DNA of 64,000 nt from Microbacterium luteolum (GTDB taxonomy: Bacteria > Actinomycetota > Actinomycetes > Actinomycetales > Microbacteriaceae). The DNA is taken from positions 310,001-374,000 of the forward strand of contig NZ_BAAAUN010000001.1 in assembly GCF_039533965.1 (NCBI RefSeq), written 5' to 3'. The notes under the pieces were generated by a model. That model did no database searches. It was not told the origin of the DNA and saw only the letters and a program-made list of their open reading frames with translations. How positions within the stretch are numbered: the stretch's first letter is position 1; each line of letters opens with the position of its first letter. The position numbers and the translations under genes are program-made. This document shows, piece after piece, positions 1 to 64,000 of the stretch.

Positions 1-3
1 CTC

Positions 4-699
4 TCAGCGCGCGATCGCCGCGTTGATCAGCTCGCCGAGCTTCTCCGGCACCGAGAACTGCGGCCAGTGTCCGGAGCCGACCTTGACGACCTCCGCGTCA
101 TCGATCGCGTGGTACTCGTCGGCGTACGGCCCCCACTGATCGATCATCCCCTCGAACGTCTCCTGATCGAGCCCGCCCATGAGGAGCGTCACAGGGATGC
201 GGTAGCGGGCACTGTCGGTGAGGACGATCTCGTCGGTCGGCACGCGTGCCGGCACGCTGTGCGTCAGGGGAGCGGTGCGCGACCGCGTCTCCTCGTCGAG
301 ATCGCTGACGTCCTCGTCGGGGAAGAAGTCCCACCCGGGGAACGGCACGACGCCGTCGACCAGTTCGAACTCGCTGATGCCGTTACTGGAGGGCGGAGGC
401 ACGGTGTCGACGAAGATCACGCGCCTCACGCGCTCGGGACGAGCGTCGGCCACGCCCCACGCGACGTTGCCGCCGCCGCTGTGCCCGACCACGACGGCCT
501 CGCCCGGAAGCGAGTCGAGGGCGCGCGTCGCATCGTCGACCCAGTCGGCGATCCCGATCTCGGCCGACTCGGAAGCCGGCGCACCGAGGCCCGGCAGAGT
601 GAGCGGATGCACGCGGTGCCCTGCTCTCTCGAGCGTGGGGATCACGTCGTCCCAGCTGGAGGCGTCGAGCCAGAGTCCTGGTATGAGGATGATGTCCAT
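4..699 (-). CDS. alpha/beta-fold hydrolase
   Basis: A 231-residue cytoplasmic hydrolase of the alpha/beta fold. The nucleophile elbow GHSGGG lies near residue 75, the acid is probably the Asp in MGGLDQE, and a late GSGHWP gives the histidine, so the Ser-Asp-His triad looks complete. The substrate cannot be told from sequence. I start at the ATG at 699 (MDIILIPGLW), where the fold begins, because a TACCGT -10 sits 6 nt upstream of it; an in-frame ATG at 735 would add 12 unconvincing residues. It lies 43 bp downstream of serB on the same strand but seems to have its own promoter. Confidence 0.85.
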   Translation of the reverse strand: MDIILIPGLWLDASSWDDVIPTLERAGHRVHPLTLPGLGAPASESAEIGIADWVDDATRALDSLPGEAVVVGHSGGGNVAWGVADARPERVRRVIFVDTVPPPSSNGISEFELVDGVVPFPGWDFFPDEDVSDLDEETRSRTAPLTHSVPARVPTDEIVLTDSARYRIPVTLLMGGLDQETFEGMIDQWGPYADEYHAIDDAEVVKVGSGHWPQFSVPEKLGELINAAIAR

Positions 700-705
700 G
701 ACCCG

Positions 706-711
706 ACGGTA
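706..711 (-). promoter_or_regulatory. -10 hexamer TACCGT, leaderless start of the hydrolase
   Basis: On the minus strand TACCGT is followed by 6 nt and then the ATG at 699. This places transcription start at the start codon. Confidence 0.5.
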
Positions 712-742
712 GTGGGGCTCACCGACATCCGCCACGGCATCC

Positions 743-1378
743 TCAGGGCAGCAGCGCGATGACCTCGGCGAGGTCCTGCGGGCCGATGACCAGGCTCGCC
801 GCCTCGCGCACCGCGGGCTTCGCGTTGAAGGCGAGGCCGAGACCTGCCGCCGCCATCATCTGGAGGTCGTTCGCGCCGTCTCCGATCGCGATCGTCGCGT
901 GGGGCGCGACGCCGAGCTCGGCCGCCCACTCGCGCAGGGAGGAGGCCTTCGCCGCGGCGTCCACGATGTCGCCGTCGATGTGGCCGGAGAGGGCTCCGTC
1001 GATGACCGAGAGTCGGTTGGCGCGCCAGCGGTCGACTCCGAGGTCGGGGGCGACGCTGTCGAGGATCTCGTGGAACCCGCCGGAGACCACGCCGACGACA
1101 CCGCCGCGTGCGTGCACGGCGTCCGTGAGCTCTCGCACCCCCGGCGTCGGCTCGATCCGTGCGCGGACGCGGGCGAACGCCGACACGGGGACGCCCTCGA
1201 GCGCGGCCACGCGCGACCGCAGGCTCGCGGCGAAGTCGACCTCGCCGCGCATCGCCGCCTCGGTCGCGGCCTGCACCTCGTCGCGGCGGCCCGCCTCGTC
1301 GGCGAGCAGCTCGATCACCTCATTGCGGATGAGGGTGGAATCGGCATCGAGGACGACGAGGAATCGCGCGGAGGTCAC
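743..1378 (-). CDS. serB: phosphoserine phosphatase SerB
   Basis: A 211-residue HAD-superfamily phosphatase for the last step of serine synthesis, phosphoserine to serine. Motif I is DADST (nucleophile Asp, residues about 10-14), motif II is the Ser in VVSGGFHE, and motif IV is GDGANDLQMM. There is no N-terminal ACT domain, so this is the short form. The start is GTG at 1378, chosen because homology begins there and a TAGGCT -10 lies exactly 7 nt upstream; the open frame continues far upstream only as antisense of glgC. Confidence 0.9.
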   Translation of the reverse strand: MTSARFLVVLDADSTLIRNEVIELLADEAGRRDEVQAATEAAMRGEVDFAASLRSRVAALEGVPVSAFARVRARIEPTPGVRELTDAVHARGGVVGVVSGGFHEILDSVAPDLGVDRWRANRLSVIDGALSGHIDGDIVDAAAKASSLREWAAELGVAPHATIAIGDGANDLQMMAAAGLGLAFNAKPAVREAASLVIGPQDLAEVIALLP

Positions 1379-1385
1379 GGCTTCG

Positions 1386-1391
1386 AGCCTA
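1386..1391 (-). promoter_or_regulatory. -10 hexamer TAGGCT, leaderless serB start
   Basis: TAGGCT reads on the minus strand with 7 nt to the GTG start of serB at 1378. Confidence 0.55.
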
Positions 1392-1428
1392 GCGACCGCG
1401 CGCACCGTCTTCCCGCCGCGTGACCGAC

Positions 1429-2670
1429 TCAGCGTTCGATGAAGACACCCTTGCCGACGACGGTGATCCCCGACTCGGTGACCGTGAAGCCGCGCGCCAG
1501 GTCTCGCTCGCGGTCGACTCCGACGGTCGCGCCGTCGGCCAGCACGACATTCTTGTCGAGGATCGCGCGATGCACCCGCGACCCCTGGCCCAGCTGCACA
1601 TGGTCGAACACCACCGAGTCCGTGATGGTCGAGCCGCCGCCTGCGAGCGTCCACGGCCCGACCACGCTGCGCTCGAGATGCGTGCCCGAGAGCACGGAGC
1701 CGAGCGAGACGATCGAGTCGATGGCGTTGCCGATGCGTCCGACCGAGTCCCGGACGAACTTCGCCGGCGGCGAGTTGACCGCCTGCGAGTGGATCGGCCA
1801 CTCCATGTTGTAGAGGTTGAAGATCGGAAGCGTCGAGATCAGGTCGCGGTGGGCATCGAAGAACGAGTCGATCGTCCCCACGTCCCGCCAGTACGACCGG
1901 TCGCGCGGCGAGGACCCGGGGACCTCGTTCTGCTTCATGTCGTAATAGCCCGCTTCACCGCGATCGACGAAGTAGGGCACGATGTCGCCGCCCATGTCGT
2001 GACCCGAGGTGGGGGACTCGCCGTCGGCCTCGACGGCGGCGATCAGGGCGTCGGCATCGAAGATGTAGTTGCCCATGGAGGCGAGCACCTCGTGGGGGGA
2101 GTCCTCGAGGCCGGCGATGTCGGTCGGCTTCTCCAGGAACTGCTTGATCAGGCCGGACTCGGCGTCCGCATCGATCACGCCGAACTGCGATGCGAGGGCG
2201 AGCGGCTGACGGATGCCGGCGACCGTGGCCTTCGCCCCGGAGGCGATGTGCGCCTCGAGCATCTGACGGAAGTCCATCCGGTAGACGTGGTCGGCGCCGA
2301 TGACCACGACGATGTCGGGCTTCTCGTCGTTGATGAGGTTCATGCTCTGCAGGATCGCGTCGGCGGAGCCGGAGAACCATCGCTTCCCGAGCCGCTGCTG
2401 CGCCGGCACGGACGCCACGTACGAATCCAGGAGCGCGGACATCCGCCATGTCTGCGAGATGTGCCGGTCGAGGCTGTGCGACTTGTACTGGGTGAGCACG
2501 ACGACCTGGCGGAGGCCGGAGTTGATGAGATTCGAGATCGCGAAGTCGATCAGTCGATACTGTCCGCCGAAGGGCACGGCGGGTTTGGCACGATCGGCCG
2601 TCAGGGGCATGAGGCGCTTGCCCTCGCCACCGGCGAGGATGATCCCGAAGACCTTCTTTGGAGCGGACAT
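1429..2670 (-). CDS. glgC: glucose-1-phosphate adenylyltransferase GlgC
   Basis: A 413-residue ADP-glucose pyrophosphorylase that makes ADP-glucose from glucose-1-phosphate and ATP, the committed step of glycogen and maltose-1-phosphate synthesis. The nucleotidyltransferase signature [11 protein letters not shown] is at residues 15-25, followed by AKPAVPFGG and, near residue 195, a substrate-binding FLEKP. The C-terminal third has the spaced hydrophobic repeats of a left-handed beta helix. Length is normal. It is divergent from glgA, which uses its product, with 70 bp between the two start codons. Confidence 0.95.
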
Positions 2671-2676
2671 GGCTCC

Positions 2677-2682
2677 ACCATA
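2677..2682 (-). promoter_or_regulatory. -10 hexamer TATGGT, leaderless glgC start
   Basis: TATGGT on the minus strand lies 6 nt before the glgC ATG at 2670. Confidence 0.5.
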
Positions 2683-2727
2683 GATGCCACTCCTTTCCGG
2701 TTCCTAGCGTCTTTACAAGTGAGTCGC

Positions 2728-2733
2728 TAGCGT
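2728..2733 (+). promoter_or_regulatory. -10 hexamer TAGCGT, leaderless glgA start
   Basis: TAGCGT is 7 nt before the glgA ATG at 2741. The 9-mer CTAGCGTCT occurs twice here, at 2704-2712 and 2727-2735, a 23-bp spaced direct repeat within the glgC-glgA divergent promoter region that could be a regulator site. Confidence 0.5.
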
Positions 2734-2740
2734 CTATTGC

Positions 2741-3925
2741 ATGCGAGTCGAGATGATCACCAAGGAATACCCGCCGGAGATCTATGGCGGGGCCGGTGTG
2801 CACGTCGCCGAGCTCGTCACCGCGCTGCGGAAGAGCATCGATGTGCGCGTCCGCGCGTTCGGCGCACCGCGCGACGAGGAGGGGACTTTCGCCTATCAGC
2901 CCCCCGCGGAACTCGCCGGCGCGAACGCGGCGCTCCAGACTCTGGGCACCGACCTCGAGATCGTCTCGGCGATCGCCGACGCGGACGTGGTGCACAGCCA
3001 CACCTGGTACGCGAACTTCGCCGGACACCTGGCGTCGCAGCTGCACGGGATACCGCACGTGCTCACCGCGCACAGCCTCGAGCCGCTGCGTCCGTGGAAG
3101 GCCGAGCAGCTCGGCGGCGGCTACGTGGTGTCCAGCGGGATCGAGAAGCTCGCGTACGAGAACGCCGCGGCGGTGATCGCGGTCAGTGCCGGAATGCGCG
3201 CCGACATCCTGCGCAGCTACCCACAGGTCGACCCCGCCAAGGTGCGGGTGATCCACAACGGGATCGATGTCGAGCGCTGGCGTCCGGTGCAGGATGCGGC
3301 GTTCCTGGAGTCGATCGGGATGGATCCGACGCGGCCGTCCGTCGTCTTCGTCGGTCGGATCACGCGGCAGAAGGGTCTCCCGTACCTGCTCCAGGCAGCG
3401 CGGCTGCTGCCGCCGGAGGTGCAGCTCGTGCTGTGCGCCGGCGCCCCCGACACCCCCGAGATCATGGCGGAGGTGCAGGAAGGCGTCCGTCTGCTGCAGC
3501 AGAGCCGCGACGGCGTCATCTGGATCGAGCGGATGCTGCCGCGTGACGAGCTGTCCGCGATCCTGACCGCCGCGACGACGTTCGTCTGCCCGTCGGTCTA
3601 CGAGCCGCTGGGGATCGTGAACCTCGAGGCGATGGCCTGCGGAGCGGCGGTCGTCGGCACCGCGACCGGCGGCATCCCCGAGGTCGTGGCGGACGGTGTG
3701 ACGGGTCGCCTCGTGCCCATCGAGCAGCTGCAGGACGGCACGGGCACGCCCGTCGATCCCGAGCGCTACGTCGCCGATCTGGCTGCCGTGCTCACCGAGG
3801 TGGCGATGGATCCGGAGCGGGCCCGTGAGTACGGTGCGGCCGGACGCGAGCGCGCGCGGAGCGATTTCAGCTGGGGCGCGATCGCCGACACCACCCGCGC
3901 GCTCTACGCGGAGCTCACCCCCTGA
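2741..3925 (+). CDS. glgA: GT4 glycogen synthase / maltose-1-phosphate synthase
   Basis: A 394-residue GT-B glycosyltransferase of the actinobacterial (Corynebacterium-type) GlgA family. It opens with MRVEMITKEYPPEIYGGAGVH, the glycine-rich donor-binding strand, and carries the retaining-GT E-x7-E signature in YEPLGIVNLEAMACG near residue 292. Members in mycobacteria (GlgM) join ADP-glucose to glucose-1-phosphate to give alpha-maltose-1-phosphate rather than acting as a classical glycogen synthase; which activity applies here cannot be decided from sequence. The divergent glgC supplies ADP-glucose. The start is the ATG at 2741, leaderless. Confidence 0.9.
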   Translation: MRVEMITKEYPPEIYGGAGVHVAELVTALRKSIDVRVRAFGAPRDEEGTFAYQPPAELAGANAALQTLGTDLEIVSAIADADVVHSHTWYANFAGHLASQLHGIPHVLTAHSLEPLRPWKAEQLGGGYVVSSGIEKLAYENAAAVIAVSAGMRADILRSYPQVDPAKVRVIHNGIDVERWRPVQDAAFLESIGMDPTRPSVVFVGRITRQKGLPYLLQAARLLPPEVQLVLCAGAPDTPEIMAEVQEGVRLLQQSRDGVIWIERMLPRDELSAILTAATTFVCPSVYEPLGIVNLEAMACGAAVVGTATGGIPEVVADGVTGRLVPIEQLQDGTGTPVDPERYVADLAAVLTEVAMDPERAREYGAAGRERARSDFSWGAIADTTRALYAELTP

Positions 3926-3930
3926 GCCGA

Positions 3931-3936
3931 TAGGCT
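3931..3936 (+). promoter_or_regulatory. -10 hexamer TAGGCT, leaderless ABC ATPase start
   Basis: TAGGCT is 6 nt before the ATG at 3943, only 6 bp after the glgA stop. Confidence 0.55.
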
Positions 3937-3942
3937 TGGTGC

Positions 3943-4728
3943 ATGCCGAGCGCTCTGGAATTCACCGACGTCGTCGTGCGCCGTGAGGGACGCAACATCA
4001 TCGATCACGTGACCTGGGACGTCTCAGACGACCAGCGATGGGTGATCCTCGGTCCGAACGGCGCAGGCAAGACCACGCTGCTCCAGCTGGCCGACACGCT
4101 GATGCATCCGACCTCGGGCACGGTCACCGTTCTCGGAGAGACCCTGGGCCGCACCGACGTGTTCGAGGTGCGCCCGCGCATCGGATTCGCGTCGTCGGCC
4201 ATGGCCAAGCGCGTCCCGCGCGACGAGACGGTCCTGAACACCGTCCTGACCGCCGCGTACTCGGTGCTCGGACGCTGGAACGAGAACTACGAGGAGATCG
4301 ATGAGCGCCGCGCTCTGCGCGTCCTCGGCGACTGGCGCCTCGCGCACCTCGCGGAGCGCACCTTCGGCACCCTGAGCGACGGCGAGCAGAAGCGCGTGCA
4401 GATCGCCCGAGCGGTGATGACCGACCCGGAGCTGCTGCTGCTCGACGAGCCGACCGCCTCTCTCGATCTCGGCTCGCGCGAGGAGCTGTTGACGCTTCTC
4501 AGCGGCTACGCGTCGTCGCCGACGACCCCCGCGATGCTCATGGTCACGCACCACGTGGAGGAGATCCCGGTCGGATTCACCCATGTGATGCTGATCCGCG
4601 ACGGCGCCGTCGTCGCAGCGGGCCCGATCGCTGACACGCTCACGGCCGAGAACCTGGGTGAGACCTTCGGAATGCCCATCGTCCTGACCAGCGACGAGGG
4701 CCGGTACGCCGCCCGCGCAGCCGCCTGA
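3943..4728 (+). CDS. ABC transporter ATP-binding protein (orphan)
   Basis: A 261-residue stand-alone ABC ATPase. Walker A GPNGAGKTT is near residue 37, the signature is LSDGEQKRV rather than LSGGQ, Walker B with the catalytic Glu is LLLLDEPTASLD, and the switch His is in VTHHVEE. No permease or binding protein gene is adjacent, so it either pairs with a remote membrane subunit or has a non-transport role, as in PhrA/ModF-like ATPases. It follows glgA by 17 bp but has a promoter of its own. Confidence 0.85.
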   Translation: MPSALEFTDVVVRREGRNIIDHVTWDVSDDQRWVILGPNGAGKTTLLQLADTLMHPTSGTVTVLGETLGRTDVFEVRPRIGFASSAMAKRVPRDETVLNTVLTAAYSVLGRWNENYEEIDERRALRVLGDWRLAHLAERTFGTLSDGEQKRVQIARAVMTDPELLLLDEPTASLDLGSREELLTLLSGYASSPTTPAMLMVTHHVEEIPVGFTHVMLIRDGAVVAAGPIADTLTAENLGETFGMPIVLTSDEGRYAARAAA

Positions 4729-4759
4729 ACCTGATTACTGAGCTTCGTCGAAGTACTGA

Positions 4760-4765
4760 TAGAAT
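4760..4765 (+). promoter_or_regulatory. -10 hexamer TAGAAT of rpmE2
   Basis: TAGAAT is the best -10 upstream of rpmE2 and would give a leader of about 68 nt. Just upstream lies CTGAGCTTCGTCGAAG (4738-4753), a one-base-longer variant of the dispersed repeat found at 9782, 33467 and 58073. Confidence 0.4.
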
Positions 4766-4803
4766 CGATCCTTGGTGCTCACCGCGCCGCAGACTTCCCT
4801 CGT

Positions 4804-4821
4804 CCCTGGCACAATCCAGGG
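4804..4821 (+). promoter_or_regulatory. leader hairpin upstream of rpmE2
   Basis: CCCTGG (4804-4809) pairs with CCAGGG (4816-4821) around a 6-nt loop, 9 nt before the AGGAA ribosome binding site at 4831-4835. Ribosomal protein L31 leader RNAs have been described in Actinobacteria; this may be one, but I can only see the hairpin. Confidence 0.4.
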
Positions 4822-4839
4822 CAGCAACTAAGGAATCCC

Positions 4840-5097
4840 ATGAAGACTGACATTCACCCCGACTACAAGGCTGTCGTGTTCCGCGACCTCGGCTCGGGCG
4901 AGACCTTCCTCACCCGCTCCACGGTGTCGAGCGACAAGACCATCGAGCTGGACGGCGTGGAGTACCCCGTCATCGACGTCGAGATCTCCTCGGCATCGCA
5001 CCCGTTCTACACGGGCAAGCAGCGCATCATGGACTCGGCCGGTCGCGTCGAGAAGTTCAACCAGCGCTTCAAGGGCTTCGGCGGCTCGTCCAAGTAA
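4840..5097 (+). CDS. rpmE2: 50S ribosomal protein bL31 type B
   Basis: An 85-residue bL31 protein. It starts [10 protein letters not shown] and ends [10 protein letters not shown], typical of the B type. It has no Cys-x2-Cys zinc ribbon, so it is the zinc-independent (C-minus) paralogue, which in many bacteria replaces the zinc form under zinc limitation. It is a single-gene unit with its own leader and terminator. I looked for a Zur-type palindrome upstream and did not find a convincing one. Confidence 0.95.
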
Positions 5098-5113
5098 GGA
5101 CCTCCGCCTCGAA

Positions 5114-5145
5114 AGGCCCCGTGCTCCTCGGAGTGCGGGGCCTTC
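5114..5145 (+). terminator. rho-independent terminator after rpmE2
   Basis: AGGCCCCG (5114-5121) pairs with CGGGGCCT (5136-5143), followed by a short T-containing tail. It also faces the end of the minus-strand gene at 5167. Confidence 0.8.
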
Positions 5146-5166
5146 GTCATGCGTCGGACGCGACCG

Positions 5167-5451
5167 TCAGATGTCGATCACGATGCGGCCGCCGTCGATC
5201 CTGCTCGGCGGATCGCCGGGAGACGGCGCCGGTGCGGTCCGCTGCGTCTGCCGGTCCCGCTCCTGTCCTGCTTCGTGGGCCGAAGGAGACCAGACGGCGT
5301 CGAACGCACCGCCCAGCCCGCCGGCCGTGGCGTTCTCGTACTTCTCCTCGACGGGCTTGCGCGAGAACGTGTGCATCATGCCGATGATGAGCAGCAGCGG
5401 CCCCATGGCGAGGACCAGCGCCAGTGTCGCCCACGCCATCACATCGGTCAT
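5167..5451 (-). CDS. small single-pass membrane protein
   Basis: A 94-residue protein of unknown function. Residues about 5-27 form one hydrophobic segment (WATLALVLAMGPLLLIIGMM), and the rest is a hydrophilic, Pro/Arg/Glu-rich tail, probably cytoplasmic. The ATG at 5451 has a TATCCT -10 6 nt upstream. No family is recognised and no neighbour suggests a role. Confidence 0.7.
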   Translation of the reverse strand: MTDVMAWATLALVLAMGPLLLIIGMMHTFSRKPVEEKYENATAGGLGGAFDAVWSPSAHEAGQERDRQTQRTAPAPSPGDPPSRIDGGRIVIDI

Positions 5452-5457
5452 ACGACC

Positions 5458-5463
5458 AGGATA
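5458..5463 (-). promoter_or_regulatory. -10 hexamer TATCCT, leaderless start
   Basis: TATCCT on the minus strand, 6 nt before the ATG at 5451. Confidence 0.5.
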
Positions 5464-5507
5464 GGCAGGGCGGTGTCACGGCGGCATCCGTCTGCGGGTG
5501 GACTTTC

Positions 5508-6764
5508 TCAGCGGATGCGTCGCCCGTGCGCGAGGTCGATCAGGTGCGTCAGCACGGGTCCCGCGCGGAGTCCGTTGTGCTCGTGCTCGCTCGTGACCCA
5601 GAGCTCCACGCCGGGGAGCAGGCGAGCCGTCTCCAGCGAGAACTCCATCGGTACGTAGACGTCGTTCACGTAGACGGCGGCGGCACCGGTCGCCCCGGAG
5701 GCGGAGATCGCGTCCGCGTCGTAGATGCTCGGCCAGGCGAACTCGGCGAGTTCGAGCGCGACCTCGCGCCACGGCTGGAACGCGGGGACGGTCTCGGTCC
5801 ATTCCCGGCGGATGTGCTCGCCCGTGAACAGTGTCGGGTCCTCGCGGAAGTCCGCCGGCTCCGTGCGCTCGGCCGACCAGCGGGTCGCGTCGCCGTCTGC
5901 ATAGCTCGACTCGTGGAACGCGAAGTACATCGGGTTGCGCCCGCTGTACGGCATCGCATGCATCAGATCGTGGCGGAAGGCGTTGGACCGCGGATCGCGC
6001 TCCAGGAGGGACCACACGGTCTGCCAGCCGTCGTTCGTGCCGAGGGCGGACCCCAGCGAGCGGAGGCGCGAGCGCGAGACCACTTCGCCATCGGGCAGGA
6101 CGATGTCACCGGCATCCGCGCGGTCGACGAGGCGTCGCATCGCGTCGCGATGCTCGGGGAAGCGACGGTAGTAGCGTTCGGATGCGGAGCGCATCTTGTC
6201 ATAGCACAGCGCGTAGACGTCGTCCGGGTGGCGGCCCACGGCGCTCAGCCCGCCGGTGATGAAGACCTGGTCCAGGGAGGCGGCGTCGGTCGTCAGGTAC
6301 GCCAGCGTCGTGAAGCCGCCGAAGGACTGGCCGAGCACGCTCCAGGTCGCCGCTCCGAGGTGCTCGCGGAGGGCCTCGCAGTCGCGGACGATCGCGTCGG
6401 CGCGCAGGTGCGTGAGGTGCTCGGCGATCGCGGACGAGCCCAGAGCGAGATCGTCGTCGCCGACGGGAGTGGATCGACCCGTGCCGCGCTGATCCAGCAG
6501 CACGACCCGGTAGTGGGCCAGGGGCTCGTCGAGCCACGCGGGCGAGACGGGGGAGTGGAACGGGCGCGGCGCCTCGTGGCCAGGTCCGCCCTGGAGGAAG
6601 ACCAGGAACGGCAGCGCTTCGCCGCCCTCCCGTGACACGACCGCGGCGAACACGTCGATCGTGCGGTGATCGGTCGGGTCGTCCCAGACGAGGGGCACGG
6701 TCAGGGTGTGCTCCTCGACGGTCAGATCGAGCAGCCGGCGGGTGACGGTCTTGGCAGTGGTCAT
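5508..6764 (-). CDS. alpha/beta hydrolase, prolyl aminopeptidase-like (S33)
   Basis: A 418-residue hydrolase of the proline iminopeptidase type. It has the oxyanion-loop motif QGGPGH near residue 50, DQRGTGRS next, the nucleophile elbow GQSFGG, and a C-terminal histidine in the TSEHEHNG region. These are the hallmarks of peptidase family S33, which removes N-terminal Pro or Ala residues, though many members hydrolyse other small substrates. Its ATG overlaps the stop of the upstream DUF262 gene (TGATG), so the two are translationally coupled. The frame runs open much further upstream only as a shadow of that gene. Confidence 0.85.
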   Translation of the reverse strand: MTTAKTVTRRLLDLTVEEHTLTVPLVWDDPTDHRTIDVFAAVVSREGGEALPFLVFLQGGPGHEAPRPFHSPVSPAWLDEPLAHYRVVLLDQRGTGRSTPVGDDDLALGSSAIAEHLTHLRADAIVRDCEALREHLGAATWSVLGQSFGGFTTLAYLTTDAASLDQVFITGGLSAVGRHPDDVYALCYDKMRSASERYYRRFPEHRDAMRRLVDRADAGDIVLPDGEVVSRSRLRSLGSALGTNDGWQTVWSLLERDPRSNAFRHDLMHAMPYSGRNPMYFAFHESSYADGDATRWSAERTEPADFREDPTLFTGEHIRREWTETVPAFQPWREVALELAEFAWPSIYDADAISASGATGAAAVYVNDVYVPMEFSLETARLLPGVELWVTSEHEHNGLRAGPVLTHLIDLAHGRRIR

Positions 6765-8767
6765 CACATTACGTTTCCGATATAGGAGTACTTGACGAAG
6801 ACCTCCGAGGCGATGCCGGACTCCTCCAGCACGCCCTGCACGGCGGTCATCATGTAGTTCGAGTCCCAGCCCATGTAGAGGAAGTGCGTGTCGTCGAGGT
6901 CGTCCCACTGCCCCTTCCATGCCATCTCGTCGTAGATCGGACCGCCGTGGCTCGCACAGTAGGCGAGTGCTGCCGCCGGGGTGTCGGTCCACGCGCGGCG
7001 GAAAACGCGGTTGAAGAGGTACTTGACGTCGGGAACCTCCCAGCGCTCTCCGCGGTACTCGACGTAGTCGAACTCGTGTTCCCAGCCGGCCGGCCACCCG
7101 CGACGGCGGACCGCATCCAGGATCGGGGTCAGGCCGTCGTCGTCGATCTCGGGCAGAGCCGGGCGGGCCCAGATCCGCAGGAGGTCGGCGGTGAGCGCGA
7201 CGGTGCGCTGCGTGATCGCCGCCGTGCCCCAGGAGGCCGTCTCGCCGATGGTCCGGGTACCAGGCACCGTGCTCCGGGCGTAGGCCTCGACGCGCTTGAC
7301 CGGATACGACGCTCCGAAGACGCGCTCGGCCAGCGGCTGCTCGAGCAGGGTGAGGTTCCCCAGGGTGGGCGCGAGAGCACGGTGGCTGTTCTGCTCGTCC
7401 TCCGAGTACTCGCTCCACGGGCGCGCCCCGTCGCCCGACCAGGTGTCGCCGGGGACGGACGGGACGATGTGCTCCACGTCGAATCCCTCGATGTCGTCGA
7501 CGCCCTCGAGGCGGCCGAGCACGTAGGCCGCGTGCGGGAGCTCGCTGTACTTCAGCACGGCGCTCACGCGCTCGTCCGACGGCGTGATGCGCGCGAACGC
7601 GCGGGCGAGGGCGTCGCGGCCGGCCGTGCGCGCCCGGCACAGGCGGGCGATGAGACGCTCGCCCGGCAGATTCACGAGCGTCCGGCGCAGGTGCATCGTC
7701 TGGATCCACTCCAGCGTCTCGATGAGCTCCTCGCGACCGATGACGCCGCGGGTGTGGTCGCTGTAGGCGCTCATCACGAGCGGGTACGTCGACCGGCCGA
7801 ACGTGTTCACGTATCGGAGCTGTCGCGCGATCTCAGGGTCCTGCTCGCGCGAGGGATCGAGCAGGACGCCGTAGATCTCGGCGAAGTGCCGCCAGTTCTC
7901 GGCATCCGCCTGCAGATGGGCGACGTCGACGCGGGGGAACGATCGGCGGAACGCGCTGTACACGCCGTGCTCGCCGTTCGCCGCCAGCTCGCGGCCGGTG
8001 GTCATCACGAGGTAGTGACGCCAGAACGCGCCGATGGCCTCACCCGTGTGCTGCTCGATCGGCAGCCAGAACCGGGTCTCCACGTCGAGCTGCTCAGCGT
8101 GCGTCAGCCCCATGAGGATGTAGTTGTGGATGAGCTCGTGATCGCGCAGCGGCTCGCCGGTGGAGTTCAGGCTCTCGAAGATCTGCTGCGCGTTCGCCTG
8201 CGCTCCGAGAGTGATCGACACGTGCTCGAGCTTCTGCAGTCCGCTCCAGATGCGGGGGGCTTCGTCGGCGTGGATCTGGCTGCGGAAGAAGGCGTAGTTG
8301 TCGTCGAACCGGGATTCGCGATCGACGTCGTCGCGGCGGTCCAGCACCACGGACTCGTACAGGTCTGCCCAGGCGTCGTGCGGCCTCAGCTTGGTGCGAC
8401 CGGGGGAGTCGGGGCGCACCAGTACGCGCTCGAGCGCCGCCGCCATGGTCGGATCGTCGTCGCGGACGGCGTGGTGCAGGGCGGCGACCAGCAGCATCAG
8501 CGTCGTGATGCGCTGCTGCCCGTCGATGAGGATGAGGTCGGAGCCCGGCTCCTGGCCGTCCTGGGCAGAGAGGATCGACCCGATGAAGTGCCGGTGCGCA
8601 TCGTCCTCGCCGGCCACCGCGCGGATGTCGGAGAGCAGCCGCTCGCAGCCCCCGATGTCCCACCGGTACTGCCGCTGATACACCGGAACCACGATGGTCG
8701 TCGTCCCCGTCGCGAGCCACTCGATCGTGTTGACTGCTGTCGCCTCGACGTTGGTCGCGGTGCTCAT
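6764..8767 (-). CDS. GmrSD-like DUF262/DUF1524 protein
   Basis: A 667-residue protein with the two-domain plan of GmrSD-type (type IV) restriction enzymes fused in one chain. The N-terminal DUF262 domain shows VPVYQRQYRW (about residues 27-36), LIDGQQR (the ParB/Srx-like NTPase motif, about 80-86) and FESLNSTG. The C-terminal DUF1524 nuclease domain shows DVEHIVPS and TLGNLTLL, the His and Asn of an HNH-like fold. After that, about 90 extra residues follow (WEVPDVKYLFNRVF onward) that I do not recognise. Such proteins usually cut glucosylated or otherwise modified phage DNA. The start at 8767 is preferred to an ATG at 8800 because similarity begins there. Confidence 0.8.
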   Translation of the reverse strand: MSTATNVEATAVNTIEWLATGTTTIVVPVYQRQYRWDIGGCERLLSDIRAVAGEDDAHRHFIGSILSAQDGQEPGSDLILIDGQQRITTLMLLVAALHHAVRDDDPTMAAALERVLVRPDSPGRTKLRPHDAWADLYESVVLDRRDDVDRESRFDDNYAFFRSQIHADEAPRIWSGLQKLEHVSITLGAQANAQQIFESLNSTGEPLRDHELIHNYILMGLTHAEQLDVETRFWLPIEQHTGEAIGAFWRHYLVMTTGRELAANGEHGVYSAFRRSFPRVDVAHLQADAENWRHFAEIYGVLLDPSREQDPEIARQLRYVNTFGRSTYPLVMSAYSDHTRGVIGREELIETLEWIQTMHLRRTLVNLPGERLIARLCRARTAGRDALARAFARITPSDERVSAVLKYSELPHAAYVLGRLEGVDDIEGFDVEHIVPSVPGDTWSGDGARPWSEYSEDEQNSHRALAPTLGNLTLLEQPLAERVFGASYPVKRVEAYARSTVPGTRTIGETASWGTAAITQRTVALTADLLRIWARPALPEIDDDGLTPILDAVRRRGWPAGWEHEFDYVEYRGERWEVPDVKYLFNRVFRRAWTDTPAAALAYCASHGGPIYDEMAWKGQWDDLDDTHFLYMGWDSNYMMTAVQGVLEESGIASEVFVKYSYIGNVM

Positions 8768-8877
8768 GCTGGTGTCTCGTCCTCCCGTTGCACAGGGCAC
8801 CGAGGACTCGCCGGGCGCCCCGCTCAGTCTATTCGGTTATGCACGGCGGACCTCCGGGGAACGCCGCGCGGACGCTG

Positions 8878-8892
8878 TTAGGCTTGCCTTAT
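8878..8892 (+). promoter_or_regulatory. possible iron box overlapping a -10 hexamer
   Basis: TTAGGCTTGCCTTAT resembles the left two thirds of the DtxR/IdeR box (about 13 of 19 consensus positions by eye). It also contains TAGGCT, the commonest -10 in this window, which by itself could explain the sequence. It lies upstream of the oxygenase-like gene at 8944. Confidence 0.3.
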
Positions 8893-8943
8893 CAGGGCCT
8901 GTTAAAACGTGCTGGCCCCCGATGAAAGGATCTGACTCAGATC

Positions 8944-9717
8944 ATGGGATACATCAAGTCCGCTGCCCTCGAGGAAAAGGGATTCGTCGTCCTCGACAGC
9001 TACAACCAGGAGCTCGACCCCAAGGAATGGCTCGACATCGAGTACAACGACTGGAAGTCGTCCGGCGACACCCGGTTCGCACCGCTCGCCAGCGCCTTCG
9101 GTGACATCGAGTGCAACGGTTTCTGGAACCACAAGCCGCCGCGCACCGACAAGGACGGCGTCTGGATCGACTCGCAGACGGCCAAGGCGCCGAATCTGAC
9201 GCGTCGCGCGCAGGAGCCGGGCGCCAACGTCGGTCGCTGCCGCGTCATCGAGCTGCAGCCCACGCCCTATGGCGAGTGCCTCTACAACCTGCACCAGGAC
9301 GACAACAACCGTCTGAACCCGGACGGGACCGGCTGGGTCGTCCGCGGGTTCTTCAACCTCACCGACGACAAGGACAGCTACTTCGTCCTCCGCGAGAACC
9401 GCACGGACCCGAGCATCGAGTACCGCATCGCTCTGCCGGCCGGGGCCCAGCTCATCGTCGACACCCAGCGCCTGTGGCATGCCGCCACGCACAACGGCGA
9501 CGAGCCCCGCTACTGCCTGATCACGTCGTGGACCTCGGGCCCGGAGCTCGACGCCTACATCGAGAAGTACAACGGCACGGACGACGTCCCCAACTACGAG
9601 GTCGACCAGGAGACGCTCGAGTTCGGTTACGCCGAGCAGGCCCGCAAGGATGCCGCTCGCGCCGCGTACTACGCCGCCAAGGGCCAGCAGGTCAAGCAGG
9701 CGATGAGCGAGGCGTAA
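8944..9717 (+). CDS. 2OG-Fe(II) oxygenase-like protein
   Basis: A 257-residue soluble protein usually left as hypothetical. H117-x-D119 (in NLHQDDNN), a distal H179 (LWHAATHN) and R189 about ten residues later match the iron triad and 2-oxoglutarate-binding arginine of Fe(II)/2OG dioxygenases, and the strands around them (RGFFNLT, IVDTQRLWHA, CLITSW) fit a double-stranded beta helix. The substrate is unknown. The last 50 residues are charged and probably helical. It is a single-gene unit closed by a strong terminator. Confidence 0.6.
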   Translation: MGYIKSAALEEKGFVVLDSYNQELDPKEWLDIEYNDWKSSGDTRFAPLASAFGDIECNGFWNHKPPRTDKDGVWIDSQTAKAPNLTRRAQEPGANVGRCRVIELQPTPYGECLYNLHQDDNNRLNPDGTGWVVRGFFNLTDDKDSYFVLRENRTDPSIEYRIALPAGAQLIVDTQRLWHAATHNGDEPRYCLITSWTSGPELDAYIEKYNGTDDVPNYEVDQETLEFGYAEQARKDAARAAYYAAKGQQVKQAMSEA

Positions 9718-9734
9718 GCCCCTTCGTCGAGTCT

Positions 9735-9796
9735 CGCTGAGCCCCCATCGGGTGGCTCGCTGAGCTGCCCGTCATGGGTCGCTGAGCCTGTCGAAG
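9735..9796 (+). repeat. degenerate CTGAGC tandem repeat ending in CTGAGCCTGTCGAAG
   Basis: CGCTGAGC occurs at 9735, 9758 and 9780, so the period is 22-23 bp, and the last copy ends in CTGAGCCTGTCGAAG (9782-9796). The same arrangement, in reverse orientation, is at 58073-58163. It sits between the oxygenase stop and its terminator. Confidence 0.6.
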
Positions 9797-9800
9797 CGTG

Positions 9801-9831
9801 AAAGGCCCCGGTCGGAATGACCGGGGCCTTT
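9801..9831 (+). terminator. rho-independent terminator
   Basis: A 13-bp perfect stem (9801-9813 with 9819-9831, core GGCCCCGGTC) ending in TTT, after the oxygenase-like gene. Confidence 0.85.
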
Positions 9832-9959
9832 CTGCGCCGGAACTACATGCTTGTGATTTCGTGCCGACTGGGCGAGAATGGGCCCATAACCGCATATTCT
9901 CGCCACTCTCGTGGGTTTCAGGTCGTTGGGGAAGACGCACCTGATGAAACGGAGAGATC

Positions 9960-10463
9960 ATGGCGACGGCTTACGCACGCGGAGTGGTTTTCGTCCACTC
10001 TGCGCCTCGCGCGCTCTGCCCGCACCTGGAATGGGCGGTAGGACGCGCCATCGGGCGTGCGGTCAACTTCGACTGGACCGAACAGCCCGTCCTCGACGGC
10101 GCCCGCCGCGCCGAGTTCTACTGGGACGGACCCGTGGGCACCGGGGCCGCTCTCGCGACCGCCATCCGCGGCTGGGAGCACCTCCGCTTCGAGGTCACCG
10201 AGGATCCCACGCCGCGCAGCGACGGCGGCCGGTGGCTGCACACGCCCGACCTCGGCATCCACTACGCCCAGACGGATGCGGCGGGCAACATCGTCATCGG
10301 CGAGGATCGCATCCGCTACGCGATGGAGATCTCCGCCGGAAACGCGGTCGAGCTGCAGCGCGAACTGGACATCGCGCTCGGCTCGGCCTGGGACGAGGAG
10401 CTGGAGCCGTTCCGCCACGCCAGCGACGACGCGCGCGTCGTCTGGCTCCACAAGGTCGGCTGA
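9960..10463 (+). CDS. DUF3145 family protein
   Basis: A 167-residue protein of the actinobacterial DUF3145 family, recognised from its opening RGVVFVHSAPRALCPHLEWA and overall length. Function is unknown; in this phylum it is often found close to fatty acid synthesis genes, and here the fab cluster starts 2.4 kb away. The start ATG at 9960 has GGAGAG 4 nt upstream as ribosome binding site. It is cytoplasmic, with no signal or membrane segment. Confidence 0.8.
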   Translation: MATAYARGVVFVHSAPRALCPHLEWAVGRAIGRAVNFDWTEQPVLDGARRAEFYWDGPVGTGAALATAIRGWEHLRFEVTEDPTPRSDGGRWLHTPDLGIHYAQTDAAGNIVIGEDRIRYAMEISAGNAVELQRELDIALGSAWDEELEPFRHASDDARVVWLHKVG

Positions 10464-10551
10464 GGCCGACGACAGACCTGGAGCGCAGGAGGCCGAGTAT
10501 CGGATGCCGGTGGTCTCTCCCGGACGCTGAGAAACGTATCCTCGCTCCACC

Positions 10552-10593
10552 GACGAGAACCCCGCCTCTGTTCACCGAGGCGGGGTTCTCGTC
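10552..10593. terminator. bidirectional terminator
   Basis: A 17-bp perfect inverted repeat (10552-10568 with 10577-10593; arms contain GAGAACCCCGCCTC) between the convergent DUF3145 and MocR genes. Confidence 0.85.
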
Positions 10594-10609
10594 CGTCGAG
10601 CCGACGCGT

Positions 10610-12013
10610 TCAGATCACCGCCGCGTGCGTGTCAGCGACCGGACGGAAGGCCGTGCCCTCGCGGACGTCGTCCCAGGCGAGGCGCAGCCGCTCCAGCGCC
10701 TCGATCGTGCGTTCGGGCGGATAGGTGATCGGGATGCGAAGGAATCGCTCCAGCACTCCGCCGGTGGAGAACCGCGGACCGGGCGGTGCGATCAGTCGGC
10801 GATCACGTGCCGCGAGTGAGAGCCGTGTCGAGATCGGAGCGCCCAGGTCGATCCAGGCGGACAGCCCGCCGGGAGTGCGCGGCATCCGCAGGTCTCCGAT
10901 GGCTTCCAGTCCGGCGCTCACGGCCGACCGCCCCGCGTGCAGACGGGAGCGGACGTGCTCGGCGAGCGCGGGCATCTCGTCCAGCAGCTCGACCGCGATG
11001 CACTGGTCGAGCAGCGCCGTGCCCAGCTCGAACGACGGGCGGACCGCGAGCACGCGCGCGATGACCGGCTTCTCCGCCCTGATCCATCCGAGGCGCAGAC
11101 CGCCCCAGGCGATCTTCGACATCGAGCCGACCGTGATCACCTGCGGGCTGAACGCGGCCATCGGAAGCGGCGTCCACCCCCGATCGATATCGAGCTCGGT
11201 GGTGGTCTCGTCGGCGATCACGCTCGTGCCGACGTTCCGCGCGGTGGCAGCGACGCGATCCCGATCGGCATCCGTCATGGTCGCGCCCGTCGGGTTGTGG
11301 AAGTCCGGGATCAGATAGGCCACCCGCGGGCGGCTCCGCAGCAGCAGCTCGGTGAGATGGCGGACATCCCAGCCGTCGATGCCGACCGGTGTGGGAGTCA
11401 GCCGATAGCCGTTCCGGTCCAATGCGTCGAGCGCGTGGGGGAACGACGGCTGCTCGACCACGGCGCGTTCACCGCGCCGCCCGATCGCGGCGAGAACCAG
11501 GTTGACGGCATTGAGCGCGCCGGACGTGATGATGATCTCCTCGGGCGATGTCGGGACCCCGCGCTGGGTGAACCGACTCGCGACGGCGTCCCGGAGCTCG
11601 GGCAGGCCTTGCAGCGAATATCCGCTCGTGCTGCGCAGTGCTGCCAGCCGCGGAAGCGATCGCACGGTGGCGTCGTAGAGTCCGGGCGTCGAGTCCATCG
11701 AGGCGATCGAGAGATCGATCGCGGAGGCGTCGTCGGAGTCGAACGCCCTGTGCTCGATGTGCGGAAGAGCGACCCGCGTGCTACCACCGTGCAGGCGGGT
11801 GACGTAGCCGTCACTCTCGAGCAGGCCGTACGCACGTGTCATCGTCGAACGCGAGCGCCGCAGCTCGAGGGCCAGTGCGCGCTCGCTGGGAAGCCGTTCG
11901 CCGTTGGTGAGTCGTCCGTCGAGAATCAGCGCGCGGATCTGACCCGCGAGCTCGGCGGCCGTGGATCCCGCGGCGTTCTGCGCGCCCAACTGCTCCACGA
12001 GTCGTGATGTCAT
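10610..12013 (-). CDS. yczR: MocR-type PLP regulator (YczR-like)
   Basis: A 467-residue chimeric regulator. Residues about 14-80 are a GntR winged helix (LPSERALALEL, followed by MTRAYGLLESDGYV), and the remainder is a fold-type I aminotransferase with the PLP lysine in GSMSKIAWGG. MocR proteins sense PLP-linked ligands rather than transaminate. Its partner is the divergent membrane gene yczE, the pair that defines the YczR subgroup. A 9-bp palindrome with a 9-bp gap lies between them. I start at the ATG at 12013; the ATG at 12055 lies beyond the palindrome and is less likely. Confidence 0.85.
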   Translation of the reverse strand: MTSRLVEQLGAQNAAGSTAAELAGQIRALILDGRLTNGERLPSERALALELRRSRSTMTRAYGLLESDGYVTRLHGGSTRVALPHIEHRAFDSDDASAIDLSIASMDSTPGLYDATVRSLPRLAALRSTSGYSLQGLPELRDAVASRFTQRGVPTSPEEIIITSGALNAVNLVLAAIGRRGERAVVEQPSFPHALDALDRNGYRLTPTPVGIDGWDVRHLTELLLRSRPRVAYLIPDFHNPTGATMTDADRDRVAATARNVGTSVIADETTTELDIDRGWTPLPMAAFSPQVITVGSMSKIAWGGLRLGWIRAEKPVIARVLAVRPSFELGTALLDQCIAVELLDEMPALAEHVRSRLHAGRSAVSAGLEAIGDLRMPRTPGGLSAWIDLGAPISTRLSLAARDRRLIAPPGPRFSTGGVLERFLRIPITYPPERTIEALERLRLAWDDVREGTAFRPVADTHAAVI

Positions 12014-12030
12014 GGTTCCAGCATGCCGCA

Positions 12031-12057
12031 AAGTGGCCTCGTATCTGCAGGCCACTT
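12031..12057. promoter_or_regulatory. palindromic operator candidate between yczR and yczE
   Basis: AAGTGGCCT (12031-12039) and AGGCCACTT (12049-12057) form a perfect inverted repeat with a 9-bp spacer. It is 17 bp from the yczR start and 51 bp from yczE, so a bound YczR dimer could control both. Confidence 0.65.
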
Positions 12058-12108
12058 TTCGATGACTGGTCTCGCTTCGGTCGCGTTCGGGCCGTCCACG
12101 ATGGAAAG

Positions 12109-12774
12109 ATGCAGCTGCGCTCCCTCTTCATCCCCGTCACCGCCACGAGCCGACGCGACTTCGTCGAGCGCTTCGTGCAATTGATCGCCGGACTCTTCCT
12201 CTACGGCGTCGCCCTCGGTCTGATGGTGCGCGGTGGCATCGGCGTCGCCCCATGGGACGTGCTCGCCCTCGGTGTATCGGGGCAGTCCGGGATCGGCTAC
12301 GGCACGGTCACCGTGCTCGTCTCGGTCGTCGTGCTGCTGCTGTGGATTCCGTTGCGCCAGCGAGTGGGCATCGGGACGCTGCTCAATGCGCTTCTGGTCG
12401 GGCCGAGCGCCGACGTCACGCTCGCCGTCGTGCCGGCGCCGCCGTCGATCTGGGTCGGCGCCCCGATGTTCGTCCTCGGGCTGGTGCTGCTCGCCTTCGC
12501 CACCGGCCTGTACATCGCCGCGAGCTTCGGACCCGGACCGCGCGACGGTCTCATGACGGGACTTGTCCGCGTCACCGGCTGGAAGGTCTGGATCGTCCGC
12601 ACGCTCATCGAGGGCAGCGTGCTGCTCGTGGGCTTCCTGCTCGGCGGGCCCGTCGGCGTCGGCACCGTGCTCTTCGCGCTGGGAGTCGGGCCGCTGATCG
12701 GATGGTTCCTGCCGGCGATCACCCGTCTGCGTGAGGAGCGCTCTCTCCGGCTCGCACCCCTGCCGATGCGGTGA
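12109..12774 (+). CDS. yczE: YczE-family integral membrane protein
   Basis: A 221-residue protein with about five or six hydrophobic segments, starting at FVQLIAGLFLYGVALGLMV. The motif PWDVLALG near residue 47 and GPGPRDGLM near residue 143 are typical of the YczE/YyaS/YitT-like family. The transported compound is not known; linkage to a PLP-binding regulator hints at an amino compound or vitamin B6 link. The ATG at 12109 follows GGAAAG; an upstream in-frame ATG at 12004 would run through the operator and was not chosen. Confidence 0.8.
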   Translation: MQLRSLFIPVTATSRRDFVERFVQLIAGLFLYGVALGLMVRGGIGVAPWDVLALGVSGQSGIGYGTVTVLVSVVVLLLWIPLRQRVGIGTLLNALLVGPSADVTLAVVPAPPSIWVGAPMFVLGLVLLAFATGLYIAASFGPGPRDGLMTGLVRVTGWKVWIVRTLIEGSVLLVGFLLGGPVGVGTVLFALGVGPLIGWFLPAITRLREERSLRLAPLPMR

Positions 12775-12788
12775 CACCGCACAGAGAC

Positions 12789-12828
12789 ACGAAGAAGGCC
12801 CCGGGAGTGATCCCAGGGCCTTCTTCGT
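12789..12828. terminator. bidirectional terminator between yczE and fabF
   Basis: ACGAAGAAGGCCC and GGGCCTTCTTCGT arms form a long stem with one mismatch in the GGGA/TCCC inner part. It ends both the plus-strand yczE and the minus-strand fab operon. Confidence 0.85.
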
Positions 12829-12843
12829 GCGCTGCTCCGCAGG

Positions 12844-14085
12844 TCAGTAGTCGACGCCGGCGAACACCGCGACGGCGTTGTGGCCGCCGAAGCCGAACGA
12901 GTTGCTGATCGCGAACTGCGGACCGTCGCCGAGCGGCGTCGCGTCTCCGGAGAGGCGGAACGGCACGGCGGGGTCGGGCTCGGTCATGTTGATCGTCGGC
13001 GGGGCGACACGATCGCGCAGCGCGAGGAGGGAGAAGATCGCCTCCAGGGCGCCGGTGCCTCCCAGCAGGTGGCCGGTGGAGGCCTTCGTCGCGGAGACCG
13101 GGATCTCATCGATCCGCTCTCCGAAGACCTTCCGGAGTGCGACGTACTCGTTCGGGTCACCGACCGGGGTCGACGTGGCGTGCGCGTTGATGTGCGTGAC
13201 CTGGTCGGCTGTGATGCCGGCCTCTTCCAGGGCCTGGGTGACAGCGCGCGCGGCGCCGTTGCCCTCTGGGTCGTTCCCGGTGATGTGGTACGCGTCGGCC
13301 GTGACGCCGCCGCCGAGCACGTATCCGTAGATCTTGGCGCCGCGCGCCTTCGCGTGCTCCTCGGTCTCGAGGATGAGCGCCGCCGCGCCCTCGCCCATGA
13401 CGAAGCCGTCACGGTCGATCGCGCCGGGACGGGACGCCGTGGCGGGGTCGTCGTTCCGACGCGACAGCGCCTGCGCCGACGCGAACGACGCCATGGTGAT
13501 CGGGTGGATCGCGGACTCCGTGCCGCCGGCGATCACGATGTCGGCATCGCCGTCCTGCAGGTGGTGGAAGGCGTGGATGATCGACTCGGTGCTCGACGCG
13601 CACGCGCTCACCACGGTCTGGGCGTAGGCGCGGGCGTGGAACTGCAGCGACAGGTTGCCCGCCGCGGCGTTCGGCATGAGCATCGGCACGGTCAGGGGCA
13701 TGACACGCCGCGGGCCCTTCTCGCGAAGAGTGTCCCAGGCGTCGAGCAGAGTCCAGAGGCCGCCGATGCCGGTGGCGAAGTCGATGCCGAGGCGCTCGGG
13801 GACGACCTCGGGCGAGCCGGCGTCGGCCCAGGCCTCACGCGCGGCGATCAGAGCGAACTGCGAGGACGGGTCCAGCCGCTTCGCCTCGTGGCGCGGCAGA
13901 ACTTCTTCCGGGCGGACGATGGCCTCGGCGGCGAAGGTGACGGGGAGTTCGTACTGCTGCACCCAGTCGTGCTCGAGGGTCCGGGTGCCGGACATGCCTG
14001 CGAGCAGGTTCGCCCAGTTCTCCGGGGCGGTCCCGCCGATGGCGGACGTGGCGCCGATGCCGGTGACGACGATGCGCTTGGTCAT
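12844..14085 (-). CDS. fabF: 3-oxoacyl-ACP synthase II FabF
   Basis: A 413-residue condensing enzyme that elongates acyl-ACP with malonyl-ACP. The catalytic Cys is in VSACASSTES (about 165), the two histidines in INAHATSTP and STGHLLGG, and the active-site lysine in SATKAST, so the Cys-His-His triad of KAS I/II is intact. It is the last gene of fabD-fabH-acpP-fabF, 92 bp after acpP, with AAGGA ahead of the ATG. Confidence 0.95.
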   Translation of the reverse strand: MTKRIVVTGIGATSAIGGTAPENWANLLAGMSGTRTLEHDWVQQYELPVTFAAEAIVRPEEVLPRHEAKRLDPSSQFALIAAREAWADAGSPEVVPERLGIDFATGIGGLWTLLDAWDTLREKGPRRVMPLTVPMLMPNAAAGNLSLQFHARAYAQTVVSACASSTESIIHAFHHLQDGDADIVIAGGTESAIHPITMASFASAQALSRRNDDPATASRPGAIDRDGFVMGEGAAALILETEEHAKARGAKIYGYVLGGGVTADAYHITGNDPEGNGAARAVTQALEEAGITADQVTHINAHATSTPVGDPNEYVALRKVFGERIDEIPVSATKASTGHLLGGTGALEAIFSLLALRDRVAPPTINMTEPDPAVPFRLSGDATPLGDGPQFAISNSFGFGGHNAVAVFAGVDY

Positions 14086-14177
14086 GGTGTGGTTCCTTGT
14101 CGGGCGGGGTGGAGCGGAGTTCGGGCAAGGCAGAGGATGCCACGCCCCGCGGTCGCGGGGGTGGCATCCTGCGGGGA

Positions 14178-14426
14178 TTACTCCTGGCCTGCGACGATGA
14201 AGCTGACGGCGTCGCCGACGGTCTTGAGGTTCTTGACCTCGTCGTCGGGGATGGTGACGCCGAACTTCTCCTCGGCGTTGACGACGATCGTCATCATCGA
14301 GATCGAGTCGATGTCGAGGTCGTCGGTGAACGACTTCTCGAGTGCGACCTCGGAGGCGTTGATGCCGGTCTCGTCGGTGATCAGCTCAGCGAGGCCTGCG
14401 AGGACCTCATCGTTGGTGAAAGCCAT
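14178..14426 (-). CDS. acpP: acyl carrier protein
   Basis: An 82-residue acidic four-helix carrier. The phosphopantetheine serine lies in DDLDIDSISMM near residue 40; the usual DSL is DSI here. It shuttles acyl chains between the FabD, FabH and FabF products coded next to it. AGAGGA precedes the ATG. It lies 67 bp from fabH. Confidence 0.95.
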   Translation of the reverse strand: MAFTNDEVLAGLAELITDETGINASEVALEKSFTDDLDIDSISMMTIVVNAEEKFGVTIPDDEVKNLKTVGDAVSFIVAGQE

Positions 14427-14493
14427 GTGGTCTTCCTCTTTCTTACGGGTTGTATTCGGAACCGTGGAACAGTCTAGAGAAGGTCGCGCGAAC

Positions 14494-15495
14494 TCAGGGG
14501 AGGACGACGACCTGTGCGGCGAACACGAGCCCCGCGCCGAAGCCTATCTGCAGCGCCAGACCCCCCGACAGCTCGGGGTGCTCGGCCATCAGCCGGTGGC
14601 TCGCGAGCGGGATGGACGCGGCGGACGTGTTGCCGGTCGTCTCGATGTCGCGGGCGATCACCGTGCTCTCCGGCAGCTTCAGCTGCTTGGCGAACTCGTC
14701 GATGATGCGCATGTTCGCCTGGTGCGGGATGAAGGCGGCGATGTCGGTCGGCTCGACGCCGGCCTTGTCGAGCGCCTCGCGGGCGACCTTCGCCATCTCC
14801 CACACGGCCCAGCGGAAGACCGTCTGGCCCTCCTGGCGGAGCGTCGGCCATGGCACCTCGCCGTCGCGGAACTGGGTGAGAGTGCCGTTCATGCCGACGG
14901 CATCCGCCTTGGAGCCGTCGGAGCCCCACACGGCCGGGGCGATGCCGGGCGTGTCGCTCGGGCCGATGAGAGCGGCGCCCGCACCGTCGCCGAGCAGGAA
15001 GGAGATGCTCCGGTCCGTCGGGTCCACGACGTCGGACAGCTTCTCCGTGCCGATCACGAGGGCGTAGCGGGCCGCTCCCGCCTTGATCAGGGCGTCGGCC
15101 TGGGCGATCGCATACGCGTACCCCGCGCACGCGGCGTTGATGTCGTAAGCGGCGGCCGGGTTCGCCCCGACGCGATCGGCGACGATCGCGGAGACCGACG
15201 GCGTCTGCTTGGGGTTGCTGATCGTGGCGACGATCACGAGGTCGACCTGGTCGGCGGGGACGCCGGACTTCTCGATGGCCTCGGCGGCCGCCTCGGTGGC
15301 GAGGTCGATGGCATCGGTGTCCTTGTTCGCCCGGGCACGCGTGATGATGCCCGTGCGCTGGCGGATCCACTCGTCGCTGGAGTCGATGGGGCCGATGAGG
15401 TCCTCGTTCGGCACGGCGTTCTCGCCGCGTGCTGCACCGAACGAGTAGATGCGGGTGTAGGCGGGGCCGGCGACCTGGGCGAGGGTGATGCTCAT
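14494..15495 (-). CDS. fabH: 3-oxoacyl-ACP synthase III FabH
   Basis: A 333-residue initiating condensing enzyme that joins an acyl-CoA starter to malonyl-ACP. It has the catalytic Cys in INAACAGYAY (about 117), His in FIPHQANMRI and Asn in TGNTSAAS, the Cys-His-Asn triad of KAS III. In Actinobacteria it prefers branched starters, which fits iso/anteiso membrane lipids. Its ATG overlaps the fabD stop (ATGA), giving translational coupling. The open frame upstream of 15495 is only a fabD shadow. Confidence 0.95.
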   Translation of the reverse strand: MSITLAQVAGPAYTRIYSFGAARGENAVPNEDLIGPIDSSDEWIRQRTGIITRARANKDTDAIDLATEAAAEAIEKSGVPADQVDLVIVATISNPKQTPSVSAIVADRVGANPAAAYDINAACAGYAYAIAQADALIKAGAARYALVIGTEKLSDVVDPTDRSISFLLGDGAGAALIGPSDTPGIAPAVWGSDGSKADAVGMNGTLTQFRDGEVPWPTLRQEGQTVFRWAVWEMAKVAREALDKAGVEPTDIAAFIPHQANMRIIDEFAKQLKLPESTVIARDIETTGNTSAASIPLASHRLMAEHPELSGGLALQIGFGAGLVFAAQVVVLP

Positions 15496-16412
15496 GCGGC
15501 TTCTCCGTTCAGCAGCGCGACCGCCGCGTCGAGGTCTTCGGGGGTCTTGACGGCGACCGTGGGCACACCGCGGAGACCGCGCTTGGCCAGCCCGACCAGC
15601 GCGCCGGCGGGAGCGAGTTCGATCAGGCCCGTGATGCCGCGGTCGGCGAAGGAGCTCATGCACAGGTCCCAGCGCACGGGGGAGGACACCTGGTCGACGA
15701 GGTAGGAGAGCGCCTGGGCGCCGCTGTCGACGACCGAGCCGTCGCGGTTGGTCCAGAGCGTGATCGAGGGGTCGGCGGGCGCTACCGTGGCGACAGCATC
15801 GCGCAGAGCCGTCACCGCGGATGCCATGTACTCCGTGTGGAAGGCTCCGGCGACCTGCAGCGGGATCACCCGCGTGCCCTTGACGGGCTGCGTGGCGAGG
15901 GCCTCGAGTCCGGGGAGCTCGCCGGCGACGACGAGCTGGCCGCCGCCGTTGTAGTTCGCGGGGGAGAGGCCGAGTTCGGTGAGGCGCTCGAGGATCGCGG
16001 CTTCGTCTCCGCCGAGAACAGCGCTCATGCCGGTCGGTGTCTGCGCTGCGGCTTCCGCCATCGCTCGTCCGCGGATGCCGACCAGGCGCATGCCCGTCTC
16101 GGCGTCGATGACGCCGCTGCCGACGAGGGCGGCGATCTCGCCCACCGAGTGTCCTGCTGTGCCGTCGGGGCGACGACCGGCCCGTTCGGCGAGTGCGTCG
16201 CCGGCGATGAGCGAGGCGGCGACGATCAGCGGCTGCGCGATGCGCGTGTCGCGGATCGTGTCGGCATCCGAGACGGTGCCGTGTTCGCGGAGATCGACCT
16301 CCGCGGCCTCCGAGTAGGCGGCGAGGCGCTCGGCCACCCCGTCGAGCTCGAGCCAGGGTGCGAGGAATCCGGGGGTCTGCGAGCCCTGTCCAGGGCAGAC
16401 GACGACAATCAC
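15492..16412 (-). CDS. fabD: malonyl-CoA:ACP transacylase FabD
   Basis: A 306-residue transacylase loading malonate onto ACP. CPGQGSQTPG opens the protein, and the Ser-His pair is seen in AGHSVGEIAAL (about 90) and GAFHTEYM. I start at GTG 16412, where the family begins; an ATG at 16460 would add 16 residues without similarity. It is first of the four fab genes and lies 100 bp downstream of the regulator gene fasR, so a promoter may lie in that gap. Confidence 0.92.
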   Translation of the reverse strand: MIVVVCPGQGSQTPGFLAPWLELDGVAERLAAYSEAAEVDLREHGTVSDADTIRDTRIAQPLIVAASLIAGDALAERAGRRPDGTAGHSVGEIAALVGSGVIDAETGMRLVGIRGRAMAEAAAQTPTGMSAVLGGDEAAILERLTELGLSPANYNGGGQLVVAGELPGLEALATQPVKGTRVIPLQVAGAFHTEYMASAVTALRDAVATVAPADPSITLWTNRDGSVVDSGAQALSYLVDQVSSPVRWDLCMSSFADRGITGLIELAPAGALVGLAKRGLRGVPTVAVKTPEDLDAAVALLNGEAA

Positions 16413-16512
16413 ATCCTCAGTCTGCCAACGTTTCGTGCCGAGCGGTGGATGATCCATCACAAGATTCCGACGAACCCTTGTGTGTGGCGTACAGCCCGCG
16501 GGATTCCGGGGC

Positions 16513-17715
16513 TCAGCGCTGCGGGCGGCGGACGGCCGGACGACGGCGTGTCTGATCCGTCACGCCGATGGATCCGAGGATCAACGCCGTCTGCAGGATC
16601 AGCGCCTCGCGGGGCCCGGTGGCATCCCAGCCGATGACCTCGCTCACCCGCTTGAGGCGATAGCGCACGGTGTTCGGGTGGACGAACAGTTCGCGGGCGG
16701 TCGCCTCGAGGGAGCGGCCGTTGTCGAGGTAGCTCCACAGCGTCGTCACGAGGTCGGTCGAGTGTGCCTGGAGAGGGCGGAAGATGCGCTCGATGAGGGT
16801 GTGCTTCGCGAGCGGATCTCCGGCGAGAGCGCGTTCCGGCAGCAGATCGTCGGCCTCGACGGGGCGGGGGGCGCTGCGCCAGGCGCGGGCGACGGCGAAG
16901 CCGGCCAGTGCGGCGCGTGCGCTCTGGCTCGCGTCCACGAGCGCGGCGACCGCCGGGCCGAGAACGACGTATCCCGGGCCGAACGAGGGCTCGAGCCGCG
17001 TGGCGATCTCCTGGAAGCCGAGCTCGTCCTCGACTTCCTCGTTGTCCTGGCCGGCGACCCTGGCGCGTCCGAGCACGAGGACCAGCCGCGAGCCCTGCAC
17101 GCCGATGAGCACGTCGACGGCGAGCTTGCGGGCCGTGCGACGCACGAGGTCGACATCGAACTGCGGGGGAGTCGTGCCGACCAGGACTGCGACCTCGCCA
17201 TGGCCGTGCCAGCCGAGTGCCGCGATACGGCTGGGCAGCTCCTCGTCGGCCTCGCCCGTGAGGATCGAGTCGACGACGAGCGCCTCGAGGCGGGCGTCCC
17301 AGAGACCGCGTGCCTCGGCCGCGCGTGCGTAGACGTCGGCCGCGGCGAAGGCCACGTCACGCGAGTAGAGCAGGATCGCCTCGCGGAGGTCGTTTCCGCG
17401 ACCCGCGACACGCTCCTCGGTGACCTCGACCGTCACACGGATCAATTGCAGGGTCTGCTGGAGGCTGACACTGCGCAGCAGCTCTCGGGGAGCCGCGGCG
17501 AAGATGTCGGCCGCGATCCACGGCGTCGAAGTCGGATCCTCGTACCACTGGATGAACGAGGTGATGCCCGCCTGCGCCACCAGCCCGACCGCGGAGCGGC
17601 GGGCCGGTGGCATGTCGGCGTACCAGGGGAGCGTGTCTTCCAGCCGCTTGATCGTCACCGAGGCGATGTCACCGGAGATACGGCGCAGCCAGGTGAGCGT
17701 CGCGGTCTTGTCCAT
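16513..17715 (-). CDS. fasR: FasR-type fatty acid synthesis activator (PucR/CdaR-like)
   Basis: A 400-residue transcription factor with a C-terminal PucR helix-turn-helix (DNGRSLEATARELFVHPNTV near residue 345) and an N-terminal sensory region. In Streptomyces coelicolor the gene in the same place, FasR, binds and activates the fabDHPF promoter; identity of position and architecture supports the same role here. The ATG at 17715 is 31 bp downstream of aceE, so aceE read-through may co-express it. The open frame upstream of 17715 is an aceE shadow. Confidence 0.85.
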   Translation of the reverse strand: MDKTATLTWLRRISGDIASVTIKRLEDTLPWYADMPPARRSAVGLVAQAGITSFIQWYEDPTSTPWIAADIFAAAPRELLRSVSLQQTLQLIRVTVEVTEERVAGRGNDLREAILLYSRDVAFAAADVYARAAEARGLWDARLEALVVDSILTGEADEELPSRIAALGWHGHGEVAVLVGTTPPQFDVDLVRRTARKLAVDVLIGVQGSRLVLVLGRARVAGQDNEEVEDELGFQEIATRLEPSFGPGYVVLGPAVAALVDASQSARAALAGFAVARAWRSAPRPVEADDLLPERALAGDPLAKHTLIERIFRPLQAHSTDLVTTLWSYLDNGRSLEATARELFVHPNTVRYRLKRVSEVIGWDATGPREALILQTALILGSIGVTDQTRRRPAVRRPQR

Positions 17716-17746
17716 ACTGCGGGAAGACGAACCTGTCACCGAGGGC

Positions 17747-20473
17747 TCAGCTCTCCCCGCCCGCGTTGCCGCTGGTGCCGGCGTTGACGTCGTGCAGGCT
17801 GTACTTCTGGATCGCCTGCGCGGCCAGAGACCGGTCGACGACGCCGTCTTCGGCGAGCGACTGCAGCGTGCGGACCACGACCGACGGTCCGTCGATCTTG
17901 AAGAAGCGACGAGCGGCGGCACGCGTGTCGGAGAAGCCGAAGCCGTCCGCACCGAGCGTCGCGAACCGGTTCGGCACCCAGGGGCGGATCTGGTCCTGCA
18001 CCGCGTGCATGAAGTCGCTGACCGCGACGACCGGACCCTCTGCACCCTGCAGCTTCTGGGTGAGGTACGCCGTGCGGGGCTCCTCCTCCGGGTAGAGGAA
18101 GTTGTGCTCGTCGGCGGCGAGGCCGTCGCGGCGCAGCTCGGTCCACGAGGTGACCGACCAGACATCGGCGATCACGCCCCAGTCGTTCTTCAGGAGCTCC
18201 TGCGCCTCGAGGGCCCAGGGCAGACCGACACCCGATGCGAACAGCTGAGCGCGGGGACCTTCGCCCTCGCCGACCGAGACGCGGTGGATGCCGCGGACGA
18301 TGCCGTCGACGTCCACGTTCTCGGGCTCGGCGGGCATCACCATGGGCTCGTTGTAGAGCGTGATGTAGTACATCACGTTGGGGTCCTCGTGGTTGCCGCC
18401 GTACATGCGCTCGAGACCGGAGCGCATGATGTGCGCGATCTCGTAGCCGTAGGCCGGGTCGTACGAGATCGTCGCCGGGTTCGTCGACGCGAGCAGGTGC
18501 GAGTGACCGTCGGCGTGCTGCAGGCCCTCACCCGTCAGCGTCGTGCGGCCGGCGGTGGCGCCCATGATGAACCCGCGGGCCATCTGGTCGCCGGCGGCCC
18601 ACTGCGCGTCACCGGTGCGCTGGAAGCCGAACATCGAGTAGAAGAGGTAGATCGGGATCAGCGGTTCGCCGTGCGTGGCATACGAGGTGCCCGTGGCCGT
18701 GAACGCCGCGAGAGCGCCCGCCTCGTTGATACCGACGTGCATGATCTGGCCCTGCGGGCTCTCCTTGTAGGCGAGGAGCAGCTCACGGTCGACCGAGGTG
18801 TAGTGCTGGCCGTTCGGGTTGTAGATCTTCGCCGTCGGGAAGTACGCGTCCATACCGAACGTGCGCGCCTCGTCGGGGATGATCGGCACGATGCGGTGGC
18901 CGAAGTCCTTCGACCGCAGGAGGTCTTTGAGCAGACGGACGAACGCCATGGTCGTGGCGATCTCCTGCGTGCCCGAGCCCTTCTTGGGCAGGGCGTAGGC
19001 CGTGTCATCCGGCAGCGAGAGTCCGACGTGCGTCGAACGGCGCTCGGGAAGGAAGCCGCCGAGTGCCTGACGGCGCTCGAGCATGTACTGGATCGTCTCG
19101 TCCTGGGGTCCCGGGTTGTAGTACGGGGGCAGGTACGGGTTCTCCTCGAGCTGCGCGTCCGTGATCGGGATGTGCATGGCGTCGCGGAACGTCTTGAGGT
19201 TGTCCAGCGTCATCTTCTTCATCTGGTGGGTCGCGTTGCGGCCCTCGAAGTGCGGACCGAGGCCGTAGCCCTTGACGGTCTTCGCGAGGATGACGGTCGG
19301 CTTGCCCTTGTGCTCGGTCGCGGCCTTGAACGCGGCGTAGACCTTGCGGTAGTCGTGGCCACCGCGCTTGAGGTTCCAGATGTCGTCGTCGGAGTAGTCC
19401 TTGACGAGGGCGGCTGCGCGCTCGTCGCGACCGAAGAAGTGCTCGCGGATGTACGCGCCCGACTCGGCCTTGTAGGTCTGGTAGTCGCCGTCGGGGGTGA
19501 CGTTCATGATGTTGAGCAGAGCGCCCTCGGTGTCGCGGGCGAGCAGGTCGTCCCATTCGCGACCCCAGACGACCTTGATGACGTTCCAGCCGGCACCGCG
19601 GAAGAACGACTCGAGCTCCTGGACGATCTTGCCGTTGCCGCGCACCGGGCCGTCGAGACGCTGGAGGTTGCAGTTGACGACGAAGGTCAGGTTGTCGAGA
19701 CCCTCGTTCGCCGCGACCTGCAGCTGACCGCGGCTCTCGACCTCGTCCATCTCGCCGTCGCCGAGGAAGGCCCAGACGTGCGAGGCGGAGGTGTCCTTGA
19801 TGCCGCGGTTCTCGAGGTACTTGTTCGACATCGCCTGGTAGATGGCGTTGATCGGACCGAGACCCATGGAGACGGTGGGGAACTGCCAGTACTCCGGCAT
19901 GAGGCGCGGGTGCGGGTAGGAGGGGATGCCGTTCGGGGCGTGCGACTTCTCCTGGCGGAATCCGTCGAGCTGGTCCTCGGTCAGGCGGCCTTCGAGGAAG
20001 GAGCGGGCGTAGGTGCCGGGGGAGGCGTGGCCCTGCACGAAGATCTGGTCGGCGCCGCCGGGGTTGTCGGCACCCTTGAAGAAGTGGTTGAAGCCCACCT
20101 CGTAGAGGGCGGCCGACGACGCGTAGGTCGAGATGTGGCCGCCGACGCCGATGCCGGGGCGCTGTGCGCGGTGCACCGTGATGGCCGCGTTCCAGCGGAT
20201 CCACGCGCGGTAGCGACGCTCGACCTCTTCGTCACCGGGGAACTCGGGCTCGTTCTCCGGAGCGATCGTGTTGATGTAGTCCGTGGTCGGAACCATCGGG
20301 ACGCCCAGGTGCAGCTCCTTGGAGCGCTTGAGCAGGCTGAGCATGATCTCGCGGCCGCGGCCGTGGCCCTTGGCATCCACCAGCTCATCGAGCGACTGCT
20401 GCCACTCTCCGGTTTCTTCCGGATCGCTGTCCTGGGGGCCTTGGGAATAAGGATCCTGGTCGTGCACAGTCAC
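17747..20473 (-). CDS. aceE: pyruvate dehydrogenase E1 component (homodimeric)
   Basis: A 908-residue thiamine-diphosphate enzyme that decarboxylates pyruvate and acetylates the E2 lipoyl group. The TPP-Mg motif [12 protein letters not shown] through NCNLQR is near residues 255-290. It is the single-chain alpha2 type, as in other Actinobacteria. The E2 and E3 genes are 30 kb away at 50212-53431. The start is GTG at 20473 with AAAGG about 10 nt upstream. It is placed directly before fasR and the fab genes, linking acetyl-CoA supply to lipid synthesis. Confidence 0.95.
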
Positions 20474-20650
20474 GGGGCGAACCTTTCGTCAAGCTGGCAG
20501 GTCATGCCAAGGAAACGGGAAGCGACGCGGGCAGCCTTGTCGGCTGTGCACAACGCGCGCCGGGTTCAGCCTATCCCTCTTCCACGACACGGGCGTGCAT
20601 CGGGTCCCCGACGCACATGGGCGGATGCCGGCAAGAGTTCGCGAGTCCCC

Positions 20651-20677
20651 TGTCACATCGGGGGCGCGGCCGGTGTC
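20651..20677 (+). promoter_or_regulatory. ECF41-type promoter
   Basis: TGTCACA (20651-20657), then exactly 16 bp, then TGTC (20674-20677). The published ECF41 consensus is TGTCACA-N16-CGTC, so only one base differs. It lies 51 bp before the carboxymuconolactone-decarboxylase-like gene, the usual ECF41 target. Confidence 0.75.
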
Positions 20678-20728
20678 TCCATGTCGAAGGTCCGAAAACC
20701 CGGCATCGACATAGAAGGAGACACGAAC

Positions 20729-21334
20729 ATGAGCAGCAACATGACCCGCATCCCGCCCGCAGAGGTCACCGGGATCTACGGCGCGATGGTGAAGGTGTTC
20801 GCGAAGAAGATGATGGGCCGGGTGCCGGAATCCGTCGGAGTCCTCTGGAACAACCCTGCGGTCATGAAGGACGCGATGGGCATCGGCCAGAAGAGCGAGA
20901 GCTGGTCCGAGCTCGACCGAGATCTGGCGTCGTACGCGGCGATGGCGGCCGCGGCGACGATCGGCTGCAGTTTCTGCCTCGACTTCAACTACTTCATGGG
21001 GCACAACCACGGTCTCGACGCGACGAAGATCCGGGAGGTGCCGCGCTGGCGGGAGGCGACTGTCTTCTCGCCCGTCGAACGCAGAGTGATGGAGTACGCG
21101 GAGGCTGCCAGCCAGACGCCGCCGGCCGTGACGGACGAGCTCTCCGACGCGCTGCTCGCCGACCTCGGACCTGCCGCACTCGTCGAGCTCGCCGCGCGCG
21201 TCGCGTTCATGAACATGAGCGCCAGGATGAACGTGGCCCTCGGCATCCACTCCGAAGAGTTCGCCGACGCGTGCGGGCTGCCTCCGCTCGCTGAACGGCC
21301 CACCGCCCGTGAGGCCGTCGGGGACACTGCGTAG
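20729..21334 (+). CDS. carboxymuconolactone decarboxylase / AhpD-like protein
   Basis: A 201-residue protein of the CMD/AhpD family. The redox motif Cys-Ser-Phe-Cys (IGCSFCLDF, about residue 80) suggests thiol chemistry. CMD-like proteins are one of the three partner types (with oxidoreductases and epimerases) typically encoded beside ECF41 sigma factors, and here the sigma gene follows after 10 bp. The gene has an ECF41 promoter upstream and GAAGGAG as ribosome binding site. A very long open frame running into it from 17420 is antisense of aceE and not part of the protein. Confidence 0.88.
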   Translation: MSSNMTRIPPAEVTGIYGAMVKVFAKKMMGRVPESVGVLWNNPAVMKDAMGIGQKSESWSELDRDLASYAAMAAAATIGCSFCLDFNYFMGHNHGLDATKIREVPRWREATVFSPVERRVMEYAEAASQTPPAVTDELSDALLADLGPAALVELAARVAFMNMSARMNVALGIHSEEFADACGLPPLAERPTAREAVGDTA

Positions 21335-21337
21335 GCT
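21332..21337 (+). promoter_or_regulatory. -10 hexamer TAGGCT, possible leaderless sigJ start
   Basis: TAGGCT overlaps the stop of the preceding gene and is 7 nt before the ATG at 21345, so the sigma gene may also be expressed without the upstream gene. Confidence 0.4.
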
Positions 21338-21344
21338 CGCGGAC

Positions 21345-22238
21345 ATGGATCGCGTCGAGAGCGCCGCCGATGACCCGTTCGTCGTGCACCGGAACCTCCT
21401 CTTCACCGTCGCCTACGAGATGCTCGGTTCGGCGGCGGATGCCGAGGACGTGCTGCAGGAGTCCTGGCTGCGCTGGGCGGCGGTCGATCCGTCGACGGTC
21501 ATGGCACCCAAGGCCTACCTCGTGCGGATCGTGACGCGGCAGGCGCTCAACCACATCCGCTCCGTCTCACGGCGTCGCGAGGACTACGTCGGGGAGTGGC
21601 TGCCCGAGCCGCTGCTCACCGCCCCCGACGTCGCCGAGGACGTCGAGCTCGCCGAGAGCCTGTCGATCGCGATGCTCACCGTTCTGGAGACACTGAGTCC
21701 GGCCGAGCGCGCGGTCTTCGTGCTGCGCGAGGTGTTCGATGTGCCGTACGACGAGATCGCGGATGCCGTGGCCAAGACCCCCGCCGCCGTGCGGCAGATC
21801 GCGCACCGCGCGAAGGATCATGTCGCGGCCCGCCGTCCGCGCATCCGCGTGGTGGCCTCCGAGCACGAACGCGCCGTCGACCAGCTCGTCGCCGCGCTGA
21901 ACACCGGTGACCTCCAGGGGCTGATGGACGTGCTCGCCCCGGACGTGGTCTCCGTCGCGGACGGCGGCGGCAAGGTGCGCGGCGCCGCACGTCGGCCGCT
22001 GGTCGGCGCGGACACGATCGCCCGCTACCTCGTCGGCAGCCTCGCCAAGCTCACCGGCGCTTTCCACGCGGCGGCGACCACCATCAACGGTCAGCCGGGC
22101 ATCCGGCTGGAGGTCGACGGGGAGCTCGCCGGAGTCGTCGCGGTCGTGGTCGAGGCCGGACTGATCGCCCGCATCTACTCGGTCGCGAACCCGGACAAGC
22201 TCGGACGCATGGGCCTCGAGGTGCCGCTGGTGCGGTGA
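21345..22238 (+). CDS. sigJ: ECF41-family sigma factor (SigJ-like) with SnoaL domain
   Basis: A 297-residue extracytoplasmic-function sigma factor. Region 2 (AYEMLGSAADAEDVLQESWLR) and region 4 (LSPAERAVFVLREVFDVPY) are followed by a C-terminal SnoaL-like domain of about 110 residues. That domain carries both hallmarks of group ECF41, DGGGK near residue 206 and NPDKL near residue 285. In this group the C-terminal domain replaces an anti-sigma factor and tunes activity. It lies 10 bp after its probable target gene. Confidence 0.9.
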   Translation: MDRVESAADDPFVVHRNLLFTVAYEMLGSAADAEDVLQESWLRWAAVDPSTVMAPKAYLVRIVTRQALNHIRSVSRRREDYVGEWLPEPLLTAPDVAEDVELAESLSIAMLTVLETLSPAERAVFVLREVFDVPYDEIADAVAKTPAAVRQIAHRAKDHVAARRPRIRVVASEHERAVDQLVAALNTGDLQGLMDVLAPDVVSVADGGGKVRGAARRPLVGADTIARYLVGSLAKLTGAFHAAATTINGQPGIRLEVDGELAGVVAVVVEAGLIARIYSVANPDKLGRMGLEVPLVR

Positions 22239-22264
22239 GGGCAACCTCTGCGCGTTCTCGTCGA

Positions 22265-22270
22265 TAAGAT
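22265..22270 (+). promoter_or_regulatory. -10 hexamer TAAGAT of the tRNA gene
   Basis: TAAGAT lies 9 nt before the mature 5' end of tRNA-Val. Confidence 0.45.
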
Positions 22271-22279
22271 GATCGGGAA

Positions 22280-22352
22280 GGGCCTTTAGCTCAGCTGGTA
22301 GAGCGCCACGTTTACACCGTGGATGTCGTCGGTTCGATCCCGGCAGGGCCCA
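22280..22352 (+). tRNA. tRNA-Val (anticodon TAC)
   Basis: A 73-nt cloverleaf. The acceptor stem is GGGCCTT with AGGGCCC, the D arm GCTC/GAGC, the anticodon stem CCACG/CGTGG around loop TTTACAC (anticodon TAC), the T arm GTCGG/CCGGC around TTCGATC, and the discriminator base A. CCA is not fully encoded (A-CC-G). Confidence 0.93.
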
Positions 22353-22446
22353 CCGAGAAAGTACTGGGCAAAGCGGATCTCTTCGATCTCAGGCAACCGA
22401 GCGCGACCCCCGGTTCGTCGATGTCCGCTGTCGAGGCTGTCGCGCG

Positions 22447-22462
22447 TCCATCGTTTGATGGA
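22447..22462. promoter_or_regulatory. palindrome upstream of the MMPL gene
   Basis: TCCATC and GATGGA arms with a 4-bp spacer, 58 bp before the exporter start. It is a possible repressor site; no regulator is assigned. Confidence 0.3.
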
Positions 22463-22520
22463 GATGGGTGTCAATGGTCCGGGCGATGCCCGGGATCCGA
22501 CGGCCGACTTTGCTTGAGTC

Positions 22521-24581
22521 GTGCACGCTTTCTCTGAATCTCTGTCTCGTATGCTCACCTCCCGCCGCGGAGCGTGGCTTTCTCTGGCGATCGGTGTCAT
22601 CGCGCTGGTCGCTCTGCTCGGCATCTTCGGTCGCGCCGCGATGACGACGGCCGACCAGAGCGAACCCCCAGGATCCGAGTCCGCTCGGGTCGCCGCCGTG
22701 ACCGAGGAGTTCCCCGACGCGGACGACCGGACGTTGATCGTCGTGGCCTCGAGCGCAGACGAGTCAGCGTTGACAGATGCTCAGCGGGCCGGGATCGCAT
22801 CGCTTGCGGACGAGCTGGAAGCGGTTGCCGGGGCAAAGGTGCTGGGGCCCTTTCCGAGCGATGACGGGATCGCCCAGGTGATCCAGGTGACGGCGTCCGT
22901 GAGCGATGACCATACCGAAGCTGATCGCCTTCTCGTGGAGGAAGTGCGCGGCATCGTCGCGGATCACCGCGTGCACGGGGTCGATGCCCAGGTGACGGGT
23001 GGTCCGGCTTTCGGCGCCGATATCGCGGCGGCCTTCGACGGCGCTGACTTCACGTTGCTCCTGGTGACGATCGGGATCGTCGCCCTCTTGCTGATCTTCA
23101 CCTATCGTTCCCCCGTGTTGTGGCTGATCCCGCTTGTGGTGGTCGGCGTCGCTGATCAGGCCGCCAATAAGGCCACGGCCGCACTCGGCAGCGCGATGGG
23201 CCTGCAGTTCGACACCGGCATCGTGAGCGTGCTGGTGTTCGGTGCGGGAACGAACTACGCACTGTTGTTGATCTCGCGGTATCGCGAGCAGTTGTCGTCG
23301 GATCCTGATCATCGGAGCGCATTGGCAGCCGCGTGGCGGGCGACCGTTCCCGCGATCCTGGCGTCCAACGTGACAGTCGTGCTGTCGCTGCTGACCCTGG
23401 TGCTGGCCGTTGTGCCGGGCACGCGTGGTCTCGGGGTCGCATGCGCCCTGGGACTGGTGATCGCTCTCGCAGCTGTGCTGCTCGTGTTGCCGCCGGCACT
23501 GGCGGTGTGTGGGCGGGGCGTGTTCTGGCCGTTCGTCCCGCGCCCCGGCGCTAAAACCGCCGCAGAGCAGGGGAAGGTGTGGCGAAAGGTCGCGACGCGT
23601 GTCGTGAACAAGCCGTGGGTGCCGCTCGTTGCCGGGCTCGCGCTGCTCGGCGTCATGTCCGCCGGACTGTTCGGGGTGTCTGTCGGTCTCAGCCAGGTGG
23701 AGAAGTTCCGTGTGCCGTCGGAGTCGGCGATCGGGCTCGAAGCACTCAGCTCGCATTTCGATGCAGGGCAGGCGCAGCCGTTCGTCATCGTCGCATCGGC
23801 CGCCGAGTCTCAGGACGTCCAGGATGCTGCGGCATCCGTCGATGGCGTGGTGCAGGTCACAGAGTCGGCGACCAGCGACGACGGCGAGCTGGTCCGACTG
23901 TCTGTGATCGGGGAGCCGGCGCCAGGAAGCCCCGAAAGTCGGGAGCTCGTGACGGATCTGCGGACGGCAGTGCACGCTGTCCCGGGAGCGGACGCCATCG
24001 TCGGAGGTCAAGGCGCGTCGGATGTGGACGCGCGAGAGGGCAACTTGCGCGACTTCCTGCTCGTCGCTCCTCTCATCCTGATCCTGACCCTGCTGGTGCT
24101 CATCGTGCTGCTGCGCGCGGTGCTCGCTCCAGTCATCCTGCTCGCCGTCAACGCGCTCAGCGCGATCGCCGCGATCGGGGCGGGCGCTTGGCTCAGCCGC
24201 ACCCTGTTCGGCTGGGACGCCTTGGACCTTCAGGTTCCGCTGCTGGCATTCCTGTTCCTGGTCGCCCTGGGAGTGGACTACACGATCTTCCTCGTGCACC
24301 GTGCGCGCACCGAAGCGGAATCTGTGGGGACGCGGGCGGGAATGGTCACCGCGCTCGCGACGACGGGAGGCGTCATCACCAGCGCGGGGATCGTCCTCGC
24401 CGCGGTGTTCGCAGCCCTCGGCCTGCTCCCGCTGGTGACCCTCGGGCAGATCGGTCTCATCGTCGGCGTGGGTGTGCTCGTCGACACACTCGTCGTTCGC
24501 ACGCTCGTCGTTCCCGCTCTGTTCGCGGTCGTCGGAGACCGCATGTGGCCGCGGCGTCGCGTCGCCGCTCGCGTTCACTGA
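22521..24581 (+). CDS. MMPL/RND-family membrane exporter
   Basis: A 686-residue inner-membrane protein with two repeats of one plus five transmembrane segments and two large external loops, the MmpL plan. Repeat hallmarks are FGAGTNYALLLISRY near residue 240 and LGVDYTIFLVHRAR near residue 585. Such proteins export lipids or drugs using the proton gradient. Codon use differs from neighbours: many TTG leucines and more A/T-ending codons. This and its place just after a tRNA gene suggest acquisition by transfer. The start is GTG at 22521; an ATG at 22551 is possible. Confidence 0.85.
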   Translation: MHAFSESLSRMLTSRRGAWLSLAIGVIALVALLGIFGRAAMTTADQSEPPGSESARVAAVTEEFPDADDRTLIVVASSADESALTDAQRAGIASLADELEAVAGAKVLGPFPSDDGIAQVIQVTASVSDDHTEADRLLVEEVRGIVADHRVHGVDAQVTGGPAFGADIAAAFDGADFTLLLVTIGIVALLLIFTYRSPVLWLIPLVVVGVADQAANKATAALGSAMGLQFDTGIVSVLVFGAGTNYALLLISRYREQLSSDPDHRSALAAAWRATVPAILASNVTVVLSLLTLVLAVVPGTRGLGVACALGLVIALAAVLLVLPPALAVCGRGVFWPFVPRPGAKTAAEQGKVWRKVATRVVNKPWVPLVAGLALLGVMSAGLFGVSVGLSQVEKFRVPSESAIGLEALSSHFDAGQAQPFVIVASAAESQDVQDAAASVDGVVQVTESATSDDGELVRLSVIGEPAPGSPESRELVTDLRTAVHAVPGADAIVGGQGASDVDAREGNLRDFLLVAPLILILTLLVLIVLLRAVLAPVILLAVNALSAIAAIGAGAWLSRTLFGWDALDLQVPLLAFLFLVALGVDYTIFLVHRARTEAESVGTRAGMVTALATTGGVITSAGIVLAAVFAALGLLPLVTLGQIGLIVGVGVLVDTLVVRTLVVPALFAVVGDRMWPRRRVAARVH

Positions 24582-24623
24582 TGGCGGGCCGTGGCAGCGG
24601 GAACCCTTCCACCAACGTTCTTG

Positions 24624-24645
24624 AGTACAAAGGAGCATTTGTGCT
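24624..24645. promoter_or_regulatory. imperfect palindrome, ArsR operator candidate
   Basis: AGTACAAA (24624-24631) and TTTGTGCT (24638-24645) match in 7 of 8 positions with a 6-bp gap, 33 bp before the arsR-family gene. ArsR-type repressors commonly bind such sites in their own promoters. Confidence 0.45.
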
Positions 24646-24677
24646 AGCGTCGGCTCATCCGAAGGAGGAGGTGGCCG

Positions 24678-25013
24678 ATGGGTGCCGAAGCCGTTGCTGA
24701 TCTCGACCTCGCGCTGCGCGCCCTGGCAGACGGGAACCGCCGCGCGATCCTCCGGGTGATCCGCTCCGCTCCGCTGCCGGTGGGCGCGATCGCGGATGCT
24801 GCCGGACTCTCCCAGCAGACGACCTCCCACCACCTCGGCGTCCTGCGGCGAGCAGGGCTCGCCGTCAGCACCCGTGAGGGAACGCGGCATCTGTTCTCGG
24901 TCGACACCGACGGCCTGTCGGCCGTGCGTTCCTACCTGGACGACTTCTGGCCGAGCAAGCTGGCCACGTTGAAGTCCGTGATCGAGGCGCGCGAGGGCGA
25001 CGATCGTGGCTGA
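24678..25013 (+). CDS. ArsR-family transcriptional repressor
   Basis: A 111-residue winged-helix protein. The helix-turn-helix is in GAIADAAGLSQQTTSHHLGVL (about residues 35-55), followed by the wing RRAGLAVSTREGTRHLFSV. It has no cysteine metal site, so it is the non-metal subtype that usually precedes an SRPBCC-domain gene. It overlaps the next gene by 8 nt and has a purine-rich ribosome site (GGAGGAGG) upstream. Confidence 0.9.
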   Translation: MGAEAVADLDLALRALADGNRRAILRVIRSAPLPVGAIADAAGLSQQTTSHHLGVLRRAGLAVSTREGTRHLFSVDTDGLSAVRSYLDDFWPSKLATLKSVIEAREGDDRG

Positions 25014-25440
25014 GTTCCGGGACTCGATCGACATCGCCGCCGCTCCGGAGACCGTGTTCGACTATCTCGTCACGGCGGAGGGCATGACCGCCTGGATGGG
25101 GCAGTACGCCGAGCTCGATCCGACACCCGGCGGCCGGTTCGCGGTCGACATCGCCGGGCACGCCATCCGGGGAGAGTATCTGCACGTCGAGCATCCGCGC
25201 CGTGTCGTCGTCTCCTGGGGCGTGGCCGGGAGCGAGACGCTTCCCGCCGGATCATCGCGCGTCGAGTTCACCCTCACTCCGACCGGCACCGGCACGCGCG
25301 TCGACCTGACCCACTCGGACCTTCCCGACACCGAGGTGCGCGGTCACGCGCACGGCTGGGCGCACTTCCTGCCGCGTCTCGCGGCCGCAGGCGCAGGCGA
25401 CGACCTCGGAGCCGACGACTGGCGTCCGCTCGACGACTGA
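25006..25440 (+). CDS. SRPBCC (AHSA1-like) domain protein
   Basis: A 144-residue protein of the START/Bet v1-like fold, beginning DSIDIAAAPETVFDYLV and with WMGQYAELDPTPGG typical of the AHSA1 group. It probably binds a hydrophobic ligand. The GTG start at 25006 lies inside the end of the ArsR gene, so the two are coupled; ArsR plus AHSA1 is a standard pair in Actinobacteria. Confidence 0.88.
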   Translation: MAEFRDSIDIAAAPETVFDYLVTAEGMTAWMGQYAELDPTPGGRFAVDIAGHAIRGEYLHVEHPRRVVVSWGVAGSETLPAGSSRVEFTLTPTGTGTRVDLTHSDLPDTEVRGHAHGWAHFLPRLAAAGAGDDLGADDWRPLDD

Positions 25441-25474
25441 ACACCCACCGACCGCGCACAGCAAGGGGAAGAAC

Positions 25475-25825
25475 ATGGATACGGCATCCGACATCGTCCA
25501 GGGCTATCACCGGGCCTGGACCAGCGGCGACGTGGAGCAGGCGATGACCTACGTCGCGGACGACATCACCTGTCGCGCACCCGGGGTCGACCTGCAGGGC
25601 AAAGAGGCGTACGCGCGGTACATCGGCGGCTTCGCGCCCACGCTCACGGGCATCGGCGACATCGCCGAGTTCTCCGAAGGGGACCGTGTCGCGCTGTTCT
25701 ACTACCCCCAGACCGCTGCGACGTCGACCGCGCCGGCCGCCGAGTACTTCACGGTGCGCGACGGGCGGATCAGCGAGAGCATCCTCGTCTTCGATCGTCT
25801 CTCCTACGGTCCGCCGCGTCCGTGA
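25475..25825 (+). CDS. SnoaL/NTF2-like protein
   Basis: A 116-residue nuclear-transport-factor-2-fold protein. VQGYHRAWTSGDVEQAMTYV near the start and YFTVRDGRISESILVFD near the end are the SnoaL-like pattern. The pocket might bind or isomerise a small molecule; no activity can be assigned. It is the third gene of the arsR operon, 34 bp after the SRPBCC gene, with AAGGGGAA before the ATG. Confidence 0.85.
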   Translation: MDTASDIVQGYHRAWTSGDVEQAMTYVADDITCRAPGVDLQGKEAYARYIGGFAPTLTGIGDIAEFSEGDRVALFYYPQTAATSTAPAAEYFTVRDGRISESILVFDRLSYGPPRP

Positions 25826-25915
25826 GGAGGATCCGATCGAGCCTGCGGTTAGTCTGGACAGCACTCACACCGTGAGCATCGCCCACGGCAGAGCGACTGA
25901 ACTCCAGGAGCGACC

Positions 25916-26806
25916 ATGGCGCGACGCATCGTCATCAGCGGGGCATCCGGACTGATCGGCGGCGCGCTGACGACATCTCTCCGCGCGGACGGCATCGACG
26001 TCACGACGCTCGTGCGACGCCCTCCGAGGATTTCGTCCGAGCGGCAGTGGGCGCCGGGGGAGCGCGACCTCGACCCCGAGGTGCTCGCCGGCGCGGAGGC
26101 CATCGTGGCACTCGGCGGCGCCAGCGTCGGGCGACTGCCGTGGACGCCCCGGTATCGCGAGGAGCTGGTCGACTCCCGCTTGAAGAGCACGCGCACGATC
26201 ACGACCGCGCTGCGCGCGCTGCGCGACGATGCTCCGGCCCTCGTCTCGGCATCCGCCGTCGGCTATTACGGCTCGGCACCGGGGGAGCAGCTCACCGAGG
26301 ATTCGCCCGCGGGCGACACCTTCCTCGCCGAGCTCTGCGTGCAATGGGAGGCGGAGGCCCGCCGCGCCGAGGACCAGACCAGGGTGGCCCTGCTGCGCAC
26401 GGCTCCGGTGATCCACCGGCAGGGTGTTCTCAAGCCGATGATCCAGCTCACGCGATTCGGCCTCGCGGGCCCCCTCGGCCGCGGAACGCAGATCTGGCCC
26501 TGGATGTCGCTCGAGGACGAGGTCCGCGGCATCCGGCACGTCATCGATCAGAAGATCACCGGACCCGTGAACTTCACCGGACCGACACCCGCGACGGCGA
26601 ACGACATCGGCCGCGGCCTCGCCCGTGCGATGCACCGCCCCTTCTGGCTGCCTGCCCCCGCCTGGGCGCTGCGTCTCGCGCTGAGCGCGGCCGCGGCCGA
26701 TTCCCTCCTCCTCTCCGACGCGGATGTGCGGCCCACGGTGCTGGAGAAGTCCGGTTTCCGGTTCACGCATCCGACAGCGCAGGAGGCGGTCGCCTCGGCG
26801 GTGTGA
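25916..26806 (+). CDS. TIGR01777-family epimerase/SDR
   Basis: A 296-residue extended SDR. The NAD(P) motif GASGLIGGAL is at residues 8-17, SASAVGYYG carries the catalytic Ser-Tyr region, and the C-terminal DUF1731 part includes PAPAWALRLALS. The group resembles YfcH and plant SulA; substrates are unknown. AGGAG precedes the ATG, and a TAGTCT -10 lies at 25850-25855. Confidence 0.88.
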   Translation: MARRIVISGASGLIGGALTTSLRADGIDVTTLVRRPPRISSERQWAPGERDLDPEVLAGAEAIVALGGASVGRLPWTPRYREELVDSRLKSTRTITTALRALRDDAPALVSASAVGYYGSAPGEQLTEDSPAGDTFLAELCVQWEAEARRAEDQTRVALLRTAPVIHRQGVLKPMIQLTRFGLAGPLGRGTQIWPWMSLEDEVRGIRHVIDQKITGPVNFTGPTPATANDIGRGLARAMHRPFWLPAPAWALRLALSAAAADSLLLSDADVRPTVLEKSGFRFTHPTAQEAVASAV

Positions 26807-26835
26807 TCGCGTCCCGCGACTGCGAGACTGAGCCC

Positions 26836-27789
26836 ATGGAGATCATCGAGAACTCGAAGCTCACGGTCGTCGGTGCGGGAAGCGTGGGCTCGAGCGTCGC
26901 CTACGCCGCGCTGATCCGCGGATCCGCCCGCCACATCGCCCTCTATGACGTCGCGACCGAGAAGGTCGAGGCGGAGGTCCTCGACCTCGCCCACGGCACG
27001 CAGTTCACCGGGTCGAGCGACATCGTGGGCGGCAGCGACATCTCGGTCGCAGCCGGATCCCACGTCGTCGTGATCACCGCCGGTGCGAAGCAGAAGCCCG
27101 GCCAGACCCGCACCGAGCTGGCCGAGGTGAACGCCGGCATCATCCGCAGCATGATGCCGCAGCTGCTCGAGGTCGCCCCGCATGCGGTCTACGTCATCGT
27201 CACGAATCCGTGCGACGTGCTCACGGTCATCGCGCAGGAGGTCAGCGGGCTTCCGCCGGAGCGCGTCTTCGCCTCGGGCACGGTCCTCGACACCTCTCGC
27301 CTGCGCTGGAAGCTGGCCGAGCGCGCCGGCGTCTCGACCGGCAGCGTGCACGCTCACATCGTCGGCGAGCACGGCGACACCGAGTTCCCGCTGTGGTCGC
27401 GCGCCACGATCGGCACGGTGCCGATCCTCGACTGGCAGGTGCCGGGGCATCCACGTCTCACGCGGGAGGAACTGGATGCCATCGCGATCGACGTCCGCGA
27501 CGCCGCGTACAAGGTGATCCGGGGCAAAGGTGCGACGAACTACGCGATCGGTCTGTCGAGCGCCCGCATCGTCGAGGCGATCCTGCGCGACGAGCACGCG
27601 GTCATGCCGGTCAGCACGGTGCTGCACGACTTCCACGGCGTGGACGGGGTGGCGCTCTCAGTGCCGTCGATCGTGAGCGCCACGGGCGCGGTGCCGATCA
27701 GGAACACGTCCTTCTCCGCAGAGGAACTCGACCTGCTCCATCGCTCGGCGACCGCGCTCGAGGGCGTCAGGGCGACCCTGGGCGCTTGA
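26836..27789 (+). CDS. ldh: L-lactate dehydrogenase
   Basis: A 317-residue NAD-dependent enzyme reducing pyruvate to L-lactate. GAGSVGSSVAYA (about residues 13-24) binds NAD, TNPCDVLT follows, and GEHGDTEFPLWS holds the catalytic His. The Gln that sets lactate rather than malate specificity is in the KQKPGQTR loop near residue 86, a pattern found in lactate dehydrogenases. It starts 29 bp after the epimerase gene. Confidence 0.93.
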   Translation: MEIIENSKLTVVGAGSVGSSVAYAALIRGSARHIALYDVATEKVEAEVLDLAHGTQFTGSSDIVGGSDISVAAGSHVVVITAGAKQKPGQTRTELAEVNAGIIRSMMPQLLEVAPHAVYVIVTNPCDVLTVIAQEVSGLPPERVFASGTVLDTSRLRWKLAERAGVSTGSVHAHIVGEHGDTEFPLWSRATIGTVPILDWQVPGHPRLTREELDAIAIDVRDAAYKVIRGKGATNYAIGLSSARIVEAILRDEHAVMPVSTVLHDFHGVDGVALSVPSIVSATGAVPIRNTSFSAEELDLLHRSATALEGVRATLGA

Positions 27790-27805
27790 ACCGCCGGCCG
27801 GTTCA
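27787..27805. terminator. short palindrome between ldh and the SDR gene
   Basis: TGAACCG and CGGTTCA arms with a 5-bp centre overlap both convergent stop codons. It may act as a weak two-way terminator. Confidence 0.35.
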
Positions 27806-28567
27806 GTGGCCGTGCGGGTCGCGACTGTTCAGCGTCGCGACCACCTGGTCGTAGTCGCCGCGCGCCTCGCCGTAGCGGAGGAACTTGACGTTCTCGACCT
27901 GGATCTCCGTGGCGTCGGGCTGAGTCTCGAACAGGTGCATCACCTCGGTGATGAAGTCCTCGAGCGGCATCGCGAAGTCGCTCTCCCTCTGACCGGGCAT
28001 CAGGTCGGTCTGCACGGACGGCGGCTCGAGCTCCACGACCTTCACGGTCGATCCCTCCAGCTGGAGCCGCAGCGACTCGCTGAGCATGTGGATCGCCGCC
28101 TTGCTCGCGTTGTAGCTCGGCGTGACGCGCAGGGGAGCGAAGGCCAGCCCGGACGAAACGGTCACGATGGTCGCGTCGGGCATGCTGCGCAGCTGCTCGA
28201 TGAATGCGCCGATGAGGCGGATCGGTCCGAGCACGTTGGTCACGATGGTCTCCTCGGCCGTCGCGAGGAATCCGGACGGCTGCGACCAGTCCTCGACGCG
28301 CATCACGCCCGCCATCGTGATGACGGCGTTCAGGTCGGGGTGCGCCGCGATGACCTCGGATGCCGCGGCGCGGATGCTCTCGGCATCCGTCGTGTCGATC
28401 TGCACCGTGTGGATGGCGGGATCCGCCGCGGCGATCTCCTGCAGGAGCGCGGTGCGGCGCCCGCCGACGATGACGGTGTTGCCCTCGGCGCGGAGCGCGC
28501 GGGCGAGAGCCAGACCGATCCCGCTCGTGGCGCCGGGGATGAAGATGGTGTTTCCGCTGATGTTCAT
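27803..28567 (-). CDS. SDR family oxidoreductase
   Basis: A 254-residue classical short-chain dehydrogenase. TFxPGATSGIGLALAR-type cofactor motif lies near residues 9-24, SSGLAFAP carries the catalytic Ser, and YNASKAAIH the Tyr-x3-Lys. It has a DltE-like profile, but the substrate is unknown. It is divergent from an XRE regulator gene with 100 bp between starts, a frequent pairing in which the regulator controls the SDR gene. I start at the ATG at 28567; the frame upstream is antisense. Confidence 0.9.
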   Translation of the reverse strand: MNISGNTIFIPGATSGIGLALARALRAEGNTVIVGGRRTALLQEIAAADPAIHTVQIDTTDAESIRAAASEVIAAHPDLNAVITMAGVMRVEDWSQPSGFLATAEETIVTNVLGPIRLIGAFIEQLRSMPDATIVTVSSGLAFAPLRVTPSYNASKAAIHMLSESLRLQLEGSTVKVVELEPPSVQTDLMPGQRESDFAMPLEDFITEVMHLFETQPDATEIQVENVKFLRYGEARGDYDQVVATLNSRDPHGH

Positions 28568-28667
28568 GACTTCAGCGTCGATCAGGTGCGCGACGCCCAC
28601 CAGAGAGCGCTCATCCGGGGATCGGCGGTCCCTGGATGCCGACCTCGGCGAGAGGGATACTTCAGAG

Positions 28668-29504
28668 GTGGATCGTGAAGCGCTGGCCGAGTTCCTCCTG
28701 CGACGACGGGAGATGCTGCAGCCCTCGGATGTCGGGTTGAGCCCCGGAGTGCGCAGACGCACACCGGGTTTGCGGCGGGAAGAGGTCGCGCAGCTCGCGA
28801 CCATGTCGACCGACTACTACACGCGTCTGGAGCAGCAGCGCGGCCCGCAGCCCAGTCCTCAGATCCTCGCCGCTCTGGCCCGAGCACTCCGTCTCACCTC
28901 CGACGAGCGCGACTACCTGCATCGCGTGGCCGGTTACAGCGCCCCGGATCGTGGAGCCGTGACCGATTACGTGCGTCCGGGAATGCTCCGCATCCTCGAC
29001 CGGCTGCACGACGCACCGGCCTTCGTGGTCTCCGTGCTCGATGAGGTCCTGGTGCAGAACGACGCGGCCCGCGCTCTCCTCGGGGACGCGAGCCATCTGG
29101 TCGGTCTCGAGCGCAGCGGCATCTACCGGTGGTTCGCCCACCCCGAGTCCGAGCGAGGGCGATATCTCGAGAGCGATCATGCGCGGCAGAGCCGCTCGCT
29201 CGTCGCATCGCTCCGTGCCGCGCAGGGTCTGCTCGGCAGCCGTTCCCGCGCCGGCGAGATCGTCCGGGAGCTGACGGCGCGGAGCCCCGAGTTCGTCGAG
29301 CTCTGGGACGCGCAGGAGGTACGTCGTCGGTTCGAGGAGCACAAGGTGCTCGTGCATCCCGAGCTCGGCGAGATCGAGGTGGACTGTCAGGCGCTCTTCA
29401 CCGAGGACGAGTCCCAGGCGCTGATCGTGCTGACCGCCGCGCCCGGAAGCGAGGCGGCCAGCAAGCTCGAACTGGTCCGGGTGCTCGGCACGCAGGTCGT
29501 CTGA
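28668..29504 (+). CDS. XRE-type regulator with MmyB-like ligand domain
   Basis: A 278-residue regulator. The helix-turn-helix follows the typical RRTPGLRREEVAQLA lead-in (about residues 26-40) with STDYYTRLEQQRGPQPS. The remainder is the MmyB/MLTR ligand-binding domain (PAFVVSVLDEVLVQNDAARALLG). It probably responds to a small ligand and controls the divergent SDR gene. The start is GTG at 28668. It is paralogous in plan to the regulator at 42801. Confidence 0.88.
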   Translation: MDREALAEFLLRRREMLQPSDVGLSPGVRRRTPGLRREEVAQLATMSTDYYTRLEQQRGPQPSPQILAALARALRLTSDERDYLHRVAGYSAPDRGAVTDYVRPGMLRILDRLHDAPAFVVSVLDEVLVQNDAARALLGDASHLVGLERSGIYRWFAHPESERGRYLESDHARQSRSLVASLRAAQGLLGSRSRAGEIVRELTARSPEFVELWDAQEVRRRFEEHKVLVHPELGEIEVDCQALFTEDESQALIVLTAAPGSEAASKLELVRVLGTQVV

Positions 29505-29511
29505 TCTGGGG

Positions 29512-30351
29512 TCAGGACTCCTCGTGGGTCCGCGGGTCGGCGTCGAAGAGCCGTCCGTCCGCACGGCCCAGCGCCGTGATCGCGGCGACCTCGGCGTCAT
29601 CGAGCACGATCTCCGCGGCGGCCAGATTCGAGACCTGGTGCTCGAGGGACGAGGCCTTCGGGATCGACACGGTCTCCCGTGCGACGTGCCAGGCGAGAAC
29701 GGCCTGCACCGGGGTGATGCCGTGCGCCGCGGCGACCTCGGCCACCACGCCCTCGTCGACGAGCTCGCGGGCGCGACCGAGCGGGCTCCATGCCTCGGTG
29801 AGGATGCCGTGCTCGCGGTGATAGGCCAGCTGCTCCTCCTGCGGGAAGTACGGGTGCAGCTCGATCTGGTTCACGACGGGCCGGACACCGGTCTCGCGCT
29901 CGATGCGCTCGAGGTGCTCCGGCAGGAAGTTCGACACGCCGATCTGTCGCACGATGCCCCGCTCCTGGGCGTCCACGAGGGCGGCCCATGCCTGGACGTA
30001 CTCGTCCTGGGTCGGGTTGGGCCAGTGGATGAGGTGCAGGTCCGTGATGTCGAGGCCGAGCCGCGAGCGGCTCTCCTCGATGCTGGTGCGCGCCTTCGCG
30101 GTCGGGTGGTGGCGCCCGGGGAGCTTCGTCGTGACGATGATCTCCTCACGCGGCGCCTCGGATGCCGCGACGCCCAGCCCGACCGAGCCCTCGTTCTCGT
30201 AGTTGAACGCCGAGTCGACCAAGCGGTAGCCCGCGTCGAGTGCTCCGGCGACGGCGGCGGCGCCCTCGTCGCCGTTGAGTGCGTAGGTGCCGAGGCCGAT
30301 GGCCGGCAGGGCGAAGCCGTTGTGAGCGGTGAAGGTGGGGACAGTGGGCAT
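29512..30351 (-). CDS. aldo/keto reductase
   Basis: A 279-residue NADPH-dependent TIM-barrel reductase. The tetrad is visible: Asp in VDSAFNYENE, Tyr in the same motif, Lys in TTKLPGRHH and His in LIHWPNP. It matches the 2,5-diketo-gluconate reductase-like group (AKR5), which reduces assorted carbonyls. AGGAG lies before the ATG at 30351. It is convergent with the XRE regulator gene (7 bp apart). Confidence 0.9.
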   Translation of the reverse strand: MPTVPTFTAHNGFALPAIGLGTYALNGDEGAAAVAGALDAGYRLVDSAFNYENEGSVGLGVAASEAPREEIIVTTKLPGRHHPTAKARTSIEESRSRLGLDITDLHLIHWPNPTQDEYVQAWAALVDAQERGIVRQIGVSNFLPEHLERIERETGVRPVVNQIELHPYFPQEEQLAYHREHGILTEAWSPLGRARELVDEGVVAEVAAAHGITPVQAVLAWHVARETVSIPKASSLEHQVSNLAAAEIVLDDAEVAAITALGRADGRLFDADPRTHEES

Positions 30352-30412
30352 CGTGGCTCCTTCGGTGCAGGTGTGTCTTCAGCGTAGGGCGTGACCTGCG
30401 ATGCTGGCTCTC

Positions 30413-30796
30413 ATGACCGACCCCGTGCGCTGCCCGTGCCTGTCCGGGAACACGTTCGACGCGTGCTGTGGACCGCTGCTCCAGGGCGCCGCCGCGCCGA
30501 CGGCGGAGCGCCTGATGCGATCGCGGTACACCGCGTTCTCGCTCGAGGACGCCGGATACCTGCTGCGCACGTGGCATCCGACGACTCGACCCGAGACGTG
30601 CGAGTTCGACCCGGAGCTGAGCTGGCGGCGGCTCGTCATCATCGATCGCGTAGCGGGCGGCCCGTTCGATCGGGAGGGCGTCGTCGAGTTCGAGGCGTAC
30701 TGGCGGCAGGGCGCGGAGCGCGGTTCCCTGCACGAGCGCAGCCGCTTCGTCCGCGAGGAGCGTCAGTGGTACTACCTCGACGGCGAGGTGGAGTGA
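30413..30796 (+). CDS. YchJ-family (UPF0225) protein
   Basis: A 127-residue protein starting with a SEC-C-like zinc-binding motif, CPCLSGNTFDACCGPLL, followed by the RLMRSRYTAF and NTF2-like middle of the YchJ family. Function is unknown; a SecA-like metal site is inferred. I use the ATG at 30413 rather than 30401, since the family starts shortly before the cysteine motif. Confidence 0.88.
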   Translation: MTDPVRCPCLSGNTFDACCGPLLQGAAAPTAERLMRSRYTAFSLEDAGYLLRTWHPTTRPETCEFDPELSWRRLVIIDRVAGGPFDREGVVEFEAYWRQGAERGSLHERSRFVREERQWYYLDGEVE

Positions 30797-30819
30797 TGGG
30801 CGGATGTCGCCGCAGCGGC

Positions 30820-30825
30820 TAGATT
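30820..30825 (+). promoter_or_regulatory. -10 hexamer TAGATT, leaderless start
   Basis: TAGATT is 7 nt before the GTG at 30833. Confidence 0.5.
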
Positions 30826-30832
30826 TGAAAGC

Positions 30833-31567
30833 GTGAACGCCACCCCCGAGAACCAGCGCACCCTGCTCGACATCGCCGACCTCGACCGGCGCATCGCGCA
30901 GGCAGAGCGTGCCCGCACGCAGCCGGCACAGGGAGCGCGGATCACGGAGCTCGTCGCCATCCGACAGGATCAGCTCCGCGAGCTCACCACGCTCACCGGG
31001 ACCCGCGACGACGTGCGCACCGAGCTGACGCGGCTGGAGTCCGATGTCTCAGTCGTTGAGCAGCGGCGCAACCGCGACGCCGAGCGCCTCGCCGCCTCCA
31101 CGAGCTCCAAGGACGCGCAGGCGCTGGAGCACGAGCTCGCGAGCCTCGCCCGTCGCCAGAGCGATCTCGAGGATGCCGAGCTCGACGTCATGGGTCGGCT
31201 CGAGGAGGCCGAGGCCGCGGTCGCCGCGCAGCAGGCTCTCCTCGCGACCACCACCGCCGAGGGATCCGCGCTCACCTCTCAGGCGAAGGCCGATGTCGCG
31301 GCGGCGACCGACCGTGGTGCCGAGCTGGCACGCGATCGCGCGGCGGTCGTCGCGACGGTGCCCGCCGACCTCGTCGCGGAGTACACGCGTCGCGCCGCGA
31401 ACAGCGCGGGCGCCGCACTGCTCACTCGCGGCACGTGCGAGGGATGCCGCATGGTTCTTCCCAGCACCGACCTGAACGACATCCGCCGCGCGGCGGACGA
31501 ACTCGTCGTCTTCTGCCCCGAGTGCGGCTGCATCCTCGTGCGCACCGAGGAATCCGGGCTCTCTTGA
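30833..31567 (+). CDS. coiled-coil zinc-ribbon protein (C4 type)
   Basis: A 244-residue protein with a long heptad-rich coiled-coil hairpin (about residues 15-170) and a C-terminal zinc ribbon, C-x2-C in CEGCRM and C-x2-C in CPECGC. It is the family of mycobacterial MSMEG_4306 and Helicobacter HP0958-type proteins, thought to bind nucleic acid or act in secretion/flagellar chaperoning; no role is established in Actinobacteria. The start is GTG with a leaderless -10. Confidence 0.85.
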   Translation: MNATPENQRTLLDIADLDRRIAQAERARTQPAQGARITELVAIRQDQLRELTTLTGTRDDVRTELTRLESDVSVVEQRRNRDAERLAASTSSKDAQALEHELASLARRQSDLEDAELDVMGRLEEAEAAVAAQQALLATTTAEGSALTSQAKADVAAATDRGAELARDRAAVVATVPADLVAEYTRRAANSAGAALLTRGTCEGCRMVLPSTDLNDIRRAADELVVFCPECGCILVRTEESGLS

Positions 31568-31589
31568 GCGGGGCCCCCGCCCGCCGTCG

Positions 31590-33287
31590 ATGAGCTCGTC
31601 GACGGCGCAGGGACGGCGGATCGCGCTGATCGCGCTCGGTGACGGGCGGTACGTCGCTGTGGAGCTCGACGAGGACGGCGGCGAACGCAGCCGCGTGCCG
31701 CTGGGCGGCTCGGAACTCCTCACGTGGGTCGCGGAGCTCGAGAAGACGGAAGCGCCGCGGTGGATCATCCGCAGCGCCAGAGACATCTACCCGATGCTGC
31801 TCGCGGGTGGCGTGCGACTCGGCCGGACGCACGACCTGCTGCTCTGCCACGCGATCCTGCGCGATACGGATGCCGTGGCGCGACCTCTGCCGCCCTCGGC
31901 GGCGTGGGTGCGCCGTGAGCCGACGGATGCGGCGCCCGCCCTGTTCGACGTCGTCGAACATGACCATGCGGACGACCCCGTCGCCGAGGCGCTCGATCAG
32001 TTCCGCGCACAGCGCCGGGTGATCGATCAGGAGCGCGACGGCCGTCTGACGCTTCTGTGCGCCGCGGAATCGGCGGGCGGTCTGATCGCCGAGGAGATGC
32101 GGGCAGCCGGGCTCCCATGGGACGAGGGCGTCCACGACGCGATCCTGACCGAGACGCTCGGCACACGGCCCGCGGCAGGAGGCCTGCCCAGCAGGATGGT
32201 TGAACTGGGCGACCGCGTGCGCGCGATCCTCAGCGACTCGACGCTGCACCTCGACAGCCAGCCGAAGCTTCTCCGTGCTCTGCACCGCGTCGGCGTGCAC
32301 GTCGAGTCGACGAGCCGCTGGGAGCTCGCGAGCCAGTCGCACGCGGTCGTCGAACCACTGCTGGCCTACAAGAAGCTCTCGCGTCTGCTCAGCGCCAACG
32401 GCTGGGCGTGGTTGGCCGAGTGGGTGCATGATCGCCGGTTCCGCCCGGTCTACATCCCCGGAGGCGTCGTGACCGGACGATGGGCGTCGGCGGGCGGCGG
32501 CGCGCTGCAGCTTCCGCGCAGTCTGCGGCCGGCCGTCCGCGCCGACCCGGGCTGGACCCTGGTGGTCGCCGACGTGGCGCAGCTGGAGCCGCGGATGCTG
32601 GCGGCCATGGCCTCCGATGCGGCCATGGCGCGCGCAGCCCAGGGGAGCGACCTGTACGAGGGAGTCGTGGCATCCGGTGCCGTCGGTACCCGCGAAGAGG
32701 CGAAGTACGCCGTGCTCGGCGCGATGTACGGCGCCACCACCGGAGACAGCGGCCGTCTCGTGCCGCGGCTGCGCAAGGTCTATCCGCGGGCGATGGCGCT
32801 GGTCGACAAGGCCGCGCGCACCGGTGAGGACGGCGGAGTGGTGTCGACCTGGCTGGGTCGCTCCTCGCCGCGGCCGTCGGCGGAGTGGGCGGAGCTCCAG
32901 TCGAGGGCCACGGGGGCGGATGCCGATCCCGCCGAGGTCGCCCTGGCCCGGCGGCGAGCCAGGGACTGGGGTCGTTTCACCCGCAACTTCATCGTGCAGG
33001 GGACGGCGGCCGAGTGGTCGTTGATCTGGCTGGCGGAGATCCGGCACCGTTTGCAGCGTGCGCCCGAGGCGGCTGTGCCGGCAACGGCATCCGGACCGTT
33101 CGCGCGGCAGCCCCATCTGGCCTTCTTCCTCCATGACGAGGTCATCCTGCACGTGCCGGAGGAGCAGGCCGAGGCCGCGGCCGACGCCGTTCGGGTCGCC
33201 GCAGCGGTCGCCACCCGCCGCCTCTTCGGCGACTTCCCGATCGACGTTCCCCTCGACCTGCGCATCGCCGAGTCGGCGGAGAAGTAG
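31590..33287 (+). CDS. bifunctional 3'-5' exonuclease/DNA polymerase (family A)
   Basis: A 565-residue protein related to DNA polymerase I but much shorter, lacking the 5'-3' nuclease. Family A motif A is VVADVAQLEPRMLA (about residue 330), motif B REEAKYAVLGAMYG (about 370), and motif C FFLHDEVILH (about 510). Motif A replaces the usual Asp-Tyr-Ser-Gln with Asp-Val-Ala-Gln, and the finger helix has Ala where Pol I has Asn-Phe-Gly. Metal ligands Asp and HDE remain, so activity is plausible. It begins 22 bp after the zinc-ribbon gene. Confidence 0.85.
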   Translation: MSSSTAQGRRIALIALGDGRYVAVELDEDGGERSRVPLGGSELLTWVAELEKTEAPRWIIRSARDIYPMLLAGGVRLGRTHDLLLCHAILRDTDAVARPLPPSAAWVRREPTDAAPALFDVVEHDHADDPVAEALDQFRAQRRVIDQERDGRLTLLCAAESAGGLIAEEMRAAGLPWDEGVHDAILTETLGTRPAAGGLPSRMVELGDRVRAILSDSTLHLDSQPKLLRALHRVGVHVESTSRWELASQSHAVVEPLLAYKKLSRLLSANGWAWLAEWVHDRRFRPVYIPGGVVTGRWASAGGGALQLPRSLRPAVRADPGWTLVVADVAQLEPRMLAAMASDAAMARAAQGSDLYEGVVASGAVGTREEAKYAVLGAMYGATTGDSGRLVPRLRKVYPRAMALVDKAARTGEDGGVVSTWLGRSSPRPSAEWAELQSRATGADADPAEVALARRRARDWGRFTRNFIVQGTAAEWSLIWLAEIRHRLQRAPEAAVPATASGPFARQPHLAFFLHDEVILHVPEEQAEAAADAVRVAAAVATRRLFGDFPIDVPLDLRIAESAEK

Positions 33288-33313
33288 CCGCCGTCGCCGC
33301 GGACGCGGAGAAG

Positions 33314-33319
33314 TACACT
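33314..33319 (+). promoter_or_regulatory. -10 hexamer TACACT of rnpB
   Basis: TACACT is 6 nt before the start of the P1 helix of RNase P RNA at 33326, matching the expected transcript start. Confidence 0.6.
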
Positions 33320-33325
33320 GGAGAC

Positions 33326-33714
33326 GCGAATGGGTCGACTGGACGGCCGCGTGGCGGGCAACCGCACCGAGGAACGTCCGGGCTCCACAGGGCAGGGCGG
33401 TGGGTAACACCCACCCGGAGTGATCCGCGAGAAAGTGCCACAGAGAGCAGACCGCCTTCTGGGTTCCTGAGCTTGTCGAAGGGCCCGGAGGGTAAGGGTG
33501 AAAGGGTGGTGTAAGAGACCACCGGGGGTCATGGTGACATGACCCGCCAGGTAAACCTCGCCCGGAGCAAGGTCAGACAGAGGATGTTGACGCGGCTCGC
33601 CGAGTCCTCGGGTAGACCGCTAGAGTGCCACGGCAACGTGTCGCCGAGAGAGATGGCCGTCGAAGGGGCGAAGAACCCCGGAACAGAACCCGGCGTACAG
33701 GTCGGCCCATTCGC
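33326..33714 (+). ncRNA. rnpB: RNase P RNA (bacterial type A)
   Basis: A 389-nt catalytic RNA that trims tRNA 5' leaders. P1 is GCGAATGGG (33326) with CCCATTCGC (33706-33714). Core signatures are GAGGAACGTCCGGGCTCC, GAAAGTGCCACAGAGA, GGGTGAAAGGGTGGTGTAAG and ACAGAACCCGGCGTACAGG near the 3' end. The P12 arm (about 33454-33490) carries CTGAGCTTGTCGAAG, a copy of the dispersed intergenic repeat. Confidence 0.95.
33467..33481 (+). repeat. CTGAGCTTGTCGAAG repeat within rnpB P12
   Basis: One mismatch to the copy at 9782-9796. It forms the tip of the P12 hairpin. Confidence 0.65.
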
Positions 33715-33726
33715 CTCAGATATGCC

Positions 33727-33755
33727 GAAGGCCCCGCTCGATGAGCGGGGCCTTC
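33727..33755. terminator. bidirectional terminator after rnpB
   Basis: GAAGGCCCCGCTC (33727-33739) pairs perfectly with GAGCGGGGCCTTC (33743-33755). It can end rnpB and the minus-strand ppgK. Confidence 0.85.
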
Positions 33756-33852
33756 GTCGTGCGTTCGACGGGCAAGGCACTCCAGAACAAGAGGGGCCAC
33801 GCGCCCGGAGGCTCCGGGCAGCGCGTAGCGATGTCTGGAGTGGGCGTGGGGA

Positions 33853-34599
33853 TCAGTCGCCGGCGAGCGACGCCGCGCCGATGATGCCCGAGTTGTTGCG
33901 GTGGATCGCCGGGACGATCGGGGTCTTGAGCTCGAGCAGCGGGAGGAAGTCACCCGCGTTCTTCGACACGCCGCCGCCGACCACGAACAGGTCGGGGCTG
34001 AAGAGGAACTCGATGTGCGAGTAGAACGCCTGCAGCCGCTCGGCCCAGGCCGCCCAGCTGAGGTTCTCGCGCTCGCGCGCCGAGGTCGCCGCCCACTGCT
34101 CGACGGACTCGAACTCGCGGAAGTTCAGTTGGCCGAGCTCCGTGTTGGGGAGCAGGACGCCGTCGTAGAGGAAGGCCGAGCCGATCCCGGTGCCGAGGGT
34201 GGTCAGGAGCGTGAGTCCGCGGACGTCCCTGGCCGCGCCGTGACGCGCCTCCGCGACACCGGCCGCATCAGCGTCGTTCACGAAGACGATGTTGCGACCG
34301 AGTCCGTCGCGGAAGAACCGCTCCGCGTCGAAGTCGATCCATTCCTTCGAGACGTTCGCCGCCGACAGCGTCTTGCCGCGCTTGACGATCGCCGGGAAGG
34401 CGACGCCGAGGGGCATGGTCGAGTCGTGCACGTCGAGGGTCTTCAGCACCGACTGCACGGCGACGAGGACGTCCTGCGGCGCTGCGCCCTCCGGAGTGGG
34501 GACGCGCACCCGGTCGGAGGCCATGGTGCCGTGCGTGAGGTCGACGATTCCTGCTTTGATTCCCGTGCCGCCGATGTCGACGCCGATCGCTTTTGCCAT
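33853..34599 (-). CDS. ppgK: polyphosphate glucokinase
   Basis: A 248-residue ROK-fold kinase that phosphorylates glucose with polyphosphate (and often ATP). The phosphate-binding VDIGGTGIKAG is at residues 6-16 and LGTGIGSAFLYDG near 130. The catalytic Asp is in FVNDADAAG. The length, shorter than ATP-only ROK glucokinases, and lack of the ROK zinc site fit the actinobacterial PPGK group. The start is ATG 34599, leaderless with TAAGCT upstream; an ATG at 34650 was not chosen. Confidence 0.92.
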   Translation of the reverse strand: MAKAIGVDIGGTGIKAGIVDLTHGTMASDRVRVPTPEGAAPQDVLVAVQSVLKTLDVHDSTMPLGVAFPAIVKRGKTLSAANVSKEWIDFDAERFFRDGLGRNIVFVNDADAAGVAEARHGAARDVRGLTLLTTLGTGIGSAFLYDGVLLPNTELGQLNFREFESVEQWAATSARERENLSWAAWAERLQAFYSHIEFLFSPDLFVVGGGVSKNAGDFLPLLELKTPIVPAIHRNNSGIIGAASLAGD

Positions 34600-34606
34600 G
34601 GGCGAT

Positions 34607-34612
34607 AGCTTA
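34607..34612 (-). promoter_or_regulatory. -10 hexamer TAAGCT, leaderless ppgK start
   Basis: TAAGCT on the minus strand, 7 nt before the ATG at 34599. Confidence 0.5.
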
Positions 34613-34667
34613 GCGACCACCGCACACGCCAGTAGGATCGATGACATCACGCGAAGAAGGGGCAGCT

Positions 34668-34892
34668 ATGTCTGACGGCGACGCAAAGTACTGGTACAAC
34701 TCCGAGACCGGTCAGGTCGAGTTCGGCATGATCTCGCCCTCCGTGGACCGGGTCGGACCGTTCGACACCGAGGCGGAGGCGACTCGTGCACCGGAGGTGC
34801 TCAAGGAGCGCGCGCGCGCCTGGGCCGAAGAGGAAGCCGCCGAGCAGGGCTGGGACGTCAAGGGCGACGCAAAGGGCCAGGGCGCAGAGTAG
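34668..34892 (+). CDS. small SPOR-like protein
   Basis: A 74-residue acidic cytoplasmic protein, MSDGDAKYWYNSETGQVEFG..., in which the middle (GPFDTEAEATRAPEVLKERARAW) resembles the SPOR-type repeat, but with no membrane anchor. Function is unknown. It lies 2 bp before glnA2 and is probably in its operon. I use the ATG at 34668; the ATG at 34641 adds residues encoded by ribosome-site-like sequence (AAGGGGCAG). Confidence 0.75.
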   Translation: MSDGDAKYWYNSETGQVEFGMISPSVDRVGPFDTEAEATRAPEVLKERARAWAEEEAAEQGWDVKGDAKGQGAE

Positions 34893-34894
34893 TC

Positions 34895-36232
34895 ATGGAC
34901 AAGCAGAGGGACTTCGTCCTCCGGACGATCGAGGAGCGCGGCGTCAAGTTCGTGCGGCTGTGGTTCACCGACGTCATCGGCACGCTCAAGTCGGTCGCGA
35001 TCGCACCGGCCGAGGTCGAGGGCGCCTTCGCCGAGGGCATCGGATTCGACGGCTCGGCGATCGAGGGACTCACGCGCAGCCACGAGTCCGATCTGCTCGC
35101 GCAGCCCGACCCGACGACTTTCCAGACGCTGCCGTGGCGCGGCGAGATCGATCCGACGGCGCGCATGTTCTGCGACCTGACGACGCCCGACGGGCAGCCG
35201 GCGGTCGCCGACCCGCGACAGGTTCTCAAGCGCACGCTGGCCAAGGCCGCGGATGCCGGATTCACGTTCTACACGCACCCCGAGATCGAGTTCTACCTGC
35301 TCAAGTCGTCGTCGTTCGGCCCCGAGGGTCCGGTGCCCGTCGACTCCGCCGGCTACTTCGACAACGTGCCGGGCGGCACGGCGCACGACTTCCGTCGTCG
35401 ATCGGTGCGGATGCTCGAGGATCTCGGCATCTCCGTGGAGTTCAGCCACCACGAGGGCGGCCCCGGTCAGAACGAGATCGACCTCCGCTACGCCGATGCA
35501 CTGACGACGGCGGACAACATCATGACGTTCCGCACGGTCATCAAGGAGGTGGCGATCGAGCAGGGCGTCTACGCGACGTTCATGCCGAAGCCCCTCAGCG
35601 GCCACCCGGGCAGCGGCATGCACACGCACATGTCCCTGTTCGAGGGAGACCAGAACGCCTTCTACGAAGAGGGTGCGAAGTACCAGCTCTCCAAGACCGG
35701 GCGTCACTTCATCGCCGGTCTCCTGCGGCACGCGAACGAGATCGCCGCGGTCACGAACCAGTTCGTGAACTCGTACAAGCGGCTCTGGGGCGGCGACGAG
35801 GCTCCGAGCTTCGTCACGTGGGGTCACGCGAACCGCTCCGCGCTCGTCCGGGTGCCGATGTACAAGCCCAACAAGGGGCAGTCCTCGCGTGTCGAGTACC
35901 GCGCTCTGGATTCGGCGGCGAACCCGTACCTCGCGTACTCCCTGCTGCTCGCCGCGGGCCTGAAGGGCATCGAGGAGGGCTACGAGCTCCCGCCCGAGGC
36001 CGAGGACAACGTGTGGGCTCTGAGCGACGCCGAACGGCGCGCGCTGGGCTACTCCGCGCTGCCGGCGAGCCTCGATCACGCTCTCGAGTTCATGGAGGCG
36101 TCGGAACTCGTCGCCGAGACGCTCGGCGAGCAGGTGTTCAACTACGTGCTGCTCAACAAGCGCAAGGAGTGGGAGGCCTACCGCGGCCAGGTCACGCCGC
36201 TGGAGCTGAAGAACAACCTCGAACTCCTCTGA
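34895..36232 (+). CDS. glnA2: glutamine synthetase-like GlnA2
   Basis: A 445-residue type I glutamine synthetase of the shorter alpha-like group. IGFDGSAIEG, the EIEFYLL metal site (about 130), GGPGQNEIDLRYADAL and the ATP site MPKPLSGHPGSGMH are conserved. Where GlnA has the adenylylated Tyr in LYELPPEE, this protein has NVWAL, so it should not be a target for adenylylation. It is followed by glnE, as in Mycobacterium tuberculosis. In other Actinobacteria such paralogues may act on glutamine or polyamines. Confidence 0.9.
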   Translation: MDKQRDFVLRTIEERGVKFVRLWFTDVIGTLKSVAIAPAEVEGAFAEGIGFDGSAIEGLTRSHESDLLAQPDPTTFQTLPWRGEIDPTARMFCDLTTPDGQPAVADPRQVLKRTLAKAADAGFTFYTHPEIEFYLLKSSSFGPEGPVPVDSAGYFDNVPGGTAHDFRRRSVRMLEDLGISVEFSHHEGGPGQNEIDLRYADALTTADNIMTFRTVIKEVAIEQGVYATFMPKPLSGHPGSGMHTHMSLFEGDQNAFYEEGAKYQLSKTGRHFIAGLLRHANEIAAVTNQFVNSYKRLWGGDEAPSFVTWGHANRSALVRVPMYKPNKGQSSRVEYRALDSAANPYLAYSLLLAAGLKGIEEGYELPPEAEDNVWALSDAERRALGYSALPASLDHALEFMEASELVAETLGEQVFNYVLLNKRKEWEAYRGQVTPLELKNNLELL

Positions 36233-36241
36233 GCGTCGCCC

Positions 36242-39217
36242 ATGGCCCGCCCGGACGATTCCGTCTCTCTCTCCGCTCTGGCCAGGCTCGGCTTCGCCGA
36301 GCTCAGTGAGGCTGCGGCATCCCTCTCCGAACTGGCGACGACTCTCGGGATGCCGCGGCAATCGCTGCTCGAGGGAGCAGATGCGGCGGACCCCGATGCT
36401 GCGGTGCGGGGGATGGTTCGCGTCGCGCGCCGGGATGCCGGACCCCTGAAAGCCTTGCTCGAGGATCCGCCGTCGCGCCACCGCGTGTGGCGGGTGTTCG
36501 GCGCCTCGGAGGGGCTCGCGGACTTCTTCCTCCGGCATCCGGAGCAGCTCTCCGTGCTGGGGGAGTCGATCACCTCTCTTGCCACACCCGAGGTGCTTCG
36601 TGATCAGTTGCTTGCTGCGGTGGGCACGAGCAACGGGTTCGCGAGCGCCGGTGATGATGCCGCCGTCGTCGCGGTCCGGGTCGCATACCGGCGGAGTCTC
36701 GCCGCCATCGCCGCCTACGACCTGACGCACCCGGATCCGCAGACGGTCGTGGCCGCGGTCTCCGCCGCCCTCGCGGATGCGGCCGGCGCCGCCCTCGAGG
36801 CCTCGCTCGCGATCGCGCGGGCCCGCCTGCGCGACACCGTGCCGGAGGAGCAGATCGCGGCGACGCGGCTCTCGATCATCGGGATGGGGAAGGCCGGGGC
36901 CAGGGAGCTGAACTACGTCAGCGACGTGGATGTCATCTTCGTCGGCGGCACGAGCGACGAGGAGATCGTCGCCGAGGCGCGAGCCATCGACATCGCCACC
37001 CGGCTGGCCCGCGAGACGATGCGCGGCCTCGACAGCATCGAGGTGGAGCCACCTCTGTGGGAGGTCGACGCCAACCTGCGGCCGGAGGGCAAGCAGGGTG
37101 CTCTGGTGCGTTCGCTCGCCTCTCATCTCGCCTACTACGACCGCTGGGCCAAGAGCTGGGAGTTCCAGGCGCTGCTCAAGGCGAGACCGCTCGCCGGTGA
37201 CCCCGAGCTCGGGGCGGAGTACATCGCCGCCGTGCAGCCGAAGATCTGGTCCAGTGCTGCCAGAGAGGACTTCGTCGAGAGCGTTCAGCGCATGCGCGAG
37301 CGCGTGACCGAGCACATCGACCCGGAGGACGCGCCGTATCAGCTCAAGCTGGGCGCCGGCGGGCTGCGGGACATCGAGTTCACGGTGCAGCTGCTGCAGC
37401 TCGTCCACGGCCTCACCGACGAGTCGCTGCGCACCCGCGGCACGCTCGAGAGCCTCGATGCGCTCGTCGCCGGCGGGTACATCGGACGCGCGGATGCCGG
37501 CACCTTCGCCGACGACTACCGCGTCCTCCGGCTGATGGAGCATCGTCTCCAGCTGCGCGAGCTCAGTCGCACCCATCTGCTGCCGCGCACGCCTGCGGGT
37601 CGGCGCGTGCTGGCGCGCAGCACCGGCCTCGCCGAGAGCGGCGAGGGCATCTGGACGCGCTGGGAGAGCGTGCGCCGCGAAGTGCGCGAGATCCACACGC
37701 GCCTCTTCTACCGTCCGCTGCTCAGCGCCGTGGCGGGCCTTCCCGAGGAGGAGCGCACGCTCTCCGCCGCCCAGGCGCACGACCGGCTGGCGGCCATCGG
37801 ATTCCGGGATCCGGCCGGTGCCTTGCGGCACATCGGCGCGCTGACGACCGGGCTCAGCCGCAAGGTGACGATCCAACGCGCTCTGATGCCGATCATGGTG
37901 CGCTGGTTCGCCGACGGCAGCGACCCCGACTACGCCCTCATCGCCTTCCGACGGATCAGCGAGCGCCTGGGAGACACCCCGTGGTTCCTCCGGATGCTGC
38001 GCGACTCCTCCGGGGCGGCGGAGAGCCTCACGCGCCTGCTGTCGTCGTCGCGCTACATCGGCGAGCTCATGGAGTGGATCCCGGAGTCCGTCGCCTGGCT
38101 CGACAGCGCCGAACGACTGCGGCCGCGCGGTGCGGCCGCGCTGGACGAGGAGGCGCGCGCGATCCAGACCCGTCACGAGACGGTCGCCGACGCGCTACGG
38201 GCCGTCCGCGCGCTGCGGCGCCGTGAACTCCTGCGCACCGCCATGGGCGGGGTCCTCGACGTGCTGACGATCGAGGAGGTCGCGACGGCCCTCACCGAGA
38301 TCACCGAAGCGACGATCCAGGCCGCATTGCGCGCCGTCATCCGGGAGGTCGTGCCGCCCGAGGACGACGCGCTGGACTTCGCGGTGATCGCGATGGGGCG
38401 CTTCGGCGGCGCCGAGCTCGGCTTCGGGTCCGACGCGGACATCCTCTACGTCTACGACGCGAACGGCGTGGACGGTCAGCGCGCGCAGACCCTCGCCACG
38501 CAGATCGTCGCGGGGCTGCGCGAGCATCTCACGGATCATCGTGTGCCGTTGGACCTGGATGCCGATCTCCGTCCGGAAGGTCGCCAGGGGCCCGTCGTAC
38601 GGTCCATCGAGGCCTATACCGAGTACTACCGGCGCTGGTCCCTGTCCTGGGAGGCGCAGGCGCTGCTCCGCGCCAGGGGGATCGCCGGGAGCTCCAAGCT
38701 CATGGCCCGCTTCACGGCGCTCGCGGATTCGATCCGCTACCCCGAGACCGTCGACCTGCAGGGCACTCGTGAGATCAAACGGATCAAGGCGCGTGTCGAG
38801 GGGGAGCGGCTGCCCCAGGGCGCCGATCCGCGGCGGCACCTCAAGCTGGGCCCCGGCACGCTCAGCGATGTCGAGTGGCTCGTGCAGCTGCTCCAGCTCC
38901 AGCACGCGCACGCCGTTCCCGGATTGCGGACCACCTCGACGCTCTCTGCGCTGGATGCCGCCGTGGCGGCCGACCTGGTGCCGGAATCGGACGCCGAGCT
39001 CCTGCGGGAGGCCTGGCGTCTGGCGAGCCGTCTCCGCTCGGCGATCACTCTCCTGACCGGGAAGACGAGCGATGTGCTGCCCGCTGATCGTCGAGAGCTC
39101 GACGCGATCGCCCGGCTCCTGGGTTATCCCGACCGGTCGGCGACCGAGCTCGAAGAGGACTACCTCGGGGTCACGCGACGGGCCCGCAAGGCTTTCGAGC
39201 ATCTCTTCTACGGGTAG
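36242..39217 (+). CDS. glnE: glutamine synthetase adenylyltransferase/deadenylylase
   Basis: A 991-residue two-headed enzyme that adds and removes AMP on the key tyrosine of glutamine synthetase, probably GlnA (44136-45560). Both nucleotidyltransferase halves are seen: GMGKAGARELNYVSDVDVIFV near 225 and AMGRFGGAELGFGSDADILYV near 720, each with helical GlnE linker regions. Length is normal. The start is 9 bp after glnA2, so they are co-transcribed. Confidence 0.95.
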   Translation: MARPDDSVSLSALARLGFAELSEAAASLSELATTLGMPRQSLLEGADAADPDAAVRGMVRVARRDAGPLKALLEDPPSRHRVWRVFGASEGLADFFLRHPEQLSVLGESITSLATPEVLRDQLLAAVGTSNGFASAGDDAAVVAVRVAYRRSLAAIAAYDLTHPDPQTVVAAVSAALADAAGAALEASLAIARARLRDTVPEEQIAATRLSIIGMGKAGARELNYVSDVDVIFVGGTSDEEIVAEARAIDIATRLARETMRGLDSIEVEPPLWEVDANLRPEGKQGALVRSLASHLAYYDRWAKSWEFQALLKARPLAGDPELGAEYIAAVQPKIWSSAAREDFVESVQRMRERVTEHIDPEDAPYQLKLGAGGLRDIEFTVQLLQLVHGLTDESLRTRGTLESLDALVAGGYIGRADAGTFADDYRVLRLMEHRLQLRELSRTHLLPRTPAGRRVLARSTGLAESGEGIWTRWESVRREVREIHTRLFYRPLLSAVAGLPEEERTLSAAQAHDRLAAIGFRDPAGALRHIGALTTGLSRKVTIQRALMPIMVRWFADGSDPDYALIAFRRISERLGDTPWFLRMLRDSSGAAESLTRLLSSSRYIGELMEWIPESVAWLDSAERLRPRGAAALDEEARAIQTRHETVADALRAVRALRRRELLRTAMGGVLDVLTIEEVATALTEITEATIQAALRAVIREVVPPEDDALDFAVIAMGRFGGAELGFGSDADILYVYDANGVDGQRAQTLATQIVAGLREHLTDHRVPLDLDADLRPEGRQGPVVRSIEAYTEYYRRWSLSWEAQALLRARGIAGSSKLMARFTALADSIRYPETVDLQGTREIKRIKARVEGERLPQGADPRRHLKLGPGTLSDVEWLVQLLQLQHAHAVPGLRTTSTLSALDAAVAADLVPESDAELLREAWRLASRLRSAITLLTGKTSDVLPADRRELDAIARLLGYPDRSATELEEDYLGVTRRARKAFEHLFYG

Positions 39218-39266
39218 CCGAGAGAGCGAATTTGCAGTATCCCCAGCCGTGACCCATGCTGACGCT

Positions 39267-40187
39267 ATGACCCACGCACGCATCGGCATCGTCTGGAACC
39301 CCTCGAAGGTCGAGCAGGAGGTTCTGCAGGCTGCGGCGAGCGGCGTGTTCGACGATCAGACCGACATCCGCTGGTGGGAGACCACGCCGGAGGACCCGGG
39401 TCGTGGCATGGCCCGCGAGGCTCGGGAGGACGGGCGCGACATCGTCATCGCGGTCGGCGGCGACGGGACGGTCCGCGCGGTCGCGGAGTCCCTGGCCGGT
39501 TCGGAGACCGCGCTGGGGATCGTGCCGCAGGGCACCGGGAACCTGCTCGCGCGGAACCTCGAGGTGCCCCTCAACAATGTGAAGGCGGCTCTCGAGCGCG
39601 TCCGTGACTCCGAGCCGCGCCGCATCGATCTCGGCTGGGTGTCGTACGACGGCACCGAGCACGCCTTCGCCGTGATGGTCGGTTTCGGCGTCGACGCGCA
39701 GATGCTCGTCGAGACCGATGACGACCTCAAGTCGAAGGCCGGATGGCTGGCCTACGTCGAGGCGATGGGGCGAGCCCTCGCCGGCACCGAGATGACCGAC
39801 ATCACCCTCGCGATCGACGGTGAGAAGGCGGTCGCGGTGCGCGGCCACACGATGCTCATCGGCAACTGCGGGATGGTGCAGGGCGGCATCCGCCTGCTGC
39901 CCGACGCGGTGCTCGACGACGGCAAGCTCGACGTCCTGATGATCAGTGCTGACGGAGCGCTGCAGTGGCTCGACACCGTGCGCTCGTTCGTCTGGGACAA
40001 CGGCATCCGTCGCCTGTTCGGAGCGACCGACGAGGCCGTCAGCACGGACTCGGCGCGTCACCTGCCCGTGGAGACGATCTCCGTCGAGTTGGAGACCCCG
40101 CTCGTCTTCGAGATCGACGGCGAGGAGATGGGCGAGGTCTCCGCGTTCGACGTGCGCGTGCAGCCGGGCGCCCTGCTCGTCCGCTGA
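39267..40187 (+). CDS. diacylglycerol kinase-family lipid kinase
   Basis: A 306-residue DagK/YegS-type kinase. GGDGTVRAVAESL (about residue 68) is the nucleotide loop and PQGTGNLLARNL follows; the rest is the beta-sandwich with FEIDGEEMG near the end. It probably phosphorylates diacylglycerol or related lipid. The start is ATG 39267; an open frame from 39072 is a glnE shadow. CATGCT lies 6 nt before the start, close to a leaderless -10. Confidence 0.88.
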   Translation: MTHARIGIVWNPSKVEQEVLQAAASGVFDDQTDIRWWETTPEDPGRGMAREAREDGRDIVIAVGGDGTVRAVAESLAGSETALGIVPQGTGNLLARNLEVPLNNVKAALERVRDSEPRRIDLGWVSYDGTEHAFAVMVGFGVDAQMLVETDDDLKSKAGWLAYVEAMGRALAGTEMTDITLAIDGEKAVAVRGHTMLIGNCGMVQGGIRLLPDAVLDDGKLDVLMISADGALQWLDTVRSFVWDNGIRRLFGATDEAVSTDSARHLPVETISVELETPLVFEIDGEEMGEVSAFDVRVQPGALLVR

Positions 40188-40194
40188 GCCCCCG

Positions 40195-41352
40195 TCACAT
40201 CGTGACGACGGGCGGGACGGTCTTCCGGTCCTGAGCGGGGAACGTCACCTTCTGCACGATGATGATGATGCTGGCGGCCACGGGGATCGCGACGAGCGCC
40301 CCGAGGATGCCGCCGAGGGCTCCACCGGCGACCGCGGCGATCACCACGAGGGCCCCGGGGACCGCCACGGCCTTGCTCATGATGCGCGGCGAGAGCACGT
40401 ACGCCTCGATCTGCATGTAGACGAGGTAGTAGCCGATCGCGATCAGCGCTGTGAGCGGCGAGACGAACAGGCAGATCAGCGCGTTGATGATCGAGGCCGT
40501 CAGAGTTCCGACCAGCGGGATCATCGATCCGATAAAGGCGATCAGCGCGAGGAGGGCCGGCACGGGCGCGCCGATGATGCTCAGGAAGATGAGGCTCAGC
40601 ACGCCGTTGATCAGGGCGAGGCTGGCCTGGCCGATGACGTAGCGGCCGACGGCTCCGGAGACGTCCTCCAGCAGCTCGCTGAAGGTGTCGCGCTGATAGG
40701 CCGGGACGAAGCGCGCGGCGGTGCGCTTCATGCTGCGCAGCGACGCCATGAAGTACAGCGTGAGGATCAGGACGATCGTGATGCCGGTGAAGCCGCCGGC
40801 GATGCCGGCACCCACCGCGAACACGCCGCCGCCGATGTCGGCGAAGTTGCCGGGATCCTGGACGAAGCTCAGCACGCCCTGGACCGCATCCTCGATCGTG
40901 GAGCCGAACTGGCCGCTGACGTCCTTGAACCAGTCGGTGTTCATGAAGTCCTGGATCATCGTCGGACCGTTCTTGATCAGATTGCTGATCTGCTCGACGA
41001 GGAGCGGAACGATCGCCAGGATGATGCCCGCGAACGCGAGCACGACGGCGGCCACGACGATGGCGACCGCGGCGGCACGGGGGAGCTTCTTCTCGATGAA
41101 GGTGACGATGGGGTCGAGGCCGAGCGCGAGGAAGATGGCGACGCCGATGTAGACGAGGACCGTGGCGAGCTGGTCGACGATCCCGCCGATCACGAGCGCG
41201 ACCAGCACGCCGAGCGCGCCGAGCAGGCCGAACATGAACGGGTTCGTCCGCGCGTACGCGGCGACGCCGTTGGACGGCTGGGAGCGCTTCACCTCCGGCG
41301 TTCCGATGACCGGAGCAGCATCCGTCTTCGCGATCACTCTTCTACGCCGCAT
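40195..41352 (-). CDS. AI-2E family transporter
   Basis: A 385-residue membrane protein with about eight helices, the first pair at FGLLGALGVLVALVIGGIV and ATVLVYIGVAIFLALG, and the family motif PLVGTLTASIINALI near residue 275. AI-2E proteins include the TqsA autoinducer exporter and Na+/H+ antiporters, so the substrate is open. GGGGGA precedes the ATG. It is convergent with the lipid kinase gene (7 bp apart). Confidence 0.88.
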   Translation of the reverse strand: MRRRRVIAKTDAAPVIGTPEVKRSQPSNGVAAYARTNPFMFGLLGALGVLVALVIGGIVDQLATVLVYIGVAIFLALGLDPIVTFIEKKLPRAAAVAIVVAAVVLAFAGIILAIVPLLVEQISNLIKNGPTMIQDFMNTDWFKDVSGQFGSTIEDAVQGVLSFVQDPGNFADIGGGVFAVGAGIAGGFTGITIVLILTLYFMASLRSMKRTAARFVPAYQRDTFSELLEDVSGAVGRYVIGQASLALINGVLSLIFLSIIGAPVPALLALIAFIGSMIPLVGTLTASIINALICLFVSPLTALIAIGYYLVYMQIEAYVLSPRIMSKAVAVPGALVVIAAVAGGALGGILGALVAIPVAASIIIIVQKVTFPAQDRKTVPPVVTM

Positions 41353-41435
41353 GATTCCCCCGGTCGGTTGTAAGACTCACCCGTCGATCATCCCTCATCA
41401 GCGCGGACAACCGGCCGGACACGCGAGGGGCAGCA

Positions 41436-41594
41436 TCAGGCTTTCGGGGTGCGATTGCGGATGACGCCGAAGAGGATCGTCCCGACGAAGAGGATGATGC
41501 CGATGATGGCGATCCACAGCAGACCCTCGATCGCGAAGCCCACGACGGCGACGATGGCCCAGGCGACGAGCAGGATGATCAGTACGGTCCACAT
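41436..41594 (-). CDS. 52-residue two-helix membrane peptide
   Basis: Very small protein with two hydrophobic stretches, TVLIILLVAWAIVAVVGFAI and LLWIAIIGIILFVGTILFGV, and a short basic tail. The hairpin resembles small stress-response or hydrophobic leader peptides. Function is unknown. It uses the ATG at 41594; the open frame further upstream to 41717 does not look coding. Confidence 0.6.
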   Translation of the reverse strand: MWTVLIILLVAWAIVAVVGFAIEGLLWIAIIGIILFVGTILFGVIRNRTPKA

Positions 41595-41667
41595 GCTGTG
41601 AAGGTACAGCGCCGGCGCGGCGTCGCGCAGGCCCTTGACGGGGAGAGCGACGCCGCGTAGCGACCGG

Positions 41668-42156
41668 TCACTTGCCGGAGAGTTCGACCGTCTCGTTCTC
41701 GGCGTCGTACGGCTCACCCGTGATCTTCGACTTCACGAAGCTGAAGAGCGAGGCGATCTTCCCGCCCGGGCTGTCCCAGTACTCGGCTGATTCGGCGGAG
41801 AACTTCAGCAACCCGACGTCGGGGTCGTCCGGACCGTTCGTGAACCAGGCTTCGACGGTCGGGCTCCAGAGTTCCTTCACCTTGGCCTTGTCCTCGACGA
41901 GCTCGGCGGTGCCGGAGAGCGACACCCAGGAGTCGTTCGAGCTCAGGGAGATCCCGACGCGCTCGTCCTTCGCGATGTCGGCGACGAGGGATGCGCTGCG
42001 GGAGACGAGGAACCAGAGATCCCCGTCGAACTCCGCCTCCTGCACGGTGAGCGGGTGGGAGACCAGTCGATCGTTGGCGTTGCGCGTGGTGAACATCGCG
42101 AAGCGGAAGTCCTTGATCAGCTCGGCGACCCGCTGGGTGGGGGTGGTGTCGGTCAT
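41668..42156 (-). CDS. pyridoxamine 5'-phosphate oxidase-like (general stress) protein
   Basis: A 162-residue split-barrel flavin-binding fold. AMFTTRNANDRLVSHPL near the start and LWFLVSRSASLVADI follow the general-stress-protein-26 pattern. It probably binds FMN or F420, but no activity is assigned. The gene at 57375 is a CofE-like F420 ligase relative, a weak hint of F420. GGGACGA precedes the ATG. Confidence 0.85.
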   Translation of the reverse strand: MTDTTPTQRVAELIKDFRFAMFTTRNANDRLVSHPLTVQEAEFDGDLWFLVSRSASLVADIAKDERVGISLSSNDSWVSLSGTAELVEDKAKVKELWSPTVEAWFTNGPDDPDVGLLKFSAESAEYWDSPGGKIASLFSFVKSKITGEPYDAENETVELSGK

Positions 42157-42268
42157 GAGAGTCGTCCCTTTCGCATCGGTGGAACTCCCATCCTGTTCTC
42201 CTCGTCCCGCTCCGTCGAAGGGGTTGCGTATCAGCGCCCCTCGCGTTAGACCGGCCGGAGCCTGCCCC

Positions 42269-42700
42269 TCACCCTGCAGACGGGACGGTGAACGCTATCC
42301 GACAATCGCGGACGCATTCTGCGATGTCGCCGAGCCCGCTCACGACGTGCCCGAGCAGGTACACATCGTCGGTGTGCGCACTCGGGCTGTCGGAGAGGAA
42401 GACGACGAGTGCTCGACCGGACACCCGGTATCCGACGTCGCCGGCGCGAAACTCCGTCGCCGGAGCTCCGTTCGGGTCGATCGTCATCTGCGTCTCGGTC
42501 GTCGCGACCAGCGCCGTGCCCATGCGGTCGGTGAAGGAGAACGTTGCCGGGAGCTCCGCCGCGAAGGCCTGGCTGAGGGCCGACGAGGTCGCCTCCAGGC
42601 CCACCGCGACGTCATTGCTCGCCGCGGGCGGGTGACCGCACGCGACGGCGCTCAGCAGGATGAGAAGCGTGGCCGTGAGGGCGCCCAGTCGTCTGTTCAT
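42269..42700 (-). CDS. lipoprotein with cyclophilin-like fold
   Basis: A 143-residue secreted lipoprotein. The signal peptide ends in the lipobox LSAVAC, making Cys21 the lipidated residue. The mature part matches by pattern the cyclophilin-like fold of the TM1367 group (FSFTDRMGTAL, then FRAGDVGYRV, VVFLSDSPS, YLLGHVVSGL). The ligand is unknown; the fold is catalytic only in true cyclophilins. It is divergent from the XRE regulator gene with a 100-bp gap, so it may be its target. Confidence 0.75.
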   Translation of the reverse strand: MNRRLGALTATLLILLSAVACGHPPAASNDVAVGLEATSSALSQAFAAELPATFSFTDRMGTALVATTETQMTIDPNGAPATEFRAGDVGYRVSGRALVVFLSDSPSAHTDDVYLLGHVVSGLGDIAECVRDCRIAFTVPSAG

Positions 42701-42788
42701 CTGTCCAGGTAACGCGACGGGATCGCCGCACGGGAGTCACGGGTCTGACGCGCCCTGACAGGGCATCCCATACATGCGTCCGGCGACC

Positions 42789-42794
42789 TAGCCT
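42789..42794 (+). promoter_or_regulatory. -10 hexamer TAGCCT, leaderless XRE start
   Basis: TAGCCT is 6 nt before the ATG at 42801. Confidence 0.5.
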
Positions 42795-42800
42795 GGTGAC

Positions 42801-43724
42801 ATGGATGACCGAAGCGAGATCCGCGAGTTCCTCACGTCTCGTCGGGCTCGTCTCGAGCCCGAGCGAGTAGGGCTTCCGCGAGGAAGCGACCGGCGTGTAC
42901 CGGGGCTCCGTCGTGGAGAAGTCGCAGCGTTGGCAGGTGTCAGCGTCGAATACTACGCACGGCTGGAGCGCGGAGCTATCGGAGGCGCGTCCCCAGCAGT
43001 GCTCGATGGTCTGGCGACAGCCCTCCGCATGGATGACGCTGAGCGCGAGCACCTCTACCGCCTCGCGCACCGCTCTGCGAACGTGTCGGTACCTCGTCGA
43101 CGAGAGCCTGCTGCGCAGGTCTGGCGTCCATCGCCCAGTGTGCAGTGGTTGTTGGATTCGATGGACTCGGCCGCCGCGCTCATCGGAAACGGTCGCACCG
43201 ATCTCTTGGGGTGGAATGCGCTCGGACGAGCCCTCATGGACGAGATGATCAGCTCGGCGACCAGCGCGCCACCGAACTTCGCTCGCTTCCTCTTCCTCGA
43301 GCCCGTGGCACGACGGTTCTATCCCGACTGGGATGCCATGACCGCCGTGAACGTCGCCCAACTCCGCACCGAAGCGGGCCGGAACCCTCATGATCAAGAC
43401 CTGCACGCGCTCGTCGGCGAGCTTTCCACTCGCAGCGAGCACTTCCGACGGCTGTGGGCCCGCCACGACGTGTGGCATCACCAGAGCGGGGTGAAGCGCT
43501 ATCACCATCACCTCGTGGGTGATCTCGAACTCCACTACAACGGTTTCGACCTCGTCGGCCAGCCGGGCGTGCAGATGACGATCCTCACCGCGGAGCCCGG
43601 GTCCGCGGCCGAAGAGACCTTGAATCTCCTCGGGGTCGCCACCGCGGCGACGATCGCCAGCGCTTCGCCGGATACACAACAGTCGCCGCTCGCGCCCGCA
43701 GCCGGCCCTGAGCACCGCCGCTGA
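42801..43724 (+). CDS. XRE-type regulator with MmyB-like ligand domain
   Basis: A 307-residue regulator of the same architecture as that at 28668: a helix-turn-helix after RRVPGLRRGEVAALAGVS (about residues 30-48), then the ligand domain (ALIGNGRTDLLGWNALGRAL). Here the recognition part ARLERGAIGGAS differs from the other, so it should bind a different site. It probably controls the divergent lipoprotein. Confidence 0.88.
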   Translation: MDDRSEIREFLTSRRARLEPERVGLPRGSDRRVPGLRRGEVAALAGVSVEYYARLERGAIGGASPAVLDGLATALRMDDAEREHLYRLAHRSANVSVPRRREPAAQVWRPSPSVQWLLDSMDSAAALIGNGRTDLLGWNALGRALMDEMISSATSAPPNFARFLFLEPVARRFYPDWDAMTAVNVAQLRTEAGRNPHDQDLHALVGELSTRSEHFRRLWARHDVWHHQSGVKRYHHHLVGDLELHYNGFDLVGQPGVQMTILTAEPGSAAEETLNLLGVATAATIASASPDTQQSPLAPAAGPEHRR

Positions 43725-43950
43725 ATCTTCATGACCGACGAGCGCACCCACCGACTGCGATCACAGCGGAGGGACTCTCTCTCCGGGTCTCCCGAGAGAT
43801 CCTGACGAGGAAGAGCCCCTCGACACCGGAGCGGCTCCGACACGGTCCCCCAGGACGGGTCTGATACGCGCTCTCACGGTGATCGTACGCCTCCTCGGCC
43901 CGCGTGAACATCCCATGGTGGATGCCGGGAAGCGGGCGTACGCTCTATGC

Positions 43951-44116
43951 GGACGGGGCGAGCCGGTGGAGACCCCCAGCGAAGCCGGCTAGGTGTCCCG
44001 ATGGGTTTCCCAGAGCCAGTCGGGGCACCGTCGACATGACTCGTGCCGACGCCGACGGTCCGGCGACTGATCCCCCCATGACGAAGACCCCCGGAGCTCA
44101 GAGCTCCGGGGGTCTT
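43951..44116 (+). ncRNA. candidate small structured RNA
   Basis: Two hairpins lie in a gene-free stretch: AGCCGG (43961-43966) with CCGGCT (43985-43990), and the 10-bp GGTGTCCCGA (43992-44001) with TCGGGGCACC (44020-44029). TACGCT (43939-43944) could be a -10, and a terminator follows at 44084-44116. It matches no riboswitch I know, and no gene lies downstream on either strand. The remainder of the 43725-44135 gap holds nothing else I can identify. Confidence 0.35.
44084..44116. terminator. bidirectional terminator after glnA
   Basis: A nearly continuous palindrome: AAGACCCCCGGAGCTC (44084-44099) with GAGCTCCGGGGGTCTT (44101-44116). It ends glnA on the minus strand and could end the candidate RNA on the plus strand. 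Confidence 0.9.
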
Positions 44117-44135
44117 GTTCGCGGTCGTCAGTCGA

Positions 44136-45560
44136 TCAGACGCCGAAGTACAGCTCGTACTCGAACGGGTGCGGGCGCTGGGCCATCGGCAGGATCTCGT
44201 TCTCGTACTTGTACGAGATCCAGGTCTCGATGAGCTCCTTGGTGAACACGCCGCCCTCGAGGAGGAACTGGTGGTCCTCGGCCAGTGCGTCGAGCGAGTC
44301 CAGCAGCGAGTTCGGGACCTGGGGGATGCCCTTGGCCTCCTCGGGGGGAAGCTCGTAGAGGTCCTTATCGACCGGCTCGTGCGGCTCGATGCGGTTCTTG
44401 ATGCCGTCGAGGCCCGCCATCAGCTGCGCGGCGAACGCGAGGTACGGGTTGCCGGAGGCGTCAGGCGCGCGGAACTCGATGCGCTTGGCCTTCGGGTTGG
44501 AGCCCGTGATCGGGATGCGGATCGCAGCGGAGCGGTTGCCGGCCGAGTAGACCAGGTTGACCGGAGCCTCGAAGCCCTTGACCAGACGGTGGTAGCTGTT
44601 CAGGGTCGGGTTCGTGAAGGCGAGGAGCGCCGGCGCGTGGGCCAGGATGCCGCCGATGTACCAGCGCGCGATGTCGCTGAGCTGGCCGTAGCCGGCCTCG
44701 TCGTAGAACAGCGGCTTTCCGCCCTCCCACAGCGACTGGTGCGTGTGCATGCCGGAGCCGTTGTCGCCGTAGAGCGGCTTGGGCATGAAGGTCGCGACCT
44801 TGCCCCACTCGTCAGCCGTGTTCTTGACGATGTACTTGAACTTGAGGATGTCGTCCGCCGCGTGGACCATCGTGTCGAAGCGGTAGTTGATCTCCTGCTG
44901 GCCGGCGGTGCCGACCTCGTGGTGCGAGCGCTCCAGGATGAAGCCGGCCTCGATGAGCTTGAGCGTGATGTCGTCGCGCAGGTCTGCGGTCTTGTCGACG
45001 GGGGAGACGGGGAAGTAGCCGCCCTTGTACGGGGTCTTGTTGGCGAGGTTTCCGCCCTCCTCCTCACGGCCGGTGTTCCACGCGGCCTCCTCGGAGTCGA
45101 CCTTGTAGAAGCTCTCACCGGCGGTGACCGAGTAGCGCACGTCGTCGAAGATGTAGAACTCGGCCTCGGGAGCGAAGTACGCGGTGTCGGCGATGCCGGT
45201 GGACGCGAGGTACTTCTCGGCCTTCTTGGCGACCTGACGCGGGTCCTTGGAGTAGATCTCGCCGGTGCGCGGGTTGTAGATGTCGAAGATCATCACGAGG
45301 GTGCTCGCCTCGCGGAACGGATCGACGTACGCCGTGGTGACATCGGGGATGAGCTGCATGTCGGACTCGTGGATGCTCGCGAAGCCGCGGATCGAGGAGC
45401 CGTCGAAGAGCTGGCCCTCGGTGAAGAACGCCTCGTCCACCGTCGCCGCAGGAATGTTGAAGTGCTGCTGCACACCCGGGAGATCGGTGAAACGGATGTC
45501 AAGGAACTTGACGTCGTTCTCCTTGATGTAGCTCAGAACCTCGGACGAATCTTTGAACAT
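44136..45560 (-). CDS. glnA: glutamine synthetase type I
   Basis: A 474-residue dodecameric enzyme making glutamine from glutamate, ammonia and [37 protein letters not shown] and NRSAAIRIP are conserved. The adenylylation site Tyr is present in [10 protein letters not shown] near residue 405, so GlnE (36242) can regulate it. A four-site GlnR box and TACTGT -10 lie upstream, and AGGAG precedes the ATG. Confidence 0.96.
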
Positions 45561-45605
45561 GTACGACTCCTGGATTGCGGATCGATGGCTTCACGGCCAT
45601 TGTGC

Positions 45606-45611
45606 ACAGTA
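45606..45611 (-). promoter_or_regulatory. -10 hexamer TACTGT of glnA
   Basis: TACTGT on the minus strand, 10 bp downstream of the GlnR box and about 46 bp before the ATG. Confidence 0.55.
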
Positions 45612-45621
45612 CGGCTGGGGC

Positions 45622-45659
45622 GTTTCCCCGGGGTGTCCGTATTGTTTCGGGCATGTTAC
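45622..45659 (-). promoter_or_regulatory. four-site GlnR box
   Basis: On the minus strand: GTAAC, 6 bp, GAAAC, 6 bp, GACAC, 6 bp, GAAAC. This is the gTnAc-n6-GaAAc double repeat bound by actinobacterial GlnR, with only one deviation (GACAC for GTnAC). It ends 10 bp before the -10. Confidence 0.85.
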
Positions 45660-45669
45660 AGGGGTCGCC

Positions 45670-45675
45670 TAGGCT
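45670..45675 (+). promoter_or_regulatory. -10 hexamer TAGGCT, leaderless RDD start
   Basis: TAGGCT is 6 nt before the GTG at 45682. Confidence 0.55.
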
Positions 45676-45681
45676 GGAGCA

Positions 45682-46110
45682 GTGACGGATGCTGTGAACA
45701 CGTACCCCGGTGAACGACTCGGACTGCCGGTTTCGGGCCCTGGGAGCGTGGCCCGAGTCGGTCGCCGTATCGGTGCTCTCGCCATCGACTACGCCGCGGC
45801 GACGATCATCGCGACGGCGTTCTTCGGGTTCGATCAGTTCGCGCTGCCCACCGAAGCAGGGCTCTCGCAGTTCGCGCCGATGATGGTGTTCGCGGTCCTG
45901 CAGATCCTCTTCATCCCGACCATCGGCGGAAGCCCGGGCCACCGCATCCTCGGGATGCGCGTCGTGCGTCTGGACGGCGCATGGGTCGGTCTGTGGCGGC
46001 CGATCGTGCGCACCCTGCTGCTGATCGTGGTGGTGCCCGCGGTGATCTGGGACGCGGATCAGCGCGGGCTGCACGACAAGGCGATCGGCACCCTCCTGAT
46101 CCGCGCCTGA
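45682..46110 (+). CDS. RDD-family membrane protein
   Basis: A 142-residue protein with the RDD pattern: Arg and Asp in RRIGALAIDYAA near residue 28, and three hydrophobic segments. In most Actinobacteria it sits next to glnA as here. Function is uncertain; a few RDD proteins transport Na+ or organic acids. The start is GTG 45682. Confidence 0.88.
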   Translation: MTDAVNTYPGERLGLPVSGPGSVARVGRRIGALAIDYAAATIIATAFFGFDQFALPTEAGLSQFAPMMVFAVLQILFIPTIGGSPGHRILGMRVVRLDGAWVGLWRPIVRTLLLIVVVPAVIWDADQRGLHDKAIGTLLIRA

Positions 46111-46117
46111 GCGCGCG

Positions 46118-46606
46118 TCAGATCCGACCGCGGTTGCGGCGACGCGCTTCGCGGGGCGCCCGTCCGCCGAGGAACGAGCGCGCCGGGTCGACGATGTAGC
46201 CGCGGCGCAGGGCCTCGCGCCCGATCAGCATCCGGAAGCCCATCTCGTCGCGGTTGCTGAGCGTGACCTCGGCGAGCACCTCGCGATCCACGAGACGGAC
46301 CAGCAGCTTCACGACCAGGCGCTCCTGCGCGTGACCGGATGAGCTGCGCACCGCACGGCGGTCATGCACGGGCGTCTCGACGACGACGGCATCCTCCTGG
46401 CTGTCCTGCCAGGGCTTGACCCGGAAGCGGACCCAGTCCTCGCCCTCGCGTTCGAACTCGCGGACGTCGAACGCGTGCAGCGAGGAGGTGCGGGCGCCGG
46501 TGTCGATCTTGGCCTTGAGCCAGTCGACTCCGAGATCCGGAAGGCTCACCCACTCGCGCCACCCCGTAAGGGTGTTTGAATGGGGAGACTTGTTCACTCG
46601 ACCCAT
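46118..46606 (-). CDS. rimB: RimB-like ATP-dependent zinc protease family protein
   Basis: A 162-residue protein of the family PF05618, a retropepsin-like fold with the aspartyl-protease-like motif KIDTGARTSSLHAF near residue 32 and FRMLIGREAL near 126. In other bacteria RimB trims glutamate tails that RimK adds to ribosomal protein S6. Here the partner rimK is divergent, with only 17 bp between start codons, so the two promoters must overlap coding sequence, or the true rimB start is an internal codon such as the GTG at residue 4. Confidence 0.82.
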   Translation of the reverse strand: MGRVNKSPHSNTLTGWREWVSLPDLGVDWLKAKIDTGARTSSLHAFDVREFEREGEDWVRFRVKPWQDSQEDAVVVETPVHDRRAVRSSSGHAQERLVVKLLVRLVDREVLAEVTLSNRDEMGFRMLIGREALRRGYIVDPARSFLGGRAPREARRRNRGRI

Positions 46607-46623
46607 CCTGGCAGGAATTCTCC

Positions 46624-47811
46624 GTGAAGATCGCAGTGCTCTCCCGTGCGCCCCACGCGTACTCCACCCAGCGACTGCGTGCGGCTGCGCTCCAGCGCGG
46701 CCACAACGTGAAGGTGCTCAACACGCTGCGCTTCGCGATCGACCTGACGGCGGATGAACCGGACCTGCACTACCGGGGGCGTCAGCTCAGCGACTACGAC
46801 GCGATCCTGCCGCGCATCGGCAACTCGATCACCTACTTCGGCACCGCCGTGGTCCGTCAGTTCGAGCAGATGGACGTCTACACACCGAACACGGCGAACG
46901 GCATTTCGAGCGCGCGCGACAAGCTGCGCGCCAACCAGATCCTGTCCCGGCACAACATCGCGATGCCGCCGACGGCGTTCGTGCGCAACCGTGCGGACGT
47001 GCGTCCGGCGATCGAGCGCGTCGGCGGCGCACCGGTCGTGATCAAGCTGCTGGAGGGAACCCAGGGGATCGGCGTCATCCTCGCGCCGCAGGTGAAGGTC
47101 GCCGAGGCGATCATCGAGACCCTGCACTCCACGAAGCAGAACGTGCTCATCCAGAAGTTCATCGCCGAGAGCCGCGGCCGCGACATCCGTGCGCTCGTCG
47201 TCGGCGACCGTGTCGTCGCAGCGATGCGTCGGTCCGCGGCCGGCGACGAGTTCCGCTCGAACGTGCACCGCGGAGGGTCGGTCGCGGCGATCGAGCTCGA
47301 CCCGGTGTACGAACGCGCAGCGGTGCGATCGGCCCAGATCATGGGTCTGCGCGTCGCGGGGGTCGACATGCTCGAGGGCGAGGACGGGCCCCTGGTGATG
47401 GAGGTCAACTCCTCGCCGGGCCTGCAGGGCATCGAGAGCGCCACCAAGCTCGATGTCGCGGGAGCGATCATCGACTACATCGCCGGCCAGGTCGCCTTCC
47501 CGGAGATCGACGTGCGTCAGCGACTGACCGTGTCGACCGGGTACGGGGTCGCCGAACTGATGGTCCACGGCGCTGTCGATCTGGTGGGCAAGACCCTGGG
47601 CGAAGCGGGCCTCTGGGAGCGCGACATCACGGTTCTGACGCTGCACCGCGGTGTCAGCGTGATCCCGAACCCGCGCAAGCACGTCGTGCTCGAAGCCGAC
47701 GACCGGCTCTTCTGCTTCGGCAAGCTCGACGAGATGCGCTCCATGGTCCCCGAGCGGCGCCGTCGCCGCGCCAAGGTGCGCCGCCTGCCGCGCCAGCCGC
47801 TCTCGGAGTGA
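46624..47811 (+). CDS. rimK: RimK-type ATP-grasp ligase with C-terminal TrkA_C domain
   Basis: A 395-residue protein. Residues 1-300 are RimK: YDAILPRIGNSITYFG, RANQILSRHN, and ATP-grasp LLEGTQGIGV and VMEVNSSPGLQGIE. Residues about 305-385 are a TrkA_C (RCK_C) domain: ELMVHGAVDLVGKTL, VIPNPRKHVVLEADDRLFCFG. RimK adds glutamates to the S6 C terminus or makes poly-glutamate; an RCK_C ligand domain suggests control by a small molecule. The start is GTG 46624, because family similarity begins there. Confidence 0.88.
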   Translation: MKIAVLSRAPHAYSTQRLRAAALQRGHNVKVLNTLRFAIDLTADEPDLHYRGRQLSDYDAILPRIGNSITYFGTAVVRQFEQMDVYTPNTANGISSARDKLRANQILSRHNIAMPPTAFVRNRADVRPAIERVGGAPVVIKLLEGTQGIGVILAPQVKVAEAIIETLHSTKQNVLIQKFIAESRGRDIRALVVGDRVVAAMRRSAAGDEFRSNVHRGGSVAAIELDPVYERAAVRSAQIMGLRVAGVDMLEGEDGPLVMEVNSSPGLQGIESATKLDVAGAIIDYIAGQVAFPEIDVRQRLTVSTGYGVAELMVHGAVDLVGKTLGEAGLWERDITVLTLHRGVSVIPNPRKHVVLEADDRLFCFGKLDEMRSMVPERRRRRAKVRRLPRQPLSE

Positions 47812-47815
47812 ACGA

Positions 47816-47853
47816 AAGCGCGGCCGCTCCTCAGGATGAGGGCGGCCGCGCTT
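47816..47853. terminator. bidirectional terminator
   Basis: AAGCGCGGCCGC (47816-47827) and GCGGCCGCGCTT (47842-47853) form a 12-bp stem between the convergent rimK and DUF4191 genes. Confidence 0.85.
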
Positions 47854-47874
47854 GTCGTGGCGGATGTCGCGTGA

Positions 47875-48585
47875 TCAGCGCGGACGCTGAGCGCGGACCT
47901 TCGTGGGGTCGATGCCCTTCGGGATCGGCAGCGAGGACAGCGACTGCGACACGGAGTCGATGCGCCGGATGACCGCGGCCATGGTCGTCTTGTCGATCGC
48001 CTTGGGGAGCTTCTTGATGGTCTTCGAGAGATCGGCGATCGCGACCTCGTCTTCTCCGTGGCCGACGTACAGGACCGTGACGGGGACGCCGTGCGCGACG
48101 CGCTGCGCCTTGCTGCGCTCCTCGTTGACGAGACGCGTCAGTCGTCCGCGAGCGCCTTCGCCGACCACGACGATGCCGCCGCGGCCGACGGTGCGGTAGA
48201 CCGCTTCCTGCGTCTTGGGGTTGATCCCGACGGGGGTCTCCGAGGCCTGCCAGCTGCGGCCGAGGCTGGTGCTGAGCACGTGGCCGGTCGCACCCGGCAT
48301 GCCGTCGATCTTCGTGTACATCGCCGAGGTCGACAGCCGCGTCATCAGGAAGAGGGCGCCGAGCACGCCGAGCATCAGACCGGTGATACCCCAGAGCACG
48401 AGCGTCCAGATCTGGAACGGCGGGATCAGGTAGCCGGCGACGAGACCGAGGAGCACGCCGATGAGGAGGATCCCCACCTGGAGCCACGGGAGCCACGGGT
48501 AGGCCTCACGAGTGAACCGGAAGAGGGACTTGATCTGGGAGAAGAACCCAGGACGCTTCTCGGGTTCGGGAGCACGCTTTGCCAT
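47875..48585 (-). CDS. DUF4191 membrane protein
   Basis: A 236-residue protein conserved in Actinobacteria near glnA and lipoate genes. Two transmembrane segments occur early (WLPWLQVGILLIGVLLGLV and TLVLWGITGLMLGVLGALF, residues about 30-80), then a soluble C-terminal domain with GRGGIVVVGEG. Function is unknown. The ATG at 48585 has a TAGGCT -10 7 nt upstream; an open frame from 48780 is not used. Confidence 0.82.
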   Translation of the reverse strand: MAKRAPEPEKRPGFFSQIKSLFRFTREAYPWLPWLQVGILLIGVLLGLVAGYLIPPFQIWTLVLWGITGLMLGVLGALFLMTRLSTSAMYTKIDGMPGATGHVLSTSLGRSWQASETPVGINPKTQEAVYRTVGRGGIVVVGEGARGRLTRLVNEERSKAQRVAHGVPVTVLYVGHGEDEVAIADLSKTIKKLPKAIDKTTMAAVIRRIDSVSQSLSSLPIPKGIDPTKVRAQRPR

Positions 48586-48592
48586 GAGGACC

Positions 48593-48598
48593 AGCCTA
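48593..48598 (-). promoter_or_regulatory. -10 hexamer TAGGCT, leaderless DUF4191 start
   Basis: TAGGCT on the minus strand, 7 nt before the ATG at 48585. Confidence 0.55.
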
Positions 48599-48748
48599 CC
48601 CAGTTCGCGGATGCCGTGATGTCGAGTTCGCGCCCAGCGGAGCGCCGGCCGACGCGACTCTTCCTCCACATTGGCCGGGATCGTGCCATTCCATCCACAT
48701 CGATGCCGATCAGTCCCTCGCGGGGTGTCTGTCGGCTGTGATGGGGAC

Positions 48749-50203
48749 ATGGCAGACGTCGAGAACGAAGACCGGGGCACCGCGCTCCTCCCGGGAGCTC
48801 ATCGTGTGGTCCGCGTTCTCGATCCGACAGAAGGTCCGTTCGCCGGCGCACTGGTCACTCGTGGGGACGGCGTGGCTGTGCGGGTGGATGCCGCTTCGCT
48901 CGCCGGATGGGTGGGGTGGCGCTTCGCGGGAGCGGAGCATGTCGCGGGTCCTGTCGACGTCATCCGGCGCGCCGACGGACACGACGCGCTGCTGCCATGG
49001 TGCACCGACCGGGTGCTGGGGTTCCTGGTCCGCCGGACGGCTGCCGGCTCCGCGCTGTCATCGGGTGAATGCAGCACGCTCGTGGTGAGCCTGTTGCGGG
49101 GCCTCGACGAGCTCGGAGCCGGCGCCGCCGGGGTGCAGACGGGGATGTGGTGGCTGACCGACGGCGGCCGCCCCATCCTCGTCTTCGGCGACGGGGACGA
49201 TCCGCGATCCGGGGCCGCGGAGATCGTCGAGCGTCTGGCCGAGGACTGCGGAGACAAGGCACTGGGCCGCGTTCTCACCGGCGTGCAGCAGGGCCTGGTC
49301 AAGGCGTTGCCGCAGCCGCGGGTGCCGCAGCGAGTGCTGGAGGAGTGGGAGAAGGAGCTCTTGGCCATCGCCGCGCCTCGCCCGATCTCGCGGGAGTCGC
49401 ACGCTCCGGAGCGCGCACGCGATGTCGCCCGGGCGGCTTTCGACGTCGAAGGGCGCTTGGCGCCCTCTCGTGCGACGAGGCGAGGGGAGCGGTCGGCGTC
49501 CCCACATCACCGGAAGACGACCTCTCCCATCGCCGCGTGCGTCGGCGCGCTGCGGTCCGCCGGGGCTGCCGTCCGCGAACGCCTCCCTCGGCGGACGGGC
49601 GCATCCGGTGCCCGGCGGACGGGGAGGGCTGCCGCGGGAGCGGATTCCCGAGGCGCATCATCCCGGCGGCGTCCCGCTCTCCTCGTCGGCGGAGTGGCGG
49701 CGCTGGCCGTGCTCGTCGGCGGGCTGCTCTGGCCGGCGGATGACACGGCGGAGTCGGCGGATGCGGCCAGAGCCACGGCCTCTCCGGCGCAGTCATCCAG
49801 CCCTGCTTCTGCGAGCCCTTCACCGCCGGACGAGGGATCAGAGACGGATGCCTCTCCGTCTGCGCCCGCAGACGATGGCGGTCCGGAGGCCGCTGCGACC
49901 GCTCTCCTGGCGCTGGTGGCCGAATGCAGCGTGGCGGAGGACCTCCTCTGCGCCGATGCTGTCGCAGAGGGTTCCGCCGGGGTCGTCGACGCGCTCGGCG
50001 CCCGGGGAGAGCGCACGCCGACGGTCGAGCTCGTCGACGAGTACGGCGATGTCGCCGTGGTGCGGCTCGGTTCCGCTGATGGTCTTCCCGAGGGCGGAGA
50101 CGAACAGGCGGCGCCGGCAGCCGAGCAGATGATGGTGCTCGTGCGCCAGAACGACAAATGGCTGGTCCGCGACGTCTACGGCGTCGCGGACCAGCCAGAG
50201 TGA
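48749..50203 (+). CDS. single-pass membrane protein with pseudokinase-like N domain
   Basis: A 484-residue protein of no assigned family. Residues 1-210 are cytoplasmic and globular; GVQTGMWWLTDGGRPILVFGDGD (about 127-149) aligns by eye with the catalytic loop to DFG stretch of Ser/Thr kinases with all catalytic residues missing. A basic Arg-rich linker, one membrane helix (ALLVGGVAALAVLVGGLLW, about 312-330), a Ser/Pro/Ala linker and a C-terminal NTF2-like extracellular domain follow. The kinase link is inference. The ATG is at 48749. Confidence 0.65.
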   Translation: MADVENEDRGTALLPGAHRVVRVLDPTEGPFAGALVTRGDGVAVRVDAASLAGWVGWRFAGAEHVAGPVDVIRRADGHDALLPWCTDRVLGFLVRRTAAGSALSSGECSTLVVSLLRGLDELGAGAAGVQTGMWWLTDGGRPILVFGDGDDPRSGAAEIVERLAEDCGDKALGRVLTGVQQGLVKALPQPRVPQRVLEEWEKELLAIAAPRPISRESHAPERARDVARAAFDVEGRLAPSRATRRGERSASPHHRKTTSPIAACVGALRSAGAAVRERLPRRTGASGARRTGRAAAGADSRGASSRRRPALLVGGVAALAVLVGGLLWPADDTAESADAARATASPAQSSSPASASPSPPDEGSETDASPSAPADDGGPEAAATALLALVAECSVAEDLLCADAVAEGSAGVVDALGARGERTPTVELVDEYGDVAVVRLGSADGLPEGGDEQAAPAAEQMMVLVRQNDKWLVRDVYGVADQPE

Positions 50204-50211
50204 TGCGAGTG

Positions 50212-51990
50212 TCAGGCTCCGAGCTGAGCGGCGAACTGCGCCGACTCGAGGCGAGCCTTCACCGCGCCGAGGAAGCGCGCGGCATCGGCACCATCGATTA
50301 TCCGGTGATCGTACGAGAGCGCGAGGTACACGTAGGAGCGGACCGCGATCGCGTCAGCACCGCCGACCTTCACCAGACCCGGGCGCTTGACGACCGTGCC
50401 GGTTCCGAGGATGGCCGACTGCGGGAGGAACACGACGGGCGTGTCGAACAGCGCGCCACGCGAGCCCGTGTTCGTCAGCGTGAAGGTGCCGCCCGCGAGC
50501 TCGTCCGGCTTCAGCTTGTTGTCACGCGTGCGCGCGGCGAGGTCGGCGATCTCGTGTGCGATCTGCGCGATGTTCTTCGACGCCGCGTCGCGGAGGACCG
50601 GCGTGAGCAGGCCGCGCTCGGTGTCGACCGCGATCGACACGTTCTCGCTCGCGGGGTAGACGATGTTCTCGCCGTCGACCGTCGCGTTCACGATCGGGAA
50701 GGCCTGCAGGGCCTCGGCGGTCGCGAGAGCGAAGAACGGGAGGAAGGACAGCTTGTCGCCGGTCTTCTCCAGGAAGGAGGCCTTCACGCTGTCCCGGTAG
50801 TCCGCGAGGGCCGTGACGTCGACCTCGACCACTGTCGTCAGCTGAGCCGTCTGCTGCATGGACTCCACCGCGCGCTTCGCGAGGACCTTGCGCAGACGCG
50901 ACATCGGCTGCGTGGTGCCACGCAGCGGCGAGACCTCGAGCGGCGCCGGAGCGGCAGCTGCGGCCGGAGCAGAAGCAGCCGGAGCGCTGGCAGCGGTCTC
51001 GGCCGCCTTCAGCACGTCTTCCTTGCGGATGCGACCGCCGACGCCGGTGCCGGTGACAGACGCCAGGTCGACGCCCTGCTGGGAGGCCAGACGGCGAACC
51101 AGCGGCGTGACGTAGAGGTTGTCGTTGTCGGTCGGCAGGCTGAGCTTCGGCGCGGCAGGCTCTGCGGCCGGAGCAGCAGGTGCGGATGCGGCAGCAGGTG
51201 CCGGCTCAGCGGGTGCCGCAGCGGGCGCGGGAGCGACCGGTGCCGGTGCGGCCTCGGCGGCGGGGGCCTGAGCCACCGGTGCCTCGGCGGCGGGTGCAGC
51301 GGGAGCCTCAGCAGGCGCAGCGGGAGCCTCGGCGGGTGCCTCAGCGGCGGGCGCAGCGCCCGAACCGACGCGAGCGAGAACGGCGCCGACGGCGACGGTC
51401 TCGTCCTCGGCGGCGACGATCTCCTGCAGCACGCCGGCGACCGGCGACGGGATCTCGGTGTCGACCTTGTCCGTCGAGATCTCGAGGAGAGCCTCATCGA
51501 CCTCGACGGTGTCGCCGACCTGCTTCAGCCAGCGCGTCACGGTGCCTTCGGTCACGCTCTCGCCGAGTTCGGGGAGGACGATGTCCTTCGCGTCGCCGGA
51601 GGGCGCAGCGGCCGGTGCGGCTTCCGCCGCAGGCGCCGGCGCAGCGGCCGGTGCCGCCTCAGCCGCAGGCTGCTCGGCCGGAGCCTGTTCCGCGGGTGCG
51701 GCTTCAGCGGGCGCGGCTTCTGCCGGAGCATCCGAAGCCGGGGCCGCAGCGCTGCCGTCGCCGATGCGTGCGAGCAGAGCACCGACCTCGACGGTCTCGT
51801 CCTCGGCCACGAGGATCTCCTCGATCACACCGCTGACGGGGGACGGGATCTCGGTGTCGACCTTGTCGGTCGAGATCTCGAGCAGGCCCTCATCCGCCTG
51901 AACAGTGTCGCCCACCTGCTTGAGCCAGCGGGTGACCGTACCCTCTGTGACGCTCTCGCCGAGAGCGGGGAGGACCACGGATGTGCTCAT
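50212..51990 (-). CDS. sucB: dihydrolipoamide acyltransferase E2 with two lipoyl domains
   Basis: A 592-residue E2 core. Two lipoyl domains each carry the lipoylated Lys in [13 protein letters not shown] (about residues 43 and 185). Long Ala/Pro/Glu linkers follow, then a subunit-binding domain ([19 protein letters not shown]) and the catalytic core with SYDHRIIDG. It is usually named sucB; but with a homodimeric AceE in the genome it probably serves pyruvate dehydrogenase, as 2-oxoglutarate E2 activity is often fused to E1 in Actinobacteria. The E3 gene is immediately upstream. Confidence 0.92.
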
Positions 51991-52057
51991 GACTGAGTCT
52001 CCTTCAAGAAGTTGTATGACGCGTATCTAGCTTAGTGACTCGGGCACCGGTTGGTGC

Positions 52058-53431
52058 TCAGAGGGCGTGCAGCGGCTTTCCGGCCAGTGCGAGGAAGGCC
52101 TCGCCGAGGGCTTCGCTCTGCGTGGGGTGCGCATGGATCAGCGGAGCGATGTCCTCCGGGTGCGCCTCCCAGGCGACGGCGAGTTGCCCCTCGGTGATGA
52201 GCTCGCCGACGCGGTCACCGAGCAGGTGAACGCCGACGACGGGCCCGTCCTTGAGGCGGACGACCTTGACCAGTCCGCTGGTCCCGATGATCTCGCTCTT
52301 GCCGTTGCCGGCGAGGTTGTACTCGTAGGCGACGACCGCATCCGCACCGTGCTCGGCGATCGCGGCATCCTCTGTCACGCCGACGGAGGCGACCTCGGGG
52401 CTCGAGTACGTCACCTTGGGGATCTGGGAGTCCGGGATGTTCACCGGCGAGAGACCGGCGATGCGCTCGGCGACCGCGATGCCCTGCTGGAAGCCGCGGT
52501 GGGCGAGCTGGAGGCCCGGGACGATGTCGCCGACGGCCCAGACGTCGGGAACGCCTGTGCGAAGATCCTGATCGACGGTCACGAAGCCGCGATCGAGCTT
52601 CACGCCGGCCTCCTCGAAGCCGAGGTCCGCCGTGACGGGCCCGCGACCGACGGCGACGAGGAGGTAGTCGGCGGTGAACTCCTTGCCGTCCTCCAGCGTG
52701 ACCGTGACCGAGGTCTCGTCCTGCACGGCGGTCTGGAAGCGCACGCCCAGCGAGTACTGGATGCCCCGACGACGGAAGGCGCGCTCGAGACCCTTGCTGA
52801 GCGCGATGTCCTCATTCGGGACGAGGTGCGGCAGCGCCTCGATGATCGTGACCTCGGTGCCGAAGGAACGCCAGACGCTGGCGAACTCGACGCCGATCAC
52901 ACCGCCGCCGAGGACGAGCACGCGCTCCGGGATGACGTCGAGAGCGAGAGCCTGCTCGCTCGTGAGGACGCGGCCGCCGATCTCGAGTCCGGGCAGCGAT
53001 CGGCTGTACGAACCGGTGGCGAGGACGACGTCGGCGCCGACGTACACGTCATCGCCGACGCTGATGCTGCGGTCGGCGTTCAGGCGGCCGAGTCCGGCGA
53101 CGGTCGTGATGCCCCGCGCCTTCACCAGCCCCTCGAGTCCCTTGAACTTCTTCGCGACGATGCCCTCGCGGTAGGCGCGGACGCCTGCGGGGTCGATGCC
53201 CTCCAGCGTGGCGGTCACGCCGACGTGTGCCGCGTCGCGCACGTGCTCGGCGACCTCAGCGGCGTGCAGGAGCGCCTTCGTCGGGATGCAGCCGCGGTGC
53301 AGGCAGGTGCCGCCGACCTTGTCCTTCTCGATCAGGGCGACCGACTTGCCGAGCTCGCTGGCACGGAGTGCTGCGGCGTAGCCGCCGCTTCCGCCGCCCA
53401 GGACGACGATGTCGAAGGTGTGGGTTGTCAT
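52058..53431 (-). CDS. lpdA: dihydrolipoyl dehydrogenase
   Basis: A 457-residue flavoprotein disulfide reductase, E3 of the 2-oxoacid dehydrogenase complexes. FAD site VLGGGSGGYAAAL at residues 10-22, redox Cys pair in GGTCLHRGCIPTK (about 40), NAD site VLGGGVIGVEFAS, and the active-site His-Glu in IHAHPTQSE near the C terminus. It lies 67 bp before the E2 gene, and 3 bp after pepA, so the three form one operon. Confidence 0.95.
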   Translation of the reverse strand: MTTHTFDIVVLGGGSGGYAAALRASELGKSVALIEKDKVGGTCLHRGCIPTKALLHAAEVAEHVRDAAHVGVTATLEGIDPAGVRAYREGIVAKKFKGLEGLVKARGITTVAGLGRLNADRSISVGDDVYVGADVVLATGSYSRSLPGLEIGGRVLTSEQALALDVIPERVLVLGGGVIGVEFASVWRSFGTEVTIIEALPHLVPNEDIALSKGLERAFRRRGIQYSLGVRFQTAVQDETSVTVTLEDGKEFTADYLLVAVGRGPVTADLGFEEAGVKLDRGFVTVDQDLRTGVPDVWAVGDIVPGLQLAHRGFQQGIAVAERIAGLSPVNIPDSQIPKVTYSSPEVASVGVTEDAAIAEHGADAVVAYEYNLAGNGKSEIIGTSGLVKVVRLKDGPVVGVHLLGDRVGELITEGQLAVAWEAHPEDIAPLIHAHPTQSEALGEAFLALAGKPLHAL

Positions 53432-53434
53432 GTG

Positions 53435-54907
53435 TCATGCCTCCTTGTGGGATGCTGCGGCCAGTTCGATGATCGTTCGGACCATCGCGCCGGTGGGGCC
53501 CTTCTCGGTGAAGCCGTACGCGGAGCCGGCGTGCTCGCCGGAGCCCGCGATGTCGAGGTGCACCCAGGGGATGCGGGGCGCATCCTTCGCCTCGGAGGTG
53601 CGCCCGACGAAGCGGCGCAGGAAGAGCCCGGCGTACGAGGCCCCGCCCATGCGATCGCTCATGTTGACGTTCTGGAGGTCGGCGATCGGAGACTCCATCG
53701 AGTCCTCCATGTACGACGGCAGCGGCATGTGCCAGGCGAGCTCATCCGCCTGCTCTGCCGCGGCGAGGACTTCGGCGACCGTGTCGTCATCGCCGAACAC
53801 GCCGGTGTGGCGGTGGCCGAGTGCCGCGACGATGGCGCCGGTGAGCGTGGCCACGTCGACGATCACGTCCGGGTGCTCGCGGCTCGCTGCGACGAGCCCG
53901 TCGGCGAGGACGAGCCGGCCCTCGGCATCCGTGTTGAGCACCTCGACCGTCGTTCCGTCGAGGATGCGGACGACGTCGCCGGGACGGAGAGCGCGGCCGG
54001 AGGGCATGTTGTCGGTGATCGCAAGCCACGCCGTGACCCGGACGGGAAGACCCAACGTCGCGATCGCGCGGAGCGCGGCGAGGCTCGTGGCCGCGCCGGC
54101 CATGTCGAACTTCATTCCGACCATCGAGGCGGCGGGCTTCAGGGAGAGTCCGCCGGTGTCGAACGTGATGCCCTTGCCCACGAGGGCGATGTGGCGCGTC
54201 GCGGCGGCGGGGGAGTAGTCGAGCCGCACCAGTCGCGGCGGGCGGTCGGAGCCCTGTGCGACGCCCAGGATGCCGCCGAAGCCCTGTTCCGCGAGCGCGG
54301 CCTCATCGAGGATCTCGACGGAGACGTCGAGGTCGGCGACGCTGTCCGCCGCGCTCTGGGCGAGCTGCTCCGGGCTCTGCCACTCGGCAGGCACGTTCAC
54401 CAGGTCCTTGATCAGCGCGACCGCTTCGCCGATGGCCTGCGCCTTCGCGATCGATGCCTCGTCGATCTCGGCGTGCAGTGTGACGGCAGCCGCGCGGGAC
54501 TTGCCCTTCTCCGACCGGTACGTGTCGAAGCGGTAACCGCCGAGCACAGCGCCCTCGGCGGCCGCGGCGGCGAACTGCTCGAGGCCTGCGGCGAGCCCGA
54601 CGGCCACGTTCTCGAACCCGGTGAGCGAGCGCAGCGCGGCGCCGACGGCATTGCGCACAGCCGTTTCGTTCGCGGCCGAGCCCGTTCCGACGACGGCGAA
54701 CGGCAACGACGTGACCTCGGGTGCGTACACGCGCGTATACGAGGAGGCTGCTCCCGTGAATCCGATTCCGGCGAGGGCGTCGGCGAGACCGGGGTAGACG
54801 ACCAGCGACTCGGCCGATTCGGAGAGATCGGGGACGACGAGCACTGCGGCATCTGCAGCGCTTCCGGGGAAATGATCGGTGGTGTGCGAGAGCACGGGAA
54901 GCGTCAT
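53435..54907 (-). CDS. pepA: leucyl aminopeptidase (M17)
   Basis: A 490-residue metallopeptidase removing N-terminal residues. The metal and catalytic motifs are VGKGITFDTGGLSLKP (about residue 262) and NTDAEGRLVLADGL (about 343). Length fits the hexameric family. The ATG at 54907 is leaderless. Its stop is 3 bp before lpdA, so it leads the pepA-lpdA-sucB operon. Confidence 0.94.
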   Translation of the reverse strand: MTLPVLSHTTDHFPGSAADAAVLVVPDLSESAESLVVYPGLADALAGIGFTGAASSYTRVYAPEVTSLPFAVVGTGSAANETAVRNAVGAALRSLTGFENVAVGLAAGLEQFAAAAAEGAVLGGYRFDTYRSEKGKSRAAAVTLHAEIDEASIAKAQAIGEAVALIKDLVNVPAEWQSPEQLAQSAADSVADLDVSVEILDEAALAEQGFGGILGVAQGSDRPPRLVRLDYSPAAATRHIALVGKGITFDTGGLSLKPAASMVGMKFDMAGAATSLAALRAIATLGLPVRVTAWLAITDNMPSGRALRPGDVVRILDGTTVEVLNTDAEGRLVLADGLVAASREHPDVIVDVATLTGAIVAALGHRHTGVFGDDDTVAEVLAAAEQADELAWHMPLPSYMEDSMESPIADLQNVNMSDRMGGASYAGLFLRRFVGRTSEAKDAPRIPWVHLDIAGSGEHAGSAYGFTEKGPTGAMVRTIIELAAASHKEA

Positions 54908-54913
54908 GCCTCC

Positions 54914-54919
54914 ATCCTA
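54914..54919 (-). promoter_or_regulatory. -10 hexamer TAGGAT, leaderless pepA start
   Basis: TAGGAT on the minus strand, 6 nt before the ATG at 54907. Confidence 0.55.
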
Positions 54920-55008
54920 GGATCCTCGCCGCTGCCCGGGTGCGCGAGGCCCGTCCGCGTGTTCGCTCTCAGCATGATGAGCCCAGCCCGGGCATCGGGA
55001 CCTGCTCG

Positions 55009-55014
55009 TAGCAT
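55009..55014 (+). promoter_or_regulatory. -10 hexamer TAGCAT, leaderless PAC2 start
   Basis: TAGCAT is 6 nt before the ATG at 55021. Confidence 0.55.
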
Positions 55015-55020
55015 GGAGTC

Positions 55021-55962
55021 ATGCCCTTCTCCGGTGAGATCCACGAACGCGTCGCGAATGCGCCGGCGGTGCCCCACGGCCTGCCCCTGGTCGTCCTTCT
55101 GACCGGATTCACCGACGCGGGGAGCGCGGTGTCCGGTCTCATCGATCACCTGCGCGAGACCGCGTCGCCGCAGCCTGTCGTGGTGTTCGACAACGACGCC
55201 CTCCTCGACTACCGTGCCCGTCGCCCCGTGATCTCCTTCGATCAGGATCACCTCACGGAGTTCCGTCCATCGCGCCTGGAGCTCTCTCTCGCGACAGACG
55301 CCCTCGGACAGCCCTTCCTGCTGCTCGCCGGCTACGAGCCGGACTTCGCGTGGAACGCGTTCGCGCAGACGGTCCTCGATCTCGCGGCCGAGTTCGAGGT
55401 GTCCGGGCTCAACTGGGTGCACTCGATCGCGATGCCCGTGCCGCACACGCGTCCGATCGGGACCACCGTCAGCGGCAACCGCCGCGAGCTCACGGTCGCG
55501 CACTCCGTGTGGCGGCCGCGCACCCAGGTGCCGGCGACGGCGGGCCACCTCCTGGAGTTCCGCTTCGTCGAGAGCGGGCGCCGTGCCGTCGGCTTCGTGC
55601 TGCTGGTGCCGCACTACCTCGCCGAGACCGAGAACCCGGATGCCGTGATCGCCGCTGCGGACAAGCTGATGGCGTCGACGGGGCTGGTGCTCCTCCTCGA
55701 TGCGGTGCAGGAGCGCCGGGAGGACTACCTCACCCGGGTCGACGAGCAGGTCGCGGGCAACGAGGAGCTGCAGCAGATGGTGCACAACCTCGAACGCCGC
55801 TACGACGCCTATATGGCCGGTCGGAACCCCGACGACGACACGTACGACGAGGGCGGCTTCAGCGAACGCGATCTGCCGAGCGCCGACGAGTTGGCTGCGG
55901 AGCTGGAACGCTACCTGGCCTCGCGTCCCTCGGGAGACGACGACAAGCCCGGGCGCGGTTAG
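55021..55962 (+). CDS. PAC2-family protein (proteasome assembly chaperone-like)
   Basis: A 313-residue protein of the PAC2 family. LTGFTDAGSAVSGLIDHL (about residues 26-43) and ISFDQDHLTEFRPSRLEL are family hallmarks, and the C terminus is an acidic tail. PAC2 proteins chaperone eukaryotic proteasomes; the bacterial role is unknown, and no proteasome genes are visible here. It lies upstream of sigA, as in other Actinobacteria. Confidence 0.88.
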   Translation: MPFSGEIHERVANAPAVPHGLPLVVLLTGFTDAGSAVSGLIDHLRETASPQPVVVFDNDALLDYRARRPVISFDQDHLTEFRPSRLELSLATDALGQPFLLLAGYEPDFAWNAFAQTVLDLAAEFEVSGLNWVHSIAMPVPHTRPIGTTVSGNRRELTVAHSVWRPRTQVPATAGHLLEFRFVESGRRAVGFVLLVPHYLAETENPDAVIAAADKLMASTGLVLLLDAVQERREDYLTRVDEQVAGNEELQQMVHNLERRYDAYMAGRNPDDDTYDEGGFSERDLPSADELAAELERYLASRPSGDDDKPGRG

Positions 55963-55985
55963 ACGAATCTCCCGACAACTTCGCC

Positions 55986-56011
55986 GGAATGCATCCGCAT
56001 CGCCACACGTG
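55986..56011 (+). promoter_or_regulatory. possible SigR/SigH-type promoter of sigA
   Basis: GGAAT, exactly 18 bp, then GTG. The thiol-stress sigma consensus is GGAAT-N18-GTT, so it differs in one base. Streptomyces hrdB, the homologue, has a SigR promoter too. Confidence 0.4.
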
Positions 56012-56030
56012 TGCGATACTAGGAGTCTGA

Positions 56031-56073
56031 CCCGTTGTCAATCGGTGTTTTCGAACGCCGGACTTGACAAGGG
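56031..56073 (+). repeat. inverted repeat in the sigA leader
   Basis: CCCGTTGTCAA (56031-56041) pairs with TTGACAAGGG (56064-56073) with one bulge. TTGACA in the right arm could also be a -35. Confidence 0.4.
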
Positions 56074-56130
56074 TCTTACTAGTGTCCGAAATGTCCCGGG
56101 GCGGTCCCGCAGCCCCGTGAAAGGCGAAAC

Positions 56131-57374
<1,244 letters not shown>

Positions 57375-57375
<1 letters not shown>

Positions 57376-58067
57376 TGCAGGCGAACGAGGGCAAGGCGCT
57401 GGAGACCAGCGTCGATGGAAAGAGCTTCGCGCGGATTCCGCTGCGCACACGAGTCGTCATGCCGGATGACGACCTCGACGCCGTCATCACGGAGTACGCG
57501 AAGGACTCGGTGCGTCCGGGCGACCTGCTGTTCGTGACCGAGAAGATCGTCGCGATCACGCAGGGCCGGTCGTACCGTCTGGACGAGATCAAGCCGCGCA
57601 AGCTCGCGCTCTTCCTGTCGAAGTACGTCACCCGCACGCCGTACGGCATCGGACTCGGCATGCCCGAGACGATGGAGATGGCGCTGCGCGAGTGCGGCAC
57701 GCCGCGCATCCTGTTCGCATCCGCGGTCGCCGCCGTGACCAAGGCCTTCGGCCGTCGCGGGGACTTCTACCGGATCGCGGGCGACAAGGCCCGGGCGATC
57801 GACGGACCGACCAGCCACACGATCCCGCCCTACAACGAGGCGGTCGTGCTCGGTCCGAAGGATCCTCGCGGTGTCGCCGCGCACCTGAAGTCGCTTCTCG
57901 GTGGCGAGCTCGAGGTGGCCGTGGTCGACATCAACGACCTCGGCGGCAACATCCTCGGCTCCACGCTCGACCGGCACGGCGAACGTCGTCTCGTGAAGAT
58001 CCTCGGCGACAACCCGCTCGGTCAGGGCCGCGAGTCCACGCCGCTCGGGATCGTCCGCGAGGTCTGA
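57375..58067 (+). CDS. CofE-like F420-0:glutamate ligase family protein
   Basis: A 230-residue protein of the CofE/FbiB-N fold (DDLDAVITEYAKDSVRPGDLLFVTEKIVAITQGR). CofE adds glutamates to coenzyme F420-0, but none of the other F420 genes are here and this family also has divergent members with unknown substrates. The ATG at 57375 overlaps the sigA stop, so it is coupled to sigA. A GTG at 57372 would also be in frame. Confidence 0.75.
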
Positions 58068-58072
58068 CGCCC

Positions 58073-58163
58073 CTTCGACAGGCTCAGGGACCCAAATAGT
58101 CAGCTCAGGGACCCAAATAGTCAGCTCAGGGACCCGATAGCCAGGTCAGGGACCCATCGATAG
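58073..58163 (-). repeat. 21-bp tandem repeat with CTGAGCCTGTCGAAG end
   Basis: Read on the plus strand, CTTCGACAGGCTCAG (58073-58087) is followed by units beginning GCTCAGGGACCC at 58082, 58103 and 58124, with a last copy at 58144, so the period is 21, 21 and 20 bp. It is the same element as at 9735-9796 in the other orientation. Confidence 0.75.
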
Positions 58164-58199
58164 CAGAAGGCCCGGATGCTCGGCATCCGGGCCTTCTGC
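58163..58199 (+). terminator. rho-independent terminator
   Basis: GCAGAAGGCCCGGATGC (58163-58179) and GCATCCGGGCCTTCTGC (58183-58199) form a 17-bp perfect stem with a 3-nt loop after the sigA unit. Confidence 0.9.
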
Positions 58200-58230
58200 G
58201 TTCCCGGGGGACGACCAGGAACGCGGAAGC

Positions 58231-58236
58231 TAGGCT
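58231..58236 (+). promoter_or_regulatory. -10 hexamer TAGGCT, leaderless start of the racemase pair
   Basis: TAGGCT is 7 nt before the GTG at 58244. Confidence 0.55.
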
Positions 58237-58243
58237 GGAACGC

Positions 58244-58948
58244 GTGTGTGAGACGACCTCCAGCGCCCTCCCGCGTGCCGTGATCTCCCGCTCGGCACTC
58301 GCCGCCGCGGCATCCGCTGCCGTCCGCGCGGGCGGACGAACGGCCGACCTCCGGCGGGATGCGTGGGGGCACGGGGTGCTCTCCGTCGCGCAGGCGGTCA
58401 TCGCCGCCGGTGCGGATCGAGTGCTCGTCGATTCCCAGGGCGAGGTCGACGCGCTGCACCTCGAGGGGATCGACGCCGTCACTTCAGGAGTCGCGGACAT
58501 CGACCCGTCCCTGCTCTACGGCCTCCCCGACGCTGCCGGGGCCCTGACGCTGCAGCCCGTGATGCGCCTCACCGGTCGGGTCCTGTCCACGAAGCGCCTC
58601 CGCGCGGGAGACGCCGTGTCCTACGGCTACACGTATCGCGCGCCGGCGGACACCACTGTGGCGCTCGTGACCGGCGGGTACGCGCAGGGGATCGTCCGAG
58701 CCCTCGGGAATCAGGCGCACGTCGACGTCGAGGGAGCCGCGCGACCGATCGTCGGCCGCGTCGCGATGGACGTGTGCGTGGTCGACCTGGAAGGACGAGA
58801 CGTCGCCTCCGGAACAGAGGTCACCTACTTCGGCGGAACCGGATCGGCCGGATCGGGTCTGAGCCGATGGGCCGCCATCACCGCGATGTCCGTCGCCGAG
58901 CTTGTCACCGTCGCCGGCGCCCACGCGGCACGGGGGTGGGAGGCATGA
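58244..58948 (+). CDS. alanine racemase-like protein with truncated barrel and intact catalytic Tyr
   Basis: A 234-residue protein. Residues 1-75 match the first strands of the Alr barrel, but about 150 residues of the barrel middle are absent; residues 84-94 match the barrel end (DIDPSLLYGLP) and 103-200 match the C-terminal domain. The PLP-lysine motif KANAYGHG reads RRDAWGHG (Arg37), and the barrel-end Arg is Ile86. The catalytic Tyr is kept (Tyr127 in VSYGYTY), as are GGYAQG and GRVAMD (Met175-Asp176). It cannot bind PLP alone and overlaps the next gene by ATGA; the two are likely subunits of one enzyme. Confidence 0.8.
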   Translation: MCETTSSALPRAVISRSALAAAASAAVRAGGRTADLRRDAWGHGVLSVAQAVIAAGADRVLVDSQGEVDALHLEGIDAVTSGVADIDPSLLYGLPDAAGALTLQPVMRLTGRVLSTKRLRAGDAVSYGYTYRAPADTTVALVTGGYAQGIVRALGNQAHVDVEGAARPIVGRVAMDVCVVDLEGRDVASGTEVTYFGGTGSAGSGLSRWAAITAMSVAELVTVAGAHAARGWEA

Positions 58949-59985
58949 GCCGTCCGGAGCTGCGGATCAGCAGCGAGACGTTCCGCGCGAACATCGAAGC
59001 CGTCCGTGCCCGCATCGAGCCGTCGACGCTCATGCTGGTGCTGAAGGACGATGCCTACGGGCACGGGTTGCGGTGGGCCGTCGAGACCGCCGTGCAGACC
59101 GGCATCCGGTGGTTCGGCAGCTACGACATCCGTAGCGGCCTCGAGGTGCGTCGCATCGCCGGTCGTGATGCGCGGATCTTCGCGTGGGCCACGTCGACGG
59201 ACGACGAGATCGACGAGGCGCTGGCACACGACATCGATCTCGGCGTCGGCACCCGGGAATACCTGAGTCGGGTCATCGCTCGCGCCGCGGTCCTCGGTGC
59301 ACCAGCCCGAGTGCACCTCAAGATCGACACCGGACTGCACCGCAACGGCGTGCTCCCGGAGGAGTGGCCCGAGGCGCTCGCGGAAGCGCGAGCGGCGGAG
59401 CGGCTCGGGCAGCTGGAGCTGGTCGGCGTGTGGAGCCACATCGCCGAGGCGAGCGACGCCGAGGATGACGAGGCTCAGACCGCGTTCCTCGACGCCGTGC
59501 GCATCGCCGGCGAGTCCGGGCCTGCGCCGGCACTGCTGCACCTGACGGCGTCGGCCGCGTCGTGGTGGCGTCCGGAACTGCGCGGCAGCGTGTCGCGCAT
59601 CGGCGCGTTCTGCTACGGCATCCGCTCCGCCGACGGGCCGGAGCTCGAGGGCGTCCGACCCGTCGCCTCACTGAGCGCGCTCGTCGAGGAGATCGTCGAC
59701 GGTGCCGCGGTGATCGCGATCGGGAGCTTCGACGGTCTGCCGTCGACGCTCTCCGGGATGCCCGTCGGCACGCCAGGCGGCACGCGCACCCTCGCCGAGA
59801 TCGGGCAGACCACCTCGGTCGTCGAGGGCTGGCCGGGGGCGCAGGTCGGAGACGAGGTCATGCTGTTCGGTCCGGGCGAATCCGGTGAGGTCAGCGCGAC
59901 GACCCTCGCGGAGCGGATCGACAGCGTGGGTGAAGAGATCCTCACCCGGTTGACCCCGCGCGTGCGTCGTATCGTCCGGGAATGA
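58945..59985 (+). CDS. alanine racemase-like protein with PLP lysine but lacking the catalytic Tyr segment
   Basis: A 346-residue protein. The barrel is complete: LVLKDDAYGHG (Lys34), HLKIDTGLHRNG (Arg133), and SVSRIGAFCYG (Arg218). In the C-terminal domain the segment with the catalytic Tyr (VSYG in Alr) is deleted; GSFDG at 260-264 replaces GYADG, and the MD motif is lost, while the end (GDEVMLFG, then VGEEILTRL and RVRR) remains. The start is ATG 58945, overlapping the previous stop. On its own it should not racemise alanine. It could be a dimer partner of the protein before it. Confidence 0.8.
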   Translation: MSRPELRISSETFRANIEAVRARIEPSTLMLVLKDDAYGHGLRWAVETAVQTGIRWFGSYDIRSGLEVRRIAGRDARIFAWATSTDDEIDEALAHDIDLGVGTREYLSRVIARAAVLGAPARVHLKIDTGLHRNGVLPEEWPEALAEARAAERLGQLELVGVWSHIAEASDAEDDEAQTAFLDAVRIAGESGPAPALLHLTASAASWWRPELRGSVSRIGAFCYGIRSADGPELEGVRPVASLSALVEEIVDGAAVIAIGSFDGLPSTLSGMPVGTPGGTRTLAEIGQTTSVVEGWPGAQVGDEVMLFGPGESGEVSATTLAERIDSVGEEILTRLTPRVRRIVRE

Positions 59986-59989
59986 GAAA

Positions 59990-60023
59990 GACCCCGGGCT
60001 GCGCGAATGCGCGACCCGGGGTC
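59990..60023. terminator. bidirectional terminator
   Basis: GACCCCGGG (59990-59998) pairs with CCCGGGGTC (60015-60023), enclosing a GCGC inner stem. It lies between the racemase pair and the convergent small gene. Confidence 0.85.
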
Positions 60024-60052
60024 GGAAGTCGGCCGGAGCCGGCGAGCAGGCG

Positions 60053-60271
60053 TCAGACGGTCTCGACGAGGCGGGCGCTCTCGTCATGCCAGCTGGTGGC
60101 GATGCTGCGGAGCTTCTCTTCGTACTTGCGGCCGTGGTGGGCGCAGAACAGGAGCTCGGATCCGTTGACCTCTGCGGCGATGTACGCCTGAGCGCCGCAT
60201 GAATCGCAGCGATCCATGGCAGTCAGGCGGAACTCGATGGCGGTGGCCTCACGTTCGGTTGTTGCATTCAT
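60053..60271 (-). CDS. small zinc-ribbon-like DUF7455 protein
   Basis: A 72-residue protein. CDSCGAQAYIAAEV and FCAHHGRKYEEKL give Cys-x2-Cys and Cys-x2-His, a likely zinc site. It is conserved in Actinobacteria next to sigA and parE. Function is unknown. I use the ATG at 60271, with GAGG upstream. Confidence 0.8.
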   Translation of the reverse strand: MNATTEREATAIEFRLTAMDRCDSCGAQAYIAAEVNGSELLFCAHHGRKYEEKLRSIATSWHDESARLVETV

Positions 60272-60438
60272 CTCGGTGCCTCCTCGGGTGTCGGCCTCGC
60301 TGTGGGTCGTGCTCAATACAACCACGCTGCACCTGTAGGCATGCCCGGATCACGGCGTGTTTCGCTCAGCGCGTACGCGATCAGCGCCGGCTGGATGCCC
60401 GTGGGGAGTGTCTGCGGGCCGGTGGGTCATGTCGAGAA

Positions 60439-60444
60439 TAGACT
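60439..60444 (+). promoter_or_regulatory. -10 hexamer TAGACT, leaderless parE start
   Basis: TAGACT is 8 nt before the GTG at 60453. Confidence 0.45.
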
Positions 60445-60452
60445 CGGAGATT

Positions 60453-62588
60453 GTGACCGCCGAGTATTCCGCCCATCATCTCCAGGTGCTTGAGGGGCTC
60501 GAGGCTGTCCGCAAGCGCCCAGGCATGTACATCGGGTCGAACGGATCGCCCGGGCTCATGCACTGCCTCTGGGAGGTCATCGACAACGCCGTCGACGAAG
60601 CCGTCGACGGCAACGGTGACAAGATCGACATCATCCTCCACGACGACGGCAGCGTCGAGGTGCACGACCGAGGTCGAGGCATCCCCGTCGACATCGAGCC
60701 GCGCACCGGCCTGAGCGGCGTCGAGGTGGTCTTCACCAAGCTGCACGCCGGCGGGAAGTTCGGCGGCGGCTCGTACGCCGCGTCGGGCGGTCTGCACGGC
60801 GTCGGCGCCTCAGTCGTGAACGCGCTCTCCGAGCGGCTCGACGTCGAGGTGGACCGCGGCGGCAAGGTGTACGCGATGTCGTTCCATCGCGGCGAACCCG
60901 GGATCTTCACGGACACGGGGGAGAAGCGGCCCGACGCGCCCTTCCGCCCGTTCGAGGACAAGAGCGAGCTGCGCGTCATCGGGAAGGCTCCACGCGGCGT
61001 GACCGGCACACGGATCCGGTACTGGGCCGATCGTCAGATCTTCACGAAGGACGCGGCCTTCCAGCTGAAGGACCTCGAGACGCGCGCCCGTCAGACGGCG
61101 TTCCTCGTGCCGGGACTCGAGATCCTGGTCCGCGACGACCGGGATCGCGGCCCGCAGACCCCAGCGGCATCCGCGGAGGGCGTGCTCGCCCCTGTCGTCG
61201 ACGAGGTGCCGCGCGAGATCTCCTACCGCTACGAGGGCGGCATCTCCGAGTTCGTCGACTACCTCGCGACCGATCCGCCGGTGACGGACAACTGGCGCAT
61301 CCAGGGGGAGGGCACCTTCAAGGAGACCGTCCCCGTGCTGCAGGCCGACGGCCACATGATCGCGACCGAGGTCGAGCGCACCTGCGCGGTCGACGTCGCG
61401 CTGCGCTGGGGCACCGGATACGACACGACGGTGCGCTCGTTCGTCAACATCATCGCGACCCCCAAGGGCGGCACGCACCAGCAGGGCTTCGAGCAGGAGC
61501 TGCTGAAGGTGCTCCGATCGCAGGTCGAGCAGAACGCCCGCAGGCTCAAGGTCGGCAACGACAAGCTCGAGAAGGACGACGTGCTCGCCGGGCTCACCGC
61601 CGTGCTCACGGTCAACGTGCCCGAGCCGCAGTTCGAGGGGCAGACGAAGGAGATCCTCGGCACCCCCGCGGTGCGGCAGATCGTCGCGCAGGTGCTCCGC
61701 AAGGACCTCGCGCAGCGTTTCAGCTCCACGAAGCGCGACGACAAGAACCAGGCGTCGCAGCTCCTCGACAAAATCGTCTCCGAGATGAAGGCGCGCGTCT
61801 CTGCGCGTGCGCACAAGGAGACGCAGCGTCGCAAGAACGCCCTGGAATCCTCCACGCTGCCGACGAAGCTCGTCGACTGCCGCACGAACGAGGTCGCACG
61901 CAGCGAGCTCTTCATCGTCGAGGGCGACTCCGCGCTCGGCACCGCCAAGAACGCCCGCAACAGCGAGTTCCAGGCACTGCTGCCGATCCGCGGCAAGATC
62001 CTCAACGTGCAGAAAGCGTCGGTCAGCGACATGCTGTCGAACGCCGAGTGCGCATCGATCATCCAGGTGATCGGCGCCGGGTCGGGTCGCACCTTCGACA
62101 TCGACTCCGCCCGCTACGGCAAGGTGATCCTGATGAGCGACGCCGACGTCGACGGCGCGCACATCCGCACCCTCCTGCTGACGCTGTTCTTCCGCTACAT
62201 GAGGCCGCTGATCGAGGACGGCCGTGTCTTCGCCGCCGTGCCGCCGCTGCATCGGGTCATCGTGATGAACCCCGGCTCGAAGCCGAACGAGACGATCTAC
62301 ACCTACAGCGAGCAGGAGATGCACGCGCTGCTGGCGAAGCTCCGCAAGTCGGGCAAGCGCTGGCACGAGCCGATCCAGCGCTACAAGGGCCTCGGTGAGA
62401 TGGATGCCGAGCAGCTGGCCAACACGACCATGGACCGTTCCGGGCGCCTGCTGCGCCGGGTGCGCATGGAGGATGCCGAGGCGGCCGGTCGCGTCTTCGA
62501 GCTGCTCATGGGCAACGAGGTCGCGCCGCGTCGCGAGTTCATCATCGACTCCTCTGGGCGCCTGTCGCGCGAGGCCATCGACGCCTGA
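60453..62588 (+). CDS. parE: DNA topoisomerase IV/gyrase subunit B
   Basis: A 711-residue type IIA topoisomerase B subunit. The GHKL ATPase domain shows EVIDNAVDEA and GLHGVGASVVNAL, the TOPRIM domain shows FIVEGDSALGTAKNAR and LMSDADVDGAHIRTL, and QRYKGLGEMD is near the C terminus. Its place near sigA matches the second (topoisomerase IV-like) pair of Streptomyces rather than gyrB near dnaA. The start GTG at 60453 is chosen over the ATG at 60429 because of the leaderless -10; both are possible. Confidence 0.92.
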   Translation: MTAEYSAHHLQVLEGLEAVRKRPGMYIGSNGSPGLMHCLWEVIDNAVDEAVDGNGDKIDIILHDDGSVEVHDRGRGIPVDIEPRTGLSGVEVVFTKLHAGGKFGGGSYAASGGLHGVGASVVNALSERLDVEVDRGGKVYAMSFHRGEPGIFTDTGEKRPDAPFRPFEDKSELRVIGKAPRGVTGTRIRYWADRQIFTKDAAFQLKDLETRARQTAFLVPGLEILVRDDRDRGPQTPAASAEGVLAPVVDEVPREISYRYEGGISEFVDYLATDPPVTDNWRIQGEGTFKETVPVLQADGHMIATEVERTCAVDVALRWGTGYDTTVRSFVNIIATPKGGTHQQGFEQELLKVLRSQVEQNARRLKVGNDKLEKDDVLAGLTAVLTVNVPEPQFEGQTKEILGTPAVRQIVAQVLRKDLAQRFSSTKRDDKNQASQLLDKIVSEMKARVSARAHKETQRRKNALESSTLPTKLVDCRTNEVARSELFIVEGDSALGTAKNARNSEFQALLPIRGKILNVQKASVSDMLSNAECASIIQVIGAGSGRTFDIDSARYGKVILMSDADVDGAHIRTLLLTLFFRYMRPLIEDGRVFAAVPPLHRVIVMNPGSKPNETIYTYSEQEMHALLAKLRKSGKRWHEPIQRYKGLGEMDAEQLANTTMDRSGRLLRRVRMEDAEAAGRVFELLMGNEVAPRREFIIDSSGRLSREAIDA

Positions 62589-62593
62589 TCGCG

Positions 62594-63811
62594 TCAGCGG
62601 ACGGTCGCGAGAGCTGCCTCGTAGACGCCGAGGAGCGCGGCGCGATGCGTCGTCTGCGCGATCTGCTCGCGATGCGCGGCGGCGGCGGCGCTCAGCCGAG
62701 CGACCTGCGCGGGATCGTCGCGCAGGCGCGCCAGGACGGTGGCGAGGCCGGCGGCATCCGGGGTCGGGGTGACGATCCCGCCGCCGGACGGCAGCGTCTC
62801 GGCCAGATCGGGGTCCGTGACGACCACGGGGAGGCCGGAGGCGATCGCCTCGAGCAGCACCATGGGCTGATTGTCGAAGTCGAGCGAGCTCGAGACCAGC
62901 ACATGCGCCCGATGCATCGCCGCGAGGACTTCGGACTGCGGCACCGGTCCGTGGACCTCGACGCGGCCGTCGGCGATCTGGGCTGCGTGTCGCGATACCG
63001 CGCCTCGGGAGACCCCGTCGCCGTACAGGTGCGCGACGATGCCCGGCACCTGGCCGACGGCGTCGAGGAAGACCTCCGGACGCTTCTCGGGTGACAGCCG
63101 CCCGCACCACATCACCTGCAGGGGCTCACCGGGTCGGATCACGCGCGCTTCGGCATTGCCGATGTCATCCAGGACCGACTGCTCGAGGCCGTTCGACAGC
63201 ACGGTGATCGGGGTGTCCACGCCCTGGGCGAGGAGCTTCTCGGCGAAGTGGGCGGAGGGCACGATCACCTGGTCGGCATGGTTCGCCTGACTGACCATGA
63301 GCCGCCACATCCGCCGGGCCGTCCGCGTGCGGGTGTACGGAGCCGAGGAGTCGACGCGGGCGCGGTCGTGGCTCATCCGCCGCCGGTGCATCCCGGCGAG
63401 CAGCGCCGTGGTCACGCTCGGCAGCGGGAGGACCGAGCGCGTGTAGACGTCGATCCGGCCGTGCATGGTCTGCACGATCGGGATGCCGAGCGCCCTCGCT
63501 GCCTCGAACCCCGCGAGGGCGGCGAACATCTCGGTGTGCACGTGCACGACGTCGACCTCGCGGCTTCGGAGCTCATCCCGCAGGCACGCCGCTGCGGCCG
63601 ACGGCGTCCAGGTGAACGGGTAGCCGTCCGGTGCGAAGCCCCGGGCAGTGGGAAGCCGGACGACCGCGGGGTCGGTGCTCGGCTCGGCGAGCGGGGCGAA
63701 GACCAGCACGTCGTGTCCGTCGCGCTCCAGCTCCTCCTTGTGCGCCTTGATCACCGTCTGCACGCCGCCGAGCGTGGGCAGGTAGTAGTCGGTCACCATG
63801 GCGATGCGCAC
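62594..63811 (-). CDS. GT4-type glycosyltransferase
   Basis: A 405-residue GT-B glycosyltransferase. The N-terminal YYLPTLGGVQTVIKAHKEEL, HVHTEMF, and the C-terminal EALASG-like LLEAIASGLPVV are the GT4 (PimB/MgtA-like) pattern. It may act on phosphatidylinositol or diacylglycerol glycolipids. The start is GTG at 63811, leaderless. It is convergent with parE (5 bp apart). Confidence 0.88.
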   Translation of the reverse strand: MRIAMVTDYYLPTLGGVQTVIKAHKEELERDGHDVLVFAPLAEPSTDPAVVRLPTARGFAPDGYPFTWTPSAAAACLRDELRSREVDVVHVHTEMFAALAGFEAARALGIPIVQTMHGRIDVYTRSVLPLPSVTTALLAGMHRRRMSHDRARVDSSAPYTRTRTARRMWRLMVSQANHADQVIVPSAHFAEKLLAQGVDTPITVLSNGLEQSVLDDIGNAEARVIRPGEPLQVMWCGRLSPEKRPEVFLDAVGQVPGIVAHLYGDGVSRGAVSRHAAQIADGRVEVHGPVPQSEVLAAMHRAHVLVSSSLDFDNQPMVLLEAIASGLPVVVTDPDLAETLPSGGGIVTPTPDAAGLATVLARLRDDPAQVARLSAAAAAHREQIAQTTHRAALLGVYEAALATVR

Positions 63812-63817
63812 CCCCTC

Positions 63818-63823
63818 AGACTA
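63818..63823 (-). promoter_or_regulatory. -10 hexamer TAGTCT, leaderless glycosyltransferase start
   Basis: TAGTCT on the minus strand, 6 nt before the GTG at 63811. Confidence 0.5.
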
Positions 63824-63830
63824 GGGCCGC

Positions 63831-63836
63831 TATGGT
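63831..63836 (+). promoter_or_regulatory. -10 hexamer TATGGT, leaderless epimerase start
   Basis: TATGGT is 7 nt before the ATG at 63844. It lies only 7 bp from the divergent TAGTCT. Confidence 0.5.
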
Positions 63837-63843
63837 GAAGAGC

Positions 63844-64000
63844 ATGTCCGGAGCCCGTGTGCTGGTGACGGGGGCGAGCGGGTTCCTCGGCGGTCACGTC
63901 GTGCGTGATCTGCGCTCTCACGGGTTCGAGGTCTTCGCCGCCGGGCGCAATGCTGCCGCCCTCGCCGCCGTCGCCGACGGAGAGCACCGCATCATCGGCG
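63844..64000 (+). CDS. NAD-dependent epimerase/dehydratase (5' part only)
   Basis: Only the first 52 codons fall in the window. ARVLVTGASGFLGGHVVRDL carries the Gly-x2-Gly-x2-Gly NAD(P) motif of extended SDRs. It is divergent from the GT4 gene, with 32 bp between starts, and could act in the same glycolipid or sterol-like pathway. Confidence 0.75.
   Translation, partial: MSGARVLVTGASGFLGGHVVRDLRSHGFEVFAAGRNAAALAAVADGEHRIIG

Follow-up and report, generated by a model that had tools for sequence, protein, structure and literature searches.

Two adjacent genes of Microbacterium luteolum with complementary alanine racemase residues: a putative heterodimeric diamino acid racemase of the cell wall

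In the window (the whole 64,000-nucleotide stretch of DNA that was analysed), two adjacent genes, here termed P1 and P2, encode proteins of the alanine racemase (Alr) fold whose complementary losses, judged from their sequences, go beyond chance. The reading preferred in this study, with a probability of roughly 0.7, is that both products form an obligate Alr-fold heterodimer with one live active site, which would racemise a diamino acid, probably L-ornithine to D-ornithine, for a B2-type cell wall. From the partition of residues, the co-occurrence and fusions of the genes, the predicted fold of P1, a conserved acidic residue and the genomic context, we infer a complex, its activity and its substrate. 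P1 and P2 would assemble 1:1, with PLP held on Lys34 of P2 and Glu330 of the same chain facing the amine of the substrate side chain; Tyr127 of P1 would reach over the interface as the second base, and Tyr146 and Met175 of P1 would contact the substrate carboxylate. The other site, composed of the vestigial barrel of P1 and the decayed C domain of P2, would be dead.

Distribution of active-site residues between P1 and P2

P1 (58244..58948, forward strand) starts with GTG and encodes 234 residues comprising a vestigial barrel and the Alr C-terminal domain, and P2 (58945..59985, forward strand) encodes 346 residues with a full barrel and a C domain devoid of the catalytic-tyrosine segment; they are the predicted tyrosine-donor and PLP/lysine subunits, respectively. 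Both open reading frames and their ATGA overlap (58945..58948, forward strand), described in an earlier note on this DNA, were confirmed when the coordinates were checked, and the shared bases suggest translational coupling. P1 and P2 lie side by side in 40/40 pair-positive loci fetched from the genus; at 38 of these an in-frame P2 start shares four bases with the P1 stop, and at the remaining two it shares one. Fission or a frameshift of a single gene in the window was ruled out, since the two genes stand together at all of these loci and P2 begins at its own start codon. A pair of pseudogenes was likewise ruled out on the grounds that the active-site residues are invariant.

Residues are numbered as in the Geobacillus alanine racemase, after alignment of P1 and P2 to the full-length alr of their own genome; active-site positions other than the nine named next follow the usual numbering of that enzyme. 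The numbering of Lys39, Tyr43, Lys129, Arg136, Ser204, Arg219, Tyr265', Arg290' and Tyr354 is given in the available part of PMC3485190. P1 matches the Pfam Ala_racemase_C profile nearly completely (positions 1-124 of 127), and its N domain is a sub-threshold remnant (profile positions 30-69 of 220). P2 matches essentially the whole N domain (1-219 of 220), its Ala_racemase_C match beginning at profile position 35, past the catalytic-tyrosine segment. In the alignment, P1 has Arg37 (codon 58352..58354; this and the following codons are on the forward strand) at the position of the PLP lysine, Lys39, and retains the catalytic tyrosine, Tyr265', as Tyr127 (58622..58624), Tyr284' as Tyr146, Arg290' as Arg152, the substrate carboxylate contact Met312' as Met175 (58766..58768) and Asp313' as Asp176, in addition to the GGYAQG motif. 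P2 carries the PLP lysine as Lys34 (59044..59046), Tyr43 as Tyr38, Lys129 as Lys126, Arg136 as Arg133 (59341..59343), His166 as His165 and Arg219, which contacts the PLP pyridine nitrogen, as Arg218 (59596..59598); it has neither Tyr265 nor Met-Asp, and Glu330 (59932..59934) stands at the position of Tyr354, a residue on the side of the substrate side chain. Pfam matches and alignment agree with the division read in the earlier note, in which P1 kept the tyrosine, GGYAQG and Met-Asp with an arginine for the PLP lysine and about 150 residues of the barrel gone, and P2 kept the barrel with Lys34, Arg133 and Arg218 and lacked the tyrosine segment and Met-Asp; Glu330 was absent from that description.

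Taken over both genes, the two domains typical of Alr (fold type III), an N-terminal barrel and a C-terminal beta domain, are present. The PLP lysine is found in P2 and the catalytic tyrosine in P1, two chains that would have to bring them together in one site. Alanine racemase in the sense of EC 5.1.1.1 has both bases in one homodimerising chain and Tyr354; P1 lacks Lys39, P2 lacks Tyr265, and the residue at 354 in the window is Glu330. Scores against the NCBIfam alr model TIGR00492 are 102.4 bits for P1 and 120.9 bits for P2, both below the cut-off of 168 bits.

Close relatives show the same partition. In protein searches at the genus level, Arg at position 39 together with Tyr265, Tyr284, Arg290, Met312 and Asp313 was found in all of the best 120 of 1164 P1 matches, and Lys39, Tyr43, Lys129, Arg136, His166, Ser204, Arg219, Glu354 and no Tyr265 in all of the best 120 of 3326 P2 matches. 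Arg37 is not invariant within the genus, being replaced by Tyr or Ala in 2 of 13 members compared. A family-wide P2 search (best 120 of 3447 matches, reduced to 116 P2 by the exclusion of four long fusions) returned proteins with the barrel residues kept and no Tyr265 in 116/116, position 354 being Asp in 115 and Glu in one. The pair described in the earlier note from a single stretch of DNA was also found in other Microbacteriaceae: a wider test of 40 loci, picked for high P2 scores among 299 genomes of 85 genera, yielded 31 P1-like proteins (26 genera) and 33 P2-like proteins (27 genera), all outside Microbacterium, with one P2-like protein in a fusion and another at a contig end that separates it from its partner. 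Tyr265, Arg290 and Met312 are present in 31/31 of the P1-like proteins, position 284 is Tyr or Phe and position 313 Asp or Asn; Lys never occurs at position 39, which is mostly Arg, but also Ala, Thr, Ser, His, Gly or Asp, with two gaps. The P2-like proteins have the seven barrel residues in 33/33, no Tyr265, never Met312, and Asp or Glu at 354. Six full-length proteins with an acid at 354 and seven full-length proteins with Tyr354 belong to the same wider set.

Between them, the partners of the pairs from other genera retain Lys39, Lys129, Arg136, His166, Arg219, Tyr265 and Met312; Tyr354 alone is lost from both. Such retention of the catalytic set makes a non-catalytic pair, either a PLP-binding regulator or a structural complex, very improbable, even though each protein is degenerate by itself. 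A heterodimeric Alr-fold PLP enzyme with other chemistry, for instance decarboxylation or epimerisation of a precursor-bound residue, would be compatible with the altered substrate pocket and with the fact that fold type III also includes decarboxylases; we regard it as quite unlikely, as the two proteins together retain both racemisation bases, Arg136/Lys129 and the carboxylate contact Met312.

Co-occurrence, fusions and origin of the pair

Presence of the genes was scored by gaps in E-value (P1-negative genomes had no match better than 6e-22 and P2-negative genomes none better than 1e-41); doubtful cases were opened, and adjacency was verified at the fetched loci. Among 198 genomes of the genus, 167 have both genes, 30 have neither and one (G150, 72% complete) has P1 at a contig end, meaning that, contig ends apart, neither gene was found alone in these genomes. 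Frequent loss of one gene without the other, named in the earlier note as an outcome speaking against a two-component enzyme, was therefore not observed. Both genes are present but frameshifted in G090 (68% complete), and neither was found in G045 (81% complete).

In two genomes of the genus, G089 and G167, P1 and P2 form a single open reading frame of 541 and 550 residues, respectively, with P1 trimmed to the C domain. These genomes (loci L264 and L265) are 2.3-2.4 Mb in size. Beyond the genus, further natural P1-P2 fusions were found (P0243, P0244, P0245, P0320, whose record is labelled as a Pseudoclavibacter sp. MAG, and L164); the predicted structure of the fusion P0245 reached a pTM of only 0.67. 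Moreover, P1 and P2 distances are correlated beyond ParE distances (partial r 0.64; 0/2000 permutations; 38 genomes). Since the two genes co-occur and have been fused repeatedly, we consider a complementary, obligate P1-P2 heterodimer with a single live site very likely.

It has also been considered that P1 is a relic and that P2 pairs with the canonical Alr, borrowing its tyrosine. Canonical Alr could in principle provide Tyr265', and four genera carry a full-length paralog with an acid at 354 beside canonical alr, but the invariance of the P1 active-site residues, the lack of solitary genes and the recurrent fusions leave this explanation barely plausible.

On a ParE tree of 60 rows, the simplest account of the distribution of the pair requires four gain or loss changes, of which at least two are indicated by starred branches. 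An order-level scan of 248 genomes, 230 of them outside the family, gave no match in 9, one in most others and two or three in 30. Microbacterium-like sequence was also encountered in three records titled Stenotrophomonas maltophilia P13 (L171), Streptomyces sp. AC495_CC817 (P0092) and Aneurinibacillus sp. BA2021 (P0213), which are probably mislabelled or contaminated assemblies.

Several sister genera retain what may be earlier stages of the pair. Tandem full-length alr genes are found in genera g12, g35, g5 and g32 (L149, L153, L166-L169), away from the sigA-parE locus; the first copy has Tyr354, and the second combines both bases with Asp or Glu at 354. The first gene of L131 (g58) and that of L146 (g9) have kept their full length, yet Lys39 and other barrel residues have been lost. 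In a barrel tree, the Tyr354 enzymes group separately (SH-aLRT 97), the full-length proteins with Glu fall with the Glu P2s and those with Asp with the Asp P2s, the exceptions being three Asp P2s (g54, g9, g68) on the Glu side, and in a C-domain tree the P1s form two sets with supports near 80-90. The word "split", used in the earlier note, does not hold up well: the tandem paralogs and the full-length but degenerate P1-like intermediates fit duplication with complementary decay better than the splitting of one gene. The simplest account would thus be duplication of an alr-like gene, a substrate change in one copy and subsequent complementary decay into a heterodimer. Tree topology, with many supports of 80-93, suggests that the pair may have originated twice, in a D and an E lineage.

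Position 354, wall type and the candidate substrate

In Alr, Tyr354 and Tyr265' constitute a narrow gate that helps to limit the enzyme to alanine, and in lysine racemase the residue at this position is Thr391, which contacts the side-chain amine of D-Lys in a docked model, according to the relevant passages of PMC3485190. Replacement of Thr391 by Tyr alone left 53% of the lysine activity (same passages of PMC3485190), indicating that position 354 is not the sole determinant of the substrate. All P2 examined have Glu or Asp here, and a carboxylate at 354 would suit a cationic side chain.

Two further full-length alr genes were found in the genome of the window when it was checked for them, as the earlier note had proposed; the pair as the sole alanine racemase of the cell was accordingly ruled out. 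One of these genes (L002; G000:C1:2228285-2229328) has His at the Lys129 and Tyr354 positions and may itself have a changed substrate. Nine named pair-negative genomes, searched whole, contain matches to full-length alr only. These findings bear on a heterodimeric racemase that would act on alanine or some other small neutral amino acid as a back-up or regulated alr. Apart from position 354, its catalytic residues would be those of Alr, and alanine racemases make up the majority of the listed relatives with solved structures; with the Tyr354 gate replaced by an acid in every P2 examined and full-length alr present both elsewhere in the same genome and in the pair-negative genomes, this explanation is unlikely. 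Of the options raised in the earlier note, a related enzyme with a new substrate has therefore gained ground and alanine racemase has lost it: the acid at 354, the additional alr genes and the genomic surroundings all favour a cationic diamino acid as substrate.

Pair presence was compared with wall type across named loci (the best 80 of at least 532). The pair is absent from M. hominis, M. lacticum, M. flavum and M. paulum of cluster II, a cluster with L-Lys walls, and also from M. saccharophilum, M. thalli, M. memoriense and M. pullorum; a look-up of wall type for the pair-negative M. paulum, M. saccharophilum, M. thalli, M. memoriense and M. pullorum found none. The wall diamino acid is a diagnostic trait in taxonomy, and Microbacterium walls contain D-ornithine, L-lysine or 2,4-diaminobutyric acid (DAB), as stated in the available sections of PMC10757982, which also assign an L-Lys wall to M. 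arborescens, a species without the pair at the locus, the only region viewed in this case. M. testaceum, M. hydrothermale, M. proteolyticum, M. galbinum and M. oxydans, for which the same sections report D-Orn walls, in M. oxydans by way of its cluster V (PMC10757982), carry the pair, and it also occurs in other named species. Conversely, the whole genome of M. radiodurans has no P2 and its wall is reported as D-Orn, and the pair is present in M. enclense NIO-1002 (whole genome) and strain ZYFD042, the wall of NIO-1002 being reported as L-Lys; both species are named there as deviating from their clusters (PMC10757982). Overall, six named species agree with the reported wall type and these two disagree, and the correlation rests on few independent events because pair presence within the genus is largely clade-wise.

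P2s named as belonging to Leifsonia, Diaminobutyricibacter, Diaminobutyricimonas and Schumannella, genera whose DAB walls are known or implied by their names, have Asp at 354. On this evidence, the pair is probably a diamino acid racemase serving the wall. L-ornithine to D-ornithine, supplying the interpeptide bridge of B2-type peptidoglycan, would be the most likely reaction here, and D-Orn as the product in this strain is put forward with reasonable, slightly lower confidence; D-DAB would perhaps be formed in the Leifsonia-like genera.

Gene neighbourhood and relationship to known racemases

Gene order in the genus is PAC2-sigA-F420L-like-(ATP-grasp)-P1-P2-DUF7455-parE, and 20 fetched pair-negative loci have the same frame minus the pair. 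Within the genus, 10 of 40 pair-positive loci also contain murT; in other genera this holds for 22 of 33 loci with the pair or a fusion, and gatD accompanies murT in all but one case. Of these 22 loci, 9 have murT on the strand of the pair and 13 on the opposite one, so that murT-gatD and the pair often do not constitute one operon. No MurT match above 23.5 bits was obtained in the genome of the window. The gene upstream of P1 (57372..58067, forward strand), an F420-ligase-like gene with a weak CofE-family match, sits where many relatives have murT-gatD, and it is possible that it replaces them functionally. Pair-negative Microbacterium mostly have one or two ATP-grasp genes of the sugar-transfer type (PF14397) at the site, for example L071:10182-11204 and L075:5810-7867, with none in L232, and the genome of the window carries a 93% identical relative of the PF14397 gene elsewhere (G000:C1:2577420-2578433).

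The GatD encoded at the pair locus (L093:5447-6199 and 30 more in L094-L165) has Gly, Ala or Ser in place of Cys94 in 31/31, the register having been fixed by aligning one member to S. aureus GatD, in which C94S or C94G abolishes lipid II amidation according to the available part of PMC6113224. The accompanying MurT has 0-3 cysteines and hence no four-cysteine zinc ribbon, a feature described there for some MurT only (PMC6113224). As Cys94 is lost and such substitutions abolish amidation, the MurT-GatD of the pair locus probably does not amidate with glutamine. It is an attractive guess that it couples an amino acid to D-Glu at the alpha-carboxyl group, from which B-type bridges begin. More tentatively, and doubtfully on balance, a family-wide scheme may be envisaged in which the two-part racemase makes the D-diamino acid of B-type walls, with position 354 as a code (Glu for D-Orn in Microbacterium, Asp for DAB), and, in many genera, a neighbouring MurT-GatD that lacks the glutaminase nucleophile attaches an amino acid rather than ammonia to the D-Glu alpha-carboxyl, both together providing the missing start of the cross-bridge pathway; the orientation of murT-gatD opposite to the pair at so many loci lowers the probability of this scheme.

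Among known systems, Alr itself (PF01168 and PF00842; Streptomyces lavendulae 1vfh, M. tuberculosis 1xfc/6scz), which is a drug target and a textbook example of a homodimer, has the fold and shared-site logic in common with the pair, and its PLP lysine, Arg136, Arg219, Tyr265' and Met312' are all present across P1 and P2. The pair differs from it in consisting of two genes with half a site each, in having Glu or Asp for Tyr354 and in the one dead site that is expected. VanT, the serine racemase of vancomycin resistance, also has the Alr fold and makes another cell-wall D-amino acid, as proposed for the pair, but is a single chain with a membrane domain, and the NCBIfam VanT models match P1 and P2 far below their cut-offs. 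Clostridial ornithine racemase is a PLP racemase for ornithine encoded by a single gene and catabolic in function. Lyr and Bar/BsrV (4dza, 4dyj, 7agz) share the Alr fold, their structures being 24-28% identical to the predicted model of P1; Lyr and Bar favour lysine and differ from Alr in the residue at 354 (PMC3485190). Unlike the pair, they are homodimers with Thr (Lyr) or Ala (Bar) and no acid at this position. PddB of Streptoalloteichus likewise inverts DAB in an actinobacterium, but in the excerpts available of PMC8225329 it is a cofactor-independent, weak homolog of DapF acting in another pathway. No description of the pair or of a wall racemase for D-Orn or D-DAB was found in titles and abstracts of the open-access literature, most subscription papers lying outside this scope.

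The pair thus offers a case in which one active site is apparently divided between two unequal paralogs, and sister genera still display stages of this evolution. Should the proposed substrate be right, an enzyme would have been named for the D-Orn, and perhaps the D-DAB, of Microbacteriaceae peptidoglycan, and the pathway would become directly testable.
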